This document shows, piece after piece, positions 1 through 43,588 of a stretch of DNA of 43,588 nucleotides. Positions within the stretch are counted from its first letter, which is position 1, and each line of letters begins with the position of its first letter. Origin of the DNA: a virus. The stretch spans positions 1-43,588 of the IMG/VR virus record IMGVR_UViG_3300048592_001331. The stretch is one strand, 5' to 3'. The translations under genes and the position numbers were made by a program. Below the pieces are notes generated by a model. The model made no database searches, was not told the DNA's origin, and saw nothing but the letters and a program-made list of their open reading frames with translations.

Positions 1-78
1 AACAGCTCTGAACTTGATCTTACCAACTCCATGAATGATATTGAAAGTGTGGATATTGAACTTATAGAAGCTTATTAA
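1..78 (+). CDS. C-terminal end of a phage protein (partial)
   Basis: The frame is open from the first base of the window and closes with TAA at 76-78, giving the last 25 residues of a protein (ending DIELIEAY). The next gene starts one base after this stop, so the two are translationally coupled in the tail operon. The fragment is acidic and too short to assign. Its position immediately upstream of a large tail protein suggests a tail or baseplate component. Confidence 0.6.
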   Translation, partial: NSSELDLTNSMNDIESVDIELIEAY

Positions 79-79
79 C

Positions 80-1963
80 ATGCTCGAATTCAAATTAAAA
101 AACCGCCCTTTTTTACTCGATGAATCTACATCCATCCGAATAACCTGGTTTAATCCTGCATGTTTCTTCGATAAAATAGAAGGTGATGTGGCCATGGGAA
201 TACAGATTCCGGAAAACGATAATAACCGGGCAATGCTTGGTAATCCTGAAAGATTTGAACGCGATACCAAAACCGACGACCAGGAGTTTGAAGGTTTCGA
301 AGTCCGCTACAGCGGTGTATTGTATATTTCCGGAACACTCATTATTAATGGTTATGCAGGAAAAACCTATACCGGATGGACACGTTCCAATGTTGGAAAT
401 CTCGGAAAGCAGCACCGCGAAAAATTTATTTATGATATTGCTGCTTTTAATCAGAATATTTCGTTCACTAACAAAGCTAATTACGATCCGGATTCCGACC
501 ATTACGGTTGCCCCCGAATAATGAATGAGCTGTTTTTTAAAGACAAAGGCGGACGTCGTGAGTTTTATCGCCTTTCCGTTAACCCCGACTGGTGGCCGGG
601 CAGCCAGGAAAATCAATTTTCCTATGAGCCGTATGAGTCGGAAGTGCTTTCTGAAGGTTTCAGGCACAGTAATTATTCATACGTCAACCAGCTCAACCCC
701 GACAATACTGTGAAACTGGGTATAGTGCCATTCGCTTCGCCAGATTTACTGTATTTAAACGATATCACCGTTGTTTCACCAATGCTTTTCCTGAATTACA
801 TTATAAAGGCAATTTTAAAAGATGCCCATTATTATATCAACAATAATGCTCTTGCCGATAATGATGATCTCAAAAAGCTAATCCTGTATAACAATTTCGA
901 CATCACAAAAATGGGCTTTACAACCATTGGCGAATTACCTTTTAATAGCCCTTTCGCCAATTTAAACGGAATAAAAGCGCATAGTTTTAAAATTGATTTT
1001 GCTTACCGTAATTATACCGATACTTTCAAATACAAAGACCTACTTCCAAAAGTGCAACTAAAGGATTTTATACTTTCAATACAAAACCTGCTTAATGTCT
1101 GTTTCCTTTTTCGATCTGACGGACGTGTTGACATAATCGATCGTGAAGAGATACTCAAAGGTCCGGCAATTGATATAAACAAATACATGATTGGCAATTG
1201 GGAAAAAGGAGAAAAGAAAGATGTAACACTGAAGTTCAAATTTAGCCATGATGATGCCGACCTTATTTTTAAAGACCGTTGGGAAGATATCGACGACAGG
1301 CGAGATGATGAAAAAGAGCCGGTGGATACATGGGACGATCTCGACCTGATAGAGGATCCGGAAATTGGTGAAGTACGTTACCTGCAAACTTTAAATATTT
1401 ACGTTGAATATGCCTGGACACAAAAGGTTAATATCGACCAAAAAACAGGAAAGGAAATTAACGAGGATATTCTGGGTTGGAAATTCCTTGCAGCCGGTTT
1501 TCAAAATGGGTTTTTCAATCGGGGTCGCGACCAGGAAGAAACAATCGAAACAAAATTCAGTACCCTGTATAGCTCTTCCCCGGGAAGCATTTATCCACCT
1601 GCAGTGCAACAGCCGGGCAATATGAAAAGTATGAAATTTGCTTATAAAAGCTTTTCGCCAAGGCTAATATTTTATAATGGTAACAACCAGTGCGAATTTA
1701 CAACCGAAAATATCAGTATCGACTGGGAAAGACCCGAAACCGGCTTACTGGCCACCCGCTGGCCTGTATGGAACCGGTTTTGGAGCACTCGTCTTCCGGT
1801 TTCACGGCAAGCCGATCTGCCACTCAATGTTATCGACTATATCCGTCGCAACATTACCAGCAAATTCCGAAGCCGGGAAGGTGAATTTATCATCCAGGAA
1901 ATGGAAACCGAATTTGGGCTTAATAAAATTGGAGACACAAAACTAAAAGGATATAAAGTGTAA
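80..1963 (+). CDS. Large phage tail/baseplate-type protein
   Basis: A 627-residue soluble protein, rich in aromatic and acidic residues, with no signal peptide, no membrane segment and no catalytic motif that I recognise. It starts at the first ATG, one base after the preceding stop. A very acidic stretch lies near residues 390-430 (many D/E). Its place directly before a collagen-like fibre and a leucine-rich-repeat fibre, and its size, fit a tail-tip or baseplate protein of a Bacteroidota siphophage or myophage. The assignment rests on context and general appearance, not on a recognised domain. Confidence 0.55.
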   Translation: MLEFKLKNRPFLLDESTSIRITWFNPACFFDKIEGDVAMGIQIPENDNNRAMLGNPERFERDTKTDDQEFEGFEVRYSGVLYISGTLIINGYAGKTYTGWTRSNVGNLGKQHREKFIYDIAAFNQNISFTNKANYDPDSDHYGCPRIMNELFFKDKGGRREFYRLSVNPDWWPGSQENQFSYEPYESEVLSEGFRHSNYSYVNQLNPDNTVKLGIVPFASPDLLYLNDITVVSPMLFLNYIIKAILKDAHYYINNNALADNDDLKKLILYNNFDITKMGFTTIGELPFNSPFANLNGIKAHSFKIDFAYRNYTDTFKYKDLLPKVQLKDFILSIQNLLNVCFLFRSDGRVDIIDREEILKGPAIDINKYMIGNWEKGEKKDVTLKFKFSHDDADLIFKDRWEDIDDRRDDEKEPVDTWDDLDLIEDPEIGEVRYLQTLNIYVEYAWTQKVNIDQKTGKEINEDILGWKFLAAGFQNGFFNRGRDQEETIETKFSTLYSSSPGSIYPPAVQQPGNMKSMKFAYKSFSPRLIFYNGNNQCEFTTENISIDWERPETGLLATRWPVWNRFWSTRLPVSRQADLPLNVIDYIRRNITSKFRSREGEFIIQEMETEFGLNKIGDTKLKGYKV

Positions 1964-1967
1964 ACAA

Positions 1968-2043
1968 TGCAAAATGATAAATGCAAAATGATAAATTATA
2001 AGAACTTTCCTCACATTTCTAATTTACAATTTTTAATTTTTAA
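1968..2043. repeat. AT-rich intergenic repeat of Bacteroidota type
   Basis: The spacer between the first two tail genes contains a tandem 13-bp unit (TGCAAAATGATAA, twice, near 1967-1993), followed by TAATTTACAATTTTTAATTTTTAATT-like sequence just before the next ATG. A shorter relative (AAAAATTGAAAATTAGAAATTAAAAATT) precedes the gene at 24451. Such runs are frequent in Bacteroidota intergenic DNA and here supply an unstructured AT-rich leader instead of a Shine-Dalgarno site. Confidence 0.5.
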
Positions 2044-2051
2044 TTGAAACC

Positions 2052-3698
2052 ATGTCTGACGAAAGAGATTTTAGTAAGAGCGAGCTGAAAAAGATCTTCA
2101 CGAACCTGAGCAATAAAGAGATTACCGATGTTATGATGTCGGTTCTCATTGACCGTTGCTACAATGAAAAAACAAATTTACGGTCAAGCGGATTTAACTA
2201 TCCGGGCGGTACCGATTCTTTAATTACCTGGGAAGATGGAACACGCACGTTTACCATTACCCCTTTTGACCCCGAAGTTGCTGATTGGAAACCCCGTTAC
2301 GGAATTTGGAGTTGGGCAGGTAGTGCAGTTTTGCACCGCCGTTACGAAACGGAAACCATTGAACTGCCTGACGAGGAAGGGCTGTTTTGCATTTACTTTG
2401 ATAAAGGCGAAGATATCCGCTACCAGGTACTCCAGTATATTAAAAACCCAACCACTGCACAGTTAAAGCAACTCTACACCGAAAAAGTAATTGTTTCTTT
2501 CATTTACTGGGATGCCGCCAATAACGAAGCCATCCATTTTGGCGACGACCGCCACGGCAGCGAATGGCAACCGCAAGTTCACCTGTATTTGCACAATGCT
2601 TTTGGCGCAAGGCGAAAAACCGGCCTGCAGTTTACAGGCTATTCCCTGAATGGTGATGGCAGCCTTAACGACCATGCAAAGTTCAATATTACCGGTGGAA
2701 CCATGCTGCACGATGATTTTGAACTTGCAATTCCAACCTCTTCAAATTCAATTCCGGTACTGTATTCGTTTGGTAATTTTCCGAGGTTTATCAATAATAA
2801 CGGTTACGCTTTTGCAGGCGCTACCCGTGTGTACTATAACAGTGGCCAGATTTCGCTTGCACAGGCCGACAGTGGAAACTTTGTGCTTTATCACATTTTT
2901 GCCACAAACGAGATACTGACAGCCAGCAGGAAAATTATTTCGGTGATGGGAACCGCGCAATACACAACCCTTGCCGATGCATACAAAGGAGTTGAGCCGG
3001 AACTGGATGGAATTTACACCTATATGCCACAACAGGGCAGGTGCTATCTGGGCAGTATAATTATTCAAACAGCCGATGAATATACAAATGACGTAAAAGC
3101 GCGGATTGTTGCTTTAACTGGTAATGGATCGCACCCGCCCGTGACTATTGCCGATGGCAGTAAACTTTACCTGAGTATAAACGATAAACAAGAACTGGAG
3201 ATTGATGTTGACGCGCTGCCTGGTGGTGAAGGTGGCGGCGAAGATGGCCGCGAGGTTGAATTATCAACATCGGGCGGTTATGTGGTTTGGCGCTACGTGG
3301 GCGACATTTATTGGAATAACCTGTTTTTAATACCTGCCGATGGCGATGATGGAGTACCCGGAGCACCCGGAAGCGATGGCGATGATGGCCGTGAAGTGGA
3401 ACTGCAGGAAAATGCCGGTTGGGTTGAATGGCGCTATGTGGGCGATGCAAGCTGGACACAGTTGTACGAAATACCTGGTGCAGCAACCGATAATTCAGTA
3501 GAAATTTACATCGACTTTCTGGACACAACGCCTTTTGTTTTTACCGCGCCCTATGCCATGAAATTTACAACTCAAACCGCCGAAAATGGAGCGGCCACTA
3601 TTGACCCGGTGCTCGACAATAATTTGGCCCAATACGATGATGTTACAATTACACCTGCCGCGGCAGGGCTTGTAACCTTAACAGGAGTAAAACTATGA
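2052..3698 (+). CDS. Collagen-like phage tail fibre protein
   Basis: A 548-residue protein. The N-terminal 380 residues have no recognised fold. Residues about 395-480 contain two copies of a module: GREVEL, then WRYVGD, then W, then L and an IP(A/G) end. The copies are separated by a short collagen-like Gly-X-Y tract (DGDDGVPGAPGSDGDDG). REVEL/WRYVGD modules joined to Gly-X-Y tracts are a familiar feature of Bacteroidota phage and prophage tail fibres (established family knowledge). The C-terminal ~70 residues form a small beta-rich tip. The stop overlaps the next ATG (ATGA), so the two fibre genes are translationally coupled. Likely role: distal fibre or adaptor in host recognition. Confidence 0.75.
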   Translation: MSDERDFSKSELKKIFTNLSNKEITDVMMSVLIDRCYNEKTNLRSSGFNYPGGTDSLITWEDGTRTFTITPFDPEVADWKPRYGIWSWAGSAVLHRRYETETIELPDEEGLFCIYFDKGEDIRYQVLQYIKNPTTAQLKQLYTEKVIVSFIYWDAANNEAIHFGDDRHGSEWQPQVHLYLHNAFGARRKTGLQFTGYSLNGDGSLNDHAKFNITGGTMLHDDFELAIPTSSNSIPVLYSFGNFPRFINNNGYAFAGATRVYYNSGQISLAQADSGNFVLYHIFATNEILTASRKIISVMGTAQYTTLADAYKGVEPELDGIYTYMPQQGRCYLGSIIIQTADEYTNDVKARIVALTGNGSHPPVTIADGSKLYLSINDKQELEIDVDALPGGEGGGEDGREVELSTSGGYVVWRYVGDIYWNNLFLIPADGDDGVPGAPGSDGDDGREVELQENAGWVEWRYVGDASWTQLYEIPGAATDNSVEIYIDFLDTTPFVFTAPYAMKFTTQTAENGAATIDPVLDNNLAQYDDVTITPAAAGLVTLTGVKL

Positions 3699-5236
3699 CA
3701 ACAAAACAAAGATTCTATTTTCGTTCATTTGCGAGCGGCGGAGAAAGTCCTGACCCCGCAATATATTGCCCGGCAAATGGATATTTGCCACCTTACCAAT
3801 ATTTTGAAAGTCCAATTGAAGTGGATGTTGTTTCGGAAGAATCAATTGTATTTATTCTCGATACGGAGATAAACACCTTTTTTAAAGGTTTTTATATAAG
3901 TGCTGATTCCGCCTGTAGTTTGATCTTCACTTATTACGATGAAAACGAAAATTTACTGGATACAATTACAATAACAACCTGGAGTAATTACACCGTAAAT
4001 CAGGAAATACCTTCTTCAACTTCAAGATATGTAAAATGTATTGTAACACTGGACAATGGCTTGTGTTATTTTACGAGATTATCGTCTTCGTCAAATATTT
4101 ATGTAGGATCTAATGCTGTTGCATTGTTTGCAAATACTCCAAATCTAAACACAGTAATTAATTTTAGATATCAACTCCATTTAAAAATTGTTCAGTTTTT
4201 ATGCACGTTGGATTATGTACCATCATTAGAATATCTATTTCAACAATGTGGAGTAGAAAAATTTACAATGCCAGTTAATATGCCGGCATTAACTACAATG
4301 CAATACGCCCTTTTGGATTCACCTATAAAAGAATTTATTTTTCCTGTAGGCTTCTCAGCGCCTTTATTAACAGGTATGTTTTATCTTGCCGGACGTGCTG
4401 TAAACATTGAAAGTTTTTCTTTACCTGACATTCCATCATTACTTTCAGCTAATTTATTACTTTATTATACAAAGGCAAAAACAGTAACAATTTCAGGTTG
4501 CGAAAATTTAACAAGCATTTCTCAATTACTTGAAGGAAATACAGATATAGAGCAAGTTACACTCCCATCATTTCAAAACCTCACCGCCGCAGAGAGGGTG
4601 TTTTATGGTTGCATTAATTTAAAGAAGCTAACCTTAAATGGAACGTGGAATAAATTTGGAACCTCTTTTTTAACCAATTGTTACTTATTGCGTGAATTAC
4701 ATTATCCCAGAATATTGACTTCTTATACTGGTTCTATAACAAACCAGAGTACATTGCTTAGTCTTTCTATTATACATTTGCCTGATTATCTCGATTTTTC
4801 TGCAACAGCATCTCAGGCAAATTATTATTACCTCATAGGAATAGGTACAGTAACCAATAATCTAAAGAAAGTTTATGGAGATTTTGAATTTGCTTCTGAC
4901 GAGTTAGGCCTTATTTATAACGCGACATACTATAAAGATAATTTAGAGGAAGTTAATTTGCCTAAGCTCAGAGTTAGCAGGGTAGATATTGGATCTAATG
5001 GAACAACGTATAAAATGAAAAAACTAACTACCTTAGTTGTAGATTGGCAAAATTCAACATATTCAGGTACAAGCCCGCAAATACGTTTAGCGGCACCGCT
5101 TGATTCTGCATGGCTAAATTCAATGTTCACTGCTTTGCCAGTTGTTACAGGCAAAACCATAGATGTACGTTATTGCGATGGCTACGCCACTTGCGATAAA
5201 ACAATTGCAACCGCTAAAGGCTGGACTGTAACTTAA
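3695..5236 (+). CDS. Leucine-rich-repeat (BspA-like) tail fibre / receptor-binding protein
   Basis: A 513-residue protein. From about residue 140 to 470 it is made of irregular leucine-rich repeats of the BspA/LRR_5 type (recurring blocks such as LKKLTLNGTW, NLEEVNLPKL and IEQVTLPSF). The C-terminus (VRYCDGYATCDKTIATAKGW) is a cap often seen on Bacteroidota LRR surface and phage proteins. There is no signal peptide, consistent with a virion protein and not a host surface protein. It overlaps the upstream collagen-like fibre gene by 4 bp. The likely role is binding a host surface receptor. GC content is visibly lower than in the neighbouring fibre gene, suggesting separate acquisition. Confidence 0.7.
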   Translation: MTTKQRFYFRSFASGGESPDPAIYCPANGYLPPYQYFESPIEVDVVSEESIVFILDTEINTFFKGFYISADSACSLIFTYYDENENLLDTITITTWSNYTVNQEIPSSTSRYVKCIVTLDNGLCYFTRLSSSSNIYVGSNAVALFANTPNLNTVINFRYQLHLKIVQFLCTLDYVPSLEYLFQQCGVEKFTMPVNMPALTTMQYALLDSPIKEFIFPVGFSAPLLTGMFYLAGRAVNIESFSLPDIPSLLSANLLLYYTKAKTVTISGCENLTSISQLLEGNTDIEQVTLPSFQNLTAAERVFYGCINLKKLTLNGTWNKFGTSFLTNCYLLRELHYPRILTSYTGSITNQSTLLSLSIIHLPDYLDFSATASQANYYYLIGIGTVTNNLKKVYGDFEFASDELGLIYNATYYKDNLEEVNLPKLRVSRVDIGSNGTTYKMKKLTTLVVDWQNSTYSGTSPQIRLAAPLDSAWLNSMFTALPVVTGKTIDVRYCDGYATCDKTIATAKGWTVT

Positions 5237-5289
5237 TTCTGTCCTTTTCCAACGCACCCGCTGCCGTTATTTTTACTGAAAAAAAAATT

Positions 5290-5631
5290 ATGCTTACGCA
5301 AATAAGAGGTGAATTTTACGATGCAGTAATACTGCAGAAGATGGTTCCGGAAGTGGCAGATGTTTCAGTGAACAATTACGAAGCCAAAAAGCTCGACAAA
5401 GACGGTAACGATAGCACAAAACCAGAGGATTTGCGCCCGTTTATTATAGCCCATCCGCTTCCGTTGCGTATGAAAGTGCAAACCTGGTTAGGCAAAGAGA
5501 TAACATGGACATTTAACGCTGGCGAAGATCCAATGCCACTGCGCAAAATATTTGCCAGCCCTGCACCGGTATTGGTTGAAAACGGCGAACCAACTGCCAC
5601 CACAGTTACTTCCATTCAAATAAGCTACTAA
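5290..5631 (+). CDS. Small hypothetical tail-region protein
   Basis: A 113-residue soluble protein without recognised motifs. It lies between two host-recognition genes and its stop overlaps the start of the next gene (TAATG), which indicates co-translation. A small beta-rich protein here could be a fibre chaperone or a connector between the fibre and the PHP-domain spike that follows. That role is inference from position only. The start is preceded by an A-run rather than a Shine-Dalgarno sequence. Confidence 0.6.
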   Translation: MLTQIRGEFYDAVILQKMVPEVADVSVNNYEAKKLDKDGNDSTKPEDLRPFIIAHPLPLRMKVQTWLGKEITWTFNAGEDPMPLRKIFASPAPVLVENGEPTATTVTSIQISY

Positions 5632-7631
5632 TGAGCGGCCTGGGAATGCAGCTCGGGCTGCGAAGGTTTCGGAGAGGGGTAATTGGAAGGTCTGCAACTC
5701 CGGTTGCTCCATCATTGATCCTGGATAATATTACAAATTCGGTAGGTGCATATTCAATCAGAAAATTACGAACTGAATACACCGGTGCCTGTATTAAAAT
5801 ACGCAGAAGTTCTGACAATACAGAACTTGACATAGGTTTCGTGAATAACTTGCTCGATACAGATGCCATGCTCGAATTTGTTGGTGCTGGTAATGGCTTT
5901 GTATCTGTTTGGTACGATCAGAGTGGTAATAGTCACGATATCGTTTCATCTGATACTACCAGAGAAGCTGCTATTATTTCTAACGGAACTCTAATTGTCG
6001 GAGATACAGGAAAACCTGTTCTTTCAACTGATGGTGTTAATGATTTCTTTTATGCCGACATTCCTGAATTATCAACAGCCCCCGCACTATCATTTTTTAT
6101 AACATTCTCTACGTCATTAGCTGCCGGAGCCAACACTTCAACATCTTACGCCTGGGGAATGGGAAACACACAGGTAGAAGACAGGGCTTTAATAAAAGCC
6201 TCCAGTACTGGAGCACTATCCGGAGAATTTGTATCATTCGATGTCAGGAGAACACGGATAGGGTTAGAAAGATTAGGTTCCTCTTCTTATCGCCGAGATG
6301 CAAATACATCAGTAATTGAATCAGACTTTGTCCTGAATACAGGATTACGCATGTTCCAGAATGGATCCGAAATTGATTTGGATTTAACTTCTTCTGGTGC
6401 ATCTCCTGATGCAGATTACACTCCCGAATCAGGTAATTTACCTCAAAGGATTTATTTCTCATGCGCCTATGACGTTAACGTGTACAAGAATTTTAGAGCA
6501 CAGAAATACTCCGAAATTATCTTGTTTGCAACTGATAAATCCGAACATCGTCAGTTATTGGAAAATGACATTTCTTCTTTTTTTTTTAATGTAAATTTGC
6601 CTGTAAACGTTATATATTCAAATCCTTATTCAGGTGTAAATTTTGAAACCGTTAATGCTTACAAAGCCGATCTTCATTCTCATACTAGCCAGAGCGATGG
6701 GGTGAATACACCTGAACAACTTGCTGACGCCTTCAGCGCCAAAGGTTACAATGTTTTAGCAATTACTGACCACGATACATATCCGACAGTTGAACCACTA
6801 CCAACTTACCCTTTGAGTTCGTTTTCTGATTACACACCAACAAGCGAAACTGCCGGAAGTTCTGCCGAGCTTTATCCTGAAGTTGGATTGTTAATGATTC
6901 AGGCGAATGAAATTACAGGATTGCCCGCAACAACTATACATCACCGGGTATCTCTTTTTAACGATATGTGGACATCCGAACAGATTTCATCCGGGGAGTT
7001 TGACACACGGAAAAACGACATTCAGTGGACACTTAGCAAAATTGCTGAAAAGGGAGGTTTATCTATTCTGGCACACCCAAGCAAACACCCTGATTTCGGA
7101 ACAACGTATGATTTGGCATTTTACACAGGGCTTGTAAATAATACTGAAAACCTGCTGGGTGTTGAAGTAAAAAACTCGCTTGCATATAATGACGAACCTT
7201 TGTGGGATAGTTTGCTCAACTCAATCTCCGGGAAAAATATTTGGGGCTTTAGCAACAGCGATGTTCATAATATAACTGTTGGTTGCGGAACCAATTACAA
7301 CATGATATTTGCCGCCAGTTTAACCAAAGCAGCCATTTATAATGCACTCAGAAACGGACAGTTTTACTTTGTAATTGATAGCGCCGGCGCAAATATTGCA
7401 AGGCACAACCCCAACGCAACGCCAATAATCAGCAATATAATTGCAAATAATTATTCCATAGAAATTACAGCATTAAACACAATCTCAATTGAATGGATAA
7501 ACAATGGGAATGTAATTTTTACAGGTAGCAAATTCATTGCCGGTAATTTTTCGGGCATCAATTATGTACGTGCAAAACTAACAGGCATTAATGGTGGATA
7601 TGCTTTTACACAGGCTTTTAAAATAAATTAG
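5631..7631 (+). CDS. Tail spike with C-terminal PHP metallo-phosphoesterase domain
   Basis: A 666-residue protein in two parts. Residues ~20-320 resemble the lectin/arabinofuranosidase-like module found in phage tail proteins (YSIRKLRTEYTG, then IKIRRSSDN, then VSVWYDQSGN). Residues ~343-590 carry a complete-looking PHP domain: DLHSHTSQSDG (HxH, about 347-357), ITDHD (378-382), AHPSKH (481-486) and NSDVH (542-546), with an additional EITG...HHR segment between the second and third motifs. These are the metal ligands of PHP phosphoesterases (family knowledge). A short beta domain ends the protein. Its position after the fibre genes and before the lysis genes fits a virion enzyme. Hydrolysis of a phosphodiester in a surface polymer is a plausible role, but it is inference. 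Confidence 0.75.
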   Translation: MSGLGMQLGLRRFRRGVIGRSATPVAPSLILDNITNSVGAYSIRKLRTEYTGACIKIRRSSDNTELDIGFVNNLLDTDAMLEFVGAGNGFVSVWYDQSGNSHDIVSSDTTREAAIISNGTLIVGDTGKPVLSTDGVNDFFYADIPELSTAPALSFFITFSTSLAAGANTSTSYAWGMGNTQVEDRALIKASSTGALSGEFVSFDVRRTRIGLERLGSSSYRRDANTSVIESDFVLNTGLRMFQNGSEIDLDLTSSGASPDADYTPESGNLPQRIYFSCAYDVNVYKNFRAQKYSEIILFATDKSEHRQLLENDISSFFFNVNLPVNVIYSNPYSGVNFETVNAYKADLHSHTSQSDGVNTPEQLADAFSAKGYNVLAITDHDTYPTVEPLPTYPLSSFSDYTPTSETAGSSAELYPEVGLLMIQANEITGLPATTIHHRVSLFNDMWTSEQISSGEFDTRKNDIQWTLSKIAEKGGLSILAHPSKHPDFGTTYDLAFYTGLVNNTENLLGVEVKNSLAYNDEPLWDSLLNSISGKNIWGFSNSDVHNITVGCGTNYNMIFAASLTKAAIYNALRNGQFYFVIDSAGANIARHNPNATPIISNIIANNYSIEITALNTISIEWINNGNVIFTGSKFIAGNFSGINYVRAKLTGINGGYAFTQAFKIN

Positions 7632-7658
7632 AAAACATCATTTGTTCTTTAAAACATA

Positions 7659-7700
7659 AAAGGCAAAAACGCTTCATTCCGTTTTTGCCTTTTGCTTTTT
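7659..7700 (+). terminator. Rho-independent terminator after the tail operon
   Basis: A 14-bp perfect stem (AAAAGGCAAAAACG / CGTTTTTGCCTTTT) with an 8-nt loop, ending in T-rich sequence. It lies 28 bases past the PHP-spike stop. The stem would work in either direction. Confidence 0.8.
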
Positions 7701-7759
7701 CTGTCCTTTTCTATCCCTATCCTGCAATTTATTTTCGAAACAAAAAACACTTTTTGAAG

Positions 7760-8062
7760 ATGGATTTACAAAACATTATTTTTTCAATCTCCGGCTTTCT
7801 TATTGTAATGCTCCTTGGCATAATCGGATTCTTTCTGAGCCGTCAGATTACAGTTATTGAAGGACTGATCGATAGCGTTAATGCCCTGAAGTTAAGCCTC
7901 GAGCTGGTTAAAAACAATGAGATTAATTTCCGCGGAAATTGTGCCGACCGCCACAACCTGATCAACAAAAGGCTTGATGATTTTGAAGAATTTATTCAAT
8001 CATGCCAACCTGTTAAAACTCCGGTGAAGCGCCTGGGGAAACCCAAAAATACAACCGAATGA
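7760..8062 (+). CDS. Small single-pass membrane protein of the lysis region (holin candidate)
   Basis: A 100-residue protein from the ATG at 7760. An upstream in-frame start would extend it into the terminator region, so this one is preferred. Residues ~6-28 form one hydrophobic segment (FSISGFLIVMLLGIIGFFL), followed by a helical, charged tail likely to form a coiled coil. Its TGA overlaps the endolysin start (ATGA). A one-membrane-segment protein coupled to an endolysin may be a class III-like holin or a lysis regulator. The segment could also act as a tail-proximal membrane anchor. Confidence 0.6.
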   Translation: MDLQNIIFSISGFLIVMLLGIIGFFLSRQITVIEGLIDSVNALKLSLELVKNNEINFRGNCADRHNLINKRLDDFEEFIQSCQPVKTPVKRLGKPKNTTE

Positions 8063-8469
8063 GAACAATCAGAGAAATCATCATCCACTGCTCCGCCACA
8101 AAACCCAGCATGGACATCGGGGCTGAATGGATCCGCAAAATCCACGTTCAGCAAAACAAGTGGCGCGACATCGGTTATCACTATATCGTTCGTCGGAATG
8201 GTTCTGTGGAAGTTGGCCGCCACATCAGCCAGGTTGGAGCACACTGCAACGGCCATAATGAAGGAACGATAGGAATCTGCATGGTAGGCGGGTTAAGTGA
8301 AACCGGAAGGCCTGAAAATAACTTCACCCCTGACCAGTTTGAAGCCGTTCAGAAACTCATTTTCGATAAAGTATCCGAGTTCCCGGAAATCGTGAAACTC
8401 AGCGGCCACAACGATTACGCCAACAAAGCCTGCCCGTGTTTTAACGTTCACGAAAAACTACGGCTATGA
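8059..8469 (+). CDS. N-acetylmuramoyl-L-alanine amidase endolysin
   Basis: A 136-residue single-domain amidase_2 (T7-lysozyme-like) enzyme that cleaves the bond between MurNAc and L-alanine in peptidoglycan. Visible signatures: IIHCSAT near the N-terminus (first zinc histidine), GYHYIVRRNGSVEVGR, GAHCNGHNEGTIGICMVGG, and the C-terminal GHNDYANKACPCF, which carries the second zinc histidine and the zinc cysteine. There is no signal peptide, so export depends on a holin. It sits between two small membrane-protein genes with 4-bp overlaps on both sides, a classic lysis cassette arrangement. Confidence 0.93.
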   Translation: MRTIREIIIHCSATKPSMDIGAEWIRKIHVQQNKWRDIGYHYIVRRNGSVEVGRHISQVGAHCNGHNEGTIGICMVGGLSETGRPENNFTPDQFEAVQKLIFDKVSEFPEIVKLSGHNDYANKACPCFNVHEKLRL

Positions 8470-8690
8470 AAACAAAAAATCTGCCTTTGTACATCCTTGC
8501 TGCAATCATAATTATCGGGTTTTTCACTGTATTGGGATTATTGCTTTTCAAGCCAATCCCAGAAGCAAATCAACGTGTTTTGGATATGTTGTTAGGAGCC
8601 TTGGTTACATGTTTTATTGCCATAGTAATGTATTGGTTCGGGAGTTCAAAAGGAAGTGCCGACAAAACTGAAATGATGAATCAAAAATAA
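8466..8690 (+). CDS. Two-membrane-segment holin-like protein
   Basis: A 74-residue protein with two hydrophobic segments (about residues 7-27 and 38-58), a short polar turn between them and a charged C-terminus (SKGSADKTEMMNQK). Size, topology and the overlap with the endolysin gene fit a small phage holin that permeabilises the inner membrane. The two segments and the context are visible; holin activity is inferred. Confidence 0.65.
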   Translation: MKTKNLPLYILAAIIIIGFFTVLGLLLFKPIPEANQRVLDMLLGALVTCFIAIVMYWFGSSKGSADKTEMMNQK

Positions 8691-8824
8691 AAACAGTTAC
8701 GGGTGGCTGACCAATATACCCGGCGCTCTGCGATATATTAATTATACTGTATTAAAAACACAGCGTCCAAAAAATGTATTTCGATTCTTTATTGAACTGA
8801 CAGTTTTTAATATGGGTTTGCAAA

Positions 8825-8847
8825 GGAGGAGCTTTTTTAGCTTCTCC
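8825..8847 (+). other. Hairpin masking an AGGAGG sequence
   Basis: A 9-bp stem (GGAGGAGCT / AGCTTCTCC, one G-U pair) with a 5-nt T loop, 36 bases before the next start codon. It is not followed by a T-run, so it is unlikely to be a terminator. It hides a strong Shine-Dalgarno-like sequence, which is unusual in this AT-leader genome. It may be a processing or stability element. Confidence 0.45.
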
Positions 8848-8882
8848 GAACCAAACAATTTCAAACAACTAATTTAATTCAA

Positions 8883-9320
8883 ATGAAAAAATTAATTCTT
8901 CTTACCATTTTCCTTGCATCAGGAATATGGTCGCTTTTTTCGCAAACAACAACGCTGCCACTGGCAATGCGAATGGAGTTGGTTACCTGGCTTAATTTTG
9001 TGCCTAAAGATTACCTGGCTGACAACAAGGTCGGAACCCTTGAAATTAAGGTTAGAAACTATGATGTTTACCAAACAACTTCCGGCCAATACTACATTGA
9101 GTTTACCAATTCCAAACTTACCAAAAGCCGTAAATACCTTGGATATACGCATGGGTTAGATTATAAATACGAAGGCAACAGCGTGTTTTTCAGCGCCGAC
9201 ACCACAAAAGCCTGGTTGTGGACCATTGACCGTTACGGCCAGATTTTCAAAATGGATCTGCCAGACTGGATGGCTGATGAAACGAAGAAGTTAGTAAAAC
9301 TAATGGCAGTACCAGAATGA
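8883..9320 (+). CDS. Secreted hypothetical protein in the lysis region
   Basis: A 145-residue protein with a clear N-terminal signal peptide (KKLILLTIFLASGIWSLFS, then Q), and hence a predicted periplasmic or outer-membrane location. The remainder is soluble and aromatic-rich, with no recognised domain. Its stop overlaps the start of the spanin gene by 4 bp. Genes at this position often take part in disrupting the outer envelope or in modifying the host surface, but the sequence does not decide this. Confidence 0.7.
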   Translation: MKKLILLTIFLASGIWSLFSQTTTLPLAMRMELVTWLNFVPKDYLADNKVGTLEIKVRNYDVYQTTSGQYYIEFTNSKLTKSRKYLGYTHGLDYKYEGNSVFFSADTTKAWLWTIDRYGQIFKMDLPDWMADETKKLVKLMAVPE

Positions 9321-9817
9321 AAACAATAATGTTCCTGTTAATTTGCCTGTTATGTTTTTCGTGCAGAAACACGAAAGAAATCATAAAAAATAATACAGAA
9401 GAAAAAACTTCCTTAGAGCAGGTAACTACCAGAATCCAGGATGCCACGGCTGACACAAAAACGGTTAAAGCTATTGAAGAAAGCATTTCTGAAACCGACA
9501 GTACGGTAATTGAGGAAACTGTAGTTGAGTTAAGCAAACCTGACAGCACCGGGCAGCAACACCCTGAGAAAATTACAACCAGGGTAATTTTAACCGGCAG
9601 GAACAAGCAAACCAAAACCGGCACAAAGGAAGAAATTGATAATATTACTGAAAATAAGGTCGTTGAAACAGAGACAAAAAATGAGCAGCAGGTTATTGAT
9701 TCGGTTATAGAAACAAAAACAACAAAAAAATTCCCGCTGTGGAAAATAATTCCGCTTGTTGTGCTTGTTGCTGGGGCGGCATTTTTATTATTTAAGTTTA
9801 ATACGATCAGAAAATAG
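9317..9817 (+). CDS. Single-gene spanin (lipoprotein with C-terminal membrane anchor)
   Basis: A 166-residue protein with a type-II signal sequence and lipobox ending at Cys16 (LLCFSC). About 120 hydrophilic, helix-prone residues rich in E, T and K follow. Near residues 140-161 there is one hydrophobic segment (WKIIPLVVLVAGAAFLLF) and a basic tail. An N-terminal lipid anchor for the outer membrane plus a C-terminal inner-membrane segment is the architecture of unimolecular spanins such as phage T1 gp11 (established knowledge). Spanins fuse the two membranes at the end of lysis. It lies right after the endolysin and holin genes, as expected. Confidence 0.75.
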   Translation: MKTIMFLLICLLCFSCRNTKEIIKNNTEEKTSLEQVTTRIQDATADTKTVKAIEESISETDSTVIEETVVELSKPDSTGQQHPEKITTRVILTGRNKQTKTGTKEEIDNITENKVVETETKNEQQVIDSVIETKTTKKFPLWKIIPLVVLVAGAAFLLFKFNTIRK

Positions 9818-9902
9818 GCTACTCGTTTTTCTGTCCTTTCACTTTGCCCATGTTTTAATGAAATTTCAGCTTTAATTGTTTAACCATTTAATTTTTACTC
9901 GA

Positions 9903-10295
9903 ATGAAAAAGTTTTTGATTTTTATGATGCTTGCTTTTTCGGTGGTTATGTATGCATCGCCACCATCAGTTCCGGAAGTTATAACTGAACAGATTCAGTT
10001 TTCACCGCCCGGCGAGTTTCAAACCGTTCAGGAATTTGACCTCGATAGTCCCGATAGCTATCGGGATCGAGGGCAGGAGGTCGCGTTTGTGTACCTTGGT
10101 AATTTCGAACTGGCCAGTTACCAGGAATATATTATTGACCCGGTTGCAAAACTGGAATTTCCGGAGCTGGTGATAGATAATTATTTATTTGCCTTTGCAG
10201 ATGACATGATTAAACCTCCTTCAAATAAAAATTTGAATGAGTTGTTGATTAACAAACAGCATTCGAATTACGGTTATCCATTTACCGGCAATTAG
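9903..10295 (+). CDS. Secreted hypothetical protein containing an inserted palindrome
   Basis: A 130-residue protein from the ATG at 9903, which opens directly into a signal peptide (KKFLIFMMLAFSVVMYAS). The body is soluble and without recognised motifs. Codons for residues ~47-58 (DLDSPDSYRDRG) are made by an 18-bp perfect palindrome at 10049-10066, identical in type to Bacteroidota intergenic repeats, so this part of the protein is probably a repeat insertion kept in frame. It is the last gene before a terminator and the convergent integrase. Confidence 0.65.
   Translation: MKKFLIFMMLAFSVVMYASPPSVPEVITEQIQFSPPGEFQTVQEFDLDSPDSYRDRGQEVAFVYLGNFELASYQEYIIDPVAKLEFPELVIDNYLFAFADDMIKPPSNKNLNELLINKQHSNYGYPFTGN
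10040..10072. repeat. Palindromic repeat inside a coding region
   Basis: TCCCGATAGCTATCGGGA (10049-10066) is a perfect 18-bp palindrome, enlarged by outer arms CCTCGA/TCGAGG. A 14-bp core of the same family recurs at 15437-15450 and a relative occurs at 25593-25608. Confidence 0.75.
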
Positions 10296-10334
10296 TTTTT
10301 TTTCATAATTATTGGTTTAGTTAGGTTTAAGTTG

Positions 10335-10363
10335 AGCCGGTTCTGTGGGACCGGCTTTTTTTT
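10335..10363 (+). terminator. Terminator closing the lysis cluster
   Basis: A 7-bp stem (AGCCGGT / ACCGGCT), 8-nt loop and eight T residues. It lies 40 bases after the last lysis-region gene and ends at the stop codon of the convergent integrase. Confidence 0.85.
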
Positions 10364-11489
10364 ATGGTGCCGGAAAATTGTGGATTAACTTCTCATCGAT
10401 TGTGTTACGAAATTTTTTCAAATATGCATCAGTTTCGGCAATAGAGCTATGGCCAAACAAATCGCGAATAGTTTTAGTGTTAAAACCGGCATCAATCAAC
10501 CGGTCGGCAGCAGTGTCTTTCAGGCAATAAAATTTCACTTCCGCAGGAATTTTTAATTGGAGGGCTATTGTTCTGAAATGCTCTGCAATCCGGGTTGAAT
10601 GTTCAAACGCATCACCTGGTCGCAATCCCTTGGAACAAATGTAGTACCCCGATGGAAGCAGCTTGAAATACTGCTTTAAAACAGACAGAAATGGGGTAGC
10701 AATTGGCACAATGCGTTTCTTTTTGTTTTTCGATTTACTTCCGGGAACTATCACAACACCTTTATCGAGCCAAAAATCAGAAATTTTCAGCCGGCAGATT
10801 TCGGCCGGACGCAATGCCAGGTAGTAGCAATACAGACTGATTATATGAAAATCAAAATCAAACTTTTCGGTATAATTAAAATACCTGGTTGCCTCTTCAT
10901 CCCGAAACGGACGTTTATCGGTTTCCTGCTCCGGAATTGGAGTTACCGCATGAAAAGGGTTTGTGTTTACAAACTTATTTTTAACAAGCGTATTAAAAAA
11001 AGTGCGGTAATCAATCAGGTAATTGTTATAGGTACGCCCTTTAATTTCGCGAAACTTAATTAAATCGTTCATAAAAGAAAGGGCGATATCTTCCGTAAAT
11101 TCGAAGATAAACTTTTGTATTAGGTTCTTTTTTGTGAGCCATTCGCGCAGGATTTTCATCCTGGATTGGAAAGAATGCTGGGTACGTTTTCGGATGTACA
11201 GGTTTTTAAAATCGATAACAAAAGTTAAAGCCTTATCTATAGACGTGTACTTTTTATTGTTTTCCTGATCGATAAAAGGATTTTTACCGGCATCAAGTAG
11301 CGAATTAATGTGGTCTATGAGCTTTTTCGCGTGGCGTTCCCTAAGTTTAACATCACTGATATGGTCAATATAAATACGCTTTCTGCGCATTTTCCCCTCG
11401 GTAGGGTCAATTGCTGAGAAAAAAACATAATCTCTGGTTGATCCCGCACAACGGCGGGCATAAACGAAGGGTAGATTAAAACTATTCAT
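10362..11489 (-). CDS. int: Tyrosine recombinase / phage integrase
   Basis: A 375-residue integrase. Residues ~1-85 form an arm-binding-like domain, ~90-180 the SAM-like core-binding domain and ~195-375 the catalytic domain. Catalytic residues visible: Arg227 (ALRPAEICRL), Lys in SKSKNKK (~252-256), His347 in LFGHSS and the nucleophile Tyr356 (DAYLKKF). The box II motif, normally HxxR, reads Tyr321-Cys-Leu-Lys324 (FYCLKDTAAD). The H-to-Y, R-to-K form is also found in other Bacteroidota integrases, so the gene need not be defective. It reads leftward, opposite to the early and late operons, beside an attP-like region. Confidence 0.92.
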   Translation of the reverse strand: MNSFNLPFVYARRCAGSTRDYVFFSAIDPTEGKMRRKRIYIDHISDVKLRERHAKKLIDHINSLLDAGKNPFIDQENNKKYTSIDKALTFVIDFKNLYIRKRTQHSFQSRMKILREWLTKKNLIQKFIFEFTEDIALSFMNDLIKFREIKGRTYNNYLIDYRTFFNTLVKNKFVNTNPFHAVTPIPEQETDKRPFRDEEATRYFNYTEKFDFDFHIISLYCYYLALRPAEICRLKISDFWLDKGVVIVPGSKSKNKKKRIVPIATPFLSVLKQYFKLLPSGYYICSKGLRPGDAFEHSTRIAEHFRTIALQLKIPAEVKFYCLKDTAADRLIDAGFNTKTIRDLFGHSSIAETDAYLKKFRNTIDEKLIHNFPAP

Positions 11490-11530
11490 AGCTCGATAAT
11501 TTTAATCCGACACAACAACCCTAAAAACTT

Positions 11531-11722
11531 TGGCGCATCCTTGGCGCACTTAAAAAAGAAAAACCAATGTAAAACACTGGTTTTCAATAAGTTCCTTTGA
11601 ACTTCGTAGCGGGGGCAGGACTTTCCTGTTTTCCTACTCATATCTAATAATCAATTGTTTATAATTGCTCTTTCGAGTGTTTTTGTCCTGTTTCTGGCGC
11701 TTGCCTGGCGCAGTTCTGGCGC
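11531..11722. other. attP: Candidate phage attachment site (attP)
   Basis: The non-coding stretch upstream of the integrase holds five TGGCGC copies in two phased groups: 11531 and 11542 (11 bp apart), and 11695, 11706 and 11717 (11 bp apart each). Between them, 11605-11622 reads CGTAGCGGGGGCAGGACT. This is the reverse complement of a tRNA-like 3' end (T-arm and acceptor: AGTCCTGCCCCCGCTACG). Two arm sites, a core and three arm sites reproduce the layout of lambda-type attP. The repeats and spacing are seen directly; the tRNA identity and att function are inference. Confidence 0.55.
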
Positions 11723-11740
11723 AACTATGAAATCGTTACA

Positions 11741-11789
11741 TACGTAATTTTACGTACTTTTACGCATCCATTTTGCGTATTTCTACGCT
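11741..11789. repeat. 10-bp-phased TACGYA repeats (possible excisionase sites)
   Basis: TACGTA at 11741, TACGTA at 11751 and TACGCA at 11761 are spaced exactly 10 bp apart, followed by an inverted TGCGTA (11774) and TACGCT (11784). They lie between the three right-hand TGGCGC sites and the repressor stop codon. Helically phased direct repeats next to an att arm are typical of recombination directionality factor binding; the function is inferred. Confidence 0.45.
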
Positions 11790-11796
11790 TGTATAA

Positions 11797-12213
11797 CTAC
11801 ACAGCTTTATTTCTTTTTGTATCCTCGCCGCTCGATGCACCACTTTCATCGTGGGTCTCTTTTTTTGGTGGGTTTTCATAAACTGCAATCAGTTTTTCAT
11901 AAAGTTGAATTTGATTTTCCAAATCTTTACAACGCCTGCAGCAATCTGTTTTATATTTAGCCGCTGCTTCCTCCAACATCTCAGGTATTTCTTCTGAACT
12001 GATTTCTGATTGGCGTTCACCGGTAAGCAACCACCGGGCATCGATATCAGGTAAATATTTTAAAATTTTCTGTAACCCATCAATTGATGGTTTTGTTTGG
12101 TTTAGCCAGTTATTAAACTGCCTGTAATCGATTTCTAATTCAGCGGCAACCTGATTTACTTTTAGCTTTTTACTCTCAAAAATTGATTTAAGTCGCTGAT
12201 TTATAGTTTTCAT
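11797..12213 (-). CDS. Helix-turn-helix repressor (CI-like)
   Basis: A 138-residue protein with an N-terminal XRE-type helix-turn-helix (residues ~5-60: INQRLKSIFESKKLKVNQVA, then IDYRQFNNWLN). A coiled-coil-like segment follows (~85-115) with CCRRC and an acidic, polar tail. It lacks a LexA-type protease domain, so induction would not be by simple autocleavage. It is transcribed divergently from a small HTH gene, with palindromic operators between them, which is the usual lysogeny switch layout. It lies in the leftward group with the integrase. Confidence 0.8.
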   Translation of the reverse strand: MKTINQRLKSIFESKKLKVNQVAAELEIDYRQFNNWLNQTKPSIDGLQKILKYLPDIDARWLLTGERQSEISSEEIPEMLEEAAAKYKTDCCRRCKDLENQIQLYEKLIAVYENPPKKETHDESGASSGEDTKRNKAV

Positions 12214-12253
12214 AGATAATATCTATATGATTAAAGAAAAATAAATTAATTAT

Positions 12254-12319
12254 TGTATGTAAATATTTACATTTAAGTTGCAATTATTACATACATTTGT
12301 TTCATGTAAAATACATACA
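12254..12319. promoter_or_regulatory. Divergent operator-promoter of the lysogeny switch
   Basis: Between the repressor and the Cro-like gene are three related sites. TGTATGTAA at 12254-12262 lies inside a perfect 16-bp palindrome ATGTAAATATTTACAT (12257-12272). Its exact inverse TTACATACA is at 12287-12295, and ATACATACA is at 12311-12319 next to CATGTAA. TACATTTG at 12292-12299 matches the Bacteroidota -7 box TAnnTTTG for rightward transcription and overlaps the second site, so a bound repressor would block it. Confidence 0.65.
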
Positions 12320-12333
12320 AATATATATTAAAA

Positions 12334-12585
12334 ATGAATGATAAAAATAGTGTAAGTACACCAACGGCAGCCGATATAAAATTGAAAATCCAGGAAAGGA
12401 TAAAAGAGGCTCCCGAAAACTGGATGACAAAGGTTGCAGCCCTTACCGGCAAAACCGAATCGACAATTAAAAACTACATCTATGGAGGCCGTGCCAAAAA
12501 GAAACACCTGGCCCCTGTGCTCAAATCGCTCAACCAAATAATCGACGAATTCAACATTGAACTTTCAAAAGAATTAAGCAAATGA
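12334..12585 (+). CDS. Small helix-turn-helix regulator (Cro-like)
   Basis: An 83-residue basic protein. Residues ~18-65 have the pattern of a helix-turn-helix (NWMTKVAALTGKTESTIKNY). It is the first rightward early gene, directly across the operator region from the repressor, so a Cro-like role is likely. Its stop overlaps the next start (ATGA). No other domain is seen. Confidence 0.65.
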   Translation: MNDKNSVSTPTAADIKLKIQERIKEAPENWMTKVAALTGKTESTIKNYIYGGRAKKKHLAPVLKSLNQIIDEFNIELSKELSK

Positions 12586-12917
12586 AAAAGCGCGAAAAAG
12601 TAGGCTTGATGCTCGCCCTGGGTTATTCAAAAAAAGAGGTGGCCTGTAAAATGCAAAGCAGTGTTAATACCATCGACAACCACGCGCAGCACCTCTACCG
12701 CGAAACCGGCTGCCGCAACCTGGCCGACATTACCCGGTATATGGTTCGCCGCTATTCGGGCCTGCCGATTGAAGACATCCTTATTCATGCCGCTAACGAC
12801 TGTACTTTTATTTGCGGTGTGGCATTTTTAACCTGGTGCGCCATGCAACCCGAAACCCTCGAAAAGCTATCGGCAGCATTTTCAACTGTCAGTAATTTTT
12901 TAACTAATATATTATGA
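12582..12917 (+). CDS. LuxR-type helix-turn-helix protein with hydrophobic C-terminus
   Basis: A 111-residue protein. Residues 1-52 match a LuxR/GerE DNA-binding domain (GYSKKEVACKMQSSVNTIDN, then the recognition helix and LYRETGCRNLADITRY). The remainder contains a hydrophobic stretch (~72-85, CTFICGVAFLTWCAM) that could anchor it to the membrane or form a protein-protein interface. There is no receiver or ligand domain. It overlaps both neighbours by 4 bp and is probably an early-region regulator. Confidence 0.75.
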   Translation: MKKREKVGLMLALGYSKKEVACKMQSSVNTIDNHAQHLYRETGCRNLADITRYMVRRYSGLPIEDILIHAANDCTFICGVAFLTWCAMQPETLEKLSAAFSTVSNFLTNIL

Positions 12918-13444
12918 AACAACAAGTTAGCAAATTTTTAGAGTTCAACGGAAAAACACTCGTTTTTTTGGCTGTTGACGGGCAGTATTGGATAGCCTTA
13001 AAACCTATCTGTGAGGCACTTAATGTAAGTTGGAAAAAGCAACATTCCAACCTTTTGGAAGATCCTATTTTTGGTCAACTATCCACTGTACAGGGGATGG
13101 TTGGAGCCGATAACAAGGTAAGAGAAATGGTTTCTCTACCTGAAAAATGGGTTTATGGATGGCTTATTAACATTCAATCTTCTTCTCCTGAATTACAGGA
13201 ATACAAAAAACTTTGTTACGAAGTTTTGAACGATTACTTCCACGGGAGCATCAGCGGGCGCAAGGAGCTGCTTGCACAAAAAGCAAAAGCACAAATGGAA
13301 ATAGACAAGGTAATGAACCGCCTCGACCCCAATGATGCCCTTACCATCGACCGCGCCAGCAAAACAATAAACCAGGTTAACGCCAAACTTCGCGCGCTCG
13401 ACAGCGATGTGCTCGAAGAAGAACGTAACCTGTTCAGCCAGTAG
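12914..13444 (+). CDS. Phage antirepressor N-terminal domain protein
   Basis: A 176-residue protein whose first ~110 residues fit the P22-type antirepressor N-terminal domain (FNGKTLVFLAVDGQYWIALK, PICEALNVSWKKQHSNLLED, LPEKWVYGWLINIQSSSPEL). The C-terminal ~60 residues are helical and charged. Proteins of this type bind repressors or DNA and influence the lysis-lysogeny decision. It is the third gene in the coupled set after the operator. A long structured non-coding block follows it. Confidence 0.8.
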   Translation: MKQQVSKFLEFNGKTLVFLAVDGQYWIALKPICEALNVSWKKQHSNLLEDPIFGQLSTVQGMVGADNKVREMVSLPEKWVYGWLINIQSSSPELQEYKKLCYEVLNDYFHGSISGRKELLAQKAKAQMEIDKVMNRLDPNDALTIDRASKTINQVNAKLRALDSDVLEEERNLFSQ

Positions 13445-13762
13445 GTATCACAACCAACCATAGCGGGGGGCCAGGTTTAAGTAAAGGGTTTGTATCAACG
13501 TAGCGTCCAACGGCTCCCCGCTTTCTTCCAAAACAGTTCTTTAACTTAATGATAATTCCACAATAAGAAGATTCCAGCAGCCTTAGCTGTTGGCAGCCAA
13601 ATCGTGAGGAGTTTCGCCGGGTACAGTTGGGAGAACCGGTATTAATTGTGCAGGCTACTTGCCAAAGCCAGCACTCTGCGAAGTGGCCTAACCCGATGAA
13701 GGCATAAGTATGAGAGCAAAACACGGCAAACCCTGCCGTCTGGAATGATGGCAGGGTTCTTT
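13445..13762 (+). ncRNA. Candidate structured non-coding RNA
   Basis: About 310 bases without a convincing reading frame. It begins with an 11-bp stem including one G-U pair (13462-13472 with 13512-13522; AGCGGGGGGCC against GGCTCCCCGCT) around a 39-nt loop. A hairpin around CAGCAG/CTGTTG follows, then a 9-bp stem AGGCTACTT/AAGTGGCCT (13652-13660 with 13681-13689). It ends in a terminator-like hairpin AACCCTGCC/GGCAGGGTT (13729-13737 with 13750-13758) plus CTTT. No known RNA class was recognised. Confidence 0.45.
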
Positions 13763-13810
13763 AATTAAGAATAGTATTAACAAAATATACTGTTGTACCA
13801 GGTAATTACA

Positions 13811-13836
13811 AGCCCCGCTAATGGGCGGGGCTTTTT
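13811..13836 (+). terminator. Strong rho-independent terminator
   Basis: An 8-bp GC-rich stem (AGCCCCGC / GCGGGGCT), 6-nt loop and TTTTT. It separates the regulatory genes and RNA block from the next early operon. Confidence 0.85.
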
Positions 13837-13864
13837 AAGAGATTATTTAAATAATGATAATAAC

Positions 13865-13941
13865 AGGGGTGGCAATTTTAAGAGAGAAAAGGTTTTTGCA
13901 TTTCCATAATTGATTGATTTTGTGCGCCACCCCTTTTTTTA
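13865..13941 (+). terminator. Long-loop hairpin with T-run
   Basis: A 9-bp perfect stem (AGGGGTGGC at 13865-13873 with GCCACCCCT at 13926-13934) closes a 52-nt loop and is followed by T residues. It ends 10-15 bases before the next start codon. It could be a terminator or an attenuator in the leader of the small zinc-protein gene. Confidence 0.5.
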
Positions 13942-13950
13942 AAACTGACT

Positions 13951-14127
13951 ATGATATACGCGAAAACACTTAGAAAAATAATCATCTGCCCAACATGCCA
14001 GGGCGAGGGCACTATAAAAGTGGGCAACCTGCGCGAGAATCACAACCACGACATTGAACCGTGTCGGGATTGCGACGGAAAAGGAAAAGTAAAAAGGATA
14101 GTAACCATTCAATACGAGAAGTTATGA
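13951..14127 (+). CDS. Small DnaJ-zinc-finger-like protein
   Basis: A 58-residue protein with two CxxCxGxG-type knuckles: CPTCQGEGTI (residues ~13-22) and CRDCDGKGKV (~39-48), the pattern of the DnaJ central zinc-binding domain. Between them is a His-rich loop (ENHNHD). It has no J domain, so it is probably a small zinc-stabilised phage protein rather than a chaperone partner. Its TGA overlaps the start of the next gene. Confidence 0.75.
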   Translation: MIYAKTLRKIIICPTCQGEGTIKVGNLRENHNHDIEPCRDCDGKGKVKRIVTIQYEKL

Positions 14128-14318
14128 TGACAATAAAACTGGTGGGAGCACTGCCCCGCGAACTAAAGGATGCCGGTTTAAAACCGGGCGATAAACTAAA
14201 AGCAGAACCTGCCGAAAACTCTACCCTTGGAGCGGTAAAAATACGCACCTGGAAAGATGATGCCGATTACATTGCCACCGTGTGGCCCGAAAACTATGTA
14301 AAAGAAGGAGTGTCATGA
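14124..14318 (+). CDS. Small hypothetical early protein
   Basis: A 64-residue protein from the ATG at 14124, which overlaps the preceding stop (ATGA). An upstream in-frame start would lie inside the zinc-protein gene. The text KLVGALPRELKDAGLKPGDKL, then VKIRTW, resembles a small beta-rich AbrB/antitoxin-like fold (LKPGDKL is typical of such folds), but this is only a suggestion. It overlaps the next gene by 4 bp. Confidence 0.6.
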   Translation: MMTIKLVGALPRELKDAGLKPGDKLKAEPAENSTLGAVKIRTWKDDADYIATVWPENYVKEGVS

Positions 14319-14593
14319 CAAAGCAGGATTTCAGGAAAAGGGTAATCAGTCTTTTACGTGGAATTATTAATCAGCGCACCTGGCTTATAAAACACGACAA
14401 AAGTTACATTGAAAGCGACTGGGCACAACAGGAGATACGTAATATTACTTACGCAGCCAAAAAGCTGGTTGATGCCGACCGTGCCAAGGCATACCTCGAG
14501 CGAAAGGAAACCGCCCTGCGGTACCTGATACCAGCGAAAAACCGCAAATGGCACGACGAACTCCGGGAGCTAATTAACACGCAACTGAATTAA
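14315..14593 (+). CDS. Small hypothetical helical protein
   Basis: A 92-residue basic, helix-rich protein from the ATG at 14315 (chosen because it makes the standard ATGA overlap). No domain is recognised. It is the last gene of a three-gene coupled set (zinc protein, 64-residue protein, this one), ending in a terminator. Confidence 0.6.
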   Translation: MTKQDFRKRVISLLRGIINQRTWLIKHDKSYIESDWAQQEIRNITYAAKKLVDADRAKAYLERKETALRYLIPAKNRKWHDELRELINTQLN

Positions 14594-14626
14594 TTAAATA
14601 AATAATCAGTCCGATGCAACAACATG

Positions 14627-14654
14627 GTCCCGGCCAGTGGGTCGGGACTTTTTT
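14627..14654 (+). terminator. Rho-independent terminator
   Basis: A 6-bp stem GTCCCG/CGGGAC, 10-nt loop and six T residues, just after the three-gene set. Confidence 0.8.
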
Positions 14655-14697
14655 ACCCGTAATTATGAAAAAAAATCACTTTTAAAAACTACAAATT

Positions 14698-15165
14698 ATG
14701 AAAGCACAACTTTTGAAAGATTTACAAAACCTGCAAACCAAGGCAGCCAATTTTTTTGACGAAGCAGACGAAAGCCGTTCGGAACATGCCGGGGGCTATT
14801 TATACCTGCTCCGGAGAATTAATAAAACGATTGCTTTGGTAACTGGCACAAGTGATGCCAAACCATTACAGTCGTTAACCGATTTGAGAAAAACAATTCT
14901 TGACATTACAAAAGAATACAGCGCTAAAACAGGTGTCGAATACCGGGTTTCAATTTCGGTTGAATGTGATGAAAATGGATGTATCAAATATTCAGGAGAA
15001 ATTGAAGGCCTTAAACCCGTTCCTGCCGGCGACAGATACGGTAACAGAATTTACTCAAGAAAAACATTTCAAATGCTTGTTGCTGAATTTACAGACCTTC
15101 TCGAAGCAGATGTGGAAGCCCGTAAAGATGATAACGAATCGGGAAAAGATATTACGGTAAAATAA
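14698..15165 (+). CDS. Hypothetical early protein
   Basis: A 155-residue soluble protein. The N-terminal half is helical (KDLQNLQTKAANFFDEADES), and a beta-rich part follows at ~85-120 (VEYRVSISVECDENGCIKYS). No family is recognised. It begins a new run of closely spaced early genes after a terminator, preceded by an A/T-rich leader. The next gene starts 7 bases after the stop. Confidence 0.6.
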   Translation: MKAQLLKDLQNLQTKAANFFDEADESRSEHAGGYLYLLRRINKTIALVTGTSDAKPLQSLTDLRKTILDITKEYSAKTGVEYRVSISVECDENGCIKYSGEIEGLKPVPAGDRYGNRIYSRKTFQMLVAEFTDLLEADVEARKDDNESGKDITVK

Positions 15166-15172
15166 CTGAGCC

Positions 15173-15466
15173 ATGAGCGATAAAAAAATATTTATAGCAC
15201 TGAGCCAGCGCGAAGCAAGATCTGTTATTACGGCAATACGTTGTCTTACAAATTCATGCATTCCCGAAATCGATGACGTATTTTTTGACCTTAAGAAAAA
15301 AAATGCTGCGGCAATGGGCATTACAGCAGAAGAACTGAGCGAGATTTTAAATTTTGGATACCACCTTGGCGAACTTGCCGACGAACAGGCAGAACTGGAG
15401 GCCACAATCAATGCCGCGGAACCCGAAACTTTGAACCCGATAGCTATCGGATCTGAACCATTATGA
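15173..15466 (+). CDS. Hypothetical early protein
   Basis: A 97-residue protein, mainly helical and acidic (ELADEQAELEATINAAEPET). Its last codons contain the palindrome CCGATAGCTATCGG (15437-15450), the same repeat type that interrupts the gene at 9903-10295, so the C-terminus (NPIAIGSEPL) may be repeat-derived. It overlaps the next start by 4 bp. The function is unknown. Confidence 0.6.
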   Translation: MSDKKIFIALSQREARSVITAIRCLTNSCIPEIDDVFFDLKKKNAAAMGITAEELSEILNFGYHLGELADEQAELEATINAAEPETLNPIAIGSEPL

Positions 15467-15657
15467 GCCACGGAACATGTAAAAAGTGCGGGTGCACCGA
15501 TGATAACGCCTGTTACAGCGATACACACGGGTCCTGCTGGTGGGTTGACCAAAATCACACATTATGTAGTTTTTGCCAAGAACCCTTTGTCAGCGACTTT
15601 TCAATTGAACGTCCTTCTGATTTTCATAATGATCAAATTAATCCACAGCAACCATGA
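15463..15657 (+). CDS. Small zinc-binding protein (CxxCGCTDDNAC type)
   Basis: A 64-residue protein with CKKCGCTDDNACYSDTHGSC, then WWV, then LCSFC, a compact cysteine-rich module found as a free protein or domain in many phages and prophages, whose exact role is unknown. It overlaps the preceding gene and the methyltransferase start (ATGA), so it is co-translated with the DNA methyltransferase and may act with DNA or the methylase. Confidence 0.75.
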   Translation: MSHGTCKKCGCTDDNACYSDTHGSCWWVDQNHTLCSFCQEPFVSDFSIERPSDFHNDQINPQQP

Positions 15658-17405
15658 TTGAAATTACTGCAGGAGATTTTTTGGCCGGGGGCGGCGGTGT
15701 TACCGAAGCCATGAACCAGGTTCCGGGAATGAAAGTTAAGTGGGTACTTAACCATGACAAAACAGCAATCCGCACCAATCTTTTTCACCACAAACAGGTG
15801 AAACATTTTTGGGCCGATTTATACAAGCAAGACGAACACGAAATGGAACCTGTTGATTTCGCCTGGGCAAGCATCGAATGCACTCAGCACAGCACCGCTA
15901 ACGGTGGCCGCGAAAAGAAACTGGGAAGTTATATGCTTGGCTGGGAACTGGTGCGCTACACTAAACACCTTCAGCCGCTTGTACTGGGAATTGAGAACGT
16001 TCCGGAGTTTAAAAAATGGGCGCCGTTGAAAGACGGTGTGCCAGATGGAACCCGCAAAGGCGAAGAGTTTGAAAAATGGAAAGCCGCCATTTGCGCCATG
16101 GGTTACGATTACAGCGAACGCATAATGAATGCCGCCGATTTTGGAATCCCAACCCGCAGGGTGCGCTATTTCGCTTTTTTCGTGAGCAAAAGCATCAATA
16201 TGCAAGTTCGCTGGCCGGAACCCACGCACAACCGCTTTGGAACAAATGGTCTGAAAAAATGGGTTGCCTGCAAAAATTACATCGACCTGGGCAACGAGGG
16301 CAACAGCATTTTCGGGAGGGAATTTAATGCTGATGTAAAAAAGGGGAAAAGAAAACCACTCAGCCATAACACACTGAAACGTATAGCGGGTGGTATTAAA
16401 AAGTATGCCCCTGAGCTGAGCTTTATTTTCCAGTATTACGGAAGCGGTTTAAACACCCAGCAAACAACCGCCCCGCTGAATACTGTGCGCACAAAAGATT
16501 GTCATGCACTGGTAACTGTTGAGAAAAAACATTTTGTACAGGACCATGTTCAAACGGATAATTTCCACACCCCGGAGGATCCGCTGAACCCGGTGCTTAC
16601 CCGCCAAACCAAACAACTAATTACGCTTGAAAAGATTCAGTTCCTGCAGGACTATTACGGAAGGTTCGATACCGCCCACGCGCTTGATGTGCCTGCCAAC
16701 ACCATACGTACCGAGAATTCGAAACACCTGGTTACCATCGATAAAAACATTATGGTACAGCATTTTTCGGGCAACCACAGCAGCTCACCTGACGAACCTC
16801 TGCCAACCATTACCACCACCGACCACAATGCACTTGTAACTGCAACCGCACAGTTTATTTCTCCGCAGTACAACAGCAACGGCAACCCCGAAGCCAACAA
16901 CCACCCGGTTAACGAACCTTTAAAAGCCATTACAACAGAACCCAAAAACCAGTTGATATCAGTAACCGGGAATTTTGTAAGTCACCACTTTGGTACAGGG
17001 GTAAACCAGTCAGTCGATGAACCTGTAAACGCCATTACTACCCATGAAAAGAGCCAGTTTATATCAGCCTACTTTAACAGCAGCGGTAACCCGTCAACAC
17101 AGAACCAGGGAACCGACCAGCCGCTGGGAACCATTACCACCGGAACCAACAAACACGCGCTGGTAACAGCCATTGAAAATGGAGAAATTGAATTCGATAT
17201 TAAAATGAGGTTTCTGGAACCCGAGGAGCTGAGCCGGATATCAACATTCCCGAAGCAATATTTTACCAACCCGCTGCTGAAGCTTACCAAAAAAGAACAG
17301 GTGAAACTGATTGGCAACGCCGTTCCGGTTGATTGGGCGAGGCAAATTATCGCCCCCGTTGTAGCCGATTTACAGGAAGTATTAATTAAACAGGAAGCAA
17401 TTTAA
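15654..17405 (+). CDS. DNA (cytosine-5) methyltransferase with repeated target-recognition region
   Basis: A 583-residue C5-methylase. Motif I is modified (AGDFLAGGGGVTEAM, residues ~6-20). The catalytic cysteine is Cys76 in SIECTQHS, where most family members have PCQ. Motif VI is IENVPEF (113-119) and motif X is LIGNAVPVDWA near 552-562. Between motifs VIII and IX, residues ~260-510, there are seven degenerate ~30-40-residue repeats built on DEPL-x-TITT-x-HALVT followed by an aromatic FxSxxY block. They probably form or enlarge the DNA-recognition domain. The protein likely methylates phage DNA to avoid host restriction. It overlaps the upstream zinc-protein gene. No cognate endonuclease is nearby. 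Confidence 0.88.
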   Translation: MIEITAGDFLAGGGGVTEAMNQVPGMKVKWVLNHDKTAIRTNLFHHKQVKHFWADLYKQDEHEMEPVDFAWASIECTQHSTANGGREKKLGSYMLGWELVRYTKHLQPLVLGIENVPEFKKWAPLKDGVPDGTRKGEEFEKWKAAICAMGYDYSERIMNAADFGIPTRRVRYFAFFVSKSINMQVRWPEPTHNRFGTNGLKKWVACKNYIDLGNEGNSIFGREFNADVKKGKRKPLSHNTLKRIAGGIKKYAPELSFIFQYYGSGLNTQQTTAPLNTVRTKDCHALVTVEKKHFVQDHVQTDNFHTPEDPLNPVLTRQTKQLITLEKIQFLQDYYGRFDTAHALDVPANTIRTENSKHLVTIDKNIMVQHFSGNHSSSPDEPLPTITTTDHNALVTATAQFISPQYNSNGNPEANNHPVNEPLKAITTEPKNQLISVTGNFVSHHFGTGVNQSVDEPVNAITTHEKSQFISAYFNSSGNPSTQNQGTDQPLGTITTGTNKHALVTAIENGEIEFDIKMRFLEPEELSRISTFPKQYFTNPLLKLTKKEQVKLIGNAVPVDWARQIIAPVVADLQEVLIKQEAI

Positions 17406-17416
17406 AACCAATAACT

Positions 17417-17695
17417 ATGATTACCGCAACAGTAAATTACCTGAAAAACGGACAGTTTGATCAACAGACCATGACCGCTGAAACCGAAGAGCAACTTCTA
17501 AACGATGTATTTCTGTTTTATGCCGAAGCTTACCCAAAACAAACCATAACCATTGGTAATGTGCACTACAATGGCGAAATCCTCCGCTGGAACGACTTTC
17601 TCGCGCACAACCACTTCGCCAAAGGCCGGTTAAGCTTTGAAGAATTTAAAACACTATGCAGCACTGCAAACGTGCCAGTGGTACAATGCAATTAA
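17417..17695 (+). CDS. Hypothetical protein next to the DNA methylase
   Basis: A 92-residue protein starting 11 bases after the methyltransferase stop. The N-terminal half is beta-rich (TATVNYLKNGQFDQQTM, TITIGNVHYNGEI) and the C-terminal half helical. No family is recognised. Tight spacing indicates co-expression with the methylase and the DUF5131 gene. Confidence 0.6.
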   Translation: MITATVNYLKNGQFDQQTMTAETEEQLLNDVFLFYAEAYPKQTITIGNVHYNGEILRWNDFLAHNHFAKGRLSFEEFKTLCSTANVPVVQCN

Positions 17696-17706
17696 TAAAG
17701 AGAATT

Positions 17707-18705
17707 ATGAGCAAAATAAAAGAACATTACCACAACAAAATTGAAGCCGGAATGAGAGCCGGAAGCCAGAAGCCAGAAGCCAGAAGCCAGCACAAAATAC
17801 AATGGCTAAACCTGCCAGGCTACAAGGGCGAAACCTGGAACCCAATTATTGGGTGCAGCAAAGTAAGCGATGGCTGCAAAAACTGCTATGCCGAACGGAT
17901 GGCAAACCGGATGGCACACAACCCAAAAACAAACTTCGATTACGCGGAAGTAATTACAGCCAGTAAATGGAACGGAAAAACAACCCTTTCGCATAAAGGT
18001 CTGTTTAAACCTGCCAGCTGGAGAACGCCACGCCTGGTATTTGTTTGCTCCATGGGCGATTTATTTCACGAATCGACATCATTTGACGCAATTGAAGCCG
18101 TGTTTTCTGTAATGGCCGATTGCGACAGACATATTTTTATTGTGCTTACCAAACGACCTGAAAGGATGTTTGAATTTTACAACTGGAAATCAAGTTTTGG
18201 CATTCCATGGATACCATCCAAAAACGTTTGGATGGGAGTTACAGCCGAGAACCAGTTGCAGGCAAATAACAGGATTCAATACCTGAATTGCATTTACGCA
18301 GCAGTAAAATTTGTAAGCATTGAACCCATGCTGTCGGAGATAAGCCTTCACGAAGCTTTGGGAGAATCGCTTAAATATCATGCCGGAGGATTAAAAAACT
18401 GTCTTTCGTGGGTAATCTGCGGAGGCGAAAGCGGCCACAATGCAAGGCCGGTTCATCCCGATTGGGTTTTATATTTACGGAACCAGTGTATGGCTGCCGG
18501 GATTCCGTTTTTCTTTAAACAGTGGGGAGAATTATTGCCCAGTTGTCAGGACACAACCGGCGAACATTCAGCCAAAAGAATTAAAATGTTCAAATCTCCA
18601 CACAATCCAAACAAAATGAATATTTACTACAAGGTTGGCAAACATCGCTCCGGCAACCTGCTCGATGGAGAGAAGTATGAAGAGTACCCAAATATTAACC
18701 TATAG
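17707..18705 (+). CDS. DUF5131 / phage Gp37-Gp68 family protein
   Basis: A 332-residue protein from the ATG at 17707, just after the previous stop; an in-frame start at 17656 would overlap the upstream gene. The core matches the Gp37/Gp68 family: TWNPIIGCSKVSDGCKNCYA (Cys50, Cys57 and Cys60, C-x6-C-x2-C), LVFVCSMGDLFH, VLTKRPERM, VWMGVTAENQ, FVSIEPML, VICGGESG, and FFFKQWGE at the end. The three cysteines and barrel-like strand pattern have suggested a radical-SAM-like enzyme; the substrate is unknown. The N-terminal ~28 residues are encoded by a 7-bp tandem repeat (AGSQKPEARSQ) and look added. Confidence 0.85.
   Translation: MSKIKEHYHNKIEAGMRAGSQKPEARSQHKIQWLNLPGYKGETWNPIIGCSKVSDGCKNCYAERMANRMAHNPKTNFDYAEVITASKWNGKTTLSHKGLFKPASWRTPRLVFVCSMGDLFHESTSFDAIEAVFSVMADCDRHIFIVLTKRPERMFEFYNWKSSFGIPWIPSKNVWMGVTAENQLQANNRIQYLNCIYAAVKFVSIEPMLSEISLHEALGESLKYHAGGLKNCLSWVICGGESGHNARPVHPDWVLYLRNQCMAAGIPFFFKQWGELLPSCQDTTGEHSAKRIKMFKSPHNPNKMNIYYKVGKHRSGNLLDGEKYEEYPNINL
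17757..17790. repeat. 7-bp tandem repeat within a coding region
   Basis: AGCCAGA is repeated at 17764-17770, 17771-17777 and 17778-17784, with a partial fourth copy to 17790. A one-mismatch copy (AGCCGGA) stands in front at 17757-17763. Because 7 is not a multiple of 3, gain or loss of one unit would shift the frame near the start of the DUF5131 gene. Confidence 0.8.
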
Positions 18706-18715
18706 CTTAATTATT

Positions 18716-19369
18716 ATGGAAAAAGGAATTGAATCATTTAAAGTAGCCGTATTGAAAGATACACAGCAATATAACAACTGTTTTAATGAAAACGGTTGCG
18801 ACCATGAGTTTTACCGTATGGTGCCCGAAACTAACCAGGCAATTGTAGATATGGGCATGAAAGAAATGTGTGTAAGAGTTTCGAAATGCACTCATAAATA
18901 TTGCGATAAATACAAATGGGTTATTGACCGTGCCAAACATTACGCCGAAAAAACAGGAAAAACGCTGAATGAGATTATGCAGGTTTGGGAAACAGACCGC
19001 GGATACTGGTATATGAATTATTACCAGGAATGCAATCAGCCAATACTTACCGGCGACAATATTATGATGTACGATGATTGGTTTAACGAATTGAAAAAGC
19101 GATTTGGAAACGATTCAAAACAATGGGCTTTTGTTTGCCCTGCCTGCGGAAATACACAAACAATACAGGATTTTATTGACGCCAAAATTGAAGATCCGGA
19201 AAGCAAAGTTTTCTTTAGCTGTATTGGCCGATACACAGACACAAAAGGTTGCAACTGGACCCTGGGCGGACTTCTGAAAATCAATAAACAAACAGTTATT
19301 AAAGACGGTCGCGCAACTCCCGTTTTTGAAATGGCCGCAGCTCCTGCATCTTTTATCACTAACAAATAA
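18716..19369 (+). CDS. Zinc-binding protein with C-terminal VVA0879-like domain
   Basis: A 217-residue protein from the ATG at 18716, which follows the DUF5131 stop by 10 bases. The last ~120 residues match the VVA0879 type of phage protein: FVCPACGNTQTIQDF, FFSCIGRY, GCNWTLGGLLKIN and VFEMA, with cysteines positioned to bind zinc. The N-terminal ~100 residues carry additional cysteines and histidines (NGCDHEFYRM, KCTHKYCDKYK) and are not recognised. The role is unknown. The constant company of methylase, DUF5131 and ASCH genes suggests nucleic-acid metabolism. Confidence 0.65.
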   Translation: MEKGIESFKVAVLKDTQQYNNCFNENGCDHEFYRMVPETNQAIVDMGMKEMCVRVSKCTHKYCDKYKWVIDRAKHYAEKTGKTLNEIMQVWETDRGYWYMNYYQECNQPILTGDNIMMYDDWFNELKKRFGNDSKQWAFVCPACGNTQTIQDFIDAKIEDPESKVFFSCIGRYTDTKGCNWTLGGLLKINKQTVIKDGRATPVFEMAAAPASFITNK

Positions 19370-19374
19370 CCTGT

Positions 19375-19803
19375 ATGAAACAATCAATCCATTTACTCGA
19401 CCCGGTTAAAGGCCACCAGTTAGGATCTCAATTTCCGACAATGCGCTGCGGCCGTACTAAAAATTTTAACTCCGTTACTCCTCTTTTTACTACAATCCCT
19501 GCAGAAGTTACCTGCACCAGTTGCCTTAGCTATATAAACAATCCCTGGCGGGTGCTCCGTAAATACGGGCAGGTAAAAGTAGTTGAAGATATGTTCGTAA
19601 TGTTCTGGGGTCAGTACGGTTACAAGTTAGATATGACCGCTGTAATAGAAAATCCCGGGTGCTGGATAATTGTGGTTTCGCACAATGGCCGCTGGCACTT
19701 AAACCTGATGACCAAAGCCGGTAACATGGCTCAACTGGGCTTTAAGCTGGTTGATATTATCGAGAAGGAAATAACCATTTTGAAAGAAAAACAAACCAAA
19801 TAA
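19375..19803 (+). CDS. Hypothetical early protein
   Basis: A 142-residue protein with a CGRT...TCTSCLSYI cysteine group in the N-terminal half (possible zinc site) and a beta-rich middle (CWIIVVSHNGRWHLNLMTKA). No family is recognised. It starts 5 bases after the previous stop and ends 3 bases before the next start, so it is part of the same transcript. Confidence 0.6.
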   Translation: MKQSIHLLDPVKGHQLGSQFPTMRCGRTKNFNSVTPLFTTIPAEVTCTSCLSYINNPWRVLRKYGQVKVVEDMFVMFWGQYGYKLDMTAVIENPGCWIIVVSHNGRWHLNLMTKAGNMAQLGFKLVDIIEKEITILKEKQTK

Positions 19804-19806
19804 ATA

Positions 19807-20499
19807 ATGAAAGAACATCCAATATTATTCTCTACCCCAATGGTACAAGCCATTTTGGAAGGACGCAAAACGCAGACCCGGAGAGTTGTGGAACCGCAAC
19901 CACGTTTACACGATGAAAACAACTGGCCTTGGAAAATGACAGAAAAAGAAGGTCCAGTTCCGTATGATTGTTATTTCGGCCAACCCGGCGACCGGCTTTG
20001 GGTGAGAGAAACTTTTAGTAATTATCGAGGATTTGCGGAAGACGTAAAACCCATCGCACCATTGATATTCAAGGCAGATAAAGATGAATGCGATCAATAC
20101 CCTTGTGATCTGGGCGATGAAATTGTATACGTAAGTCAAAGAGAGCCCTGGAAACCATCCATCCACATGCCAAAAGCTGCCGCCAGAATCTGGCTGGAGG
20201 TAGAAGAAGTGAGGGTTGAAAGATTGCATACCATCAGTATGGAAGATGCCATTGCTGAAGGTATTCATGTTAAATATTGGGGCGGCGATAAAACTCAGCC
20301 CTATGCTTACCGGCCAACGGTGCCTACAGAACCACTGGCAACAGATTATGACAGAAAACCAGAGGAATCATTTCAAAAATTATGGCAGTCAATTAACGGA
20401 GGCGAAAGTTGGGAAGCCAACCCGTGGGTGTGGGTAATCAAATTCAAAGTGTTAAGTACAACCGGAAAACCCGAAACATTAAACTTTAAACCGCTATGA
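19807..20499 (+). CDS. ASCH-domain-like phage protein
   Basis: A 230-residue protein opening with ILFSTPMVQAILEGRKTQTR, the hallmark of ASCH/PUA-like phage proteins often annotated as morphogenetic protein. Further matches are GDRLWVRET, AARIWLEVEEVRVERLHTIS, EDAIAEGI, and WEANPWVWVIKFK at the C-terminus. ASCH domains bind or modify RNA and modified nucleosides (family knowledge); some act as nucleases or amidohydrolases. Its substrate here is unknown. It overlaps the next gene by 4 bp. Confidence 0.8.
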   Translation: MKEHPILFSTPMVQAILEGRKTQTRRVVEPQPRLHDENNWPWKMTEKEGPVPYDCYFGQPGDRLWVRETFSNYRGFAEDVKPIAPLIFKADKDECDQYPCDLGDEIVYVSQREPWKPSIHMPKAAARIWLEVEEVRVERLHTISMEDAIAEGIHVKYWGGDKTQPYAYRPTVPTEPLATDYDRKPEESFQKLWQSINGGESWEANPWVWVIKFKVLSTTGKPETLNFKPL

Positions 20500-20816
20500 T
20501 CATCCACGGAATTCCAAACCACCCGTTTTTTTATATCATTCAGCCGCCATCCGCTCAACTCTACAGCGAGCGTGTTCAGCCACAGAACCCCGGGTTCGTA
20601 AAGCCGGTGCTCGATTTTAAGGATCCGCGCACCGGGCAAACATGGAAAGCTGAATTATGGGATGTGCTGCGTATTGACTTGTACCGTATTCCAGACCATA
20701 TGTGCCGTGCAGCTTATGGCGCCAACTCAAACGCGGTGGTTCCAATGCTCGAACAACGTTACCCCGAAGTAAGGACCAAAAAAGAAATAGAATTTCTGCA
20801 GCTAAAAAAACTATGA
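20496..20816 (+). CDS. Hypothetical protein coupled to the primase gene
   Basis: A 106-residue soluble protein with no recognised domain. It overlaps the ASCH gene upstream and the primase-helicase start downstream, both by 4 bp. That placement suggests a replication accessory factor, but the sequence itself offers no motif. Confidence 0.55.
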   Translation: MIIHGIPNHPFFYIIQPPSAQLYSERVQPQNPGFVKPVLDFKDPRTGQTWKAELWDVLRIDLYRIPDHMCRAAYGANSNAVVPMLEQRYPEVRTKKEIEFLQLKKL

Positions 20817-23800
20817 GATACATCGACCAAAACGAACTTTTCAGAGCTACCAACAATGGGCTCGACGTGTTTGAGCATTATTTCCCTGCCGAAAACCTGC
20901 GTAACCCAAAGCACTATTTTAAAGAGCGTGCCGGCGAAAAAACACCCAGTACGCGGGTTTACTGGTACAATGGCCTTTACCTGATTACCGACTACGGTAA
21001 CCAGGACGAAGTTAACGGGATGAATGCCGTAAAATATGTGATGTATCGCGAAGGGTTGCAGTACATTGATGCATTGCGCTACATTGAAGAGGTTGTGGTT
21101 GGCCGTAAGGTTACCAGCGAAGGTTTTTACCGGCCTAAGTATGCCCCCGATTACAAGGTGCGCGATATGAAACCCGACGACAAAAAAGGCGAGTACAAGT
21201 TTGTTTATAAAGAAAAACCTGCAGAAACCGACCTTGCAGCCATTGGCCGCTATGTTACTGCCGAACATCTGGAAACTTACCACGGCAAATCGGTTGAACG
21301 TTACGACTATTGCGGGTACAGCAACAAACAAAATAAGGATGTGGTACATACTTTTATTGCTACCCAGGATTACCCCATTTTTGTTTTCGATTACGGAACC
21401 TTTAAAAAACTTTATAAACCATACGACCCCGAGAAAAAGAACCGCTTCCTGTACATTGGCGAAAAACCAAAAGACTTTATTTATGGCCTTGAGCAGATTA
21501 AAGCAGCCAAATGCGAATTTACCGAAGAGGATGAAAACGGTAAAGATGCCATAAAACTGCCCGAAGGAAAACCCGATGCCCGGGTAAAAGACCTTTTCCG
21601 TTGCTCGGGCGAAAGCGATGCGCTTAACCTGTTCAGCATAGGTTGCCGCCCGTACTGGTTAAACTCTGAAAGCGCCGATTACCTTCCCGGCCAGTTTACC
21701 GAAGTTGATAACCTTTGCCAGAACCACTACCAGGTAATGGATTTGGATGCCACCGGGCGCAAACATGCCACTAAACAGGCCCTTCAACACATGAACCTGG
21801 CCACCATTGAACTACCCGAATGGCTCATGTTTAAAAAAGATTTCAGGGGTAACCCGTGTAAGGACCTGAAAGACTTTATTAACATATCGGGTACCGATGC
21901 CGAAAGTACTTACTGGAATTTTATGGCTTTGAAACGAAAAGCCAAAACTGCCAAATTCTGGGTAAAAATTGAAGATAAAAACGGTAAATCGAGTTATAAC
22001 ATCAGCCTCGAACATTTATACTGGTTTCTGCAGCTCAGCGGTTTTTACCGGGTAGAAAGCATTTACCATAAAAAAGCCGGTTACTCTTATGCCCACATCG
22101 AGGGGAAAATAGTGAAGCTGATAAACCCCGACCACATAAAACGAATTGTAAAACACACCATCAAAGAATATGTGAAAAGCAAAAATGTGATGGACGAAAT
22201 TACTATCCTGAATAAAATTAACAGCAGCGCTCAAATTAGCGAAGCCAACCTGCAGGATCTTCCGGAAACAACTCTGACCTTTAAAAACTACACATCAACC
22301 AGCGAAGTACTCAACTTTAAAAACCTGAGTATTAAAATTACCCGCGACGAAATTTCAAAAATAAAACACGAAGATTTGCCCAACTACATTATGGGCGAAC
22401 TGAAGCTCGAAAAACAAACCATTTCGCACATTATCGATCACACATTTCAGTTGGTGAAGGAACCGTTGCTGGAAGTTGATCCAACACCCGAATTTAAAAT
22501 ACTGCTAGATAAGCTGGATAAGGCTAAAACCGATATCGAACGCGACAATGCCAATGCCGAGATTTCACGCTTTCCGGAATTGGATAAATACACCCTTAAA
22601 ATAAGGGATAAGGATTTTATATTTATCCGCTTCCTGCAGGACCTTTCACACATACACTGGAGAAAAGAGCTGGAGCATAAGGAAGCGCTTACAAAAAAAG
22701 AGGAAAAAGAACAGGAGCAGGCATTTATAAACCTGCTTTATATACTGGGGTACCATTGCAGCCAGTTTAAACACAAAGCAAAACCTTGGATTTCGTTTTT
22801 GCAGGATATGCGCATAAGTGAAATTGGGCAGAGCAGTGGGCGAAGCGGGAAAAGTTTAATTTTTACTGCAGTTGAATTTGTAAGGGCTACCTTCCATATT
22901 CCGGGGCGAACGCTCGATGATAAAAACGAGTTTAAGTTTATTTACGATGGGCTCACCGAATTCCACGATTTTATTAATGTTGACGATTTTAACGAGCGGG
23001 GCCTTTTTGATATGTTCTATACTGAGGCAACCGGAAAGCGTAATATAAACCCCAAGAACCTGAGCGCCCATTCGCTCTCGTACGAAGACAGCGGTAAAAT
23101 GGGAATAACCAGCAATTTCGAACTGCCAAAACAGGACAGCAGTACAGTTGCACGTTTGCTCAATGGCGGTGTGAGCGATTTTTACCACGAACGCACAAAG
23201 AGTAACAATTACAACGAAACCCGCACACCCTTAACAAGGTTTGGCCGCCGTTTATACGATGATTTTAACAGCCACGAGTGGAATCAGTTTTATAATGTAA
23301 TTGCTTACGCCATACAATTGTACCTGCGTTTCGATAAAATACAGCCACCGATGGAGAACCTGGAGAAACGGCAGGCACGCCGCGAAATGGCCTCGGGATT
23401 GGGCCGCGACGAAGAGTTTTTCCACTGGGCCAACCACTATTTCCAAACTTGTAAGATTGGTGAAACGCCCGAATATTCAGATGCTGATGTTGGTTATTTT
23501 AACACCTACATCATCAGGGAAAATGCATTTGAAAACTTTAAACAGATATTAAGCGACAGCCAAAAGAAAACCTATAAAAGCAACAAGTTTAAAACCCACC
23601 TGGTTGCATTTTGCGAATACTACGGGTACAAGTTTAACCCTCCTGAATTGTGCGTGGGTGGTGAGTCGGAAGGGTCGCGCCGAATAATGAGATCTATTGA
23701 CGGCAAAACCCGCGAGTGCTTTTACATCAGCACCTCGCCGCAACTCCCCCTGCCCCCCGGTGATAATGAAATTGAAAATGCAATTAGTAATGCACCGGCC

Positions 23801-23827
23801 AGTAAGGATGCTGATATGCCGTTTTAA
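20813..23827 (+). CDS. Primase-helicase fusion protein
   Basis: A 1004-residue protein from the ATG at 20813 (4-bp overlap with the preceding stop). Residues ~1-95 resemble the DnaG-type CHC2 zinc region (KTPSTRVYWYNGLYLITDYG, then NAVKYVMYREGLQYIDALRY) but lack its cysteines. Residues ~260-340 look TOPRIM-like (CSGESDALNLFSIG, then VMDLDATGRKHATKQAL). A superfamily-3/P4-like helicase region follows with the P-loop GQSSGRSGKS (~671-680) and INVDDF downstream as a possible Walker B. The last residues, DADMPF, imitate the acidic tip of single-strand binding proteins. It is probably the phage replicative primase and helicase. Confidence 0.8.
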   Translation: MRYIDQNELFRATNNGLDVFEHYFPAENLRNPKHYFKERAGEKTPSTRVYWYNGLYLITDYGNQDEVNGMNAVKYVMYREGLQYIDALRYIEEVVVGRKVTSEGFYRPKYAPDYKVRDMKPDDKKGEYKFVYKEKPAETDLAAIGRYVTAEHLETYHGKSVERYDYCGYSNKQNKDVVHTFIATQDYPIFVFDYGTFKKLYKPYDPEKKNRFLYIGEKPKDFIYGLEQIKAAKCEFTEEDENGKDAIKLPEGKPDARVKDLFRCSGESDALNLFSIGCRPYWLNSESADYLPGQFTEVDNLCQNHYQVMDLDATGRKHATKQALQHMNLATIELPEWLMFKKDFRGNPCKDLKDFINISGTDAESTYWNFMALKRKAKTAKFWVKIEDKNGKSSYNISLEHLYWFLQLSGFYRVESIYHKKAGYSYAHIEGKIVKLINPDHIKRIVKHTIKEYVKSKNVMDEITILNKINSSAQISEANLQDLPETTLTFKNYTSTSEVLNFKNLSIKITRDEISKIKHEDLPNYIMGELKLEKQTISHIIDHTFQLVKEPLLEVDPTPEFKILLDKLDKAKTDIERDNANAEISRFPELDKYTLKIRDKDFIFIRFLQDLSHIHWRKELEHKEALTKKEEKEQEQAFINLLYILGYHCSQFKHKAKPWISFLQDMRISEIGQSSGRSGKSLIFTAVEFVRATFHIPGRTLDDKNEFKFIYDGLTEFHDFINVDDFNERGLFDMFYTEATGKRNINPKNLSAHSLSYEDSGKMGITSNFELPKQDSSTVARLLNGGVSDFYHERTKSNNYNETRTPLTRFGRRLYDDFNSHEWNQFYNVIAYAIQLYLRFDKIQPPMENLEKRQARREMASGLGRDEEFFHWANHYFQTCKIGETPEYSDADVGYFNTYIIRENAFENFKQILSDSQKKTYKSNKFKTHLVAFCEYYGYKFNPPELCVGGESEGSRRIMRSIDGKTRECFYISTSPQLPLPPGDNEIENAISNAPASKDADMPF

Positions 23828-23872
23828 GAGAATTTACAGGAACATTTTAAAATCAAATTAATAAATCAAATT

Positions 23873-24178
23873 ATGAAAAGAGTAAAAGTTAAAGACAGAA
23901 CAGGAGTTACCACCAGCGTAATTCCACAGAGTAACGGAAAATATCCGGTTTGGTTCGACAACACAACAGCAATTGAATTTATTGCCAGTGAAGAAGTTGA
24001 ATTTATTGGATCATTTAAAAATCGTGAAAGACCAACATGTATTGCCTGTGGTGTTCAGCTAAATAGTGAGAAGCCTGGTTATTGTTTTTCGTGCAATAAT
24101 AAAGCAATTGAAATTGAATTGAAAAATGAACGAGCCAACAGCTTAAGAGAAGCTTCTTTACTAAATACTCACTACTAA
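23873..24178 (+). CDS. Small zinc-ribbon-like protein
   Basis: A 101-residue protein. The N-terminal half is a small beta domain (VKVKDRTGVTTSVIPQSNGK). Residues ~56-76 hold two cysteine pairs (CIACGVQLNSEKPGYCFSC), a likely zinc ribbon, followed by a charged helix. It directly follows the primase-helicase gene and may bind DNA or RNA; no family is assigned. Confidence 0.6.
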   Translation: MKRVKVKDRTGVTTSVIPQSNGKYPVWFDNTTAIEFIASEEVEFIGSFKNRERPTCIACGVQLNSEKPGYCFSCNNKAIEIELKNERANSLREASLLNTHY

Positions 24179-24188
24179 AAAAAATTAT

Positions 24189-24416
24189 ATGTCGAAAAAT
24201 CCATTTCAAATTATTAACGAGTGCCACAAAAAAGGCGAGCCGGTATTTGTAATCAGGGCGAAAGACCGTGCGAGTGTGGTAGCGCTTGAAGCTTACCTGC
24301 TAGTAACATCTTACGGCCACTGCAACCCTGAGTTTATGGAGGAGATAAAACAAATAGTAAACGATTTTCACCTGTGGCAAAGCCAGAACCAAGAAGATAC
24401 CCGGATGCCGGATTGA
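24189..24416 (+). CDS. Hypothetical small early protein
   Basis: A 75-residue protein (KGEPVFVIRAKDRASVVALEAY). The strand-helix pattern is regular, and proteins of this appearance are common in Bacteroidota phages. No function is known. It is spaced 10 bases from its upstream neighbour. Confidence 0.6.
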   Translation: MSKNPFQIINECHKKGEPVFVIRAKDRASVVALEAYLLVTSYGHCNPEFMEEIKQIVNDFHLWQSQNQEDTRMPD

Positions 24417-24450
24417 GGGATTAAAAATTGAAAATTAGAAATTAAAAATT

Positions 24451-24753
24451 ATGAAAACACTGGAGAAATTTATTGCATGGTCCGTATGTGCCTCAGTTTC
24501 CATTTTTGCAAATGGTTATGTGATAATGAAAATTTGGGGTTGGTTTATAGTGCCAGTGTTTCAACAACCGTCGTTACAGTTTGCTGAATCTTTGGGTTTA
24601 ATGATACTAACCAGGTTCTTAACTTACTCTGGAGTAAATAAGCCTGCAGAAACAAAAAAAACAACCGATATCATTAGGGAACAAACATTGGAAACCGTTT
24701 TAAAAGCAGGGTTTATCCTCTTAATATCATATATAGTCAGCTTGTTTATTTAA
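24451..24753 (+). CDS. Small membrane protein
   Basis: A 100-residue protein with three hydrophobic segments (about residues 8-30, 40-60 and 80-98), ending ILLISYIVSLFI, and charged loops. It has no signal-peptidase site. It lies between early genes without a lysis partner. Membrane proteins in this position are often superinfection-exclusion or phage-host interface factors, which here is inference only. An AT-rich repeat-like leader precedes the start. Confidence 0.6.
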   Translation: MKTLEKFIAWSVCASVSIFANGYVIMKIWGWFIVPVFQQPSLQFAESLGLMILTRFLTYSGVNKPAETKKTTDIIREQTLETVLKAGFILLISYIVSLFI

Positions 24754-24767
24754 ATCCACATGCAAAA

Positions 24768-25316
24768 ATGAGCAAACACATAGAACTGGCAAAAAAACTG
24801 AAAGCTCTTGCCGACAGAGGTATTGGCGGAGAAAAACTGAACGCCGAAAAGATGCTTGAAACATTACTTAAAAAACACAATTTGACCATTGATGATATTG
24901 AGGGCGAGAAAACCGATGACTACTTTTTTAAGCTAAATGAAAACGAGCACAGGCTTTGGTATCAAATCGTTAAATCTGTAAACACTGATATAAAATGTTA
25001 CGGTGAATTTCCAAAGAAAGATATTAAGCTATTTGAACTTAAAGGCAATTATTGTATTAAAAGCACACTGTCAGAGTATATAGAAATAGAGGCAAAGCTT
25101 AGTATTTACAAAAGGCTTTATGAGGAAGAGTCTGACATATTTTTTCATGCTTTTTGTACAGCCAATAATTTACTGATAACACCAAAAAAGCAAATAGATA
25201 TTTCAGATTTGGATGATAATGAGTTAAAAACATTATTGCGGGTCCGTCAAATGTCGAGAAATATTAAAAGTGAGCACTACAGAAAGCAACTATTTCAAAA
25301 AGAGGGAAACAGTTAA
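24768..25316 (+). CDS. DUF2786-like protein
   Basis: A 182-residue protein whose first ~45 residues fit DUF2786 (KLKALADRGIGGEKLNAEKM, then LLKKHNLTIDDI). This helical module is common in phage and prophage proteins of unknown function. The remaining ~135 residues contain DEN-rich helices and no metalloprotease motif. It ends in a basic segment. It is separated from the membrane-protein gene by 14 bases. Confidence 0.7.
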   Translation: MSKHIELAKKLKALADRGIGGEKLNAEKMLETLLKKHNLTIDDIEGEKTDDYFFKLNENEHRLWYQIVKSVNTDIKCYGEFPKKDIKLFELKGNYCIKSTLSEYIEIEAKLSIYKRLYEEESDIFFHAFCTANNLLITPKKQIDISDLDDNELKTLLRVRQMSRNIKSEHYRKQLFQKEGNS

Positions 25317-25340
25317 ACCTTTTATCTCAAATAGAAAATC

Positions 25341-25544
25341 ATGAACACCATCGAATCATTAAAAACAACAGCAATACAGCAACCACAACCGGGGTTTTGC
25401 GAAGGGATAAAGGCATTCCAAAGGCGTGATTTGCAAAATGACATTCGCACAAAAGAAATTGAGTTTAGGATGTGCCATAAATTTGACGACCCTGCCCGAT
25501 GGGGAACACTGCAAAAAGAACTGGGCAGTTGTATTGCGCACTAA
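25341..25544 (+). CDS. Hypothetical small protein
   Basis: A 67-residue polar protein (MNTIESLKTTAIQQPQPGFC...). No motif is recognised. It is in line with the early genes and preceded by an A-rich leader. The sequence directly after it turns into a repeat, which may have trimmed the original downstream gene. Confidence 0.45.
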   Translation: MNTIESLKTTAIQQPQPGFCEGIKAFQRRDLQNDIRTKEIEFRMCHKFDDPARWGTLQKELGSCIAH

Positions 25545-25574
25545 TGAAGATGGTAAGGGATGAACTACTATGAA

Positions 25575-25690
25575 TTTTTATTTTGGGCGTGCTCCCGATA
25601 AATCGGGACCGGGCTATTCGTTGCAAGTCCTCATTGCATTGCGGGCTTTCCACTGCTATCCCTCACGCGAAGAAATGCAACTTTTAAGTT
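25575..25690. repeat. Bacteroidota-type interspersed repeat fragment
   Basis: GGGCGTGCTCCCGATAAATCG-type sequence with the palindrome TCCCGAT-AA-ATCGGGA (25593-25608), followed by GGGCTATTCG, GCGGGCTTTCCACTGCTATC and CCTCACG. From memory this resembles a dispersed Bacteroidota intergenic element, which I cannot verify here. An open frame runs through it, but the repeat character argues that the N-terminal part of that frame is not a real protein. Confidence 0.45.
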
Positions 25691-25749
25691 GTAGAAGCGT
25701 GAATTACGAATTAAGATTTATTAAAAACACCAATAAAAAAAGTTTTGGA

Positions 25750-25932
25750 ATGGATTTAACAGCAAACGAAATATTACAGGAAAACAACATTGAATCTATA
25801 AAAATTGGCTATTGTAAATACAATCTAAGATTTAATGGAAAAGAAATTTTAAGACCTGAAAACCCACGCAATTGTTATCAGCTTTTAAAAGATGAATTTG
25901 GTATAGATGAACCGCGTTTTAAAAAATTTTGA
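25750..25932 (+). CDS. Hypothetical small early protein
   Basis: A 60-residue protein from the ATG at 25750. Longer starts would include the upstream repeat element and are rejected. The text (MDLTANEILQENNIESIKIG, then YNLRFNGKEIL) looks like a natural small alpha/beta protein. No family is recognised. It closes the early gene run before a long non-coding region. Confidence 0.5.
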   Translation: MDLTANEILQENNIESIKIGYCKYNLRFNGKEILRPENPRNCYQLLKDEFGIDEPRFKKF

Positions 25933-25953
25933 TATGTGTCTCAATAACACGAA

Positions 25954-26014
25954 GCTATGCATCGTCCGTCAGTTGACGGATGATTGTATAGCGGCTGTTA
26001 TCGGGCTTTTTTTA
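25954..26014 (+). terminator. Large hairpin and T-run at the end of the early operon
   Basis: A 17-bp stem (25954-25970 with 25975-25992; one bulged T, two G-U pairs) with an AGTT tetraloop, followed 13 bases later by seven T residues. It is probably the main terminator of the early transcript or a stable 3' end. Confidence 0.55.
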
Positions 26015-26044
26015 CCATCAGAGCATATAACGATAGTGACCGAT

Positions 26045-26086
26045 CGGTTCGCAGAACCGTAAAAAACCGGCGAAGCGAAGCGAAGA
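26045..26086. other. Small hairpin and GCGAA tandem repeat
   Basis: CGGTTC-GCA-GAACCG forms a 6-bp hairpin at 26045-26059. It is followed by an A-run and a 5-bp tandem repeat (GCGAA three times, about 26071-26085). No coding potential is seen here. Confidence 0.4.
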
Positions 26087-26157
26087 CTCCATATATTTTC
26101 CCCTTTTTACAGATAACATTAATAAAAACCATTTTTACAGAAATCCATTTTTCTGTT

Positions 26158-26165
26158 TACTTTTG
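26158..26165 (+). promoter_or_regulatory. Bacteroidota -7 promoter box
   Basis: TACTTTTG matches TAnnTTTG exactly and lies 5 bases before the first base of the large structured RNA element that starts at 26170. The -33 region is T-rich but has no exact TTTG. Confidence 0.6.
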
Positions 26166-26169
26166 CTAT

Positions 26170-26305
26170 GCACAAACAACATAAACCCGGAACAGGGAGT
26201 TTACTGAACAATTGGGTAGCTACTTGAGCCGCATCAGGTAAACTCCTGTTTTAACTTTCGGGTATAAATTGGTTGTTTGTGCAAGCCTGGCGGCTCATTT
26301 TTTTT
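26170..26305 (+). ncRNA. Candidate pseudoknotted regulatory RNA
   Basis: Three nested helices can form. P1 is GCACAAACAAC with GTTGTTTGTGC (26170-26180 / 26272-26282, 11 bp). P2 is ACCCG with CGGGT (26185-26189 / 26259-26263). P3 is a 13-bp helix with one bulged G (26191-26204 / 26238-26250; AACAGG-G-AGTTTAC with GTAAACTCCTGTT). The 33-nt apical loop contains TGAGCCGC (26225-26232), exactly complementary to GCGGCTCA (26290-26297) just before a run of eight T residues, so the 3' tail can dock into the loop as a pseudoknot. The left arm of P1 recurs as a direct copy at 26309-26319, next to the start of the following gene. Confidence 0.6.
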
Positions 26306-26320
26306 AAAGCACAAACAACC

Positions 26321-26530
26321 ATGGAACAGCACATTGCCATTTACAGCATCGGGAGCCAGAACCTTACACAAACTATTTCGTTGCTTTACGAAGTTTATCT
26401 GAAAACCGGCCAATACCCGGAAAAAATTGTTTCAGGCGATTCTACATACCGGTGGGATAAAACACTTGCACATAAGCTGGCCACCAATGCCATAAACGAG
26501 CAAGAGTACACCCACGCCTGCAAATATTAA
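26321..26530 (+). CDS. Hypothetical protein downstream of the structured RNA
   Basis: A 69-residue protein from the ATG at 26321. An earlier in-frame start would run back into the RNA hairpin and is rejected. Text such as IYSIGSQNLTQTISLLYEVY, then YPEKIVSGDSTYRWDKTL, appears to be a genuine small globular protein, without a recognised family. It lies alone between two non-coding regions. Its start codon follows directly on the third copy of GCACAAACAAC, so the RNA element is probably its leader. Confidence 0.55.
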   Translation: MEQHIAIYSIGSQNLTQTISLLYEVYLKTGQYPEKIVSGDSTYRWDKTLAHKLATNAINEQEYTHACKY

Positions 26531-26687
26531 AATCTCAGGGACTTTATTTTCACCCCCAGGGAAACAACAGCCGTAACTGTTCCCGAAACTATAACTAAAA
26601 AATTAGTTCACACCCCCCGCACCCCCAAATAGCCGGTAACAGAAATTTGTATTACCTGCAACTTCAAGTATGTAGTTCGGAACGTTT

Positions 26688-26724
26688 CCCCTCCTTTTTC
26701 CTGAAGGAGGGGTGGCCGAAGGCC
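26688..26724. repeat. Bacteroidota-type palindromic intergenic repeat
   Basis: CCCCTCCT with AGGAGGGG (8-bp stem, 26688-26695 / 26705-26712), followed by GGCCGAAGGCC and GGGGTGGTTT. This resembles, from memory, a dispersed palindromic unit frequent in Bacteroidota genomes. Confidence 0.55.
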
Positions 26725-26882
26725 GGGGTGGTTTAAAACAATCGTCGAAGACACCATCTACAATACTGCCATTACATACTTCTATCAAAAAGCCGATATA
26801 ATTAGCAAAATGCCACTTTTTAATTTTTTTCGTTTGGCCTGTTTTTGCTTCCCCCTCTCCCCCTTTCTTTTTTTATAAAAAA

Positions 26883-27210
26883 TTTGTAATTTAGAAATAA
26901 TCAGTTATAAAAGTCTAAGGATTAGATTTTTACAGAATTACAAATTTATTGCAAATTTTAAGCGATTTTGTAATTTTCAAAATTTGTAATTTTTACCTGA
27001 ACACTGAAAAAGGCATAATTTCAAAAATTACAAAATTTTGTAATGATTTGCAATTTTTGAAATAATTGTATATCAGTATATTATAAATCTATTACAAATT
27101 TAGAAACAGGTTGAAATTGAATTTGCAATTTTGTAATTGATTGTAAATTAATTACTTAACATAGTTATTATGATGAAAATTACAAATTTTGCCAAAAATC
27201 GTTGCAATTT
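26883..27210. repeat. Iteron-like array of TTTGTAAT / ATTACAAA sites
   Basis: The exact 8-mer TTTGTAAT occurs at 26883, 26967, 26983, 27037 and 27130. Its inverse ATTACAAA occurs at 26937, 27027, 27091 and 27179. The one-base variants TTTGCAAT/ATTGCAAA occur at 26948, 27047 and 27122, and GTTGCAAT near 27201. Two sites fuse into the perfect 18-bp palindrome ATTACAAAATTTTGTAAT (27027-27044). There is no open reading frame. It could be an origin of replication, a partition centre or a multi-site operator at the early/late boundary. Confidence 0.65.
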
Positions 27211-27440
27211 TAAAGGGGGTTGCGGAAAAATGGCCGAAGTGTATAAAAATACATTTTGCAAAAATAATATCATATAAACTGACATTTTGACAAATAGCAT
27301 TGTTAACAACTTTATGATAGCATTAACCCTTTAATAAAGCATTTTGCTATTTTTAACCTCATTACCTGGTGCAGCGGTTTGTGATAAAACATGCTGATGA
27401 GAATTGTATTCAACTTACCAGCCCCTAAACACAAAAAACG

Positions 27441-27989
27441 ATGACACAACCGGCCAAAAACCAATTGTATTTAAAGGTACATCCCTACCTGTGGGAGTTT
27501 TACAGGGGTTATTACGGCAGCGAGATAATCGATGTAAAAGATAATCCTCTTTTATCGCTGCGCATTAAATCGATTCTGCAAACAAGGGCCGAAAGTCATT
27601 ACCGCCGTAAATGGTCCGATTTCAGGATAATAGTATTAAACCTTCCGTACTTTCAGGTTGGAAACAAACGGATTAATGTTGCCTGCAGAAAACATTTAGA
27701 CGATCACAGGCAATTTTTGATCAGCCAGGAGCTCTATCAGGATTTTAAAAACATGTTTTTAAACTTTGTTTTGGGTTACGTAAAAAATGGAGGATTACAG
27801 GCAGATGCCATAAGGGATTTCTGTGATTTTTACAATTTTGAAATGAACCAGGTGAAAACCGAAAGCCTGAAAAAAATGTGGGACCGCAGCGCCCTTAAGC
27901 AAAAATGGAATATCGAAAGGGGAGTGTTAAAAGATGTTAAATTAAGGCCTTTGAAAATTACGGGCGTGTCCCCAAGTGTAGTGCAGTAA
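27441..27989 (+). CDS. Hypothetical protein at the head of the late operon
   Basis: A 182-residue basic protein rich in Lys, Arg, Tyr and Phe (NQLYLKVHPYLWEFYRGYYG, then LQTRAESHYRRKWSDFRIIV, ending WNIERGVLKDVKLRPLKI). The spacing of basic residues suggests nucleic-acid binding, possibly a late-gene regulator or a homologue of a small replication protein. No domain is recognised. It is directly downstream of the site array, which makes it a candidate binder of those sites (inference). Confidence 0.6.
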   Translation: MTQPAKNQLYLKVHPYLWEFYRGYYGSEIIDVKDNPLLSLRIKSILQTRAESHYRRKWSDFRIIVLNLPYFQVGNKRINVACRKHLDDHRQFLISQELYQDFKNMFLNFVLGYVKNGGLQADAIRDFCDFYNFEMNQVKTESLKKMWDRSALKQKWNIERGVLKDVKLRPLKITGVSPSVVQ

Positions 27990-28013
27990 AAAACCATCAA
28001 AAAACGGAAAAAA

Positions 28014-28460
28014 ATGAACGACCAGGGAATTAACAAAATTTACTCTATTAAAAAAAGCAGCTGTAATTACGGGTTAATACCACTCCCGGGAACGGTTGTA
28101 AATTTGGCAACCTACCTTACGGGGAGTTTAAGCGAACTTGAATTTGAAGTTGACAGTTTTACGAAAAGCGAAACAACAGAAAACTCAGATTCTGGGTTAC
28201 TTTACAACAGTAATGCAGGCTTTACCGTAAGCGGAATTACACCGGCAATTGATGCAGTTTTAAAAACGTTGGCCGGCGAACCCCATTTATTTGTTTTTGC
28301 CGATAATGAAGGACAGCATTTTTTAATGGGAACAAACAATTTTAAACCCATGTTTACTTATCAGCAGTTAAATAATAATCCACCAAATACAGCCAAAAAT
28401 TACAAAGTATCAATTTCGTTAAAATCTACACATGGTTTTATTTTCTGCACTATTATATAG
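28014..28460 (+). CDS. Phage structural protein candidate
   Basis: A 148-residue soluble protein (SKSSCNYGLIPLPGTVVNLA, GFTVSGITPAIDAVLKTLAG, FADNEGQHFLMGTNN). The pattern is mostly beta, like small virion or tail-tube proteins of Bacteroidota phages. The protein encoded at 31041 is similar in character. It lies just before the capsid protease gene. No catalytic motif is present. The assignment is by context. Confidence 0.5.
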   Translation: MNDQGINKIYSIKKSSCNYGLIPLPGTVVNLATYLTGSLSELEFEVDSFTKSETTENSDSGLLYNSNAGFTVSGITPAIDAVLKTLAGEPHLFVFADNEGQHFLMGTNNFKPMFTYQQLNNNPPNTAKNYKVSISLKSTHGFIFCTII

Positions 28461-28467
28461 TTAACTG

Positions 28468-28517
28468 TACTTTTGAGCCAGTAAAATCTGCTGTAATGTT
28501 GATGAAAAACAGCAGAT
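28468..28517 (+). promoter_or_regulatory. Promoter box and start-codon hairpin of the capsid operon
   Basis: TACTTTTG (28468-28475) matches the TAnnTTTG box. The leader then forms ATCTGCTGT/ACAGCAGAT (28486-28494 with 28509-28517), a perfect 9-bp stem that ends on the base before the ATG of the protease gene. Such a stem would limit ribosome access and could regulate the protease/scaffold level. Confidence 0.55.
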
Positions 28518-29936
28518 ATGAATTCTTCATATATAATATCGGCAGTACTTAGCGGTAAATGGGCAATAGATCCGGATTTTGCATTTTCGCAGGGCCCGCT
28601 TATTGCCAGCCTTCTTAACCAGCAAATTAATTTCGAAAAACGCGAGCCAGATAAAATGATGGCTTTCGCTGTTTCGCCCGATGCTGCAGCAAGGGGTGTA
28701 AGATATTCGTATTGGGATGGATTCGAAAGGGCCCCATCTGGTTCAATAGCAGTTGTAAACCTTAAAGGAGTTTTACTTAAAAACGATCAGTATTGTGGAC
28801 CGGCAGGTATGGCAACCATTGGCGAAGTAATAAAAACAGCTGATGCTCATGAGAATATTGCAGGAATAGTGTTACACATAGATTCTCCCGGAGGAACCGT
28901 TGACGGAACAGAAGCTTTGGGAAACATTATTACCGCAACCAAAAAGCCTGTTGTTGCATTTGTTGACGGGCTGATGGCCAGCGCAGCATTATGGATCGGA
29001 TCGGGTGCCGATGAAATTATTGCATCGACAGATACCGATGAAATAGGAAGTTGCGGCGTGCAATGTTCGTTTGTAGATGTTCAGCCATACTGGGAAAAAA
29101 TGGGAATAGTTTTCAGGACTATTAAGGCCAGTACTTCGCCAGATAAAAACACATTGAGCGAAGGAATCCGCAAAGGTGAAAAAGAAGCCGTCGACCAGTT
29201 TATAAAAGATATTCTCGATAAGCTCGACGAGAAATTTATGAGTATTGTACGAACAAACCTCCCCGAAATAAAAGACGAGCACTTAACAGGTAAAATGTTT
29301 TTTGCCCGCGACCTGATGGGAATTGTAGTAAATTCAATTGGTACGCTTGGCGATGCTATAAACAGGGCAGCTGAACTGGCAAAAGAAAACAGCAGCAACA
29401 CCGGTACTCAGAACCAGGCAAGTCAGCAAATGGAAAAGGTTGTTGAAGAGATTGAAGAAACCACTGCCACCGAAACGCAAACCCCGACCCCGATAGTAGT
29501 CGGGACAGGGGCCAATGATAAACACAGAAGTATTATTAATATGAAACAGTACAAGCATGTAAATGCCGTTTTGGGTGTTGAATCACTCGAATCGGTTGAC
29601 GATGTTGTGAGCTTAAACGACGAACAGTTGGAAGCTCTCGACACTAAGCTTGGAGCGGACAACTCTGCGGAGATCCAATCCAGGCTGGATGCAGCCAATG
29701 AAACCATTGGTGCGCATGAAACTACAATTTCGGGCCATGTTGCAACCATTGCAGCAAGGGATGCCGAAATCGCCCGCCTCAAAGGCAAAGCCGTTGAGGA
29801 AAACACCGCCAAACCTGTTGGCGGCGATGATACCGACCTTGGTGGCAAGAAAACCAAAACCGTTGTAAAAGACGAAATGAATTTTGCCGAACAGGTTAAT
29901 GCAGTTGCAGATGAATATTTAGCTAAACACCAGTAG
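28518..29936 (+). CDS. S49 capsid maturation protease fused to scaffold
   Basis: A 472-residue protein. Residues ~70-285 are an SppA/lambda gpC-like S49 peptidase: IAGIVLHIDSPGGTVDGTEA, then the nucleophile Ser155 in DGLMASAALWIGSGADEI, EIGSCGVQCSFVD, and lysines 203 and 210 as candidate general base. Residues ~285-340 form a Q/T/E-rich linker. Residues ~342-472 are a helical, coiled-coil scaffold (QSRLDAANETIGAHETTISG, then IAARDAEIARLKGK). An in-frame ATG at 29541 (residue 342) could produce the scaffold alone, as Nu3 within lambda C. The gene directly precedes the major capsid gene. Confidence 0.85.
   Translation: MNSSYIISAVLSGKWAIDPDFAFSQGPLIASLLNQQINFEKREPDKMMAFAVSPDAAARGVRYSYWDGFERAPSGSIAVVNLKGVLLKNDQYCGPAGMATIGEVIKTADAHENIAGIVLHIDSPGGTVDGTEALGNIITATKKPVVAFVDGLMASAALWIGSGADEIIASTDTDEIGSCGVQCSFVDVQPYWEKMGIVFRTIKASTSPDKNTLSEGIRKGEKEAVDQFIKDILDKLDEKFMSIVRTNLPEIKDEHLTGKMFFARDLMGIVVNSIGTLGDAINRAAELAKENSSNTGTQNQASQQMEKVVEEIEETTATETQTPTPIVVGTGANDKHRSIINMKQYKHVNAVLGVESLESVDDVVSLNDEQLEALDTKLGADNSAEIQSRLDAANETIGAHETTISGHVATIAARDAEIARLKGKAVEENTAKPVGGDDTDLGGKKTKTVVKDEMNFAEQVNAVADEYLAKHQ
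29541..29936 (+). CDS. Possible nested scaffold protein
   Basis: An in-frame internal start within the protease gene, preceded by an AT-rich sequence (TATTATTAAT) like other starts in this genome. It would give a 131-residue acidic coiled-coil scaffold. The upstream linker contains an imperfect palindrome (CCCGATAGTAGTCGGG, 29490-29505). Nested scaffolds are known in lambda-like phages; here the internal start is inferred. Confidence 0.35.
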   Translation: MKQYKHVNAVLGVESLESVDDVVSLNDEQLEALDTKLGADNSAEIQSRLDAANETIGAHETTISGHVATIAARDAEIARLKGKAVEENTAKPVGGDDTDLGGKKTKTVVKDEMNFAEQVNAVADEYLAKHQ

Positions 29937-29939
29937 AAA

Positions 29940-31016
29940 ATGGGAAATTTAGTAAACGTTGAATCGTTAAACAGGGAACTGGTAAACTACCAGAAGGACA
30001 TGATCATGCTTCCGTACGCTCAGTTAATACCTGTATTGGCTGATTTAAAAATTAGCATGTTGGGCAACGTAGTCGGTAAAGACGTTGTAATTGTAAAAGA
30101 ACGCGCCAGTAAGGTTGCCGCTCCATATACACCGGGGCAGGCAGCTGCTTATAAAAATGAGCTTTCGCGTATGTACGAACGCAAGCTGGAACCTGAGCTT
30201 TGTTATGCCGCCGTTAAGGATAACATTCTTAACTACCGCAAAAAACATGTATTGTTTGATGCCGCCAAAAATAAAGTTGACAACAAAGAAAAATCGCACC
30301 CGCTTGAACGGGAAATTATTGCCGATTCAGTAATTACCACCGGTGAAGACATTATTGATTCGCTTTATTTTGCTGAACGCGATGCCGATGACCCATCACC
30401 AATGGGAATGGTTGACGGGATTTACACTCTTCAGGACAAACTTGTAACAGCAGGTGCCATTTCTGAAGCAGCAGGTAACCTGGTTGCATGCGGTTCGCTG
30501 GCAGCTCCGGCCAGTGGCAGCGATATTACTGCTTACCTCAGTTTACGCGACTGGTTGAGGGCTGTGGATCCGAAAATCAGGAGTAAGGCAATTATCCTGC
30601 AGATTTCGAACCCAACACTTACCAACGTAAAAGATGCTTTGGAAAACAAAAGGTCGTCGCACAGCGACACAACTTTTGATACACTGCTTGCACAATTGCG
30701 CGGAGATTGCAATCTGCCAAACCTGATGATCAGCTCGCACTATTGTTTGGGAACCGGAACCAGGTTAACTTTAACCACCCCGGGTAACTTTGATATTGGT
30801 TTCAATACGCTGAGCGATATTGAATTCATGAAAATACGTGCACCATGGGAAGACCCGAACATGATCCAGTTCTGGATCCAGTGGGAAATGGCAATGCGTA
30901 TCCAGGGATTTCATAAACGAAACCTGATGATATCTGACGGGACAACTGTTTCGAACGAATTAAGTGGTGATTACGATGCCGGTTCAGGCTCGGGTTCTGG
31001 TGTAATTTCGGTTTAA
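29940..31016 (+). CDS. Major capsid protein
   Basis: A 358-residue protein starting 3 bases after the protease/scaffold stop. It has no membrane segment. Its size, the regular mix of helix and strand (QDKLVTAGAISEAAGNLVAC, LRDWLRAVDPKIRSKAIILQ, then FDIGFNTLSDIEFMKIRAPW) and its place right after an S49 protease-scaffold identify it as the HK97-fold major capsid protein of this phage group. The C-terminus ends in a flexible Gly/Ser tail (GSGSGSGVISV). The context is strong; the fold is not proven from motifs. Confidence 0.8.
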   Translation: MGNLVNVESLNRELVNYQKDMIMLPYAQLIPVLADLKISMLGNVVGKDVVIVKERASKVAAPYTPGQAAAYKNELSRMYERKLEPELCYAAVKDNILNYRKKHVLFDAAKNKVDNKEKSHPLEREIIADSVITTGEDIIDSLYFAERDADDPSPMGMVDGIYTLQDKLVTAGAISEAAGNLVACGSLAAPASGSDITAYLSLRDWLRAVDPKIRSKAIILQISNPTLTNVKDALENKRSSHSDTTFDTLLAQLRGDCNLPNLMISSHYCLGTGTRLTLTTPGNFDIGFNTLSDIEFMKIRAPWEDPNMIQFWIQWEMAMRIQGFHKRNLMISDGTTVSNELSGDYDAGSGSGSGVISV

Positions 31017-31026
31017 CCTAAAAAAA

Positions 31027-31036
31027 GGAGGAGCTG
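31027..31036 (+). promoter_or_regulatory. Unusually strong Shine-Dalgarno sequence
   Basis: AGGAGGAGCT ends 4 bases before the ATG region of the gene at 31041. Almost all other genes here have A/T-rich leaders without AGGAGG, so this suggests a need for high expression of the next structural gene. Confidence 0.6.
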
Positions 31037-31040
31037 AATT

Positions 31041-31598
31041 ATGACACTTAACAGAGGAGCACTTGCATACCAGGAGGGCGTTTGCGGAGCAGGCGGCGTA
31101 CAGCCAATTGGTTATTATGGTTTTATTGAAGATGTTGAAACTTTTCCGGTTCCGCCAACCGTTGAAGCTGCTGCCGATTATGCAGCGCTGGCAACAATTG
31201 CCACACCAATTGTAATGAAAGCTGGTAAAACCATGTATGCCATGGCCGGTGAGCTGGAAACTGCCGGATTGGATGGCGAATCGATTGGCGAACGCGGCTC
31301 GATGTCGAAATCGATTAAAGCAACCTGGTATTTGCCCAGCACCGAACCTGCCAACCTTGGCGCATCTAAATACTTTAACAACCGCCGTATGTTCTTTATT
31401 GTAAAAGAACAAAACGGGCAGTACAGGGTAGTAGGATCGAACCGGTTTCCGGCATCGGTGAAAAGTAAGGACACCACAGGTATGAAAGTAGCAGACCGCA
31501 GGGGAGTAACCCTTGAGATTGAAACTTACGACTGCGGACCAGCACCGGTGTACACGGCAGCAATTCCGGTTGACAGCGCACAGGATCTTGGAGTATAA
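31041..31598 (+). CDS. Probable minor head or tail-tube structural protein
   Basis: A 185-residue protein following the major capsid gene after 24 bases with a strong ribosome-binding site, which implies a protein needed in many copies. The sequence (GVQPIGYYGFIEDVETFPVP, MAGELETAGLDGESIGERGS, then TLEIETYDCGPAPVY) is beta-rich and without catalytic motifs. A tail-tube, decoration or head-completion role is likely from position. A terminator follows directly. Confidence 0.55.
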   Translation: MTLNRGALAYQEGVCGAGGVQPIGYYGFIEDVETFPVPPTVEAAADYAALATIATPIVMKAGKTMYAMAGELETAGLDGESIGERGSMSKSIKATWYLPSTEPANLGASKYFNNRRMFFIVKEQNGQYRVVGSNRFPASVKSKDTTGMKVADRRGVTLEIETYDCGPAPVYTAAIPVDSAQDLGV

Positions 31599-31619
31599 CC
31601 TGAAAATTTTAAAATATAA

Positions 31620-31650
31620 TCCTCCTTCAGAACGAAGGGGGATTTTTTTT
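31620..31650 (+). terminator. Terminator between capsid genes and the glycosylation island
   Basis: A 9-bp stem (TCCTCCTTC/GAAGGGGGA, one G-U pair), 5-nt loop and eight T residues. It isolates the three enzyme genes that follow from the capsid transcript, at least in part. Confidence 0.8.
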
Positions 31651-31667
31651 CACTAAACGAAAAAATT

Positions 31668-32495
31668 ATGGCAACACTAGCTGAATTAAGGAAACAGGTA
31701 AAAGAATTAAAACTTGAAAATGCAGCCTTGAGAGAAGGAAAACCATGTATTGATATCATCTACCCCAACGTTGAAAAATTTGTACAATGGGATGAAATGA
31801 AATACAGTCTCAGGAGTGTGGAGAAGAACCTTGTAGATGTTGAATTCAGGGTTTGGATAGTTGGCGACCGCCCTGAATGGCTGAGCGACGAAGCCAATTT
31901 TATTGAAGTGCCCTGCAGCGGCAAAACCACCCGGCTTGACCAGGCATTAAAACGCATTGCCGTTGATAACCACAGGGAAATTAACGAGGTATATTTTTGG
32001 ATGAATGACGATATTTATTTCATAAACCCGGTTACATATGCCGATTTATGCATACCAAAAATTCTTGAAGACCTAAAAGGAAGAATTAATAAGTACAATC
32101 CGCAAACCCAGTGGGGCAGAGATATGATTGATACATTTAACCGACTGAAGGTTGAACAGCTACCCACTTTGAATTATGCTATTCATTTACCATACATGTA
32201 CGAAAAAACGAAATCGAAAGAGCTGTTCAGGTTATTCGAGTTGGAGAAAAACCCTTATGTTTTCGAGAATCTGTATTACAACCTGTTTTATCCGCACCTG
32301 ATACCTTTTACCCTTGGACTTGAAGAAACCAACAACCTGCTTTTTTGTGTTAACCGGCCAAACCCGAATTGGGATATACTTGGCAGACAGTTGAAGGCAA
32401 AAAAGTTTATGAATAACTCTGAAGCCGGGATGACCGACCGCTTTAAAACTTTGCTTCAAAGTTTATTTCCGGAAAAAAGCAGGTTCGAGAAATAA
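31668..32495 (+). CDS. Stealth-like sugar-phosphate transferase
   Basis: A 275-residue protein. Residues 1-24 are a coiled-coil (LAELRKQVKELKLENAALRE). The next block contains the features of Stealth-family enzymes, including IDIIYPNV at the beginning of conserved region 1 and VYFWMNDDIYF (108-118), which matches the LNDD motif of conserved region 2. Stealth proteins transfer hexose- or HexNAc-1-phosphate in capsule synthesis (family knowledge). There is no signal peptide. The gene overlaps the next glycosyltransferase by 1 bp. It probably decorates a phage or host surface structure. Confidence 0.6.
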   Translation: MATLAELRKQVKELKLENAALREGKPCIDIIYPNVEKFVQWDEMKYSLRSVEKNLVDVEFRVWIVGDRPEWLSDEANFIEVPCSGKTTRLDQALKRIAVDNHREINEVYFWMNDDIYFINPVTYADLCIPKILEDLKGRINKYNPQTQWGRDMIDTFNRLKVEQLPTLNYAIHLPYMYEKTKSKELFRLFELEKNPYVFENLYYNLFYPHLIPFTLGLEETNNLLFCVNRPNPNWDILGRQLKAKKFMNNSEAGMTDRFKTLLQSLFPEKSRFEK

Positions 32496-33061
32496 TGCGG
32501 ATACACTACTTCACTCCATTTTCGGTCGAAAAAAATTTTCTGGCCGAAATAGATTATTATATGAATCTGCTTCAATTGGCTGATGATTGGGCTTGCATAA
32601 TGGATGGTGACACGCTTTTTCTACGATCGGATTTTGGTAATTGCATACTTGAATATGTGCAGCGTTACCCCGAAACCGGATTATTTACCAGTTATGCCAG
32701 CCGGTGCCATTACCAGTTCCAGGTTCCGCAAATTGGTGATATGAAAAATGCTTCGATAGCAGTTCATAAAAGCATAGCCGACCAGTTGAACCAGCGCCAT
32801 CAGCCGCAGCTCGATATAAAACAGGTAAACAGAAGGATTGCCGGACATTTAATGTTGATAAGAAAAAGTACCTGGACAGAGATTCGTTTCGCAGTTTTTG
32901 AAAAATGCAAAGCGAAACAAAAGAAAATTCTGGGAGTAGATACCCAAATTTCATACGCAGTACTGGCAGCCGGGAAAGATATAAAACTGATGCGGGGAAT
33001 TTACCTGCTTCATTATTTGCGGTTTAATGAGGGATTTGACAACGATAAACATTTACTATAA
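32495..33061 (+). CDS. Glycosyltransferase-like protein (GT-A fold)
   Basis: A 188-residue protein with the DxD metal site MDGDTLF (36-42) and a following GHLMLIRKSTW (117-127), as in small GT-A transferases of Bacteroidota phages and capsule loci. The acceptor region GVDTQISYAVLAAGKDIKLM is typical for the C-terminal part of such enzymes. It is shorter than usual family 2 enzymes (about 230-300 residues). It is coupled to the Stealth-like gene (stop and start overlap by one base), so the two may act sequentially. Confidence 0.7.
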   Translation: MRIHYFTPFSVEKNFLAEIDYYMNLLQLADDWACIMDGDTLFLRSDFGNCILEYVQRYPETGLFTSYASRCHYQFQVPQIGDMKNASIAVHKSIADQLNQRHQPQLDIKQVNRRIAGHLMLIRKSTWTEIRFAVFEKCKAKQKKILGVDTQISYAVLAAGKDIKLMRGIYLLHYLRFNEGFDNDKHLL

Positions 33062-33072
33062 CAAATACAATT

Positions 33073-33582
33073 ATGCACAAACAGGTTAGAATTTTTTTTC
33101 AGTATATACAGAATTCATATTGGCAATATTTCAGAAACACAGATGTATTGGATTGCGGAAGTCTGGACATAAATGGCAATAACCGTTTTTTATTTTCAGG
33201 CGGCAAATATACCGGAATTGATATTATGGGTGGCCGCAATGTTGACATAGTAACCCGGATACACGAATTTAAACCAGGGAAACAATATGATGTAGTTATC
33301 AGTTCGGAAATGCTTGAGCACGATGCCCATTACAGGGAGAGCCTTCAAAATATGTTTGAACTAACCAAACCAAAAGGGATGTTGCTGTTTACGGCAGCGG
33401 GAACCAATCGGCCAGAGCACGGAACCACAGCCCATCACCCGGGCGACAGTCCCAAAACCCATGATTATTATAGAAACATAACCGTTGAAATGATTCTTGA
33501 AGGATTGGATTTAAATCAGTTTAGTTGGTTCGAAATATCGTACATCGGAACAGACATTCGGTTTGCAGGAATACGTCGATAA
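33073..33582 (+). CDS. SAM-dependent methyltransferase
   Basis: A 169-residue class I methyltransferase: motif I is VLDCGSLDINGN (25-36), followed by YTGIDIMGGRNVDIV (46-60), DVVISSEMLEHD (73-84) and GMLLFTAAGTNRPEHGT. A His-rich loop (HGTTAHHPGDSPKTHDY) may lie near the active site. This format (small enzyme after two sugar transferases) is typical for glycan-methylating enzymes in Bacteroidota. It is 11 bases from the glycosyltransferase gene and is the last gene of the island. Confidence 0.82.
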   Translation: MHKQVRIFFQYIQNSYWQYFRNTDVLDCGSLDINGNNRFLFSGGKYTGIDIMGGRNVDIVTRIHEFKPGKQYDVVISSEMLEHDAHYRESLQNMFELTKPKGMLLFTAAGTNRPEHGTTAHHPGDSPKTHDYYRNITVEMILEGLDLNQFSWFEISYIGTDIRFAGIRR

Positions 33583-33635
33583 TTGTCCTTGTCTGGACAG
33601 GATATATGGTATAGACTTGGCTTAAACTTTAAATA

Positions 33636-34016
33636 ATGAAAATGAAAAAATTAAATGCTACTGTTTTCCCTTCTGATGATAAAACTATTTCGGTAGAGGA
33701 TGACAATATTTATGGAGGTGCCCATAAATATGAAATTCAGAATTGCATCGGGTTTAATGATGGCAAAACCCAATACGTTGAATCTTCTCAGCAGATTCAG
33801 TTTGTGCAAAAAAATGATGATGGAACAATGGTTCCCGGTTTACAATCTGAACAACTTGTGTTGGTTCTTTTGGACAGACATAAAAAACTGAATGCCCGAT
33901 TTCCCAGTGTTCAAAGTAAAAAAATGATTGACGGGCTTGAATTATTTTTACTGGCTTGTGAAGAACGAGTGCAGGAACGGATGCAAAGGGGAGTTATGGG
34001 TGAACTTAAAAAATAA
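33636..34016 (+). CDS. Hypothetical late protein (conserved type)
   Basis: A 126-residue protein whose text (GGAHKYEIQNCIGFNDGKTQ, IQFVQKNDDGTMVPGLQSEQ, LVLVLLDRHKKLNARFPS, LACEERVQERMQRGVMGEL) looks like a family common in Bacteroidota phages next to terminase genes; I do not know its function. The acidic N-terminus and helical C-terminus suggest a protein-protein role. It restarts the packaging gene run after the enzyme island. Confidence 0.65.
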   Translation: MKMKKLNATVFPSDDKTISVEDDNIYGGAHKYEIQNCIGFNDGKTQYVESSQQIQFVQKNDDGTMVPGLQSEQLVLVLLDRHKKLNARFPSVQSKKMIDGLELFLLACEERVQERMQRGVMGELKK

Positions 34017-34021
34017 CATCT

Positions 34022-34819
34022 ATGACAGACAAACAAAAGTTGGCCGTATGGCTAGGCAACAAAAACAGAGTTTACAGCCACGGGGTAGCGTTGTATAAAG
34101 CCCTTGCAGTTAATCCGGACAGAAATAAGTTTTATTCGGACCAGAAAGCTGGAAAGATGCATGAAAACATGCTTTTGAACGATTTGCAGCGATATGCGCG
34201 GATCCATAAGATTCAGCCTTCAACAATAAAAATTGTACAAAAACAGCAGGCCAGCAGCGATGCAGCATTTAAAAAGGTAATTACCCAGGCACAACCAACC
34301 CATCCTGATCGAATTGAGCAACTTAGGGTGCAGATAGTGAAAAACGAAAAAGTTGATTACGAAAAACTCCCGGAAGAACTCAAAGAAGTTTATGACCAGT
34401 TTAATGACTTGTACAATGGTTATGACGAAAACAGGGAATTGCTGCAAAGTTTGCCTAAACAACCTGAGTATAACGAAAAACGGAAAGAATCCGCTGAGCT
34501 GACAATTTCATTTCGAAAAAAAATAGTTGAAGGTTGGGAGAAAATAGACACCTGGTGGAAAAACCTGAACAGTCCAACCGGTGACGGAGATGAAATAACT
34601 CAAGCATCAGGCAAATACACTAAAGCCCAGATAGAAGCCATTAAGGATGAAGGAATAAAAGCTCTTTCAAAACAAAAACGGATTGAAGCCAATATGAAGT
34701 TTATTCAGCGCAACCATGAATCGGCTGACAAAAATGTGATCGAAAAAGTTGCTGAACGTAAAAAAGAACTCGACCAGTGGACGGTGGATTATGCAAAAGT
34801 ACTTACAAAAAATACATAA
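34022..34819 (+). CDS. Helical hypothetical late protein
   Basis: A 265-residue, highly charged and largely helical protein with long coiled-coil stretches (about residues 90-175 and 195-255). No catalytic motif is seen. It begins 5 bases after the previous stop and overlaps the PLD-like gene. The make-up resembles a virion assembly or internal head protein; the assignment is by context only. Confidence 0.6.
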   Translation: MTDKQKLAVWLGNKNRVYSHGVALYKALAVNPDRNKFYSDQKAGKMHENMLLNDLQRYARIHKIQPSTIKIVQKQQASSDAAFKKVITQAQPTHPDRIEQLRVQIVKNEKVDYEKLPEELKEVYDQFNDLYNGYDENRELLQSLPKQPEYNEKRKESAELTISFRKKIVEGWEKIDTWWKNLNSPTGDGDEITQASGKYTKAQIEAIKDEGIKALSKQKRIEANMKFIQRNHESADKNVIEKVAERKKELDQWTVDYAKVLTKNT

Positions 34820-35297
34820 CGCTTACCTTAAATTTGAAGGAAGTAATGTAATTCCGATGGCCAGCAATGCCGACTGGAGCATGCACCAGTTACTTGAGTA
34901 CCTGTTACGGATAACGGGACCGGCGAAAGTTGCGATATCTTCGTTTAGTATAACTGAAGTGGCTATACGCACTTTCCTGAACCTGAAAGAGGAAGGTTTA
35001 ATTCAGCAGCTCGATTGCCTTTTTGACTTTACAGTAAAACAGCATAAAGCCGGGTTGCTTTTTTTTACCAGCAATGTGGCCGATACAATTTCGATAAGCA
35101 AGTGCCATGCAAAACTGATTTCAATTGAAAACGATTTGTTTACGCTAACGGTAGTCGGTTCGCCTAATTTTAACGTTAACGATAAAAAAGAAGTAATGGT
35201 AATTCATTCAGACCGCTGGTTTTTCGATTTCTATTACCAGGTACTTACCTCGTGGATGGCTGATGGTTTAAAAATTGACGCCGATGAATATCAGTGA
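34791..35297 (+). CDS. Phospholipase D-like protein with a single HKD-type half-site
   Basis: A 168-residue protein from the ATG at 34791; a TTG at 34749 would lengthen the overlap with the previous gene. It has a PLD-type core: AISSFSITEVAIRTFL near the N-terminus and CHAKLISIEN followed by VVGSPNFN, a relaxed HxK(x)nE...GSxN motif in the place of HxKxxxxD. One half-site is present, so activity would need a dimer, as in Nuc-type enzymes. Related single-domain proteins act as nucleases or phosphodiesterases. It is embedded in the packaging gene run. Confidence 0.7.
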   Translation: MQKYLQKIHNAYLKFEGSNVIPMASNADWSMHQLLEYLLRITGPAKVAISSFSITEVAIRTFLNLKEEGLIQQLDCLFDFTVKQHKAGLLFFTSNVADTISISKCHAKLISIENDLFTLTVVGSPNFNVNDKKEVMVIHSDRWFFDFYYQVLTSWMADGLKIDADEYQ

Positions 35298-35574
35298 GGA
35301 CCAGTTAAAGCAAATTTTTGAATATGCCGGGCTCTTTCTTTCTCCTGAAGAAATAGCTGTTTTAATAGATGTTGAAGTTCAACCATTTATTACGGCGGTA
35401 AAATCGAAAAAGGGTGAGATTTATTTGCAATACATGAAGGGTAAAACCGAAAGCAAAAGAGCAATCAGGGAAAACGTGATAAAGATGGCGAAACACGGTT
35501 CGCCACAGGCCGAAGATTTGGCAGAAAAATACATAACCGAACAAAAAATAGCCGAGAAAAATGCAGGGAGATAA
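35284..35574 (+). CDS. Small terminase-like protein
   Basis: A 96-residue protein from the ATG at 35284. Helical, with an HTH-like start (DQLKQIFEYAGLFLSPEEIA) and a helical tail rich in K and E. The position two genes before the large terminase fits a small terminase or DNA-recognition subunit. It overlaps both neighbours. Confidence 0.55.
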   Translation: MNISEDQLKQIFEYAGLFLSPEEIAVLIDVEVQPFITAVKSKKGEIYLQYMKGKTESKRAIRENVIKMAKHGSPQAEDLAEKYITEQKIAEKNAGR

Positions 35575-36166
35575 GTTGGTTGCCAAAATGTATGATCACC
35601 TGTTTACTACCCCGGATAACCAGGCTAACATTTTTTCAGAAAAAGAAATGGAAGTTGTAATCAGGTACCGGGCAGTTGTAACAAAACTATATTCAGATCC
35701 ATGGCTATCGGATTTTGAGGTTAAAAATTTCCTGATGACGGAATTCAATTTAAGTGAAAGCCAGGCATACAGGGATATTCCCAAAATAAAATACTTGTTT
35801 GGCAATGTTCAGCTTGCAGCCAAGGAATTTCATAGGATGCGTGCCAATAAACTTGTTGAAGATGCAATTGCGGAATTAAATAAAGCAGAAAGTAAACTTG
35901 ATGTTATGATTTCCGAAGCCAAAATAAAGGCTGCCCAGGCTTATGTAAAAATCAACCAGCTCGACAAAGAAGATAAATTTGTTCCGCATTGGGATGAAAT
36001 TCAGATCCCTGATTATTCTCCAACATCGGATGTTACCGTAATTAAAGGACTGAAACCAATACCTGACCTGGAAGAAAAGAAACACAGGTTGCGAATTGAA
36101 GTGGGAATATTAAAAAATATTGTGCGGGTTGAAGATGTACCATTTGAGGACGTAAAGAATGGATAA
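35561..36166 (+). CDS. Terminase small-subunit candidate
   Basis: A 201-residue helical protein directly before, and overlapping, the large terminase gene. Residues ~25-75 look like a DNA-binding helical bundle (SEKEMEVVIRYRAVVTKLYS, then EFNLSESQAYRDIPKIKYLF). A long helix (~85-140) and a short tail follow, as in terminase small subunits, which use an N-terminal HTH and a helical oligomerisation segment (family knowledge). Two candidates, this and the previous gene, cannot be separated from sequence alone. Confidence 0.6.
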   Translation: MQGDKLVAKMYDHLFTTPDNQANIFSEKEMEVVIRYRAVVTKLYSDPWLSDFEVKNFLMTEFNLSESQAYRDIPKIKYLFGNVQLAAKEFHRMRANKLVEDAIAELNKAESKLDVMISEAKIKAAQAYVKINQLDKEDKFVPHWDEIQIPDYSPTSDVTVIKGLKPIPDLEEKKHRLRIEVGILKNIVRVEDVPFEDVKNG

Positions 36167-37829
36167 CCAACAGATTTACCTGAATAGGGGTCAGATGGAG
36201 ATGCGCGATTATGCGCCCAACAGCAAAACAGTAATTGCATCGCGACGTTTTGGAAAAACTGATGGTAGCCAGGGGCCTGAACTGGAACGCGATATTCAGC
36301 AAATGCCGGGAAGCGCCGGAGCTTTATACCAGGCATCGCATGAACAATTACTCAAGAATACTTTGCCCCAAACCCTGGCATTTCTTGAACGCAGGGGATA
36401 CAAGGAAGATATTCACTTTTTTATAGGACGTGAAGCTCCCAAATGGATGAACTTTAAACACCCGGTTATAAAACCTCGAAAATGGGATCATGTGGGCCAT
36501 TTTTATAATGGCTCGGTTGTGTATTTGCTTTCGCAGAATGTGAAGTTCTCGGCCAACTCAATTACTCTCGACTACCTCAGGTGCGACGAATCGAGGTCGT
36601 TAAACAAGGAAAAGCTTTTTGAAGAGGTTGTTCCAGCAGTTTCAGGAACTCCCGGCAGGTTCACCGATTGCCCGTGGCACAAAGGAATATCTATATACTC
36701 CGATTTACCATTATCGAAAGCCGGCCAGTGGGTTTTAAAAGAACGCTCGAAAATGCTGGATCCAAAAAATATGCGTGTTAAAGAGGTTGTTGAAGGTATT
36801 TTATACGAACGTGCCCAATTGATGCATACTTACGGCCGGGATTTAAAACCATTTCCCCACATTAAAACCAAGGTTGCCCAACTGGATAAGGAGTTGAATG
36901 AATTTCGCCGGTTTCTTTTTATGTATTTTGAATTCGATACGATTGAAAATTTGGAGATCGTTGGTGAAGGTTATATCCGTGAGCAGAAGCGGAACCTTCC
37001 CCCATTGACTTTTTTTGCATCAATTGGCAACATGTTAAATCTGAATAAAGGTGATGGGTTTTATGCCAATTTCAGGGAAGATGTTCATTGTTATGATGCT
37101 TATGATGAGAATGTTTTCCTTAACATGAGAACCAGAAGAAACACTTTGGATTTAAAAGCCATTAGTGAAGCTGATAACTGCCGAACTGATAGCGATATAA
37201 AAAAGAATGAACCATTGTCAATTGCATGTGATTACAATGCCAATATTAACTGGGTGGCAACCGGCCAGCGTGACGCTGTTCGAATGCGTACCCTGAGCTC
37301 AATGTTTACCAAACATCAACAGAAAATTCGTCAGGTTATTCGCAACTGGTGTGACTACTACGAACCACATGCAACACACCGGGTTAATTATTATTATTCT
37401 CAGGAAGCTCTTGGTGGAGGTTATGCCGATGAAAGCGGCCAAAATTTTGCAGAAATAGTTATCGAGGAACTTACTAAACGTAAATGGAATGTAAATCCGG
37501 TTTACATGGGACAACAATGGAATCATCAGAAGAAACATATTGTAATTAATGATGCTTTTAACGGTGAACCAGGATTGCTATTTCCTACATTTAACTCTGT
37601 TAAAAACCAACATCTTATTCTTGCTTTGCAAAGTGCAGGTATTAAAATTGGTTTCAAGGGATTCGAAAAACAAAAAGGGGGAGAAAAGCTGGCAGAGAGC
37701 GAAGATGATGTTCTTGAACTTCGCACCGATGGCACTGATGCATGGGATAACTTATACCGGGGATTGCAATATTTTCCTCAAGACAATTCCATTTATAATA
37801 TTAGTTTGGGTACAACCATGTTGGGGTAA
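36159..37829 (+). CDS. terL: Terminase large subunit
   Basis: A 556-residue packaging ATPase and nuclease. Walker A is SRRFGKTDG (28-36), with Arg-Arg before the loop as in terminases. Walker B is LDYLRCDES (137-145), with Asp143-Glu144. The nuclease domain begins with SIACDYNANINWV (Asp358) and ends with DGTDAWDNLYRG (Asp527 and Asp530), giving the acidic metal site. It overlaps the small-subunit candidate by 8 bp. The usual next gene, portal, does not follow. Confidence 0.9.
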   Translation: MDNQQIYLNRGQMEMRDYAPNSKTVIASRRFGKTDGSQGPELERDIQQMPGSAGALYQASHEQLLKNTLPQTLAFLERRGYKEDIHFFIGREAPKWMNFKHPVIKPRKWDHVGHFYNGSVVYLLSQNVKFSANSITLDYLRCDESRSLNKEKLFEEVVPAVSGTPGRFTDCPWHKGISIYSDLPLSKAGQWVLKERSKMLDPKNMRVKEVVEGILYERAQLMHTYGRDLKPFPHIKTKVAQLDKELNEFRRFLFMYFEFDTIENLEIVGEGYIREQKRNLPPLTFFASIGNMLNLNKGDGFYANFREDVHCYDAYDENVFLNMRTRRNTLDLKAISEADNCRTDSDIKKNEPLSIACDYNANINWVATGQRDAVRMRTLSSMFTKHQQKIRQVIRNWCDYYEPHATHRVNYYYSQEALGGGYADESGQNFAEIVIEELTKRKWNVNPVYMGQQWNHQKKHIVINDAFNGEPGLLFPTFNSVKNQHLILALQSAGIKIGFKGFEKQKGGEKLAESEDDVLELRTDGTDAWDNLYRGLQYFPQDNSIYNISLGTTMLG

Positions 37830-37976
37830 TAAAAATTATAGTACTTCATTCAACACGTTGCTTATTTCTTTAGCAACAAGTCTCATTTCAAAATGTGGTA
37901 TCGTTAACGTCAAAAACATTCATACTTCATAAATTTTTGACATAAACGATGAAATTGTGGGGGGGAGTCACATCTT

Positions 37977-38150
37977 TTGAATCCTCAAAAACGTCAGCAT
38001 ATTACACCTTTTGAAGACTTGTCTCGACAAATGACAGTCAGCGTGGCGCAGGATGCCAAGCATGAAAAAAGGAGTGCCTTTTTTAAATCCCTTATGAATT
38101 GGGCTGAAATTCAGTTCAAAAGATATTTTTTTGAGGGAATGGCGTCATAA
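37977..38150 (+). CDS. Possible small protein or gene remnant
   Basis: A 57-residue frame from a TTG (or 39 residues from ATG 38031), ending FFKSLMNWAEIQFKRYFFEG-MAS. No ribosome-binding site or relative is recognised. It may be a remnant of a mobile-element gene. It is listed only because the surrounding kilobase lacks other genes. Confidence 0.25.
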   Translation: MNPQKRQHITPFEDLSRQMTVSVAQDAKHEKRSAFFKSLMNWAEIQFKRYFFEGMAS

Positions 38151-38716
38151 AGACAAAAATAATTCTAAATAGCTATTTTAAATAGTTGATTTACCATGCG
38201 TTAAATATTAAACCGGACACTTTTTTCTTGCAAAGAAAAAAGTGGGCAAAAAAGAAGCTGAACCCATTCGCTGTTTGTCTTGCCAATATTAATAGTCGCG
38301 AATGGGACGTTTTGGGGCCCCGCTTTGCGCCCAAAACTTTCTGATGTTCTTTTCTCTTTTATGATTTCGGTAAAAGATAAAAGAACCAAAAGAGAAAGCC
38401 GCCTGCTGTGCACTCCCTAAATCCATTGCCGGGCATGGATTATCAGAACGGAAATGCGTTGGATGTTTTTTTGCGAAACTCCGGTTTTTAAACTTCCCCG
38501 CATGGCAGTACTGTAACCCCACCGGCCGGGTTCTTGTAAACTTCAACATATGGACTTCGATTGATTGTGAATTTTACAGCGCACTTTCAAGACTGTGCGG
38601 ACATGCCGGAACCTGGAACCCTTTTTCATGGTTTTCCCTGTGGCCAGTTTTCGTGTAATTTTTTTGACTTAATATCTGCTAAGGTGACAGCCCGTTTCAG
38701 GGTGCGCGTTGCCATA

Positions 38717-38760
38717 CAAGGATTTTCCCGGCATAAAGATTTATTCCAGTTCCTCCTTGC
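38717..38760 (+). promoter_or_regulatory. Leader element type B, copy 1
   Basis: A 44-bp sequence repeated without change at 39889-39932. It starts CAAGGATTTTCCCGG and ends TTCCTCCTTGC, so its ends (CAAGGA / TCCTTG) can pair. It lies 58 bases before the next ATG. Both copies stand before small genes. Confidence 0.7.
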
Positions 38761-38818
38761 TATGCCCTGCCCCGGGCTATCTGATACCTGCACATATTAA
38801 CTTTTTAAAATTACTACA

Positions 38819-39097
38819 ATGAGAACTTACAAGAAAAATTACATCGGAAAAGGAACCCAAGTACCTAACATGACAATCGCAAAATGTACAGTGAAAGTAG
38901 CAGAAGTGCTGAAATTCAAACACGAATTCGAAGGAGAAGAATACATTACGTTTGAAGTTGCAAAAATGAAGGAACCGGACAAATTCGGAAGGGGTTACAC
39001 TGTTTACTGCACAACAATTGAGGAAACTGAAGAAGAAAAACCGGCTCCAAAGAAACGCAAATCAAAAACAGGAGTAAACGCTGACATTCCGTTCTGA
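38819..39097 (+). CDS. Small protein with SSB-like C-terminal tip
   Basis: A 92-residue protein: a small beta-rich body (KKNYIGKGTQVPNMTIAKCT, VAEVLKFKHEFEGEEYITFE), a linker rich in E, K and P, and the terminal motif ADIPF. The final DIPF is the tip by which bacterial SSB proteins bind replication partners (established for SSB). It is shorter than normal SSB and lacks a clear complete OB fold. Related proteins occur beside conjugative-element genes in Bacteroidota. The gene has its own leader and terminator. Confidence 0.7.
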   Translation: MRTYKKNYIGKGTQVPNMTIAKCTVKVAEVLKFKHEFEGEEYITFEVAKMKEPDKFGRGYTVYCTTIEETEEEKPAPKKRKSKTGVNADIPF

Positions 39098-39105
39098 AGA
39101 AATTT

Positions 39106-39131
39106 TCCCTGCTTCGGCAGGGATTTTTTTT
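39106..39131 (+). terminator. Terminator
   Basis: A 7-bp stem TCCCTGC/GCAGGGA with a stable TTCG loop and eight T residues, followed by GGTCGT as after two further terminators downstream. Confidence 0.88.
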
Positions 39132-39197
39132 GGTCGTAGTTCTGAGGAAGACTCTCCACTCCATTTAAATACCGGCAAAGATATTTGCGCCGTCCAG

Positions 39198-39348
39198 AAC
39201 AGTCAAGGGTGTATAAACTCTCTGCACTGTTTACCTTAGATGGTACCGCCCTTGCCCTAATCCGCCCGGCTCAATGGTGGTACGCCAATATTTAACCGGC
39301 GTGCCTGATGCCATAATAAGTCTGTGTAGGCAGCAGCAAAACATTATG
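39198..39348 (+). promoter_or_regulatory. Leader element type A, copy 1
   Basis: AACAGT/ACTGTT (39198-39203 / 39226-39231) forms a local hairpin. CAAGGG (39204-39209) can alternatively pair with CCCTTG (39249-39254). The last 57 bases (39292-39348), up to and including the ATG of the next gene, are identical to 41282-41338. Confidence 0.65.
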
Positions 39349-39537
39349 TCTGATTCAAATAACGGAAGATTTCGCTGCATCCATTGCGGCAGTAGGTTTA
39401 ACCTAAGCAACGAGGAAAACGAAGCTTACGAAAACGGCTTCTTTATGATTGACCCCGATTGCTGTGATGATTGTTTCCACAACCTGGAACATGCTCCTGA
39501 TTATCCCGAATTCTCCGATGCCGACCCTGGCCTTTAA
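39346..39537 (+). CDS. Small zinc-binding protein
   Basis: A 63-residue protein with CIHCGSRF (10-17) and CCDDC (38-42), two cysteine pairs spaced as a small zinc finger, in an otherwise acidic chain. The start is at the end of the repeated leader; a longer frame into the leader exists but would translate RNA-like sequence. No family is recognised. Confidence 0.65.
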   Translation: MSDSNNGRFRCIHCGSRFNLSNEENEAYENGFFMIDPDCCDDCFHNLEHAPDYPEFSDADPGL

Positions 39538-39548
39538 AACTCTGCAGT

Positions 39549-39731
39549 ATGGAAAAGATTATCAAAATACAGGAGTTTTATCGCCAAAGTGGTAAGTACG
39601 ACAAGCGGATGAACATTGTTCCAAAGCTCATATTAAGCGGTAACTGGCTCAGTGAGGCTGGTTTCAAACCTTCCAAAATGGTACGGGTCGAATGCCGTAA
39701 CAATCAGCTCATTGTAACCTCAATCGAGTAA
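39549..39731 (+). CDS. SymE-like toxin-type protein
   Basis: A 60-residue protein. The middle (KLILSGNWLSEAGF, then VRVECRNNQLIV) matches the SymE/AbrB-like fold: an L-x-GxWLxxAGF motif followed by two beta strands. In E. coli SymE is an SOS-induced RNA-cleaving protein controlled by an antisense RNA (established). Bacteroidota mobile elements often carry such small SymE-type genes. The basic N-terminus (KIQEFYRQSGKYDKRMN) is an addition. It has its own terminator. Confidence 0.65.
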   Translation: MEKIIKIQEFYRQSGKYDKRMNIVPKLILSGNWLSEAGFKPSKMVRVECRNNQLIVTSIE

Positions 39732-39738
39732 TCGAAAA

Positions 39739-39765
39739 TGCCCTGCTCCGGTAGGGTATTTTTTT
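39739..39765 (+). terminator. Terminator
   Basis: An 8-bp stem (TGCCCTGC/GTAGGGTA, two G-U pairs) with a TCCG tetraloop and seven T residues, then GGTCGT. Confidence 0.75.
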
Positions 39766-39888
39766 GGTCGTTAATCCACACAACCCAAATCCCGTTTTTC
39801 CCTGCCGTTCTCTCCAGTGCTTTCACCCTGTTTATTTTCAAATTAAGGTGCGAAGAAACAGCCTCAATTCACAATTCGCCCTGCCATT

Positions 39889-39932
39889 CAAGGATTTTCC
39901 CGGCATAAAGATTTATTCCAGTTCCTCCTTGC
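39889..39932 (+). promoter_or_regulatory. Leader element type B, copy 2
   Basis: Identical over 44 bp to 38717-38760, with terminal CAAGGA/TCCTTG complementarity. It lies 55 bases before the ATG at 39988. Confidence 0.7.
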
Positions 39933-39987
39933 CTGTTCTGATTTTCTGCTGTGATGGCAATGCACATCATTTTAAAAATTAAACATT

Positions 39988-40149
39988 ATGAAATCAAAAT
40001 CTTACAAAAACAGCAGTGAAGAAAAAAACAACCTTTGGGATGCATTCATCAACCACCTCGAACAGCTCTACTTCCCGGGAGCCAGTGAATTACTCGATAC
40101 AAAAACAATCGCTTTCGAGTATGAGTCTTTCAAAAATTGTTACGCATAG
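39988..40149 (+). CDS. Small hypothetical protein
   Basis: A 53-residue protein (MKSKSYKNSSEEKNNLWDAF, then FINHLEQLYFPGASELLDTK, ending FKNCYA). It follows the second copy of leader B after 55 bases and is closed by a strong terminator whose stem begins at the stop codon. The helical, aromatic text is reminiscent of small plasmid proteins. The function is unknown. Confidence 0.6.
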   Translation: MKSKSYKNSSEEKNNLWDAFINHLEQLYFPGASELLDTKTIAFEYESFKNCYA

Positions 40150-40168
40150 GGCTTCGGCCCTTTTTTTT
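40148..40168 (+). terminator. Terminator with TTCG loop
   Basis: A 5-bp stem AGGGC/GCCCT around TTCG, followed by eight T residues. It starts at the stop codon of the gene at 39988. Confidence 0.88.
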
Positions 40169-40339
40169 GGTTGTGTCAATTTTATTATCTATTTTTATGG
40201 TGCGTTAACAATTAATATCGTTTTCAAAATCACGATTTTTTTTTGCATAAAATTTAATAGTTAACGCTTGGTTCTGCCGAAAGGCAGGCCTATTCTAGTT
40301 ACCTGGTTGCATTGGTATTGTTATTTTAAAATGACATTG

Positions 40340-40431
40340 GGCAAGGTATGTCCCGTGTTTGGTTTATAATGGGCCAAACAGCATTCATACCATAGGGTAT
40401 TAATTGTTACGCATCGGGTAGCATCCTTGCC
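40340..40431 (+). promoter_or_regulatory. Structured leader of the KilA-N gene
   Basis: The ~300-bp gap before the KilA-N gene has no reading frame. GGCAAGG (40340-40346) can pair with CCTTGCC (40425-40431), and CCCG with CGGG just inside, closing a loop of about 60 bases. It is of the same CAAGG/CCTTG type as leaders A and B. A second hairpin, CTGCCGAAAGGCAG, lies at about 40275-40288. Confidence 0.55.
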
Positions 40432-40467
40432 AATTTTTAACTATTAATTTTTTAAATTTTATGCAAC

Positions 40468-41016
40468 ATGGAAATTGTCCATTTTATTTACAACGAACAG
40501 CAAGTTGATTTTCTGCCAGGCGGAAATGAAAACGTAATGGTAAACGCCACACAAATGGCTAAAATTTTCGGAAAAAGAGTTGATGTTTTTCTGAAATCTG
40601 ACCACGCAAATGAGTTCATAAACGTGCTTGAGCTTACACCGTTTGGTGGAAGCTCGACCCCTTTAAACAGGGATGAAATTATCAAAACCGTGAACGGTGT
40701 GAATACATGGATGCACCGTATTTTAGCCCTGAAATTTGCTGCATGGCTTGATGCAAAATTTGAAGTTTGGGTTTATTCAACTATCGACACTATTTTATTC
40801 GGGCATTACAAAGAACTGCGGGCAGCCACCGAAGAAAAAATTAAGGCCGAACAGCAACTGCAGTTAAAACGGACTGAGCTGTTGCAAAAATATCCCGAGT
40901 TTGTAGAGTTTCTCCAAATGGAAGGTAAAATTACTGAAGCTGATAAAAAGCGTACAAAAGCCCTGCAAAATGCCACACGGCAACTCAGGCTCGAATTGTT
41001 TCCACAGAATAACTAA
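40468..41016 (+). CDS. KilA-N domain protein
   Basis: A 182-residue protein. Residues 1-115 match the KilA-N DNA-binding domain: NENVMVNATQMAKIFGKRVD, LKSDHANEFI, TVNGVNTWMHRILALKFAAW, LDAKFEVWVYSTID. The C-terminal ~65 residues are helical. KilA-N proteins occur in phages and mobile elements and influence host or phage gene expression. It has its own leader and terminator, unlike genes in the phage operons. Confidence 0.9.
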   Translation: MEIVHFIYNEQQVDFLPGGNENVMVNATQMAKIFGKRVDVFLKSDHANEFINVLELTPFGGSSTPLNRDEIIKTVNGVNTWMHRILALKFAAWLDAKFEVWVYSTIDTILFGHYKELRAATEEKIKAEQQLQLKRTELLQKYPEFVEFLQMEGKITEADKKRTKALQNATRQLRLELFPQNN

Positions 41017-41030
41017 TGTTATATTTTTGA

Positions 41031-41079
41031 GATACTTAATTAACCTTTCCGATAGGGTTAGTTAAGTATCTTTATTTTT
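41031..41079 (+). terminator. Long-stem terminator after the KilA-N gene
   Basis: A 15-bp stem (one G-U pair) from 41031-41045 with 41056-41070, then a T-rich run (TTTATTTTTTTT). Confidence 0.85.
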
Positions 41080-41096
41080 TTTCCTTTCCTCCCCAT

Positions 41097-41128
41097 TCAA
41101 GCATTCATGCACTCAAGCATTCACGCAT
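41097..41128. repeat. 16-bp tandem repeat
   Basis: TCAAGCATTCATGCAC followed by TCAAGCATTCACGCAT: two adjacent units that differ at two bases, upstream of the second leader A. Confidence 0.6.
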
Positions 41129-41189
41129 TAAGATCTAAGAAAGATCCTCACTCCACTTAATCACGGCAAAGTTATTAATCGCCATCCGG

Positions 41190-41338
41190 AACAGGCAAGG
41201 GTAATACAAGCTCTCTTGCCTGTTTTCGTTTGTGGTTCCGCCCTTGCCCTAATCCGCATGGCTCAATGTGGTATGCCGAAATTAACCGGCGTGCCTGATG
41301 CCATAATAAGTCTGTGTAGGCAGCAGCAAAACATTATG
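41190..41338 (+). promoter_or_regulatory. Leader element type A, copy 2
   Basis: AACAGGCAAG/CTTGCCTGTT is a perfect 10-bp hairpin (41190-41199 / 41215-41224). The same left arm, GGCAAGGG (41194-41201), is exactly complementary to CCCTTGCC (41241-41248), so two mutually exclusive folds exist. The last 57 bases equal copy 1. One base pair differs from copy 1 by compensatory change (T-A to G-C). Confidence 0.65.
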
Positions 41339-42241
41339 CAAAATTTCGATATCTACGAAATGGTTACTAACCTAATCATCCAGCGCCTCGAAGCGGGTGT
41401 GGTGCCGTGGCACATGCCATGGAAAACAGCAGGAGCAATGCCACGAAACCTGGTTTCCAAAAAAACTTACCGCGGTTTCAACTTCTGGTACCTGCTCAGC
41501 ATGGGTTTCGAGAGGCCGTTTTTCCTCACATTTAAACAGGTGCAGGAGCTGGGCGGCACAGTTAAAAAGGGATGCCACTCGTTCCAGGTGGTATTCTGGA
41601 AAATGGTGGAATCCCGCAACGACCCCGCAAAGAAAGTTCCTTACCTGCGTTACTACCGGGTTTTCCATGTTGACGATGTTGAAGGAATACCGGCAGGAAA
41701 ACTCCCATCGAACAACCAACAAGACCAGGATTTCGACCCCATCGGAACCTGCGACCGCCTGGTGGAAGAATGGACCGACAGCCCCACAATTCAACACAAT
41801 GCAGAGTATGCCTGCTATGTGCCATCTATGGATGTGGTGAAAATTCCAAATCCACGACGGTTTTTCAAGGCCGAACAGTATTACTCCACGCTGTATCACG
41901 AGCTGGTTCACGCCACTGGCCATGCACGCAGACTGAACCGGCACAGCAAGTTTCCAAACCACCACTTCGGCAGCGCTGATTATTCGCAGGAAGAATTGGT
42001 TGCTGAAATGGGAGCTGCTTACCTCTGCGGAATCTGCGGCATCGAAAACGCCACCATCGACAACTCAGCCGCCTACATACAAAGCTGGTTGCAGAAACTC
42101 AAAAACGACAAAAAGTTTGTACTCCAGGCTGCCAGTTACGCGCAATTGGCTACCGATTACATACTGGGCACAACACCGCACGACACTTCCGAAACAGTTG
42201 CCGAAGAACACGCGAACACATCTCTGAACTTTGAACTCTAA
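41336..42241 (+). CDS. ardC: ArdC-like antirestriction protein
   Basis: A 301-residue protein from the ATG at 41336, directly at the end of leader A; an earlier in-frame start would translate the leader. The N-terminal ~110 residues form the ArdC single-strand DNA-binding domain (VPWHMPWKTAGAMPRNLVSK, then YRGFNFWYLL). The C-terminal part is a zincin-type metallopeptidase with HELVH (188-192) in YHELVHATGH and EELVAEMGAAYL. ArdC proteins protect incoming plasmid or conjugative DNA from restriction enzymes (family knowledge). The methylase-like gene follows 14 bases later. Confidence 0.9.
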   Translation: MQNFDIYEMVTNLIIQRLEAGVVPWHMPWKTAGAMPRNLVSKKTYRGFNFWYLLSMGFERPFFLTFKQVQELGGTVKKGCHSFQVVFWKMVESRNDPAKKVPYLRYYRVFHVDDVEGIPAGKLPSNNQQDQDFDPIGTCDRLVEEWTDSPTIQHNAEYACYVPSMDVVKIPNPRRFFKAEQYYSTLYHELVHATGHARRLNRHSKFPNHHFGSADYSQEELVAEMGAAYLCGICGIENATIDNSAAYIQSWLQKLKNDKKFVLQAASYAQLATDYILGTTPHDTSETVAEEHANTSLNFEL

Positions 42242-42254
42242 ACTCTGAACTCGT

Positions 42255-42977
42255 ATGAAACAGCAACGCGCAACATTCGAACAACTGATGGAACAGCTTG
42301 CACGCCGCCATGGTGTGCAGGCCGTTTTTTCCGATTTCCTTACTTTGCTGGTTTGCGCCTTCTCACTGGGGCAACGCGAAGAGGAATACCTTGCAACAAT
42401 CCGGAGGTACGAAAAACCCGAAGCTTACCGGTTCTCTGAAGCCCTGGCAGCGCTCACCGTTGAAATGACCGGCGACGGATCCGGAATGGTTGACGTGCTG
42501 GGCGATTACTTCGAACGGTTCCTCAGTTTTGGCCGGAACGGGCAATTCTTTACACCGCAGAACATTTGCGACATGATGGCCCGCCTGCAAAACCCGGTTC
42601 ACGCACTGCAGCGAATTCTGGATCCTGCCTGCGGAAGCGGACGCATGCTGATGGCAATGGCAAAACTCAACCGCCACGCCCTGTTCTACGGTGCCGACAA
42701 CGACCGCAACTGTGCCCTCATGACCGTGGTAAACCTTACACTTAACAGCATGTACGGCGAAGTATCCTGGATGAACTCCATCACCAACCAGTATTACGCC
42801 GGCTGGCTAATCGAACCAACCATTCACGGAGTGCCACGCGTCCGCCAGATTACCGAAGCCGAAAGCTACATCAAACTACGGGTACCTGAAAAGCCGGCAG
42901 TTACACCGAAAATCGAAATACCTGTATCGAAAATCGAAAACATTCAACCAAAACAAGGTTTACTTTTCGAGTTCTGA
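42255..42977 (+). CDS. N-6 adenine methylase-like protein lacking motif IV
   Basis: A 240-residue protein. FFTPQNICDMMARL and motif I, LDPACGSGRMLMAMAK (122-137), identify the SAM-binding half of an N6-adenine methylase of type I HsdM character, followed by YGADNDRNCALMTVVNLTLN. The catalytic motif IV (NPPY/DPPY) that should follow is absent. The chain ends with a non-catalytic tail (ending KQGLLFEF). Such shortened proteins are found with ArdC in Bacteroidota mobile elements. It may bind SAM or DNA without methylating. It is co-transcribed with ArdC. Confidence 0.8.
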   Translation: MKQQRATFEQLMEQLARRHGVQAVFSDFLTLLVCAFSLGQREEEYLATIRRYEKPEAYRFSEALAALTVEMTGDGSGMVDVLGDYFERFLSFGRNGQFFTPQNICDMMARLQNPVHALQRILDPACGSGRMLMAMAKLNRHALFYGADNDRNCALMTVVNLTLNSMYGEVSWMNSITNQYYAGWLIEPTIHGVPRVRQITEAESYIKLRVPEKPAVTPKIEIPVSKIENIQPKQGLLFEF

Positions 42978-43016
42978 AAAAAATGTTAACCCCCTGCAAA
43001 AAAAACTTAAAAATAT

Positions 43017-43047
43017 TTTGGTAATATCACAAATGATATTAATTTTA
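43017..43047 (+). promoter_or_regulatory. Probable Bacteroidota promoter
   Basis: TTTG at 43017-43020 and TAATTTTA at 43040-43047 (one change from TAnnTTTG) are separated by 19 bases, matching the -33/-7 arrangement, about 47 bases before the next ATG. Confidence 0.5.
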
Positions 43048-43093
43048 CATCATTAATCAAATCGGGGGTTCACCCGTAAAACGAATAAAAACA

Positions 43094-43588
43094 ATGAAAA
43101 ATTCACAAGTAACAATCGAACAATTAGCCGAAAAACTCAACAAAACATTATGGGTAAAAGGCGATCTCAAACGCATCTATTTAAACGACGCTGGCTGGAA
43201 TACCAAAAAAATGAGTACAAAAACGTACATCTTTCAAACCGAAGATGGCGAATTTAAAGTATCGTGCCGCATCGATTGCCCGTCGCAACCTTACCAGTGG
43301 ATACAAAGCCAGGAAGAGGAAGTAAAGGAAGGTATTTACAAAGATATCGAACACGCATTGGCCCTCATGGAAATCAGCCTGGTTGAATTCAAAGTGCTCG
43401 AAGAAAAACAAGAAGTAATGGTTTACATCCGCAAGGGCGACAACGAACCAAGCTGGTACACCGAAAGCATATTTTACGACGAATTTGGCACTTACCCCGA
43501 AAACGTATTTTCTGAAATCCCGCGCATAGTTCCGGTTGCCGCCCCTGTTGCTGCTCCGGTGGTTAGCACTGTTAAAGCCGAAAAAGCG
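43094..43588 (+). CDS. Hypothetical protein, cut off by the window end
   Basis: An open frame of 165 codons from the ATG at 43094 to the last base of the window without a stop. The N-terminal part (VTIEQLAEKLNKTLWVKGDL, RIYLNDAGWNTKKMSTKTYI) contains a possible nucleic-acid- or substrate-binding fold. The visible part ends in an Ala/Pro/Val-rich linker (PVAAPVAAPVVSTVKA), which suggests a second domain beyond the edge. It has its own promoter. No family is recognised. Confidence 0.7.
   Translation, partial: MKNSQVTIEQLAEKLNKTLWVKGDLKRIYLNDAGWNTKKMSTKTYIFQTEDGEFKVSCRIDCPSQPYQWIQSQEEEVKEGIYKDIEHALALMEISLVEFKVLEEKQEVMVYIRKGDNEPSWYTESIFYDEFGTYPENVFSEIPRIVPVAAPVAAPVVSTVKAEKA

Follow-up and report, generated by a model that had tools for sequence, protein, structure and literature searches.

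What is the element that stands ahead of a lone small gene between the two gene blocks of this phage, and would it work as an RNA? The stretch that we analysed as a whole, called the window here, is an IMG/VR contig of 43.6 kb with an integrase and a repressor-like gene on the minus strand. Its early block ends at 25932 and its late genes begin at 27441, and the element sits between the two blocks. Among the window proteins a head-maturation protease is identifiable, and so is the terminase, which matches terminases of phages in tblastn; the majority of the scanned proteins gave no family. Bacteroidota phages are abundant in the gut, the mouth and the sea, and to our knowledge their regulatory RNAs are poorly charted. 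The original prediction had read the element as a promoter-driven, pseudoknotted RNA with a second pairing at the start codon, either a cis-regulatory RNA or a phage sRNA of a class that it did not recognise. Comparison of sequences supports this reading, as the layout recurs with compensated sequences at the loci of homologous small genes.

Structure of the element in the window

The features are collected in Table 1. The TAnnTTTG box is where it had been noted, ahead of the outer stem P1, although the gap is 3 nt and not 5, and P1 has 12 bp (26169-26180 with 26272-26283) where 11 had been counted. The 5-bp middle stem and the 13-bp inner stem of the original prediction are P2 and P3, the latter with one bulged G, and the complement between eight loop bases and a tail that ends on eight Ts was confirmed. 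The repeat of the left arm before the start codon is real as well, and the right arm can pair with this third copy over 13 bp (26270-26282 with 26309-26321), as had been foreseen. The P1 arm has no other exact target within the window. When we folded 26169-26308, the z score was -4.9 and none of 200 shuffles was equally stable.

Table 1. Features of the element in the window and at two loci with homologues of the small gene
Locus	Feature	Coordinates	Strand	Sequence	Pairing, basis or comment
Window	-7 box (TAnnTTTG)	26158..26165	+	TACTTTTG	Bacteroidota-type promoter
Window	P1 5' arm (outer stem), copy 1 of the triple	26169..26180	+		repeat and fold tools; covariation in relatives
Window	P2 left	26185..26189	+	ACCCG	pairs with 26259-26263
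Window	P3 left, 13 bp, bulged G26196	26191..26204	+		pairs with 26238-26250
Window	Pseudoknot, loop side	26225..26232	+	TGAGCCGC	corresponding pairing co-varies in subtype A
Window	P3 right	26238..26250	+		sequence reading and fold
Window	P2 right	26259..26263	+	CGGGT	sequence reading and fold
Window	P1 3' arm	26270..26283	+		partner 26169-26180 or 26309-26321; three-way covariation in relatives
Window	Pseudoknot, tail side	26290..26297	+	GCGGCTCA	pairs with 26225-26232, 8 bp
Window	T8 run directly 3' of the pseudoknot arm	26298..26305	+		probable terminator or pause
Window	Third copy, anti-start site, abuts ATG 26321	26309..26320	+	GCACAAACAACC	repeat tools; member table
Window	Small gene, 69 aa	26321..26530	+		family common to some relative phages
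L028	Box			TATCTTTG	
L028	P1 arms			GCGACATAAACAAT / ATTGTTGTGTCGC	
L028	Pseudoknot			GGGCTGTG / CACAGCCC	before TTATTTT
L028	Third copy at start			GCGACACAACATG	
L027	Box			TACCTTTG	
L027	P1 arms			GCTAAAG/CTTTAGC	
L027	Pseudoknot			CGGTGTG/CACACCG	before TTTCTTTT

On its own, TAnnTTTG occurs 42 times in the window against 55.6 expected and is not above chance, and no clear -33 TTTG lies ahead of the box. In 19 of the 20 members of the class that we tabulated, a box with at most one deviation from TAnnTTTG stands 3-4 nt before P1, and no box with two deviations occurs among the members scored. At the other end, a simple scan found no canonical hairpin terminator, and no GC-rich local hairpin of the intrinsic type was detected before the U-run; the GC-rich helix in that position is supplied by the pseudoknot rather than by a hairpin.

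Two other features of the window lie close by. At 26870-27210, between the early and late genes, inverted and direct repeats (TTTGTAATT/AATTACAAA) form an AT-rich array, which may be a replication origin or a set of regulator sites. It is also present in many of the loci L004-L024 and in L131, L114 and L149, keeps its position in most relatives, and has different units in some of them (TTTGTAACC, TTGACGC). Inside the ORF 25570-25932, at 25595-25690, a block of ~60 nt (CGTGCTCCCGATAAATCGGGACCGGGCTATTCG...) recurs in unrelated surroundings in phage L022 (97% identity) and in MT837256 (85%).

Relatives and the extent of the class

Searching by DNA similarity with the window element gave nothing in phage records, and the 69-aa protein found nothing in phage records and no close relatives in viral contigs. 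We used the primase-like protein encoded at 20702-23827 as bait, which gave 21 relative loci. When their records were searched at the protein level, three (L026, L027 and L028) proved to contain distant homologues of the small gene, and in two of the three, L027 and L028, the same layout lies directly upstream of the gene in other letters (Table 1). The third copy is absent in L027, and in L026 the homologous gene follows closely on another one and lacks a leader of this kind. In L031-L033, which are closely related to L028, the stems have two-sided changes and the apical core is almost unchanged, and two further homologues of the small gene found by HMM, in L157 and L054, likewise carry the leader. 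Among the loci found through proteins, the layout is thus present in four diverged sequence groups (L027; L028/L031/L033; L157; L054), one of them without the third copy. The stems and the loop-tail complementarity expected by the original prediction are kept in these homologues, and the copy at the start codon in most, each time with compensated sequences. The arms differ sharply among close relatives, yet all three copies agree.

For wider coverage we scanned the relatives with a descriptor that combined the box, P1, a pseudoknot next to a T-run and the third copy. Together with the annotated phages below, about 20 distinct forms were found in Bacteroidota phages, including environmental ones. 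A whole-genome scan of annotated phages places the element at 24538 in Polaribacter phage Leef_1. Cellulophaga phage Ingeline has it at 38152-38310 (MT732435), with the annotated gene Ingeline1_46 starting within the third copy, and all of Ingeline_1 to _8 carry it. In the Porphyromonas gingivalis prophage BK068109 it is at 2998, and DNA similarity matched this element in 18 P. gingivalis phage records, of which 14 were examined. A strict scan gave 21 matches in 4.0 Mb of real sequence (both strands), a count that includes some redundant matches and three repeat arrays. The same scan had no match in shuffled relatives (15.8 Mb), which were made from the same sequence pool with a few loci shortened, or in 0.8 Mb of a Bacteroides chromosome (both strands). 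With both controls empty, chance falls far short of explaining the combined layout. The three arrays (L114, L149, L150) consist of TTGACGC repeats and are not members, and neither are several loose matches, which are TTTGTAACC arrays.

Spacing within the 20 members is regular. P1 follows the box after 3-4 nt and its 5' arm lies at position 11-12 from the box, each in 19 of the 20; the linker from P1 to the pseudoknot is 1-13 nt, the pseudoknot has 6-10 bp, and a T-rich run (6-9 T in 12 bases) comes straight after its arm in all 20. Where present, the third copy is 10-17 nt long. In 19 of the 20 the start codon is inside or beside it, at -2/-1 or at +9 to +20 from its first base, and the remaining member has no third copy. 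The window itself has the box 3-4 nt before P1, the pseudoknot abutting the T-run and the third copy at the start. Members found by the scanner were selected for the features that are counted here, so the weight rests on the members free of structure-based selection, namely those found through proteins and the P. gingivalis prophages found by plain DNA similarity, and on column-wise counts.

The apical core differs from subtype to subtype. Subtype A (L030 at 1357-1500, L157, L054, L096) shares a core that hardly varies, GAGYATGGGTGNAAGTCCC, and that includes a T-loop-like hairpin (GGG-UGNAAGU-CCC), and subtype B (L144, L164, L105, L152, L170) has an additional hairpin with a T run. A model built from a single sequence (R1) barely scored L028, and a covariance model of subtype A (R2) found neither the window nor the other subtypes. 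These failures across subtypes mean that the class is held together by layout and not by sequence. The common descent of all subtypes is therefore putative. Running the small-protein HMM, the core pattern and model R2 against 395 Bacteroidota genomes returned nothing, in a scan flagged as uninformative. An exact-arm pattern run on genome contigs had a single chance match within a Bacteroides histidine kinase (L025).

No Rfam family accounts for the element. The comparison with Rfam that had been suggested found no match to it: Rfam 15 families gave none in the window and nine other loci at gathering thresholds, nor in L030-L034 at E up to 5, and a Flavo-1 match in L160 falls outside the element. 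Judged against Rfam 15 and the open-access literature, the RNA family is apparently undescribed. We considered a cobalamin riboswitch for the GGUGAAAGUCC of subtype A and rejected it, as there is no Rfam match and the T-loop-like hairpin, which is also seen in a tRNA-like stretch of L080, explains the likeness. Coding sequence as the cause of core conservation in L030-L033 was rejected too, as the reading frame shifts between relatives. In L080, an unrelated virus contig, the string GAGCATGGGTGCAAGTCCC lies in this stretch at ~10031 on the minus strand, with further tRNA-like sequences next to it.

The 69-aa protein of the small gene behind the leader has no Pfam or PHROG match; AlphaFold2 predicts a confident small fold (mean pLDDT 88.6), for which Foldseek searches of PDB and BFVD gave nothing significant. 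The leader is not tied to this gene, as unrelated genes follow it elsewhere. Members stand before other genes in L084, L096, L105, L107, L144, L147, L152, L160 and L164, and since the proteins behind the RNA (65-257 aa) are mostly unrelated, this looks like a general leader. The same fact bears on whether the RNA could be an antitoxin of type III or of the AbiF/RCd22 type, which would neutralise the encoded protein while the terminator sets the ratio of RNA to protein. In RCd22-abiF of the Clostridioides difficile phage phi027, a promoter, an RNA of ~130 nt and a terminator precede a gene on the read-through transcript, with transcription starting ~160 nt before the ATG (PMC12373285). The layout here is alike and the window gene is small and lone. 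However, RCd22-abiF has an ordinary hairpin terminator and repeated abiF motifs (PMC12373285), whereas we find a pseudoknot by the U-run, an arm in three copies and no Abi_2. Nor did the Pfam, PHROG and fold searches match the 69-aa protein to ToxN/AbiQ, CptN, TenpN or any other toxin family, and an antitoxin leaves the copy at the start codon unexplained. With downstream proteins this varied as well, we consider an antitoxin improbable.

For several genes of these phages the annotated start seems to fall within the RNA, and such annotations deserve to be re-examined. Annotated genes begin within the leader at BK068109 3033-3554, at MT732473 24539-24991 and at others, and a start at the third copy is likelier for them than the annotated one. 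In one P. gingivalis prophage (L172, BK068110) two elements stand in tandem at 385 and 733, with different arm sequences.

Covariation of the two alternative pairings

Nine P. gingivalis elements could be aligned almost without gaps. For P1, P2 and the pseudoknot together, all 234 of 234 cells are paired, and 8 pairs (27 cells) are changed on both sides. The covariation is 0.331 compared with 0.131 shuffled, a value reached by none of 500 shuffles, and pairing falls to 27-50% when the arms are slid. All of these two-sided changes are in P1 and P2; the pseudoknot columns are invariant in this group and neither support nor refute the pseudoknot there.

The anti-start helix, counted alone, has 90 of 90 cells paired with 14 two-sided changes, and its covariation is 0.461 compared with 0.164 shuffled (0 of 500), which bears out the second pairing of the original prediction. 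In a second sequence group 50 of 50 cells are paired, with 5 two-sided changes. Since the counts for P1 and for the anti-start helix both show two-sided changes, the 3' arm varies in step with both of its partners. The partner on the start side is probably protein-coding in the P. gingivalis prophages: codons 2-4 of the gene vary together with the 3' arm (MSYT, MPYT, MHST etc.) and the next codons are nearly constant.

Evidence for the pseudoknot comes from subtype A, in which both it and P1 co-vary. The pseudoknots GGGCUGUG, GGGCCGUG and GGGUAGUG and their matching tails are 100% paired, with two pairs changed on both sides, and between subtypes the pseudoknot sequence is wholly different. 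Both mutually exclusive pairings, one of them hiding the start, are thus present in the window and co-varying in relatives, and we regard the RNA and its alternative pairings as well supported at the level of sequence.

The same counts bear on whether the element could act as DNA, for instance as a set of three operators for a phage regulator or as a single-stranded site that folds. Repeats at a promoter and at a gene start would suit operators, and these phages commonly have repeat arrays of a different kind. But operators need neither P2 nor the subtype-A pseudoknot to co-vary, each phage has arms of its own, a T-run stands behind the pseudoknot every time and the position of the third copy with respect to the start codon is kept. 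An element acting as DNA is therefore very improbable to us, the least probable of the readings that we weighed.

A possible mechanism and its meaning

We believe that the element is probably a self-contained, cis-acting leader with its own promoter, running ~135 nt to the U-run and regulating the gene directly behind it. P1 would form first during transcription and leave the start codon open. The tail would then dock into the apical loop, and the resulting pseudoknot helix beside the U-run would stop RNA polymerase or make it pause, so that the usual product would be a short RNA with the gene off. If P1 failed, the 3' arm would take the third copy and hide the start codon, and stray read-through mRNA would be silent too. 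The gene would be made only if polymerase passed the U-run while P1 held, for example when a factor on the apical loop blocked docking. Control of termination by docking of the tail, as the original prediction had it, is something that we infer, and we put forward the termination, the direction of the switch and its trigger in the same sense. The anti-start duplex is computed to be the stabler one in 12 of 18 members, in common cases owing to a wobble or bulge in P1 at a place where pairing with the third copy is perfect. This would fit a P1 that forms by virtue of being transcribed first. In the other 6 of 18, P1 is at least as stable, which counts against the reading.

An exchange of this kind resembles translational riboswitches and attenuators, in which a strand of the closing stem alternatively sequesters the gene start, and subtype A has a conserved apical core, including the T-loop-like hairpin. 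In contrast to riboswitches, the apical core here differs by subtype, and there is no metabolic gene, no known ligand and no Rfam match.

The main rival to a cis-acting leader is action in trans. The C4 RNA of phages P1 and P7 and the CI RNA of phage P4 (seqA/seqB/seqC) are complementary to two places on a transcript, one of them at a gene start. By analogy, the terminated RNA would open P1 and its 3' arm would bind the third copy on read-through mRNA or on the mRNA of an incoming related phage, as an antisense or immunity RNA. The likeness is considerable: in each case a phage RNA comes from its target's own promoter, and here a single strand complements two direct copies that its own transcript carries, one of which lies at the start codon. 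P1 is often weaker than the intermolecular duplex, and arms that diverge between close relatives while the three copies agree are what one would see in a specificity element. However, the pairing strand is locked in a closing stem of 7-16 bp and not exposed in a loop, and the pseudoknot tail abuts the U-run. The promoter here is of the Bacteroidota type, the downstream genes are varied, and many copies are located outside the repressor region and the immunity locus, e.g. near the terminase. The C4 antisense RNA, listed in PMC2864571, has an Rfam model (RF01695), which had no match at gathering in the whole window, nor any on 26100-26400 when E values up to 10 were allowed. Weighing these points, we think that action in trans is rather unlikely, and we continue to prefer the cis-acting leader.

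More broadly, and tentatively, the element may represent an undescribed and widespread class of Bacteroidota-phage RNA, in which a pseudoknot provides the terminator helix, one strand swaps between the 5' end and the start codon, and the whole serves as a portable switch before unrelated genes with a pairing code particular to each phage, possibly also acting in trans as an immunity RNA. As a leader with a host-type promoter is present in isolated phages (Ingeline, Leef_1) and in P. gingivalis prophages, the question can be tested at once. If this reading is true, it would show the hiding of start codons as a means of translation control in hosts that rely little on Shine-Dalgarno sequences, and it would be a rare example of a probable pseudoknot terminator. 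It would also mean that many small phage genes are under tight control, which would make them worth assaying.
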